Shown here one piece after another: positions 1 to 23,713 of a stretch of DNA of 23,713 nt. The notes below the pieces were generated by a model. It was not told the DNA's origin. It saw only the letters and a list, made by a program, of their open reading frames with translations, and ran no database searches. Both the position numbers and the translations under genes were made by a program. Each line of letters starts with the position of its first letter. Position 1 is the first letter of the stretch. The stretch is from positions 1 to 23,713 of the forward strand of contig JAEZYO010000585.1 in NCBI GenBank assembly GCA_023419055.1, given 5' to 3'. The DNA is from Pseudomonadota bacterium (lineage in GTDB: Bacteria > Myxococcota > Polyangia > Polyangiales > Polyangiaceae).

Positions 1-149
1 GGTCCGGGAGGTCCGATCCGAACGGCGATTTTCGCGCTCGCGCTTTCTTCGGCACCTACGAGCTCAGCGTCGCGCGCGCGGGCAAAGTGAAAACCCAGAC
101 AGTGGTGCTCGAGGCCAGAAGCCGACCCGTCGTGGTTTCGCTGGACTGA
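1..149 (+). CDS. C-terminal tail of a secreted or carbohydrate-active protein (partial)
   Basis: An open frame enters from the left edge (first full codon at base 3) and ends at TGA 147-149, giving 48 visible residues. The tail reads like a small beta-sandwich: a D-x-N-G-D-F-R segment, then FFGTYELSV, a basic turn, and alternating Val residues before the final LD. Similar D-x-x-G-x-F...G-x-Y-x-v segments close many bacterial GH10 xylanases and carboxypeptidase-regulatory-like domains. That resemblance is from memory and is not proof. No catalytic residues fall in the window, so the enzyme class cannot be settled. A GH10 assignment would fit the GH5 gene 2.5 kb downstream. The reading frame itself is fairly secure; the family is a guess. 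Confidence 0.5.
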   Translation, partial: SGRSDPNGDFRARAFFGTYELSVARAGKVKTQTVVLEARSRPVVVSLD

Positions 150-166
150 GCCGTTCCAGCAGCACT

Positions 167-484
167 TCAACCAAAGCTATCTAGCGTGCTCCTCGCAAAG
201 CGAGCGAGGCGGCGCGGAGCGATCAGCCGCTCCTTGTCGGCTCGCGTCAGGCGCTTGATGGCAAGCTCGAGGCGCAAGGCGTCGCCCTTGGAAGTGCAAC
301 GCCTGACCGCGCACAGGACTAGAGGCCCTCGGCCGCGGGTGTAGCGCGCGCCCTTCCCTGCGTCGTGCTGGGCCAGGCGCGCGCGAACGTCGCGAGCGAT
401 CCCGGTGTACAGGGTTCCGTCGGAACAGCGGGCCAGGTAGACGAACCAGCGGTCCACGGCCCCTTCGGTGTGGAGCTTCGTCAC
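167..484 (-). CDS. GIY-YIG domain small nuclease-like protein (YhbQ/UPF0213 type)
   Basis: This 105-residue protein is almost entirely one GIY-YIG domain. The first motif is W13-F-V-Y-L-A-R-C, the second L25-Y-T-G-I, followed by a conserved Arg near 32 and His40. The putative metal-ligand Glu73 lies in the helix RLELAIK. Stand-alone proteins of this size belong to the YhbQ/UPF0213 group, which are DNA-structure-specific nucleases or nuclease-like proteins of uncertain cellular role. The frame stays open upstream to 796, but that extension is low-complexity Arg/Pro sequence and would overlap the oppositely oriented gene at 691. I therefore chose GTG 482-484, which has a G-rich stretch (GGGGGA) about 12 nt upstream. 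ATG 542-544 is an alternative. The gene is divergent from the 691 gene, with about 200 bp between them. Confidence 0.8.
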   Translation of the reverse strand: MTKLHTEGAVDRWFVYLARCSDGTLYTGIARDVRARLAQHDAGKGARYTRGRGPLVLCAVRRCTSKGDALRLELAIKRLTRADKERLIAPRRLARFARSTLDSFG

Positions 485-690
485 GCGCGGCGCCGTCCCC
501 CGCCATGTCGGGCGGGCCGACGCACGTTCCGGACCGCCGCGCATGCTGCGAAAAAAACCGCGCGCCGAGCGAATCGAGATCGTTTCATGGCTAACTCTTA
601 GGGGAGATGGCAGTCTCCGGCCAACTCGCCTGGAGAGTGGGCGGGCGGTGGGAGCGGAGCCGCCGAACGAACGGAACAGAAAGAAGAGCC

Positions 691-1131
691 ATGGCCTGCG
701 AAATCGTTTCGACCTCGGGAGGGGTTTTCGCCCTGTGGGGGCTGCCGACGAGGGACGACGTCGACCTCGTCGCCGGAGCGCTACGGGAAGCCGCAAACGC
801 CTGCGGACACCCGGTCGTGTACGTGACGCGGGTGCCGCCGTCGGCCCCGGTGCCGGACCGTGATACTCGCCATCACCTCGAAGCCGTCATGCCGACGGTT
901 GCGCCCTGCTTCTCGAGCTACCACGTGGTGCTCGAAGGGGTGGGCTTCGCCGCCGCGTTGAAGCGCGGGATCCTGAACAGCCTCTTTCAGCTCATCTGGC
1001 GCCAGAAGACCTTCTTCGTTCACGCCTCCGTCGACCAGATAAGCTCGAGCGTCGCGCCCGGCGCGCAGCAAGACCTCCGCACCCTGCTCGATCGAGCGTC
1101 CGAGAAGGGCCTTCTGGATCGTCAGCTGTAA
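691..1131 (+). CDS. Conserved hypothetical protein (myxobacterial type, function unknown)
   Basis: A 146-residue protein beginning MACEIV. An earlier in-frame ATG at 607 would add 28 Arg/Gly-rich residues. I prefer 691 because it has a purine-rich AGAAAGAAGAG ribosome site just upstream and the residues from there look like a folded domain. Visible structure: a beta-hairpin start (VFALWGL), an amphipathic helix over DDVDLVAGALREAANACG, a strand PVVYVTRV, a helix containing HHLEAVMPT, a hydrophobic strand/helix segment (SSYHVVLEGVGFAAALKRGIL), then a strand KTFFVHASV. There is no signal peptide or membrane span. The alternation loosely resembles STAS-like folds, but I do not recognise the family and assign no function. 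The gene is convergent with the anti-sigma-like gene, 6 bp apart. Confidence 0.7.
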   Translation: MACEIVSTSGGVFALWGLPTRDDVDLVAGALREAANACGHPVVYVTRVPPSAPVPDRDTRHHLEAVMPTVAPCFSSYHVVLEGVGFAAALKRGILNSLFQLIWRQKTFFVHASVDQISSSVAPGAQQDLRTLLDRASEKGLLDRQL

Positions 1132-1137
1132 GGGCGG

Positions 1138-2001
1138 TCATCGCCCCAGAAATTCCACGTCGTCGATCCACACGTCGAACGGGCTGTCCTCGGGGCGCAC
1201 CAAGAACTGCAAGCTGTGGAGCCTCGTCGGGTCGAGCTCCGGCCGACCGTAGCCGCGCTGCTGGAGCTCGCTCCAGGTCACGTCGAAGCGCTGCCACTTG
1301 TCGCTCAGCACGACCAGCTTGACGTGCGAGTTGAAGCAGTCCGTCTTGCAGGCGCCGTGGAGATCTTCGGGCACCACCGAGACCTCGCGCGCCGACACGT
1401 ACACTCGGCCCGGTCCCTTCGCGCGGAAGCCGAGTCCACGGTAGGCGCTCGCGTCATAGCAGTACGTCGGGAACGAGTACTCGAGTGAGCTCCCCCACTC
1501 TCGAAACTCGGGCCCTGTCCAATGCATGGCGAAGCCGTTCCCCGACTTCGACGGCTCGATCGTGAAAGGCCCGGGCCCTTTCTCGTTGCGGTCCGTCACG
1601 AGCTGCCAGAAGCCGGACCGACCGTCCCGCTTGGAGACCGCGCCGTTTCCGTCCTCGAAATCGTCGATCAAGGGCGCATGCCCCGACCCCCGCTGACGCG
1701 CGAGGCAGACCCTCGGCGCCGGGGCGACCGGAGCGCTCGCGCTCGGAGCGGCCACGCTGGGGCGAAGGGGCTCCGGGGTCGCGACCTCGACGCCGCGGCT
1801 CCGGTAAAGCATGAAGCTCGCCGCCACGAGGAGCGCCGAGATCCCTGCGGCGACACGCAGCGGAGTCACGAGACCGCGACGCTGCGCCCTCGGCTCCTCG
1901 TCGAGCCGCTTCTTGATCCGCTCCTCGAGCCCGCTCGGGGGCTGCTCGATCCGAGACGCTCGCAAAAGCTCGGCCCGCAGCGCTTCGAGTTCGTCGTTCA
2001 C
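1138..2001 (-). CDS. Membrane anti-sigma-like protein with carbohydrate-binding-like outer domain
   Basis: 287 residues in three parts. Residues 1-45 are a charged cytoplasmic region (likely the sigma-binding part), residues 47-66 one transmembrane helix, and residues 70-97 a Pro/Ala/Ser-rich stalk. Residues 108-287 form an exported beta-sandwich. That domain opens with LIDDFEDGNG and closes with TWSELQQRGYG...LDP..LHSLQFLV....FDVWIDDVEF, the strand pattern of CBM11/CIA30-like galactose-binding modules. Four Cys (181, 218, 222 and possibly 99) could form disulfides outside. There is no HxxxCxxC zinc anti-sigma motif, so the anti-sigma role is inferred from position. Its GTG start (1999-2001) overlaps the TGA of the ECF sigma gene by 4 bp (GTGA), which indicates translational coupling. 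The likely role is to hold the sigma factor at the membrane until the outer domain senses a polysaccharide or wall ligand. Confidence 0.82.
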   Translation of the reverse strand: MNDELEALRAELLRASRIEQPPSGLEERIKKRLDEEPRAQRRGLVTPLRVAAGISALLVAASFMLYRSRGVEVATPEPLRPSVAAPSASAPVAPAPRVCLARQRGSGHAPLIDDFEDGNGAVSKRDGRSGFWQLVTDRNEKGPGPFTIEPSKSGNGFAMHWTGPEFREWGSSLEYSFPTYCYDASAYRGLGFRAKGPGRVYVSAREVSVVPEDLHGACKTDCFNSHVKLVVLSDKWQRFDVTWSELQQRGYGRPELDPTRLHSLQFLVRPEDSPFDVWIDDVEFLGR

Positions 2002-2513
2002 CTTGCACCTCGGCGCGCTGCCAGACGTTTGAGAGTAGCGTCGAACTCCGAACGCGCGGTGCGCAGGCGCGACGCCACGGTGCCAGTCGGGATCTCGAGA
2101 GCGGCCGCGACTTCCGGCGCGGTAAGACCTTCGAGCTCCACCAGCACGAAAACGGCTCTTTGAGGCTCCGGCAAGCGCTCCAAGAAGGCGTCCAGGTCGG
2201 CTCGCGCGCGGCGAAGCTCCGCGATTTCGTCGGGAGCCTCACCGCCGGGCAGCGCCGAGGACAGCTCTTCGTGCGGAGGACGGCGTCGATAGCGCTTCCT
2301 CCTATCGGAGGCCATGCGCACCGCCGTGCCGATCAGGAACGACCGCTCGGAGCTCAGGGGGACGTGATCGAGACGGCGAGAGAGCACCAGAAAGACCTCT
2401 TGAGCGAGCTCGTCGGCGTCCGCGGCGTCGACGCCTGCCCGGCGGAGAACCCTCCAAACGACGGGTAAGTGGAGGCGAAGCGCTGCTGTCAGCCGATCTT
2501 CAGCGCGGGGCAT
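1998..2513 (-). CDS. ECF-type RNA polymerase sigma factor (sigma-70 family)
   Basis: A 171-residue protein with the two ECF domains. Sigma region 2 spans about residues 10-75 and contains DADELAQEVFLVLSRRL and the basic stretch DRRKRYRRR. Sigma region 4 spans about 105-165, with LPEPQRAVFVLVELEGLTAPEVAAALEIPTGTVASRLRTAR as its helix-turn-helix. The reading frame stays open for another 1.4 kb upstream, but only as the antisense of the GH5 gene. The ATG at 2511-2513 gives a normal ECF length. The gene is divergent from the GH5 cellulase (162 bp between starts) and overlaps the anti-sigma-like gene downstream by 4 bp. The pair is therefore a classic sigma/anti-sigma operon, probably autoregulated from the shared intergenic region. 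Confidence 0.92.
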   Translation of the reverse strand: MPRAEDRLTAALRLHLPVVWRVLRRAGVDAADADELAQEVFLVLSRRLDHVPLSSERSFLIGTAVRMASDRRKRYRRRPPHEELSSALPGGEAPDEIAELRRARADLDAFLERLPEPQRAVFVLVELEGLTAPEVAAALEIPTGTVASRLRTARSEFDATLKRLAARRGAR

Positions 2514-2675
2514 GGGCACGAGAACGAGGGTCCGGCTGCTTTGAACGCCTGGCCGAACATCCTGGACGCGCACCATACCCCATGGATGGCGCTCATGACC
2601 GCGACCGATCGCTCGAAAGAAGCCGGCGGGTTCTTTTCCCGATCGATGACCGCACCTCTTACCATCGACCACGAA

Positions 2676-4370
2676 ATGAAAAGCTCGCTCCGGTCCGGCG
2701 CCCTGGTCGGTTCGCTCTGGCTCGCTGCCTGCGGCGGAACCACGAGCCCGCAGAGCCCAGATCGCGTCGGCTCGTCGGGAGAGGGCTTCATTCGTCGATC
2801 GGGGACCTCCCTCGTCGACGAGAAGGGCGCCACCGTGCTTTTGCGCGGGGTCGCTTTCGGCAACAACGTTTGGAGCAACCCGTCCGCTCCGAACCCGAAT
2901 CACCACGCGGAGCGCGACTTCGAGCGCATCGCGAGCTGGGGCATGAACGCGGTCCGCTTCTGCCTCAACTACCGCCTCTTCGAGGACGACGAGACACCCT
3001 ACGAGTACAAGCAGTCCGGCTGGGACTGGGTCGATCAGAACGTGGCGTGGGCGAAGGCGCACGGCGTTCGCCTGATTCTGAACCTGCACGTACCCCAGGG
3101 TGGATTTCAGTCGAACGGCGAAGGCAGCGCGCTCTGGTCGAACGCCGAGAACCAGAACCGCTTCGTCGCGCTGTGGCGTGCCATCGCGGAGCGCTACGCC
3201 GATGAACCCACCGTCGCCGGCTACGACCTGCTCAACGAGCCGCGCCCCACCACATCGCGCTCGCAGTGGCGCGAGCTCGCGACACGGGCGACCAGCGCCG
3301 TTCGAGAGGTGGACGAGCGGCACCTCATCTTCGTCGAGCGCACGAACTCCGTCGGCGACGACTGGGGTAACGACTCGGAGATGAACTTCTTCCTCGTGCC
3401 CGACGACAACGTCGTCTACGAGTTCCACTTCTACGAGCCGTTCGAATACACGCACCAGTTCGCGAGCTGGGTCATGCGCGGGGAAGGCGGAAAGTACCCG
3501 GACGAAAGCCTGATTTCGAGCGCCGGGCTCGGCTTTTACCTCTGGAGCTACGAGCCTGCTCCGCCCCCGTACCTCGTCGCGGGCGACTCGGACTGGATGC
3601 TCTACGAGAGCCAGCCGTACAAGATCGTCGATCCGAAGATCAAAGCCATCGGGGTGACGTTGATGTCGGAGCTCAACTCCGGCACCGCATGGTTCGACGA
3701 CGTCACGGTGAAGGAGTACGACGAGGCCGGCAAGCTCGTCGGGACCATCTACGAGTCCGATCTCGAGAACCTCGACGGCTGGTACTTCTGGAAAGCCGGG
3801 AGCTCCGGCAGCGCCGCCGTCAGCAGCGAGGCGCACAGCGGAGCCGCGTCGCTCTCGATCTCGGGCACCGATCACGACGCGAGCCTCTCCGGCACCTGGC
3901 GCTTCGTGCCCAAGCCCGGGCACTCTTACAGCGTGAGCGTCTGGATGAAGGGGAAAGGCGTGGGCAAGGAGTCACGCCCCGACCCGCGCGGCTCCTGGAC
4001 GCAGGTCACGCGGGCGCTCGCGCGTCTCGACTATTTCACGGCGCAGGGCAGCGTCCTTTCCCGTAACAAGGGGTCGCTCGAGGCGTCGCTCGGCGCCTAC
4101 GCCGCCTGGGGAAAGAAGCACGATGTGCCGCTCTATCTCGGCGAATTCGGCTTGATGCACCAGTGCTTCGAGAACGAGCGCGGTGGCTCGGCGTGGGTCT
4201 CGGACGTGCTCGATATCACACGAGACCTCGGGCTGAACTTTACGTATCACACCTACCACGAGGTCAATTTCGGCATCTTCCTGAGCGAGGCGTCCACGAC
4301 CTTGCCGGAGGAGAGCGCCATGAATCGCGACCTGGTCTCGATCTTCGAGCGCAAGCTCCTCGCACAGTAA
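2676..4370 (+). CDS. GH5-family cellulase lipoprotein with an inserted jelly-roll-like domain
   Basis: 564 residues from ATG 2676. The N-terminus is a lipoprotein signal with lipobox L-A-A-C (Cys19) followed by a Ser/Gly/Pro linker, so the enzyme is probably tethered to the outer membrane. GH5 barrel landmarks are GMNAVRFCLNYRLF, then YDLLNEP with acid/base Glu188, then EFHFYEPFEYTHQ with His251, then YLGEFG with nucleophile Glu490. Ordinary GH5 domains are near 300 residues. Here about 170 residues (276-446) separate the His/Tyr strand from the nucleophile strand. That insert contains WFDDVTV, LDGWYFW, AHSGAASLSI and YSVSVWMKGKG, typical strands of CBM4/9-like jelly rolls. The expected activity is endo-beta-1,4-glucanase or a related glucanase/mannanase. 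The frame is open back to 2469, but the signal peptide fixes the likely start. No strong ribosome site is visible. Confidence 0.9.
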   Translation: MKSSLRSGALVGSLWLAACGGTTSPQSPDRVGSSGEGFIRRSGTSLVDEKGATVLLRGVAFGNNVWSNPSAPNPNHHAERDFERIASWGMNAVRFCLNYRLFEDDETPYEYKQSGWDWVDQNVAWAKAHGVRLILNLHVPQGGFQSNGEGSALWSNAENQNRFVALWRAIAERYADEPTVAGYDLLNEPRPTTSRSQWRELATRATSAVREVDERHLIFVERTNSVGDDWGNDSEMNFFLVPDDNVVYEFHFYEPFEYTHQFASWVMRGEGGKYPDESLISSAGLGFYLWSYEPAPPPYLVAGDSDWMLYESQPYKIVDPKIKAIGVTLMSELNSGTAWFDDVTVKEYDEAGKLVGTIYESDLENLDGWYFWKAGSSGSAAVSSEAHSGAASLSISGTDHDASLSGTWRFVPKPGHSYSVSVWMKGKGVGKESRPDPRGSWTQVTRALARLDYFTAQGSVLSRNKGSLEASLGAYAAWGKKHDVPLYLGEFGLMHQCFENERGGSAWVSDVLDITRDLGLNFTYHTYHEVNFGIFLSEASTTLPEESAMNRDLVSIFERKLLAQ

Positions 4371-4379
4371 CCCACCTCG

Positions 4380-4406
4380 GCCGGCAGCATTTTTCCCGCA
4401 GCCGGC
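4380..4406 (+). terminator. Hairpin after the GH5 gene, candidate terminator
   Basis: Arms GCCGGCAGC (4380-4388) and GCAGCCGGC (4398-4406) pair at 8 of 9 positions around a 9-nt loop ATTTTTCCC. The hairpin begins 10 nt after the GH5 stop codon. No clear T-tract follows, so it may be Rho-assisted or simply stabilise the 3' end. Confidence 0.45.
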
Positions 4407-4519
4407 GTCCGAGCCCGTCCGCTTGCCCGGCCGCCGGGACGCGAGCTAGAAGTGGTGCTCCGACCGCCATTTCGTTGAATGGCAACACCGGAAGTGCGTC
4501 CAAAGCACGGAGAACCATC

Positions 4520-5080
4520 ATGAAGCTTCACGGAATCTTGCTCGGCATGTTCGTTGGGATCTTGGGAACCGTCGCCTGCGGTGACGACGGCGACGATGAC
4601 GACGGCGGTGGGTCGGGCGGCTCTGCGGGCTCCACCGGCGGCACCTCCAGCAGCGGCGGCAAGGGCGGCTCGTCCTCGACGGGCGGTAAAGGCGGTTCGT
4701 CCTCGACGGGCGGCTCTGCAGGCTCGAGCGGCGGCACCTCCAGCAGCGGCGGCACCTCCAGCGGCGGAAGCGGCGGAACCGACCTTTGTGATCCCACGAT
4801 GGGCATGGGTCCGGACAGCACCTGTCAGGAAGAGATCGACTGTTTCGAGGCCGAATGCGGCAGCGAGGCTGACGAGTGCTTCGGTGCGGGTTGGTCGGAA
4901 GGCGATTTGAGTGGAGGCGCCTGTGGCTCGCTCTTCAGTTGCGTGAACGATTGCGACTGCGACGACTTCGAGTGCGCGCTGGGCTGTTTCGGAACCGCCG
5001 ACGAGGCCTGTGCTACCTGCCTCGCGACGTTGGAACCTTGCTCGACGGCTTGCGAGGACGCAGGCGCGTCCTGCGAGTAA
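4520..5080 (+). CDS. Cys-rich lipoprotein with Gly/Ser repeat linker
   Basis: 186 residues from ATG 4520, with a good ribosome site GGAGA ending 6 nt upstream. A hydrophobic signal ends in GTVAC with Cys20 as the lipid-attachment candidate (Thr at -3 is unusual). An acidic stretch (GDDGDDDD) and a roughly 60-residue Gly/Ser/Thr linker follow. The C-terminal part of about 100 residues holds 16 Cys, including CVNDCDCDDFECALGCF and CATCL, an even number that suggests disulfide bonding outside the cytoplasm. Lipoproteins of this plan are common in Polyangia genomes and their function is unknown to me. It lies 149 bp after the GH5 gene on the same strand, so it could be co-transcribed if the hairpin between them is leaky. 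It may be a surface or cell-contact protein. Confidence 0.85.
   Translation: MKLHGILLGMFVGILGTVACGDDGDDDDGGGSGGSAGSTGGTSSSGGKGGSSSTGGKGGSSSTGGSAGSSGGTSSSGGTSSGGSGGTDLCDPTMGMGPDSTCQEEIDCFEAECGSEADECFGAGWSEGDLSGGACGSLFSCVNDCDCDDFECALGCFGTADEACATCLATLEPCSTACEDAGASCE
4658..4711 (+). repeat. Two 27-bp tandem units inside the lipoprotein linker
   Basis: Units 4658-4684 and 4685-4711 differ at 3 of 27 positions, all third codon positions, so both encode GKGGSSSTG. The surrounding linker DNA (about 4612-4780) repeats related GGC/AGC blocks. Such in-frame repeats can change copy number and so linker length. Confidence 0.75.
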
Positions 5081-5101
5081 CCGGACGACGAACACGCGAC
5101 A

Positions 5102-5135
5102 CCGGGCCACGCCGGAAATCCTCGTCGTGGCCCGG
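5102..5135. terminator. Perfect 10-bp stem between convergent genes, candidate bidirectional terminator
   Basis: CCGGGCCACG at 5102-5111 and CGTGGCCCGG at 5126-5135 are exact reverse complements around a 14-nt loop. The stem sits in the 73-bp gap between the stops of the Cys-rich lipoprotein (+) and the receiver gene (-). There is no T-tract on either side. The position suggests a shared transcription end. Confidence 0.5.
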
Positions 5136-5153
5136 GAGATCGCCCGGCGACTT

Positions 5154-5549
5154 TCACTCGCCGAGGATCTTCGTCACCTTGCCGAGGAGCTCGTCCACCT
5201 TGAACGGCTTGGTCAGGTAGTGACGGGCGCCGGCCTGAATGCCCTGCACCACGTCGGCCGGGCGCGTCTTGCCCGTGAGGAAGATGATGGGCACTGACCT
5301 CAGCGCCGGGGTCTCCCGCACGCGACGCGCGACCTGCAAGCCGTCGATCTTCGGCATCATCACGTCGAAGATGAAGAGGTTCGGCGCTGTCTTTCGCGCC
5401 AAAAATAGCGCGGCCTCGCCGTCCTTCGCGTGCTCGACGGCGTAACGCTGACCCAGGACTTTCAAGAGCATCTTCGCGATCGCCTCGTCGTCTTCGGCGA
5501 CCAGAATCCGACGCTGCGGCTTGGGTTGGGTCTGAGCTTGCCCGGACAC
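5154..5549 (-). CDS. Stand-alone response regulator receiver (CheY-like)
   Basis: 131 residues forming a single receiver domain with no output domain. The acidic pocket is D20-D21, the phospho-acceptor D62 lies in FIFDVMMP, the switch Thr is T92 in FLTGKTRP, and the conserved Lys is K114 in YLTKPFK. The frame is open back to a GTG at 5636, but the extra 29 residues do not resemble receiver sequence and lack a ribosome site. The GTG at 5547-5549 has GAGGAAA and GGAAG just upstream, so I prefer it. No histidine kinase is adjacent, so it is an orphan. Myxobacteria carry many such single-domain receivers, acting as phosphate shuttles or in motility and polarity circuits. The specific partner cannot be seen here. 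Confidence 0.9.
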   Translation of the reverse strand: MSGQAQTQPKPQRRILVAEDDEAIAKMLLKVLGQRYAVEHAKDGEAALFLARKTAPNLFIFDVMMPKIDGLQVARRVRETPALRSVPIIFLTGKTRPADVVQGIQAGARHYLTKPFKVDELLGKVTKILGE

Positions 5550-5974
5550 GGCTTCCAATTGTTTCCTCGCGAGCGCGCACTCGCAAGCGGATCGCACAAG
5601 AATTCTGCGGTGAGCGACGGTCTCCCCTTCTCCCACTTCGACGCAGAACGCGCTCTATCGGCGCAGAAGACACCATCTCCGCGCCTCCGCCGTCGTCCCT
5701 GGCCGAGACCGCGAACGAGTGCCGAGCGTTCGCCGGCATCAATCACCCATAGGAGTGATTACTCTCCACCGGTCGCCGGCCGAGTCGAAGAGAGCGAGCT
5801 CTCGAGTTGCCTTGCTACGGCCGATTTCTCGAAGGTTTCACGGCGGTGAATGCAGGTGTCTTTCGCGGCCTGGAGGTCGCGAGCGGCTTCACTTCGAGAC
5901 AACCGACGAGCCGCGGTCCGCGCTAAGCTTGGCGTCGGTCGCATCGAGCGGTAGCCCGACGATCGGTCGAAGCC
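5550..5974. other. Intergenic region of about 425 bp, no gene seen
   Basis: I find no convincing coding frame here; the open frames crossing it are low-complexity Arg/Ser runs. It should hold the promoter of the receiver gene (leftward) and of the 328-aa gene (rightward). The only structured element I see is the imperfect palindrome at 5741-5760. Confidence 0.5.
5741..5760. promoter_or_regulatory. Imperfect 20-bp palindrome, possible operator
   Basis: AATCACCCATAGGAGTGATT has perfect 6-bp outer arms (AATCAC/GTGATT) and matches its own reverse complement at 16 of 20 positions. It lies about 215 bp before the 328-aa gene. It is noticeably AT-richer than its surroundings, but no specific binding protein is suggested. 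Confidence 0.3.
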
Positions 5975-6961
5975 ATGGACGAAGAGGTCCCGCAAGGCAG
6001 CGAACGGTGGATCGAAGGCCGGCAGCGCGTCTACTACGACGGCTACTGGATCAAAGCGTACGCGGTGCCCGGGGACACGCTGCTCGCGAAAAAGCGCCTC
6101 ATCGAGGCGCTCACCCGGCGGCTCTTCAATCACGTGGAGCACGGCCTCAACGTCCCCGGTTCGAGGCTCGACGAGGCGCGCCGCGCCTTCGAGGGCGAGA
6201 CCGACCCCCAGCGGCGCCGGGTGAAGGCTGCCATGCTCGCAGGCGCGCTCTTCAACCGCGCGACCGACGTCTTCACCAAGCTGGTGGAGCTTCAGGCGCT
6301 CGGCGTGGTGATCCACTCCGACAACGCGCTCATGCGCGAGTGCGGCCAGCATCTGCAGGAGGCGCTCGCGCTCGGCAAGGTGGTCCTTCACCGCAGCGGC
6401 GAAGAAGGCATCGACGAGCTCTGGGGTGAACCTTTCAAGGCCTTCGCCTTCCCCATCGAGGAGTTCTACAAGAGCCGCTACTTGAAGATCGCGATGACGA
6501 TGCGCGCGATCGACCGCATCGCGGAGGACATGAAACTCACGCTTGCCTCGCACTCCGCCTTCGCCGGACTCGCCGATCTCCTGGATCGCTTCGCGTGCGC
6601 GGCAAAACTGAAGAGCGAAACGCTCCGCACCGACGCCGACGTCTTCGAGGTCTGGACGTCCTTCGTGGTGAGCACCGAGGCCCTGCAAGCGTTTCGACCC
6701 TCCCTCCCCGAAAACCCGGCGCCCGGCCTGAAGCACTGGGTGCAAGAGGGGGTCGACCTCATCAAGCGCGGGTGCGAGCTCGTGACCTGGATGGCGCGCG
6801 CCCGTGTGCCCATGCCGAAGAGCACCCGCGAGTTCCTCGAGCGCTGTCACGCCCACGCCGCGCGCGTGCACCTGGCGGAAAACCCCGGGCACGAGCTCGA
6901 GCTCCTGCGCGCGGAGCAGGCACCTCGACCGGTCAGCCCCGCGCCCAGCGCCACCGCGTGA
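5975..6961 (+). CDS. Conserved hypothetical protein, mostly helical, function unknown
   Basis: 328 residues with no signal peptide, membrane span or motif I recognise. The N-terminus has an aromatic beta-hairpin-like stretch (RVYYDGYWIKAYAVPG). Nearly everything after residue 35 looks alpha-helical, with amphipathic segments such as LLAKKRLIEALTRRLF, AMLAGALFNRATDVFTKLVELQALG and LKIAMTMRAIDRIAEDMKL. The tail (from about 310) is Pro/Ala/Ser-rich and probably disordered. Third-position G/C is high throughout and the frame is uninterrupted, so I trust it as a gene although the ribosome site before ATG 5975 is weak (GTCGAAG). It stands alone between the receiver gene and the convergent 69-aa gene. 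I assign no function. Confidence 0.75.
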   Translation: MDEEVPQGSERWIEGRQRVYYDGYWIKAYAVPGDTLLAKKRLIEALTRRLFNHVEHGLNVPGSRLDEARRAFEGETDPQRRRVKAAMLAGALFNRATDVFTKLVELQALGVVIHSDNALMRECGQHLQEALALGKVVLHRSGEEGIDELWGEPFKAFAFPIEEFYKSRYLKIAMTMRAIDRIAEDMKLTLASHSAFAGLADLLDRFACAAKLKSETLRTDADVFEVWTSFVVSTEALQAFRPSLPENPAPGLKHWVQEGVDLIKRGCELVTWMARARVPMPKSTREFLERCHAHAARVHLAENPGHELELLRAEQAPRPVSPAPSATA

Positions 6962-6966
6962 GGCCC

Positions 6967-6994
6967 GAGGCGCGTCAGCCGAGGCACGTCAGCC
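6967..6994 (+). repeat. Tandem 14-bp direct repeat at a convergent gene end
   Basis: GAGGCGCGTCAGCC is followed immediately by GAGGCACGTCAGCC (one mismatch). The second copy overlaps the stop codon of the minus-strand 69-aa gene. Probably a local duplication. Confidence 0.6.
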
Positions 6995-7198
6995 GCAGCA
7001 ACCAGCGTCGGAAAGACCCACCAGATCTCGCGCTTCGGCGCAGTCGAGCTCCGTCTCGCGGTAGATGACGCGGGCAGCGAGCTCGAGCTCCTTGTAGCGG
7101 TCCTCGGGCGGGCCGGACGTGCCGGCGCGAAGCGCCTCTCGCGCTCGGGCGGGGACGGCCGGGTCGTGAATCAAAAGGGGTGCGAGCGAAAATGGCAT
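6989..7198 (-). CDS. Small protein (69 aa) ending in a Cys-Cys motif, unknown
   Basis: A 69-residue protein from ATG 7196-7198, with a strong ribosome site (GGAG, 6 nt spacer) in TGGAGAAGCGCATG. It begins MPFSLAPLLIHDPAVPARAREALRAG, continues with a charged helix (DRYKELELAARVIYRETELDCAEARDLVGL) and ends SDAGCCG. Cys52 and the vicinal Cys pair at 67-68 could bind metal or act as a redox pair; that is inference from residue content only. The frame stays open further upstream but would overlap the divergent HxlR gene. It is divergent from the HxlR regulator with 111 bp between starts and a palindrome between them, so it may be that regulator's target. I do not recognise the family. Confidence 0.65.
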   Translation of the reverse strand: MPFSLAPLLIHDPAVPARAREALRAGTSGPPEDRYKELELAARVIYRETELDCAEARDLVGLSDAGCCG

Positions 7199-7280
7199 GC
7201 GCTTCTCCAGCGCGCGGCGAGCGCGCGCCCTTGTGTCGCCTCTGGATCTTACCTTCGGCTCGAAGTTTCTTTCGTCAAGC

Positions 7281-7299
7281 CACTTCCCTCGGGAAAGTG
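7281..7299. promoter_or_regulatory. 19-bp palindrome, candidate HxlR operator
   Basis: CACTTCCCTCGGGAAAGTG matches its reverse complement at 7 of 9 positions per arm, with CACTT/AAGTG outermost. It lies 10 bp before the HxlR start and 82 bp upstream of the divergent 69-aa gene. HxlR-type dimers bind palindromes in such divergent promoters, so autoregulation plus control of the small gene is the natural reading. Confidence 0.5.
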
Positions 7300-7309
7300 C
7301 GAGCCTTAC

Positions 7310-7669
7310 ATGTTTCCGACGATGCGAAGGACCGTCGACTCTCACTGTCAGGCCTTCCAGCTCGCGCTCGAAGTCTTGAGCAGGCCCTGGACGGCTCTGA
7401 TTCTGAACCTGCTCCAGTCGGGGCCCTCGCGGTTCAGCGAGATCGCGAAGGAGGCGCACGGGCTCGGTGACAAGGTGCTCTCGGCTCGCCTCAAGGAGCT
7501 CGAGTCTAGAGGCCTCTTGGTGCGCGCCGTGGAGCCTGGACCACCCGTCAGGGTGAACTACGAGCTCACGGACAAGGGCCGCGCTTTCCAGAAGGTCGCC
7601 CAGGCGATCGAGCGTTGGGGTCACGCGCTCCTCGCGGAGGAGGAGCCAGCGGCACGGCGCAGCGCCTGA
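7310..7669 (+). CDS. HxlR-family winged-helix transcriptional regulator
   Basis: 119 residues from ATG 7310; ATG 7322 is an equally possible start. The body is one HxlR winged helix. It has the family's N-terminal Cys (Cys13 in HCQAFQLALEVLSRPWTALIL), the recognition helix region GLGDKVLSARLKELESRGLL, and the wing VRVNYELTDKGRAF, closing with a helix AIERWGHALL. HxlR proteins are dimeric sensors of electrophiles, aldehydes or redox state, often through that single Cys; here the ligand is unknown. The frame is open back to 7166, but that would run through the palindrome at 7281 and add non-homologous residues. The gene is divergent from the 69-aa gene and convergent with the exported protein gene, 22 bp away. 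Confidence 0.88.
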   Translation: MFPTMRRTVDSHCQAFQLALEVLSRPWTALILNLLQSGPSRFSEIAKEAHGLGDKVLSARLKELESRGLLVRAVEPGPPVRVNYELTDKGRAFQKVAQAIERWGHALLAEEEPAARRSA

Positions 7670-7691
7670 GCCCCTTCGCCCAGGGCAGAGC

Positions 7692-8201
7692 TCAAAACTC
7701 GGTGCGAACCTTGAGTCCGAGGCGGCCGAGCCCCATGCCGACGCCGGCGCGCCAGGGGCGGCTTCCGTCCTTCCTCGCGACGCGCTCCCGCTTGATGTCG
7801 AGGATGACGCTCACCGCGAGCGCCCCGCTCTCGATCGCGGAGGCCAGATCTCCCGCGCCGACGTTCGCCTTCTTGTCTTCCTCGACGACGCTCAGCGAGG
7901 GCTTCGACAGCAGGTACCTCGCGCTGTGCGTGTCCTCTTCCTCGTGACGGCGGGTCGGGTCGAGGCAAGACTCGAGCGCTTCTCGCGCTCGCTGCCGCGC
8001 GTTCGGCCGCTTGATCGTGGGCCCGCGCCGGAGCCAGGGCTCCTTCGCGCTCTCGTCGACGAGCGCTTTCTGATTCGGATAGAGCGTCAGCCCCTTACCC
8101 TCACCCTTCGGTGTGGCGCGAGCGTGACCGCTGTGAAGGAGCGCGCAAGCGAGAAGTCCGAGGAGTCGACAGGCGATGGAGGGTTTCGATCGAGCAGGCA
8201 A
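7692..8201 (-). CDS. Exported hypothetical protein
   Basis: 169 residues. The N-terminus looks like a Sec signal peptide: basic start, hydrophobic core ACRLLGLLACALLHSG, and a cleavage-like ARA near residue 29. The mature part is charged and ends GVGMGLGRLGLKVRTEF. The alternating pattern with terminal Phe is often seen at the end of outer-membrane or periplasmic myxobacterial proteins. The only start giving this signal peptide is a TTG at 8199-8201, preceded by AGGG at close spacing, which lowers certainty on the exact start. The middle contains a run of Lys/Arg/Glu helices (ARQRAREALESC). No family recognised. It is downstream of and co-directional with the DODA-type dioxygenase gene (90-bp gap), so it might be co-transcribed. 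Confidence 0.65.
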   Translation of the reverse strand: MPARSKPSIACRLLGLLACALLHSGHARATPKGEGKGLTLYPNQKALVDESAKEPWLRRGPTIKRPNARQRAREALESCLDPTRRHEEEDTHSARYLLSKPSLSVVEEDKKANVGAGDLASAIESGALAVSVILDIKRERVARKDGSRPWRAGVGMGLGRLGLKVRTEF

Positions 8202-8291
8202 GGCCCTAGGTTACTCGGCCGCTGTCTCGGGTCGACGCAACAACGTAGGCCATTTTGCTCAATCTGGACGACGCGCGCCGTGCAGGGAGCG

Positions 8292-9089
8292 TCAAGCCGC
8301 GGCGAGCGCCACGGCGAGCATCGAGATCGAACCGCCGTCCACTCCCTCGACGGGAAACGAAACCCGGTCCTCCGGGCGGCGCGCGCCGAGCACGTAGAGG
8401 AGCGGCAGGTAGTGATCCGGGGTCGGCGCCGCGAGGCGAGCGTCTTGGCCGAACCCTTCGTAAGCAACGAGCGCCTGATCGTTCCCTGCCAAGAGCTCTG
8501 CGCGAGCGTGCGCTTCGAAGCGCAGCGCCCAGTCGTACGGCTCCGCGGCGTGTCGTCCCCAGGCGTACGCGTGCAGGTTGTGCACGAGGTTACCACTCCC
8601 GAGGATGATAACGCCTTCGTCCCGCAGCGCCCCGAGGCGCCTCCCGACGTCGTAGTGGAACGAAGCCGGCTTCGTCTCATCGATCCCGAGCTGCAAGACC
8701 GGCACGTCCGCGCGGGGAAAGAGGTGGACCAACACCGACCACGCGCCGTGGTCGAGCCCCCACTCCGATTCATCGAGCGGAACGGCGAGCGGCGCGAGCA
8801 GCTGTTGGACCCGCCGAGCCAACTTCGGCTCTCCGGGCGCGGGGTAGGTCACCTGGAAGAGCTCGGACGGGAAACCTCCGAAATCGTGGATGGTGCGCGG
8901 GCGAGCCATGGCCGTCACCGGCGTGCCGGGGACGTACCAGTGCGCGGAGACGCACAAGATCGCCTTCGGCCGAGGCAGCGACGCGCCGAGCGCGCGCCAG
9001 GCGCGCGTATAGGCGTTGTCACCGAGAGCGTTCATGGGGTTCCCGTGTCCGATGAAGAGGGCGGGCATCACGCTCATCTTCGCGTTCAT
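8292..9089 (-). CDS. LigB/DODA-type extradiol dioxygenase family protein (YgiD-like)
   Basis: 265 residues, the usual length for this family (E. coli YgiD is about 260). Metal-site His are visible at the expected spacings: His15 in FIGHGNPMNAL, His50 in VSAHWYV, and His170 in GSGNLVHNLHAY. His226 in PTPDHYLPLLYV is the likely catalytic His. LDHGAWSVL (His114) is also a family signature. Members cleave catechol-type rings, classically 4,5-DOPA, using a single Zn or Fe; the physiological substrate is often unknown. Start ATG 9089 is chosen from three close Met codons (9089, 9077, 9068). The gene lies 64 bp downstream of the MFS exporter on the same strand, so the two probably share a transcript controlled by the LysR protein. 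Confidence 0.9.
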   Translation of the reverse strand: MNAKMSVMPALFIGHGNPMNALGDNAYTRAWRALGASLPRPKAILCVSAHWYVPGTPVTAMARPRTIHDFGGFPSELFQVTYPAPGEPKLARRVQQLLAPLAVPLDESEWGLDHGAWSVLVHLFPRADVPVLQLGIDETKPASFHYDVGRRLGALRDEGVIILGSGNLVHNLHAYAWGRHAAEPYDWALRFEAHARAELLAGNDQALVAYEGFGQDARLAAPTPDHYLPLLYVLGARRPEDRVSFPVEGVDGGSISMLAVALAAA

Positions 9090-9153
9090 GCCTCGGGTCC
9101 GAGGTGGCGTCGACTGCGAAGCTTTGCGGGAAGTTCCGCACCCGAGCGCGTCT

Positions 9154-10575
9154 TCACTTGCCTTCGAGCGCGGGCAGCGGCGCCTCGCTGCTGCGACGGA
9201 GCAACCGGAAGGCGACCGCTCCCGCCAGCGCGACTGCCCCCACCCCGATCCAGATCGCGGAGGTGACGCTCTCGCCGTAGACGAGTGGCGAGCCGAGCGG
9301 CGAGCCGAGCACGCTGCCGAGCAGCGCGATGCCGAGCACGCCTCCGAGCTCGAACGCACCCTCACTGACCGCGGCGGCCGTACCCGCGCGTTCCTTCGCG
9401 ACCGAGCCCATGATCATCTCGGTCGCGTTGGCGAAGGCGCCGCCCGCGCCTGCGCCGAACGGGACTTCTGCCGCGCAAAGCAAGAGGTCGTTGCTCGCGC
9501 TGCTCGCGAGCGCGAGCAGCGCCGCGCCGATGCCCGCCGAAAGCAGGCTCGCGAGGAGCGCGCGCTCCGGGCTCGAGCGCTGCATGGCGATCGGAGCGAG
9601 CAACGTCCCACCCAGCATGGCGAGCGCTAGAGGGACGCCGAGCAGCCCCGCCTCGAACGCGTGATGACCGCGCGCGACTTGCAGATACTGCGCGAGCACG
9701 AAAGACACACCGGAGAAGGCGAGGTAAGCGAGCAAGATCACGAGCAGCGCCGAGGGAAAGCGCGGCTCCCGAAACAGCGCCGGGTCGAGGAGCGGGTTTT
9801 CGGCCTTGCGCTCCCACGCCAATAGAAGCCCGTAGACCAGCGCGGCCGAGAACGCAGACAGCAGCACCCGGCGCCCGCCCCCGCCGAGAGACGAGCCTTC
9901 CAGGATGGCAAACAACAGCGCCGCCGTACCCGAAAAGGCGAGCAGCGTGCCCAGCAGATCGAGCGGCACGCGGCGTCGCGGTAGATTACCGGGGACGCAC
10001 CGCAGCGCGCCGACGAAGGCCAGGCCGACCACCGGCAGATTGACGAGCATGATCGCGGTGAGCCCCCCGCGCTCGAGCAAGACGCCCGACAGCACCGGCC
10101 CGAGCGCGGCCCCGATCCCGAAGCTCGCGGTCCAGGCTGCGACGGCGCGCGCTCGTTCGTCCTCGGGGAAGGTGTGCTTGATGGTCGCGAGCGTGGCGGG
10201 CGTCATGAACGCGCCTCCGATCCCCATCGCTCCACGGGTGAGCAGGAGGAGCTCGGGAGACCCGGCGAAGGCCGACGCCAGCGATCCGGCGCCGTAGACC
10301 GAGAGGCCGAGCAGCAGCATGCGGCGTGGACCGAAGCGCTCGCTCAGCGCTCCGCCGAGCAGGAGCAGGCTCGCGTAGACGAGTAGGTTCGCCTCTACCA
10401 CCCACTTGAGCAGGGTGGCGGCGTCCGCTCCGTAAGCACGGATCAGGGTGGGCACCGCGGCCGAGAGCTTGGTGTTGTCGAGCGACAGACAGGCGAAGGC
10501 GAGCGACACGACGAGCAGCGTGAAGAGGCGCTCGCGGCGACGGCTCGGCGGAGAAGGAACGAGTGGGGTGCTCAC
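9154..10575 (-). CDS. MFS multidrug-type exporter (DHA2/EmrB-QacA-like)
   Basis: 473 residues with about 14 hydrophobic segments, the layout of the DHA2 drug:H+ antiporters in the inner membrane. Visible motifs are LDNTKLSAAVPTL in helix 1 (the D-x-T-x-x-N/S-x-A-x-P equivalent), GGALSERFGPRRMLLLG in the helix 2-3 loop (motif A), and ALGPVLSGVLLE in helix 5 (antiporter motif C: G-P-x-L-x-G). The frame opens at 10665, but that would overlap the divergent LysR start. GTG 10573-10575 leads into VSTPLVPSPPSRRRERL and then helix 1, so I take it. It is divergent from LysR with a 77-bp gap and upstream of the dioxygenase. Substrate is unknown; an aromatic or drug-like compound fits the neighbour. Confidence 0.92.
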   Translation of the reverse strand: MSTPLVPSPPSRRRERLFTLLVVSLAFACLSLDNTKLSAAVPTLIRAYGADAATLLKWVVEANLLVYASLLLLGGALSERFGPRRMLLLGLSVYGAGSLASAFAGSPELLLLTRGAMGIGGAFMTPATLATIKHTFPEDERARAVAAWTASFGIGAALGPVLSGVLLERGGLTAIMLVNLPVVGLAFVGALRCVPGNLPRRRVPLDLLGTLLAFSGTAALLFAILEGSSLGGGGRRVLLSAFSAALVYGLLLAWERKAENPLLDPALFREPRFPSALLVILLAYLAFSGVSFVLAQYLQVARGHHAFEAGLLGVPLALAMLGGTLLAPIAMQRSSPERALLASLLSAGIGAALLALASSASNDLLLCAAEVPFGAGAGGAFANATEMIMGSVAKERAGTAAAVSEGAFELGGVLGIALLGSVLGSPLGSPLVYGESVTSAIWIGVGAVALAGAVAFRLLRRSSEAPLPALEGK

Positions 10576-10631
10576 CCACTCGTCTTCGCTCGGTTCGAAC
10601 CCGGGAGAAAGCGCGTTGTGCCGAACGCATT

Positions 10632-10648
10632 GTTCACATAACGTGAAC
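10632..10648. promoter_or_regulatory. 17-bp palindrome, candidate LysR operator
   Basis: GTTCACATAACGTGAAC has perfect 6-bp arms around a 5-bp centre and contains the T-N11-A LysR box (TCACATAACGTGA). It ends 4 bp before the LysR ATG, a position that suits autorepression, and about 57 bp upstream of the MFS start. It is the most AT-rich stretch in this gap. Confidence 0.65.
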
Positions 10649-10652
10649 TCAA

Positions 10653-11561
10653 ATGCGCGTGACATTCGACGATCTCCCCACGATTGCGCTCTTTGCGCGC
10701 GTGGTCGAGCTGCGATCGTTCACGGCAGCCGCCAACGAGGCCGGCCTCGCCAAGGCCTCGGTGAGCCAGCGCATCGGGCGTCTCGAGAAGCGACTCGGGG
10801 TCCAGCTGCTCCGGCGCTCGACGCGCAAGCTGTCGGTGACCGAGGACGGCGCGCGCCTGTTCGAACACGCGGCGAGCCTCGTCGATCTGGCGCGTGGGGC
10901 CGACGACGCGCTCGCCCGTGGTGCGGCGCTCCGCGGGCGCGTGAAGCTGAACGCTCCAGCCAGCATCCACCGCGGAACGCTCACCGAAGCGCTGCGTTCG
11001 TTCCTCGCGCGGCACCCGGCGACAACGCTTTCGGTCACGCTCGAGGATCGGCTGGTCGATCTGGTAGAAGGCGACTACGACGTGCTGCTGCGCGTGGTTC
11101 CTCCCCGCCAGAGAACCTCCATCGCGCGGAAGCTCGGCTCCGATCACATGATCGTGGTCGGCGCGCCGAGCTACCTGGATAGCGCTCCACCGCTCTCCAC
11201 ACCGTACGACCTCGTTCAGCACGCGTGCCTCCGCAACTCGGCGATCCCCGCGCGCATCGACTGGCGGCTCGAGGCCTCGGGCCGCAGATACGCGGTGCCG
11301 ATCCGGTCGCGCTTCGAGTGCGCTGATTTCGCGCTCCTCCACGCGGCGGCGCTCGCGGGCGTCGGCTTGCTCGTGACGCTACGCGGCACGGTCGCGGACG
11401 ACCTTTCGAGCGGGCGTCTACGCCAAGTGCTGGATCGCTACACCGCGGAACCACTCGGCATTTACGCGCTGCTCGCCGAACGCACGCGAAAGAACAACGC
11501 CGCGCGCGCTCTCCTGGATCACCTCGCGCGCACGTTCCGCTCGAACGCGGACCCGAGCTGA
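10653..11561 (+). CDS. LysR-family transcriptional regulator
   Basis: 302 residues, standard LysR length. The N-terminal winged helix-turn-helix spans about residues 5-65: ALFARVVELRSFTAAANEAGLAKASVSQRIGRLEKRLGVQLLRRSTRKLSVTEDG. It is followed by the dimerisation helix and the periplasmic-binding-like effector domain (about 90-295) of the AaeR/CrgA-like subgroup, with LRGRVKLNAPASIHRG and SGRLRQVL. Start ATG 10653 matches the HTH spacing exactly. It is divergent from the MFS/dioxygenase pair and has its own palindrome immediately upstream, so it likely regulates both directions. The inducer is probably a small aromatic or the exporter's substrate; this is inferred from context only. Confidence 0.92.
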   Translation: MRVTFDDLPTIALFARVVELRSFTAAANEAGLAKASVSQRIGRLEKRLGVQLLRRSTRKLSVTEDGARLFEHAASLVDLARGADDALARGAALRGRVKLNAPASIHRGTLTEALRSFLARHPATTLSVTLEDRLVDLVEGDYDVLLRVVPPRQRTSIARKLGSDHMIVVGAPSYLDSAPPLSTPYDLVQHACLRNSAIPARIDWRLEASGRRYAVPIRSRFECADFALLHAAALAGVGLLVTLRGTVADDLSSGRLRQVLDRYTAEPLGIYALLAERTRKNNAARALLDHLARTFRSNADPS

Positions 11562-11621
11562 AGCGCGCAGCGCCGGCCAGAAAACTTGGCCTCCCCGGAG
11601 GGAGCGGGCCACGCTCGCGTC

Positions 11622-11906
11622 ATGGGACAGCGCTGCGAAGTATGTGAGAACTTCCGTCCCGAAGGCGATCTCGAGCCGGGCCGCAAGCTCGTCGAGGTGG
11701 CTTTCGGCGAACGAAACGTCGTCTTGTGCTCGGGGCACGCGCAGATCGCCGAGAACGCCGAGGTCGGCTCGCTCGAGGCGCTCCGCGACTTCTATCGCGA
11801 GAGCCACGGCAATCGCTCCTTCGTCGAGCGGCGCGCTCGAAACACTCTGTCCCTCTCGGACGAGCGCCGTCGAGTGGGGCGCCGCTTCCGCGACGCGAAC
11901 CGCTGA
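11622..11906 (+). CDS. Small zinc-finger-like protein (94 aa)
   Basis: 94 residues starting MGQRCEVCENF. Four potential zinc ligands are Cys5, Cys8, Cys36 and His39 (C-x2-C ... C-x2-H in VVLCSGHA), a treble-clef or ribbon-like arrangement also seen in small bacterial zinc proteins of unknown function. Between and after them are a strand pair (KLVEVAFGERNVVLC) and an acidic helix, and the C-terminus is strongly basic (ERRARNTLSLSDERRRVGRRFRDANR), which could contact nucleic acid. An ATG at 11586 would add 12 residues but is less likely. The gene follows LysR by 60 bp on the same strand and is convergent with the SNF2 helicase, 7 bp apart. Function unknown. Confidence 0.7.
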   Translation: MGQRCEVCENFRPEGDLEPGRKLVEVAFGERNVVLCSGHAQIAENAEVGSLEALRDFYRESHGNRSFVERRARNTLSLSDERRRVGRRFRDANR

Positions 11907-11913
11907 GCGCGCG

Positions 11914-14900
11914 CTAGCCGTTTCCGAGCTCGAGCAACGCCTCGAGATCGGAGCGCGAGAGCCGGCCCGCGAGCGCGGTCGGCTCATCCATCAGCGCGGA
12001 GACCAGGCCGCGCTTCTTCTCCTGCAGCTCGGCGACTCGCTCCTCCACGCTGTCTCGCGACAGCAGGCGCCGGGCGATCACGTGGCGCGACTGGCCGATG
12101 CGGTGCGCGCGGTCGATGGCCTGCGCTTCCGCCGCGGGGTTCCACCACGGATCGAGGATGAAGACGTAGTCCGCGGCGGTCAGGTTGAGCCCCACGCCGC
12201 CCGCCTTGAGGCTGATCAAGAAGGCCGACACGTTGGGGTCGCTCTGAAAGCGCTCCACTCGCTCGGCGCGATCGCGCGTCTGGCCGTCGAGGTACTCGAA
12301 GGGGAAACCTTCCGCCTCGAGCCGCTCGCGGACGATCCCGAGCAGGGTAGTGAACTGCGAGAACACGAGCGCTTTGTGCCCTTCCTCGCGGAGGTCTCGC
12401 AGGTTCGAGAGCAGCGCGTCGAGCTTGGCGCTGCTCTCGCCCCGGCGCGCGGGATCGAGCAGGCCGGGGTGGCACGCCGCCTGGCGCAGGCGCAAGAGCG
12501 CCTCGAGCACGTGCGGAGTGGTCTTCTCCGGACCGAGCTCCTTCGTCTTCTTGGCGAGCAGCCGGCGGTAGTGATCGCGGAGCGCGTCGTAGTCGGCGCG
12601 CTCGCGCTCGTCGAGCTCCACGAACAGCGTCTGCTCGATCCTATCCGGTAGATCTTCGGCGACCTCGCGCTTGCTGCGGCGCAAGACGAAAGGCCGCACC
12701 ACGCGCCGAATGAGCTCCCAGGTCTCCGGACCCGGCTTCGACTTCGAGACCACCTTCTTCAACGCGGGGAGCTCTTCGAGCAGCGTCGGGTTCAAGAAGT
12801 CGAACAGCGACCAGAGCTCTCCGAGGTGATTTTCCACCGGCGTACCGGTGAGCGCCAAGCGCTGCCGCGCCTTCAGGCTCTTGGCAACCTTGGCCGTCGC
12901 GCTGCTCGCGTTCTTGATGGCTTGCGCTTCGTCGAGCACCAGACACTCGAACTCGAGCTCCGCGAAGGCCGCGGCGTCGAGCCGCAGCGTGCCGTAGGTC
13001 GTGATCACGAGCGACGCGTCGCCGAAGCCTTCGCTCGGTGAGCTCCGAGCCGGTCCCCAGTGGACGTGTACGGCGAGCTCCGGCGCGAAGCGCTTCGCTT
13101 CTTCGAGCCAGTTCGACACGAGCGAGCGCGGCACCACCACGAGCGAAGGCGTCTTCTTCCCGGCGGCGTGCAAGCCTGCCAGAAAGGCGAGGACCTGCAC
13201 CGTCTTGCCGAGACCCATATCGTCGGCGAGACACACGCCGAACCCGAGCTCGGAGAGCGCGTCGAGCCACCCGAGGCCTTGCTTCTGGTACGGCCGAAGC
13301 TCGCCGCGGAAGCCTGTCGGAGGCTCCTTGGCCTCCACGACGGAGAAGCGGTCCACGCGCTCGCGAAGCTTCGCGAGTACGGGCTCGCTGGCCTCGAGCG
13401 GCAGCGTCCCGAGCACGGTGTCGAGCAGACCGACCTGACGGTTCGAGAAGCGCAGGCGGTTGCCCTTCTCCGGCGCTACCAGCGCGAGCACGCCCCAAGA
13501 CGCGAGCCAGTCTTCCGGCAGGAGCCCGTGAGACCCGTCTCCGAGCTCGACCTCGAGGCGCTTGCGCTTGAGGTTCCTCAAGAGCTCGGGGAGCGCCACG
13601 CTCTGCTCGGCGAAGGCGACCGTGCCCTGGAGCTCGAACCAATCGATGCCGGCCTCGAGCTTGAGGCTCGTACGGCTGAGGTTGCGGTACGGCTTGCCGA
13701 GCGCCGTCACCTTCCAGCCGAGCTCGAGCAGACGCCGGATCGCGGGCAAGACCTTCTGATCGCGGATCGAAACTTCCGGTGAGCGCACGCCCTCGGGATC
13801 CGACAGCTCGAGCAACGCACCTTCGAAGCCGAGCTCACCGAGCTCGGAGAGCGCGCTCGCCTCCGCACCGAGCTGCCGCTCGAGCAGGCGCTTCTCGCCG
13901 ACCGGCACGAGTCGGGATGGCACCTCCGCCCCGACTCGCTCACTCCCCTGCTCCGTCTCGTACTCGAAGGAGACCCTGCCGCTCACGGTCCGAGCGCCGG
14001 GATCGCCGAGATCGAGGACGGGGACGGGAGCCTTTGCGACGAGGCGCGCGTAGTCGGGCGGCAGGACCAGCTCCGACAGGCCGCGCGCCGTCCCCGACTG
14101 GCTCGCGCGCATGAAGTCCTCCACCTCGGCCTCGGGGACGCTCAGCGAGCCCGGGGTCGCGCCGCCGGCTATCAACGCGTCGAGCCAGGGGATGTCCCGA
14201 GCCTCGACGAGCGCGAGCTCGCTCCCCAAGACCACCAACCCCTCGGGGTGGGTATACACGAGCTGGTCGAGCGACCGCTCGTCCGCTCCACGCACCAGCC
14301 GCGCGCCGAGCGACAGCTCGCTCGCCCGCTCCGGGCTCTCCGCGAGCGCCACGCGCAGCTTGAAGCGAGCCTCGAAGTCCTTCGCGAAGACGAGCCGCGG
14401 GAAGTTCAAGAACTCGTCGAAGCTCGGCAAGCTCTCCGCCTGGCTGCGCTTGATGCGCGCGGCCTGGCGGAACAAGAGCCAAGACTCCGACAGCTCTCCG
14501 AGCTGCTCCGGGACCACGTGACAGCGCCCGCTCGCCGCCAGCTGTCGCAGCAAGAGCCCCGCGAAGCCGCCCGGGATCGTGACGCGGTGCCGGGGCCACG
14601 GCCGGTGGAACGCATAGTCGGGATCGATGGTGTCGAAGACCAGCGCGTGCACCGGACGATCTGCCTCGTGCACGAGCGCGCCCTGGCTCATGCGCTGCGC
14701 GGGCTCGAGGGCGCCCGGGCGTGCCCCGAGGCGCCTGCGGCCGAGCAAGAGCGAGAACCCGGGCGAGGTCTGCGGCGCGAAGCGCACGAAGTAGACGAGC
14801 TCGTACTGGTTCGAGCTCGCGCCGCCTTGTGATTGCACCCGCTCGATCAAGTCTTGCCAGCGCTGCGCGCGCGAGCTCGCGCGGCGAGCGACCAGGGCCT

Positions 14901-15336
14901 CCTCGGCCTGCTGCTCTACTTCGGCCTCGGTCTCGCCTTCCGGTTCGGGCTCCGGGCGCTTCTCGTTCGCGAACACGAGCTCGGGATCCGGCACGAGCTT
15001 CTCGAAGTTGGCGGCTCCCTCGACGAGCGGGTTGTCGCGCGCGGAGAGCGCGAGGGCCCAGAGATGCTTGCAGCCTTCTCGGCGGTCCTGGAAGAAGGGG
15101 CAGCTGCAGCCGTAGCGCAGCGTACGACCGTCACCTTTATAGAGGCACGAGTAGGTCTCGCTGCCCTGGATCCGCGCGGACAGCAAGCCCGGCTCGGACG
15201 AGGTGATCCGAACCGAGCCGTTGCTCAGATACGCCACGGCGCGCTGCCGGATCACTTGAGTGAAGAGCGAGGACACGCGCGCGATGCCCGGTGTGATCAC
15301 CGTCAGCATGGTGTTGGCTCTCGGCTCGCGCGGCAT
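11914..15336 (-). CDS. SWIM-zinc-finger SNF2/RapA-type helicase-like ATPase
   Basis: 1140 residues. A SWIM zinc finger sits near the N-terminus: C77-x-C79...C89-x-H91 (CSCPFFQDRREGCKHLW). The middle (about 130-660) is a long, poorly conserved bacterial SNF2-associated region. The ATPase follows: Walker A DDMGLGKT near residue 705, DEAQ box (LDEAQAIKN) near 800, motif III LTGTPVENHLGELWSLFDFLNP, then the helicase C lobe with ISLKAGGVGLNLTAADYVFILDPWWNPA near 1045 and the arginine-finger motif DRAHRIGQSRHV. Proteins of this plan translocate on dsDNA and remodel protein-DNA complexes or RNA polymerase. Start is ATG 15334-15336; ATG 15309 is possible. It has no co-directional partner; its own promoter must lie in 15337-15459. 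Confidence 0.95.
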   Translation of the reverse strand: MPREPRANTMLTVITPGIARVSSLFTQVIRQRAVAYLSNGSVRITSSEPGLLSARIQGSETYSCLYKGDGRTLRYGCSCPFFQDRREGCKHLWALALSARDNPLVEGAANFEKLVPDPELVFANEKRPEPEPEGETEAEVEQQAEEALVARRASSRAQRWQDLIERVQSQGGASSNQYELVYFVRFAPQTSPGFSLLLGRRRLGARPGALEPAQRMSQGALVHEADRPVHALVFDTIDPDYAFHRPWPRHRVTIPGGFAGLLLRQLAASGRCHVVPEQLGELSESWLLFRQAARIKRSQAESLPSFDEFLNFPRLVFAKDFEARFKLRVALAESPERASELSLGARLVRGADERSLDQLVYTHPEGLVVLGSELALVEARDIPWLDALIAGGATPGSLSVPEAEVEDFMRASQSGTARGLSELVLPPDYARLVAKAPVPVLDLGDPGARTVSGRVSFEYETEQGSERVGAEVPSRLVPVGEKRLLERQLGAEASALSELGELGFEGALLELSDPEGVRSPEVSIRDQKVLPAIRRLLELGWKVTALGKPYRNLSRTSLKLEAGIDWFELQGTVAFAEQSVALPELLRNLKRKRLEVELGDGSHGLLPEDWLASWGVLALVAPEKGNRLRFSNRQVGLLDTVLGTLPLEASEPVLAKLRERVDRFSVVEAKEPPTGFRGELRPYQKQGLGWLDALSELGFGVCLADDMGLGKTVQVLAFLAGLHAAGKKTPSLVVVPRSLVSNWLEEAKRFAPELAVHVHWGPARSSPSEGFGDASLVITTYGTLRLDAAAFAELEFECLVLDEAQAIKNASSATAKVAKSLKARQRLALTGTPVENHLGELWSLFDFLNPTLLEELPALKKVVSKSKPGPETWELIRRVVRPFVLRRSKREVAEDLPDRIEQTLFVELDERERADYDALRDHYRRLLAKKTKELGPEKTTPHVLEALLRLRQAACHPGLLDPARRGESSAKLDALLSNLRDLREEGHKALVFSQFTTLLGIVRERLEAEGFPFEYLDGQTRDRAERVERFQSDPNVSAFLISLKAGGVGLNLTAADYVFILDPWWNPAAEAQAIDRAHRIGQSRHVIARRLLSRDSVEERVAELQEKKRGLVSALMDEPTALAGRLSRSDLEALLELGNG

Positions 15337-15354
15337 GGCCGTTTAGGGCAGCAC

Positions 15355-15370
15355 ACGGATCTCGATCCGT
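15355..15370. promoter_or_regulatory. Perfect 7-bp-arm palindrome upstream of the SNF2 gene
   Basis: ACGGATC/GATCCGT are separated by only 2 bp, centred about 26 bp before the SNF2 start. The tiny spacer fits a DNA-binding-protein site better than an RNA hairpin. No regulator is implied by the neighbours. Confidence 0.35.
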
Positions 15371-15379
15371 CCAGGGATT

Positions 15380-15411
15380 CTCCAGAGAAAGCTTCGCTTT
15401 CGCGGGTGGAG
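15380..15411 (-). terminator. Hairpin downstream of the outer-membrane protein gene
   Basis: An inner stem GAAAGC/GCTTTC (15387-15392 and 15396-15401) with a 3-nt loop is enclosed by an outer stem CTCCA/TGGAG (15380-15384 and 15407-15411). It lies about 50 bp past the stop of the minus-strand barrel protein gene. No T-tract follows; candidate terminator or 3'-end structure. Confidence 0.4.
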
Positions 15412-15459
15412 AGGCGCCGTGGCCAGGGCTCTTTGGCTCGCCCGCCTCTTCGGCCGGCG

Positions 15460-16230
15460 TCAAATCAAATCCACCCCCAGCCTGAGCGTCAGCGTGGGAA
15501 CGAGCCCGTAGCTCTCGATGGCGCGGTCGATCTCCTCCGTTACCTCCCCGACCGCCGGGCTCGTGGGAGCACCATCCGTCGGAGTTACCGTCGTGCTCGA
15601 TCGCATCGTGCGCATGACGCCGACGCCCGAGCCCAAGACGATGCGCTCGAACAGCTGACCCTGGTAGCCGAGCTCGACGAGCCACATGTCCAGTGCAAGC
15701 TTCGCGCGATACCCGCCGTCGAAGCTTTGGAGCTCGCGCACGCCGCTGTCGGCGAGCTCGAGCTCCCCGCCGACCGTGACCTTCGAGTAGCCCGCGTCGA
15801 GGTAGAGGCCGATTTCGGAGAAGGGGCGAAGGCCGGCCTGAACGCGCCACGAGTTGCCGTGGTAGTCGCCGTTCGAGAGCACGGACCTGGCGCGAGGATC
15901 TCCGATGGCGGAGGCCGCGACGTTCGTCACGGCGTGGATGAAGGGCTGCGGAACCCAGCCGTAGCCACCGTAGAGCCGCAAGCCGAACGGCGCCTGGTAT
16001 CCCGCTTGAAAGCCCACGTCGACCGGCGCGTGCGTCACGGCCTCGATCGAGAGCATGGTGCGCTCGCGCAAGCTGCGATCCTTCCGGCTCGACTCCGCAC
16101 CCGAGTCGGCCTCGGGGAACGTAACGGCGCCCGGCGCCGGCTCGGCCGCCTCACTCACTCGGAGGTGTGAGCTCAGCGTCAACGAGCCTGCGACCAGGGC
16201 GCACGAGACCTGCCACGACCTGACGGTCAT
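15460..16230 (-). CDS. Probable outer-membrane beta-barrel protein
   Basis: 256 residues from ATG 16228-16230; a GTG four codons earlier (16242) is an alternative. A signal peptide (WQVSCALVAGSLTLSSHLRVSEAAE) is followed by a low-complexity spacer. About ten alternating hydrophobic/aromatic strands follow: MLSIEAVTHAPVDVGFQAGYQAP, LRLYGGYGWVPQPF, SWRVQAGLRPFSEIGLYLDAGYSKV, YRAKLALDMWLVELGYQGQLFERIVLGSGVGVM, and a closing YGLVPTLTLRLGVDLI. That pattern is typical of 8- to 12-strand barrels in Myxococcota. I cannot name the family. It lies downstream of the GH6 cellulase on the same strand, with a 174-bp gap that holds a long hairpin. It could help surface carbohydrate use, but that is only positional inference. 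Confidence 0.75.
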   Translation of the reverse strand: MTVRSWQVSCALVAGSLTLSSHLRVSEAAEPAPGAVTFPEADSGAESSRKDRSLRERTMLSIEAVTHAPVDVGFQAGYQAPFGLRLYGGYGWVPQPFIHAVTNVAASAIGDPRARSVLSNGDYHGNSWRVQAGLRPFSEIGLYLDAGYSKVTVGGELELADSGVRELQSFDGGYRAKLALDMWLVELGYQGQLFERIVLGSGVGVMRTMRSSTTVTPTDGAPTSPAVGEVTEEIDRAIESYGLVPTLTLRLGVDLI

Positions 16231-16334
16231 CGCGGGAGGCACTGCAGCCCGCGTGCCGGCTCGTATCTACGCGTGATGACAGGTCGATGGCAGGAGCGTC
16301 CCGGGCACCTTCCGCCCCGTTCGCCCCAAACGCC

Positions 16335-16370
16335 GAGAGGCAGATCGTCCTATTGGACCATCTGCCTCTC
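16335..16370 (-). terminator. Long hairpin between GH6 and barrel gene (perfect 11-bp stem)
   Basis: GAGAGGCAGAT (16335-16345) and ATCTGCCTCTC (16360-16370) are exact complements. Inside them, GTCC/GGAC add 4 bp after a C-C mismatch, closing on a TATT loop. The hairpin lies 34 bp past the GH6 stop. It is the strongest hairpin in the window but has no long T-tract, so it could be a terminator, an attenuator or an RNA-stability element. Confidence 0.6.
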
Positions 16371-16404
16371 TGGTGCGACTTTGTCGCGCCCTGCCCCGAA
16401 TGGC

Positions 16405-17682
16405 TCAGAGCGGGGGGTTAGCGTTCTTCACGAGGTCGAGGAAGTAGCTCTGGAACCACTGGCCCGCCTCGGGCGCGTCCGGCGCCGCGTCCGCGGACTT
16501 GCAGTTCTCGTCGAAGCGCTTCGCCGAAGGATCGGAGGTCCCGTCGGACTCACCGGGCGGCTTGCCCCACACGTACGCATCGAGGAGCGGCTTCGGGTTC
16601 GCGCGCGGGCGCTCGCCGATACCGGCGCCCTTCACGTTGCACCAGTTGCCCCACTTGGTACGGATGCCGTCCCTGCCGTTGCGTGACGTGTCGATCAAGA
16701 AGCCCTTGCCCTTGATCCCGACGGCCTCGAGGCTCTGCGCGAGCTTCTCCACGTAGGTGTGCTCGTTCGGGGCGGGGTTGCTCGCCTCGAGCTTCTTGTT
16801 CGCCTCGCCGTCGAGCGACGTGTAGTTCGAGACGTTGGTCGCAAAACCGCGGATGCGATCGATGCCGCCAGCCTGCGTCAGCACTTCTTTGTAGATGTTG
16901 GCGATCTTGGTGCGGTTGCCGTCCCAGCCGAGCCAGCCGGCGTGCGCCGCGTCGAGGTAGACCCAGACGTTCGGCAGCGAGAGCTGCGCGATCGCGTACG
17001 CCACCGAGTTTCGGTACACGTCCTGCGACTCCGCGCACTTCGGCACGTTCAGGTTCGTGGCGAGGTTGGGCAGCGAGTCGGGCTCGAGGATGACGACGAT
17101 GCGCTGGTTCTTGTGCGCCTTGATCTGCTCGGCGATCTTGTCGATGAACTCGGTGCGGTAGCGCTTCTCGCCGTCGTTCTCGAGCGTGAGCTCGCCGGCC
17201 GACGACTTGGCCGAACAATCGCGGTTCGGGAGATTGTAGATGAGGAGGATCGGCACGACGGGCTTACCCGCCGCCTTCTCCTGCTTCTCCGCGTCCTCGA
17301 GCCAGCGCGGCAGGTGCTGCAGCGCGCCGATCGACTCGAGCCAGAGCGCCGTCGGCTGCTTCAACAGCTTCTTGATCTGCGGGGCCTGAGCCGGCGCCGC
17401 CGCGATAGCGCCTTCGATGCGCTTCGTGTAGTCCGGGTTGACGAAGAACTGCGCGCCGTCGAACGGGTTCTTGGTCGTGGCAGCGTGCGGCGAGGTGGCG
17501 GCGGTCACCGGCATGGCCGGCTTGGCCTTCGGCATTTCCTCCTCTTCCGGCGCCGCCCAGGAGCCCTGCTTGGCAGCGGGGGCCTCTTGCGTCGTCGCGT
17601 CAGAAGCAGGCTGCGACGAGCCACCGCACGCCGTCGCCAGGAACAAAGAGAGAGAAAACTTGAACCAACGCTGAGCAACCAT
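16405..17682 (-). CDS. GH6-family cellulase lipoprotein (endoglucanase/cellobiohydrolase)
   Basis: 425 residues. Signal with lipobox L-A-T-A-C (Cys19), then a Pro/Ala/Glu-rich linker to about residue 70, then a complete GH6 catalytic domain. Landmarks: YNLPNRDCSAKSSAGEL (Asp155), VVILEPDSLPN with proton-donor Asp202 (the GH6 signature), VYLDAAHAGWLGW, FATNVSNY, FLIDTSRNG, WCNVKGAGIGERP, and LDAYVWGKPPGESDG. GH6 enzymes are inverting beta-1,4-glucanases. The domain size fits an endoglucanase, but the loops that decide endo versus exo action cannot be judged by eye. ATG 17680-17682 has AGGAG 9 nt upstream. It would be anchored at the envelope like the GH5 enzyme. A LacI-type palindrome at 17742-17757 lies upstream. 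Confidence 0.95.
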   Translation of the reverse strand: MVAQRWFKFSLSLFLATACGGSSQPASDATTQEAPAAKQGSWAAPEEEEMPKAKPAMPVTAATSPHAATTKNPFDGAQFFVNPDYTKRIEGAIAAAPAQAPQIKKLLKQPTALWLESIGALQHLPRWLEDAEKQEKAAGKPVVPILLIYNLPNRDCSAKSSAGELTLENDGEKRYRTEFIDKIAEQIKAHKNQRIVVILEPDSLPNLATNLNVPKCAESQDVYRNSVAYAIAQLSLPNVWVYLDAAHAGWLGWDGNRTKIANIYKEVLTQAGGIDRIRGFATNVSNYTSLDGEANKKLEASNPAPNEHTYVEKLAQSLEAVGIKGKGFLIDTSRNGRDGIRTKWGNWCNVKGAGIGERPRANPKPLLDAYVWGKPPGESDGTSDPSAKRFDENCKSADAAPDAPEAGQWFQSYFLDLVKNANPPL

Positions 17683-17706
17683 GACCTTGAGCTCCTCGGG
17701 GCCGGG

Positions 17707-17736
17707 ACGCTAGTCCAAGGCGAGGCGGGGCGTCAA
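17707..17736 (-). promoter_or_regulatory. Candidate promoter for the GH6 gene
   Basis: On the minus strand, TTGACG (17731-17736) is a good -35 match and TAGCGT (17707-17712) a weak -10, with an 18-bp spacer. Transcription would start near 17700, just ahead of the ribosome site. The -10 is only half-consensus, so this is tentative. Confidence 0.35.
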
Positions 17737-17741
17737 AGCAT

Positions 17742-17757
17742 CTGGAACCGATTCCAG
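17742..17757. promoter_or_regulatory. LacI/CcpA-type operator upstream of the GH6 gene
   Basis: CTGGAACCGATTCCAG has perfect 6-bp arms and equals its reverse complement at 14 of 16 positions, with a central CG. Its inner 14 bp fit the LacI/GalR-family pattern TGNAANCGNTTNCA exactly. It lies 5 bp upstream of the candidate -35, about 60 bp before the GH6 start. No LacI gene is in the window. Confidence 0.6.
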
Positions 17758-17903
17758 GAACGACCGAGATTTCTCAGAATCCAGGCGCGTGACCACACCT
17801 CGAAAGGAAGGCAATCCGTGGATTCGCTCCGAAGAACCGGCGACCGCCCCCTTTCGGTCGGGGAGGCCGAGTCCTAAGAGCTAGCCCCCGGGAGACCAGA
17901 ACC

Positions 17904-18413
17904 ATGTCGCTCTATGAAGTACTCGTTCCCCAGTTCAAGAAAATGCTCGGCAACCTCGAGCGCTGGCTCGACGCCGGAGTGGCGCTCGCCGAAGCGAAGA
18001 AGTTCGATCCGAACGTCCTTCTTCAGGCGCGCCTCGCCCCTGATCAGTTCCCCCTCGTCCGTCAGGTGCAGTCGGCCTGCGATCAGGCGAAGTTCACGTT
18101 GGCGCGCCTCTGTTCCAAGGATCCTCCCTCGCACCCCGACACCGAGCAGACGGTCGAGGAGCTGCGTGCGCGGATCCACAAGGTGATTGCCTACCTCGAT
18201 ACCTACTCCCCCGCGGACTTCGAAGGAGTCGAGGGCCGCGTGCTCGAGCTCCGCGCGCTACAGGGCAAGAAGATTCGCGGCCTGAACTACGTGTACGAGC
18301 TGCAGCTCCCGAACTTCTACTTTCACGCCACGACCGCTTACGCCATCTTGCGTCACAACGGTGTCGAGCTCGGCAAGCGTGACTTTCTAGGACCAGTCAC
18401 CCTGGCCGAGTAG
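17904..18413 (+). CDS. DUF1993 family protein
   Basis: 169 residues matching the DUF1993 plan along its whole length. It begins MSLYEVLVPQFKKMLGNLERWLDAGVALAEAKKFDPNVLLQARLAPDQFPLVRQVQSACDQAKF. Later come KVIAYLDTYSPADFEG and YELQLPNFYFHATTAYAILRHNGVELGKRDFLG. The fold is expected to be a DinB-like four-helix bundle; His residues in FYFHATTAY and RHNG could be metal ligands. The family has no established function. ATG 17904 follows GGGAGA with a good spacer. It is divergent from GH6 (221 bp apart) and is followed by a terminator-like hairpin at 18446-18481, so it is probably a single-gene unit. Confidence 0.9.
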   Translation: MSLYEVLVPQFKKMLGNLERWLDAGVALAEAKKFDPNVLLQARLAPDQFPLVRQVQSACDQAKFTLARLCSKDPPSHPDTEQTVEELRARIHKVIAYLDTYSPADFEGVEGRVLELRALQGKKIRGLNYVYELQLPNFYFHATTAYAILRHNGVELGKRDFLGPVTLAE

Positions 18414-18445
18414 GCCCGGCGAAGACGCCACACGTCGTGACAGTT

Positions 18446-18481
18446 CGTGGGCGGCGCCGGTGACATTCGACGCCGCCCGCG
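18446..18481 (+). terminator. Candidate intrinsic terminator after the DUF1993 gene
   Basis: GGGCGGCG (18449-18456) and CGCCGCCC (18471-18478) pair perfectly around a 14-nt loop. Two more G-C pairs and a T-G wobble extend the stem to 18446/18481. A short TCTTT follows. It starts 33 bp after the stop codon. Confidence 0.55.
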
Positions 18482-18594
18482 TCTTTGGCCCCTTCCACCG
18501 GTTGCCCGAGGCGAGCGCGGGGCCAATCGTTGAGGGTGTTGGACGATTCGACCGTCGAGGAGGGTGAAACGAAGGCCAAGCCTGGAGGGGACCC

Positions 18595-19626
18595 ATGCAG
18601 AAAACGCTCAACGGTTCGTCGCCGCGCGCCTCCGTCGCAGTGTTGATCGCCGCCAGAAATGCCCGGGCGACGATCGCGAGAGCCGTAAACTCAGCCCTCG
18701 CGGAGCCCGAGGTCACGCGCGTCGTCGTCGTGGACGACGCCTCCACGGACACCACGGCCAGAGTGGCCCGCGCGGCGGACGACGGCAGCGGCAGGCTGAC
18801 CATCCTGGGGCTCGAGCAGAACGCTGGGCCCGCCGCGGCTCGCAACCACGCGCTGGACGCTTGCCGTACGGACTTCATCTCCATGCTCGACGCGGACGAC
18901 TTCTTTCTGCCCGGCCGCACCCAACACCTGCTCGAGCGCGCGCGCGAGTGGGACGCCGATCTCGTCGCCGACAACCTGCTCCAGCTGAACGAGAGCGACC
19001 AAGAAGTGCTGGGCGCCGGCACCGGCCTCTTCGCCGAGGAGCGCGACCAGGACGAGCGCCTCGAGCTCGAAGGTTTCGTGCTCGCGAACATCTCGCGTCG
19101 AGGGCGCCTGCGCAAGGAGCTCGGCTTCTTGAAGCCGCTGATCCGACGATCCTTCTTGCTCGACCATGGCATCCGCTACGACGAACGCCTGCGCCTCGGA
19201 GAAGACTACGACCTCTACGCGCGCGCTCTCGCGCTCGGAGCGCTGTTCGTGCTCACGCCCGGACGAGGGTACGTGTCCGTCATGCGCCGCGGCTCGCTGA
19301 GCGATCGGCACAGCATCCGCGATCTCGAGCAGCTCTACGACTGCGACCTCCGGTTGATGGAGATGCCGAGCCTCGGCGCCCGCGAGCGCCGCGCCGTCGA
19401 GCGTCACGCGGAGAGCATCGAGTGCAAGCTCGAGTGGAGGCGCTTCTTGGCGGCCGCGCACGAAAGGCGCCCCGCCGAGTTGCTGCGCCCATTCACCCGC
19501 TCGTTGCCCGTCACGGGTTACCTCATCGGCAAGCTCGCGGACGAGGTCTTCACGAGATCGCTCCGGCGGATCCGCACGAGCGAGGCGATCGTCCCCGTCC
19601 CGCTCGCGAGCGGGATCCGTCACTGA
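18595..19626 (+). CDS. Family 2 glycosyltransferase (ExoO-like)
   Basis: 343 residues. A GT-A nucleotide-sugar-binding fold occupies residues 12-220. It opens with VAVLIAARNARATIARAVNSAL, has V-V-D-D-A-S-T-D (Asp47/48), NAGPAAARNHAL, and the metal-binding DADD (Asp99/Asp101) in ISMLDADDFFLPGR. The catalytic-base region is RLGEDYDLYARALALGA near residues 200-213. The C-terminal 120 residues are helical. The overall plan resembles ExoO-type transferases that build exopolysaccharide repeat units, but donor and acceptor cannot be read from sequence. There are no membrane spans. ATG 18595 has a strong GGAGGGG site. It stands alone on this strand and is convergent with the Nit1C flavoprotein gene (8-bp gap). 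Nit1C clusters elsewhere often include a glycosyltransferase (MSMEG_0565), but that is a different family, so I do not count this one as a member. Confidence 0.9.
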   Translation: MQKTLNGSSPRASVAVLIAARNARATIARAVNSALAEPEVTRVVVVDDASTDTTARVARAADDGSGRLTILGLEQNAGPAAARNHALDACRTDFISMLDADDFFLPGRTQHLLERAREWDADLVADNLLQLNESDQEVLGAGTGLFAEERDQDERLELEGFVLANISRRGRLRKELGFLKPLIRRSFLLDHGIRYDERLRLGEDYDLYARALALGALFVLTPGRGYVSVMRRGSLSDRHSIRDLEQLYDCDLRLMEMPSLGARERRAVERHAESIECKLEWRRFLAAAHERRPAELLRPFTRSLPVTGYLIGKLADEVFTRSLRRIRTSEAIVPVPLASGIRH

Positions 19627-19634
19627 GCCGCGCG

Positions 19635-21257
19635 CTACTCGGAGAACGCCGCCTCCGCGGCGAGACGAGCGGAGCGACTCGAGGAAACGTCGGCGAGGGT
19701 CGCGATCGCCTCGCCCAGGTAGGCGGCGTCTCGCCCCACGCCCGAGAAGCGTCCCGAGCCCCAGCTGTAGAGCCACGGGAGCCCGATGAAATAAAGTCCC
19801 TGGATCTCCGTCACGCCGCGCTCGTGCCGCACGTGACCTCGCTCGTCGCACACCGGGAAGCGAACCCACCCGAAGTCGCTCCTGAAGCCCACGCACCAGA
19901 GCACCACGCTCACGTTCGCAGCATCGAGATCGAGTTCGAGCGGCTCTTCATCGGGTTCCCAGACCGGCGTGTACGGCGCCTCGAAGGGCGCTTCCAGGGC
20001 GTTCTTTTCGATGAAGGCGTCGATGCTGCGGTTGATGCTGCGATAAACGTCGTCGGCGGCGTCGAGATTTCGTCGCAGCTCGGGGGCGAAGCGCGCCCGC
20101 GCTCCCGAAGCGCCCGCGAGCGGACCGTAGAGTCGCATACCCTCGAGCGCGAACTTGCGCAGGTCGATGTCGCGTCCGCCGTCTCGACCTGTCACGTAGT
20201 GGTTCGTCTTGTCGCGCACCTGATCGCGATCGGGATGTCGATCGTACGGGATGTCGTAGTAACCCATGAGGTTCAGCCACTCGGTCACGTCCTTGCCGCG
20301 GTACACGCGAGCGCAGCGCGGCGCAGGGCCGACGGCGAGGTGGACCTTTCGACCTGCGAGGTGCAAGTCCTCCGCGATCTGGCAGCCCGACTGCCCGGTT
20401 CCGACGACGAGCACCGCGCCCTCCGGCAGCGCGCCGGGGTTCTTGTAGTCGGCCGAGTGCAGGTGCTGGACGCGCTTCGGGAACTCTTGCGACAAGGCCG
20501 GGATCACGGGCACGTGGTAGCTGCCGGTCGCCACCACGACCTGATCGGCCGTCATTTCCCCAGCCGACGTCGCGAGCGCGAAGCGGCCGGGGTTCTTCGG
20601 TGAGGCCACGTGCGCCCGGAGTGACTCCACCGAGACCCCTTCCCGCACGGGCAGCGCGTGGGCCCGCGCGTAACCTTCGACGTACTCGACGATCTCGTCC
20701 TTGAGCATGAAGCCACGGGGCTCTGGCCCCGCGTAGGGGTAGCCGGGCAGGGTACATTGCCAGTTGGGGGTCACCAGGCAGAACGAGTCCCAACGCTTCT
20801 CCCGCCACGAATGCGCGACGCGCTTCGCCTCGAGGACGACGTGCTCGATGCCGCGCTGCTCGAGCGTGTAGCTCACCGCGAGGCCAGCCTGGCCTCCGCC
20901 GACGACGATCACGGAGTGGTGCTCCGGCTTCACCGGGGCCGCCGCCGTGCCCGCGCCGCGGGGCGCGGCCTTCTGGAAGCCGAGCACCGTCACGCTGCCG
21001 TCCTTTAGCGTGACCGGCAGCGCCTCGGCGGTCGCCTCGATGGACCGAAGCTGATCGAGCGCCGAGCTGCAGGCGAATCCGTACTTGGCGCGCACGCGCT
21101 CGGACGCGATGTTGAGCGCGGTCCGGACACGCGAGACGAAGTCGTCCACTCCGTACGCCTCTCCCACCGCGAGGTACTCCTCGATCACCAAGGAGGGGGA
21201 GTAACAGTGCTCCGTCTTACCGTCTGGCCAGCGGACATCGAAATGCATTTCAGGCAT
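19635..21257 (-). CDS. Fused MSMEG_0570-type protein + MSMEG_0569-type flavin oxidoreductase (Nit1C)
   Basis: 540 residues. Residues 1-95 match the small MSMEG_0570 'nitrogen starvation response' family: MPEMHFDVRWPDG, CYSPSLVIEEYLAVGEAY, ALNIASERVRAKYGFACSSA, ending VTVLGF. An Ala/Pro/Gly-rich linker (about 96-113) leads into a full MSMEG_0569-type flavoprotein. This has the FAD site VVGGGQAGLAVS (118-129), VVATGSYHVP (241-250) and the NAD(P)H site VVGTGQSGCQIAEDL (284-298), with CVGFRSDFGWV and LPWLYSWGSGRFSGVGRDA near the end. In other genomes these are separate neighbouring genes, so this is an in-frame fusion. The ATG (21255-21257) lies 2 bp after the upstream gene's stop, so translation is probably coupled. 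The reaction is unknown; the cluster is linked to nitrogen limitation and cyanide use. Confidence 0.92.
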   Translation of the reverse strand: MPEMHFDVRWPDGKTEHCYSPSLVIEEYLAVGEAYGVDDFVSRVRTALNIASERVRAKYGFACSSALDQLRSIEATAEALPVTLKDGSVTVLGFQKAAPRGAGTAAAPVKPEHHSVIVVGGGQAGLAVSYTLEQRGIEHVVLEAKRVAHSWREKRWDSFCLVTPNWQCTLPGYPYAGPEPRGFMLKDEIVEYVEGYARAHALPVREGVSVESLRAHVASPKNPGRFALATSAGEMTADQVVVATGSYHVPVIPALSQEFPKRVQHLHSADYKNPGALPEGAVLVVGTGQSGCQIAEDLHLAGRKVHLAVGPAPRCARVYRGKDVTEWLNLMGYYDIPYDRHPDRDQVRDKTNHYVTGRDGGRDIDLRKFALEGMRLYGPLAGASGARARFAPELRRNLDAADDVYRSINRSIDAFIEKNALEAPFEAPYTPVWEPDEEPLELDLDAANVSVVLWCVGFRSDFGWVRFPVCDERGHVRHERGVTEIQGLYFIGLPWLYSWGSGRFSGVGRDAAYLGEAIATLADVSSSRSARLAAEAAFSE

Positions 21258-21259
21258 GT

Positions 21260-22258
21260 TCAGGCTCCAAACCCCGTGAGCGGTGAATCTTCGAGGTCCA
21301 GGTAGTCGGCTCGCTCGGTGTCGCGACCTCGCCCCGCACGGAGCTCGAGCCGCTTCGTGGACGTGACCTCGCCGATCGCCGCCGCCGTCACCCCCGCCGC
21401 GTCGAAGCGCGCGCAGACCTCGGCGACGTGGTCGGGCTCGACGGCGAGCACGTAGCCGTAGCTAGGGAACGCGGTCAGCCAGCGTTCCGGGTCCACGTCG
21501 GGCGGGCTCGGCACGGCGGATAGATCCACGGTCGCCCCGACACCCGAGGTTTCGAGCAACATCCCGATCGTTCCGCATAGACCGGCCATGCTGATGTCCT
21601 TCCCGGCGCCGACGAGGTTCGCCTCCGCGAGCTCGGGAAGCACCGCCAGCGCGGCGCGGAGCTGCTTGGCGGGCGCGGCGGTCGCCGCGTTGAAGTTGCC
21701 GCCGGGCCCTCGGAAGCTACCGCGCAGATCCACCGCCATCACGAGCGCTTGCCCGGGGCGCGCCGCGTGGCTCGTGATGAGCCGCTTCGCGCGCCCGAGC
21801 ACGGCTGCGGCGAGCATGCTGCCGCCGTTCACGCGCGCCGTGTGTCCGCCGACGACCGGGACGCCGAACACTTCGCTCGCCTTGCTCATCCCTTCGAGAA
21901 CGCGTGTGTTGTCGCCGCTACCGAGGAACAGGACGTCCACGATCGCCCAGGGCCTCCCGCCCATCGCCGCCACGTCGCTCACGTTGACCATCACGGCGCA
22001 GAAGCCCGCGAACCACGGGTCCGAGGCGACGAACTCCGCGCGCATGCCCTCGGCCGCCAAGAGGACGTGCTCGTCCCCGGAGCGGAGCGCGGCGGTGTCG
22101 TCTCCGTTCACGATCGACTCGGAGGCGGGGAACCATGCGCTCACGGTCTCCTTGCCGAAAAAGCTCGCGGCGAGCTGGATGTCCCGCTTGAAGCCGAGCT
22201 CCGAGCGAGCGCGCAGGGCACGCGCCAGTCGCCCGAGCGATCCGGGCTCGATCTTCAC
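21260..22258 (-). CDS. Sll0787-family AIR-synthase-like protein (Nit1C)
   Basis: 332 residues with the PurM/ThiL/SelD two-domain ATP-binding fold. The metal/ATP loop VNGDDTAAL is at 50-58, followed by FCAVMVNVSDVAAMGGRPWAIVDVLFLG, VPVVGGHTARVNGG, and in the second domain AGKDISMAGLCGTIGMLLETSGVGATVDL. A tail of about 40 residues (AAAIGEVTSTKRLELRAG...) resembles the usual PurM-type end. Family members sit in Nit1C clusters (NitF-like in Pseudomonas, as I recall) and probably activate a substrate with ATP. GTG 22256-22258 overlaps the TGA of the GNAT gene by 4 bp (GTGA). The frame is open further upstream only as an antisense-free shadow of the GNAT gene, so the short start is correct. Confidence 0.92.
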   Translation of the reverse strand: MKIEPGSLGRLARALRARSELGFKRDIQLAASFFGKETVSAWFPASESIVNGDDTAALRSGDEHVLLAAEGMRAEFVASDPWFAGFCAVMVNVSDVAAMGGRPWAIVDVLFLGSGDNTRVLEGMSKASEVFGVPVVGGHTARVNGGSMLAAAVLGRAKRLITSHAARPGQALVMAVDLRGSFRGPGGNFNAATAAPAKQLRAALAVLPELAEANLVGAGKDISMAGLCGTIGMLLETSGVGATVDLSAVPSPPDVDPERWLTAFPSYGYVLAVEPDHVAEVCARFDAAGVTAAAIGEVTSTKRLELRAGRGRDTERADYLDLEDSPLTGFGA

Positions 22259-22824
22259 GCGACCTCCAGCGCCGTCCGGAGGTGCGCCGCGTGCGGCTTC
22301 TCGGGGACGATCGCGGGCGGGTAGCGCTCGAGGTCGGCCTGCATCAAGCAGTGCGCGCGGCCCCGGATCTCGAGCGCCTCGAGCGGGCGGAAGTGGTGGC
22401 GCTCGAAGTAGCGCACGTTCTGCTCCTGGACGGTGGCGAAGAAGCTCCCGCATCCCCAGGCGTGCGCGGTGGAGACCGCGCACGTGATGAGCGCGCTGCC
22501 GACGGAGCCGCTCCGGCGGTAATCCTGATGGACGCCGAGTCGGCCTCCGTACCAGACGCCGCCGGCTTGCTCGAAGATGCGCACCACGCCCACGACGCGA
22601 TCCGCCATGCCGGCGATCTGACTCTCCGCGACGATCGGGTGCGCGTAGGCGTCGTGCTCGTCGAAATCGGTCTCTTCGAACAGACCCTGCTCCCGGGCGA
22701 AGATCTCGCTGCGCAGCCGCCGGTACTGGGCGAGCTGCCACGGCTCCGACGCGAGCTTCGCGACGATCTCGGAGCACAAACTCGGCCGCAGCGCTCGGCC
22801 CCACGGGTTCACGGGATCAAGCAC
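22255..22824 (-). CDS. MSMEG_0567/Sll0786-family GNAT N-acetyltransferase (Nit1C)
   Basis: 189 residues. GNAT core: substrate-side helices LAQYRRLRSEIFAREQGLFEETDFDEHD, the strand VVGVVRIFE, then acetyl-CoA motif A LGVHQDYRRSGSVGSALI (97-113), and motif B region FFATVQEQNVRYFERHHFRPL. The opening residues and FxREQGLF are characteristic of the Sll0786 type. The cognate acceptor is unknown. The GTG at 22822-22824 lies inside the end of the radical SAM gene (8-bp overlap). At the other end the gene overlaps the Sll0787-type start by 4 bp. It is therefore the central gene of a translationally coupled operon transcribed leftward. Confidence 0.92.
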   Translation of the reverse strand: MLDPVNPWGRALRPSLCSEIVAKLASEPWQLAQYRRLRSEIFAREQGLFEETDFDEHDAYAHPIVAESQIAGMADRVVGVVRIFEQAGGVWYGGRLGVHQDYRRSGSVGSALITCAVSTAHAWGCGSFFATVQEQNVRYFERHHFRPLEALEIRGRAHCLMQADLERYPPAIVPEKPHAAHLRTALEVA

Positions 22825-23713
22825 GAGCCACCTCCTCCGACGACTCTCGCACCTTGAGGGACGAGCACGCGCCGCAGCGCGCGCAGCCTGCCTTGATCTC
22901 TGACGTTCGGAGCTCGCCGCGCGCGATGACGCGCGAGACGCGCCCGAGCAAGCGAGCCATGAAGAGCGGCGCGGGAGGCTCGTGATGCTCGAGCGGGGTC
23001 CCCGCGATCGGAACGAAGGGGACCACGAACGGGTAGACGCCGAGGTCGACCAAGCGCTCGCAGGTGTCGACGATCTCCTCCTCGGTGTCGCCGAGCCCCG
23101 CGAGGATGTAGGTCGACACCTGTCCTCGACCGAAGACTTCGACCGCGCTCTCGAACGCCTCGAAGTAGGTCCCGAGCGGAACCTCCGCCTTGCCCGGCAT
23201 GATGCGGAGCCTCACCCGCTCGCTCACGGCCTCGAGGTGCAGGCCGAGCGAGTCCGTGCCCGCGTCGGCGAGGCGCCGGAACCAGGCGAAATCGGCTGGG
23301 GGCTCGCACTGAGCCTGCACGGGAAGCGGTACGCTCGACTTCACGGCGCGCGCGCATTCGGCGAGGATCCGAGCGCCACGATCGTCGGTCGCGGGCGTAC
23401 CGGTCGTCATCACGAGGTGACGGACGCCGTCGAGCTCGACGGCGGCCTTCGCCACCTCCGCGAGCTGCTCCGGGCGCTTCTCGGCGATGGCCGATTTCGC
23501 AGCGAGCGACTGCCCGATCGCACAGAACTGGCAGGAGGTCCGTCGATTCCCGTAGCGCGTGCAGGTCTGGAGGACGGTGGTCGCGAGCACGTCCGTCGCG
23601 TGCAGGGTCGCGATCTTCCAGTAGGGGATGCCCTCCTCGGTACTGCGCGAGTAGAACGCGGGTTGACGTGGGAACGAGAGCTCCGCGACGCGCTCTCCGT
23701 GCCTGAGCAGGCT
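22817..23713 (-). CDS. MSMEG_0568-family radical SAM protein (Nit1C), 5' end off window
   Basis: The frame runs open to the right edge, so at least 298 residues are visible and the N-terminus is missing. The first visible residues include AFYSRSTEEGIPYWKIATLHATDV. The cluster-binding Cys then appear as QTCTRYGNRRTSCQFCAIG, spaced C-x9-C-x2-C rather than the canonical C-x3-C-x2-C. Later elements of a radical SAM barrel are LVMTTGTPATDDRG, LHLEAVSERVRLRIMPGK and STYILAGLGDTEEEI. The tail holds a second Cys group, GCARCGACSSL (C-x2-C-x2-C), possibly an auxiliary cluster. It is the first visible gene of the leftward operon; the nitrilase and Sll0783-type genes usual in this cluster would lie to the right of the window. 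Reaction unknown. Confidence 0.9.
   Translation of the reverse strand, partial: SLLRHGERVAELSFPRQPAFYSRSTEEGIPYWKIATLHATDVLATTVLQTCTRYGNRRTSCQFCAIGQSLAAKSAIAEKRPEQLAEVAKAAVELDGVRHLVMTTGTPATDDRGARILAECARAVKSSVPLPVQAQCEPPADFAWFRRLADAGTDSLGLHLEAVSERVRLRIMPGKAEVPLGTYFEAFESAVEVFGRGQVSTYILAGLGDTEEEIVDTCERLVDLGVYPFVVPFVPIAGTPLEHHEPPAPLFMARLLGRVSRVIARGELRTSEIKAGCARCGACSSLKVRESSEEVARA

Follow-up and report, generated by a model that had tools for sequence, protein, structure and literature searches.

A putative membrane-anchored glycan sensor encoded with an ECF sigma factor beside polysaccharide-degrading enzymes in a member of the Polyangiaceae

The identification of an ECF sigma factor gene that overlaps the gene for a putative membrane-anchored anti-sigma-like protein, the outer domain of which is predicted to fold like a carbohydrate-binding module, is the principal finding of our analysis of a 23,713 nucleotide stretch of DNA from a member of the Polyangiaceae (contig JAEZYO010000585.1; hereafter the window). 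Gene pairs of this type recur at other loci beside genes for polysaccharide-active enzymes, and the window pair probably belongs to a family of myxobacterial glycan sensors. Our preferred explanation, to which we assign a probability of about two in three, is that a two-helix anti-sigma protein holds the sigma factor, that its periplasmic CBM11-like domain senses a glycan and that the sigma factor drives polysaccharide genes.

The sigma factor gene (1998..2513) and the 287 aa sensor gene (1138..2001, GTG start) both lie on the reverse strand and overlap by 4 bp (GTGA), the sigma ORF ending at 1998. An intergenic region of 162 bp (2514..2675), where both promoters are expected, separates them from a divergent gene for a GH5 cellulase lipoprotein on the forward strand (2676..4370). 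An ORF check bore out the gene anatomy, overlap and spacing given in the preliminary description, the spacing being measured from the lipoprotein-type start MKSSLRSGALVGSLWLAAC at 2676, recognized by eye; the mechanical ORF (2469–4370) begins at an earlier GTG. The likeliest start of the sigma gene is the ATG at 2513, an in-frame ATG at 2576 being a possible alternative. Its product of 171–172 aa matched Sigma70_r2 and Sigma70_r4_2 (Pfam) and sigma70-ECF (NCBIfam) above cut-off, has regions 2 and 4 only and the size of a group IV factor, and its PDB relatives are ECF sigma factors, including CnrH (4cxf). No match resembling a sigma-70-type promoter was found in the 162 bp region. Upstream of 11 sigma genes no motif exceeded shuffled sequences, the best real scores being 98.5 at width 12 (shuffles: mean 96.1, maximum 99.8) and 125.7 at width 20 (mean 121.4, maximum 125.9); there were 12 shuffled sets per width, and the search was restarted 12 times on the real sequences and six times on each shuffle. 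Because of this, we claim no motif for TTCGATC, a sequence recurring in some loci at about −84 to −118.

AlphaFold2 models and alignments divide the sensor into a head (residues 1–47; 1861..2001), a membrane helix (about 48–68; 1798..1860), a Pro/Ala/Ser stalk (about 70–98) and a beta-sandwich outer domain (about 105–287; 1141..1689, from an aligned range of 105/106–287 in structure searches), all encoded on the reverse strand. The strongest hydrophobic segment ahead of the outer domain spans residues 48–66, so that models and hydropathy agree with the short head, single span, Pro/Ala stalk and outer domain proposed previously. Two helices are predicted in the head, at 3–18 and 25–35, and both are conserved in relatives; L12, A15, R17, L25 and R28 are among the conserved head residues, and Glu77, next to the membrane, is conserved too. 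The head lacks a cysteine/zinc motif; HxxxCxxC was found in none of 151 full-length relatives, which sets the family apart from zinc anti-sigma (ZAS) proteins, as had been suggested. No Pfam or NCBIfam family matched the head above cut-off, the NCBIfam anti-sigma match to residues 5–90 being sub-threshold (20.1 bits, E 5.1e-4; cut-off 100). Class I anti-sigma domains (ASDI) consist of four N-terminal helices, a three-helix bundle plus helix 4 (PMC7406223), whereas the models place only two ahead of the membrane helix at 48. The predicted head has the two helices of class II (CnrY/NepR type), although a pair of predicted helices is not in itself proof of membership. We know of no carbohydrate domain in CnrY, which operates with the metal sensor CnrX. 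It is alike in that its two cytoplasmic helices embrace an ECF sigma factor, CnrH (PMC4598750), the likeness between the heads being one of predicted helices only.

The outer domain had been described as CBM11/CIA30-like, and this holds for its predicted fold and not for its sequence. Structure searches returned CBM11/CIA30-like beta-sandwiches, with CBM11 ranked first and CIA30 tied in fold score, and the best match for both models was CtCBM11 of Lic26A-Cel5E. The sequence alignment to CBM11 was insignificant: identity to CtCBM11 is 18%, the position of Tyr53 is not kept (matched by eye), and the CBM11 profile (PF03425) found no match in the sensor at E up to 1 nor, at E up to 0.1, in any of 39 relatives. 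CIA30 (PF08547) was the best Pfam hint, scoring 20.7 bits against a gathering cut-off of 24; of the 39 relatives it matched 19 at the same limit of 0.1, with a best E value of 2e-6. Against PDB sequences the best sensor match had an E value of 0.15, and the sensor profile matched nothing. The 39 relatives came from the best 120 of 182 homologues; a second alignment comprised 114 of 166 sequences, and a further set covered 120 of 282. Across the 114 sequences DDFE, W132, W169-G170, C-Y-D at 181–183 and four cysteines are invariant, and the pattern is therefore more than chance. A scan of 10 long ORFs showed fusions of this domain family to GH9 (L096) and to GH8 (L102 and L103); the domain also occurs in lipoproteins adjoining GH5 genes, in LRR proteins and in an amidohydrolase. 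No relative was found in viral, plasmid or phage collections. In a class-level survey 15 of 192 genomes had matches at E up to 1e-30, and 20 of the 21 places listed spanned just the outer part of the profile; in the genome surveys the best 12 to 21 candidates were scored per genome.

In the loci checked we distinguished 90 outer domains, 13 of which have a sigma gene directly upstream on the same strand; a few truncated copies (e.g. L008/L033 and L011/L058) are counted twice among the 90. These pair loci are the window, L001–L008, L011 and L017 (10 of the 25 loci in one search), and L074 and L075 from a genome search. Their sigma factors were identified by Pfam in the window and in all 10 loci scanned, and by similarity for L005 and L007. 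All 13 sigma-linked domains are preceded, by 29–78 residues, by a hydrophobic segment; since the pair loci were defined by the adjacent sigma gene, 13/13 is circular as a measure of linkage and 13/90 is the fair count. The other 77 proteins have N-termini mostly of lipoprotein, secreted or enzyme-fusion type, as judged by eye. In a tree of 37 outer domains the 13 anti-sigma domains form one branch (support 0.865), apart from enzyme-borne domains, which lends no support to an origin of the sensor domain by copying from the divergent enzyme of its own locus.

The preliminary description had called for a search for such pairs beside glycoside hydrolases, and polysaccharide enzymes do recur at other pair loci. 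Divergent neighbours are GH12 at L074, CE2 at L075 and, at L011, an outer-domain protein together with Esterase_PHB; L002 has GH8, L006 and L007 have GH13, and L004 and L005 have co-directional CBM30-CBM11 proteins, that of L005 with a GH51-like C-terminus. GH, CE or CBM families were found at 8 of 25 immediate flanks (the anti-sigma-side flank of L017 runs off its contig) whereas 20 control genes gave none (P 0.005 by a one-sided Fisher test, or 0.012 when orthologous loci are counted once). The limit on E was 0.001 for flanks (1 for the window's two) and 1e-5 for controls, and all eight flank matches lay below 1e-5. Two of the four Pfam CBM11 matches in ten genomes adjoin a pair, against 0.004 expected, L004 and L005 appearing orthologous. 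The partner enzyme varies between loci, and GH5 is not the conserved one; none of the 87 GH5 matches in ten relatives' genomes, read by eye, adjoins a pair, and GH5 is not supported as a fixed partner. The window enzyme itself matches PF00150 at E 7.9e-38. Its best PDB relative is CelC (E 1.7e-32), with LLNE aligned and GEFG only in a second segment of 3.7 bits; on sequence, a CBM4/9-like segment is apparently inserted ahead of GEFG (CBM_4_9, 25.0 bits; cut-off 25.9). A GH6 gene also lies within the window, 12 kb away from the GH5 gene.

Our working hypothesis is that the 287 aa protein, by means of its minimal two-helix head, would hold the ECF sigma factor encoded by the overlapping gene in an inactive state at the inner membrane, while the CBM11-like domain would bind a plant-glycan fragment, or a partner bearing one, in the periplasm. 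Binding would release the sigma factor, through a conformational change or proteolysis near the membrane, and the freed factor would transcribe the operon that encodes it together with polysaccharide-degradation genes close by, in this case the divergent GH5. The outer domain should be periplasmic if, as we assume, the cell is Gram-negative, and soluble oligosaccharides or a periplasmic partner are therefore likelier signals than cellulose itself. The carbohydrate-sensing pair proposed earlier is favoured in part, by the CBM fold, the GH9 and GH8 fusions and the recurrent enzyme neighbours, but with cellulose less likely as signal and GH5 not a conserved partner.

When weighing this hypothesis, it is important that other roles for the outer domain are considered. 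It could be a CIA30-like protein-interaction domain through which the pair would respond to an envelope protein or to damage of the envelope, the enzyme neighbours reflecting genomes rich in such genes. The Pfam hint and its recurrence in relatives, the equal fold score, the LRR and amidohydrolase fusions and the presence of up to 16 GH5 and 11 GH8 matches per genome all speak for this; we nevertheless consider it unlikely, as such a reading sits poorly with the excess of enzymes at flanks over control genes, the CBM11 adjacency (even with L004 and L005 apparently orthologous) and the GH9 and GH8 fusions. Less probable again is an indirect sensor to which a lipoprotein or enzyme encoded at the same locus (an outer-domain or GH5 lipoprotein) would dock, and which would report its occupancy or secretion rather than a glycan. 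Many neighbours look lipoprotein-like by eye, and divergent outer-domain proteins directly adjoin the pair at L008, L011 and L017, yet in the tree the sensor and neighbour domains of these loci are not mutual closest relatives, and no outer-domain protein directly adjoins the pair at the other 10 loci.

That the membrane protein activates or stabilizes the sigma factor, or that the latter is constitutive, with no inhibition in either case, seems very improbable: the shortness of the head relative to a class I domain and its lack of a family match above cut-off would suit such a role, but the sigma gene directly precedes the sensor gene at 13 loci and CnrY inhibits with a two-helix head (PMC4598750).

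Among known systems, the preliminary description had drawn a parallel with SigI/RsgI of Clostridium thermocellum, which stands in logic and fails as homology, the RsgI N-terminal family being absent from sensor matches at E up to 1 (Pfam, NCBIfam). SigI is not generally counted among the ECF sigma factors proper, and sigma24C of the same organism is of ECF type. In the SigI/RsgI systems a membrane anti-sigma factor with an outer carbohydrate-binding domain adjoins SigI, the targets are glycoside hydrolases (PMC3990059, PMC10766802), and SigI is grouped with ECF systems (PMC10766802). That system serves a Gram-positive surface, whereas the window protein is predicted to combine a CBM11/CIA30-like domain with a head of two helices, in a presumed Gram-negative cell. 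The sugar-sensing pair sigma24C/Rsi24C, grouped with SigI/RsgI, differs in phylum and in using a GH5-like module as sensor instead of a CBM-like domain (PMC3990059). ECF52 (SCO4117) of Streptomyces likewise joins an ECF sigma factor to a membrane span, a proline-rich region and a carbohydrate-binding domain (PMC8999054), and GH or carbohydrate-binding domains are predicted in ECF52/53 members (PMC10766802); these are sigma–anti-sigma fusions with a zinc finger, whereas the window has two overlapping genes and no zinc motif.

More tentatively, and at somewhat less than even odds, we suggest that Polyangiales possess a family of such pairs, the sensors of which arose when a CBM-like domain family, as yet undescribed and also accessory in their cellulases, was recruited once; each pair would read a different periplasmic plant glycan and control its own linked enzyme, as a Gram-negative counterpart, on a two-helix head, of the clostridial RsgI array. 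The Polyangiaceae include cellulose-degrading myxobacteria, and no dedicated polysaccharide sensor of theirs was found in the literature listings searched. The mapped sensor family and the enzymes predicted as its partners open glycan sensing in the Polyangiaceae to direct test; they also supply a family of CBM-like domains for assay and, for engineering, candidates for sugar-responsive ECF switches.

The preliminary description of the window, which placed an ECF sigma gene and a membrane sensor gene beside a cellulase, was borne out by the ORFs, domain matches and gene order. The sensor, a 287-aa anti-sigma-like protein with a GTG start (1138–2001, minus strand), carries a short head, a membrane span, a stalk and a CBM11/CIA30-like outer domain, and its ORF does overlap that of the sigma factor by GTGA. 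The sigma protein matched Pfam Sigma70_r2 and Sigma70_r4_2 and the NCBIfam ECF model, and most of its PDB relatives go under names of ECF or RpoE-type sigma factors. On the plus strand, 162 bp from the sigma start, a lipoprotein-type start at 2676 begins a GH5 enzyme whose nearest solved structure is Clostridium thermocellum CelC. Within this gene (2676–4370) the GH5 catalytic domain appears to be split by a CBM4/9-like segment slightly below the Pfam cut-off (residues 426–497 of the 633-aa ORF), lying between two GH5 motifs and ahead of GEFG, the second, for which the alignment with CelC is a segment of only 3.7 bits. Downstream is a small lipoprotein-like protein (4520–5080, plus strand), Gly/Ser-rich then cysteine-rich, for which the Pfam scan gave no match. 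A second cellulase gene, of GH6 (16405–17682, minus strand; PF01341, 6.5e-107; product lipoprotein-like by eye), lies 12 kb from GH5.

The heads of the sensor family keep a two-helix pattern. A class I anti-sigma domain is built from four helices (PMC7406223) and CnrY makes do with two (PMC4598750); the head, with two predicted, is therefore class II-like in size. Positive residues ahead of the span suggest that the head is cytoplasmic and the outer domain periplasmic. The stalk, at ~30 residues, is probably too short to reach through the outer membrane, so the sensor is expected to encounter glycan fragments in solution or a partner within the periplasm. The sigma factor would be released through proteolysis or conformational change. 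Full-length proteins made up 151 of the 166 relatives examined, 133 of these 151 passing a simple membrane-span threshold and none containing HxxxCxxC, in agreement with the claimed lack of a zinc motif. Among 114 sequences, C99, C181, C218 and C222 are invariant, which would fit disulphides outside the cytoplasm, and Glu77, ~10 residues beyond the membrane helix in an otherwise variable Pro/Ala/Ser stalk, is 94 % conserved and is possibly a cleavage or recognition point.

Sensor homologues numbered 182 at E ≤1e-3, and a profile search with the family gave 282 at E ≤1e-5, 120 of them being listed in each case; all those listed with a named organism are from Polyangiaceae or Myxococcales. Three listed homologues (P0118, P0141 and P0129) have been annotated automatically as CBM11-, CIA30- or carbohydrate-binding-type proteins, the remainder being mostly ‘hypothetical’ or unnamed. 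Within one family, 8 of 108 genomes have a match at E ≤1e-50; at E ≤1e-30 the figures are 17 of 183 for its order and 15 of 192 for its class, the matches in the last being mostly to the outer domain alone. One homologue, P0082, is a paralogue 40 % identical to the window sensor and is not encoded within the window; it and the window's own protein are on equal-sized contigs (78756), as are homologues P0003 and P0068 (31445), and a second sensor copy possibly lies close by in both genomes.

The loci retrieved contain 90 distinct outer domains, of which 13 have a sigma gene immediately upstream on the same strand (the window, L001–L008, L011, L017, and loci G006 and G074, here called L074 and L075). 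All 13 sensors have a hydrophobic segment 29–78 residues ahead of the outer domain; inspected by eye, the other 77 proteins mostly begin as lipoproteins, secreted proteins or enzyme fusions do. Sigma proteins scanned at pair loci scored above cut-off for region 4 in 10/10 and region 2 in 9/10. At L162, L169, L172 and L176, other ECF sigma relatives from the same genomes are followed by membrane proteins that have short heads but, by eye, C-termini of another, TPR-like kind, as though the outer part could be exchanged.

The genome check that had been proposed, whether pairs elsewhere adjoin polysaccharide enzymes, gave a positive answer: GH, CE or CBM proteins, the only classes counted, occupy 8 of 25 immediate flanks, namely GH5 (window), GH12 (L074), GH8 (L002), CBM30-CBM11 proteins (L004 and L005, the latter also GH51-like), CE2 (L075) and GH13 (L006 and L007). 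Divergent neighbours bearing the outer domain themselves are an esterase at L011, left out of the count, an amidohydrolase at L017 and a lipoprotein at L008; L001 and L003 have neither a polysaccharide enzyme nor an outer-domain neighbour in their immediate flanks. None of 20 control genes, each taken from a different place elsewhere in these genomes, belonged to the counted classes (one GT2 uncounted, five without a Pfam match). On these 13 loci and 20 control genes the one-sided Fisher P was 0.005, rising to 0.012 after merging two orthologous couples and to 0.027 with GH13 also dropped. Among 4 CBM11, 68 GH8 and 87 GH5 matches in ten genomes, 2, 1 and 0, respectively, adjoin a pair by eye (expected 0.004, 0.06 and 0.08). 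Outer-domain lipoproteins also cluster with DUF1592/DUF1588/DUF1587 (PSD) proteins beside pairs (L008, 959–3408; L006, 2346–6221).

Ten long outer-domain ORFs were scanned, and the domain is joined to GH9 (L096), GH8 (L102, L103), esterase (L095, L099) or LRR (L094, L097), with CIA30 only or no family in L098, L100 and L101; an additional ORF, L077, joins it to a lytic transglycolase domain, and at two places outer-domain lipoproteins adjoin GH5 genes. When 37 outer domains were placed in a FastTree phylogeny, the 13 anti-sigma copies all fell in one group (support 0.865), consistent with a single recruitment of the domain, after which the partner enzyme would have changed.

The preliminary description knew of no such switch described in a myxobacterium. 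In the open-licence literature, mostly titles and abstract openings, we found no myxobacterial or CIA30-type case. The review PMC10766802 reports that ECF sigma/anti-sigma pairs control genes for cellulases or glycan use in C. thermocellum, Cytophaga hutchinsonii and Bacteroides; ECF52 proteins carry carbohydrate-binding domains. On the literature thus seen, the myxobacterial pair therefore looks like a new form of an already known kind of glycan-linked ECF/anti-sigma system.
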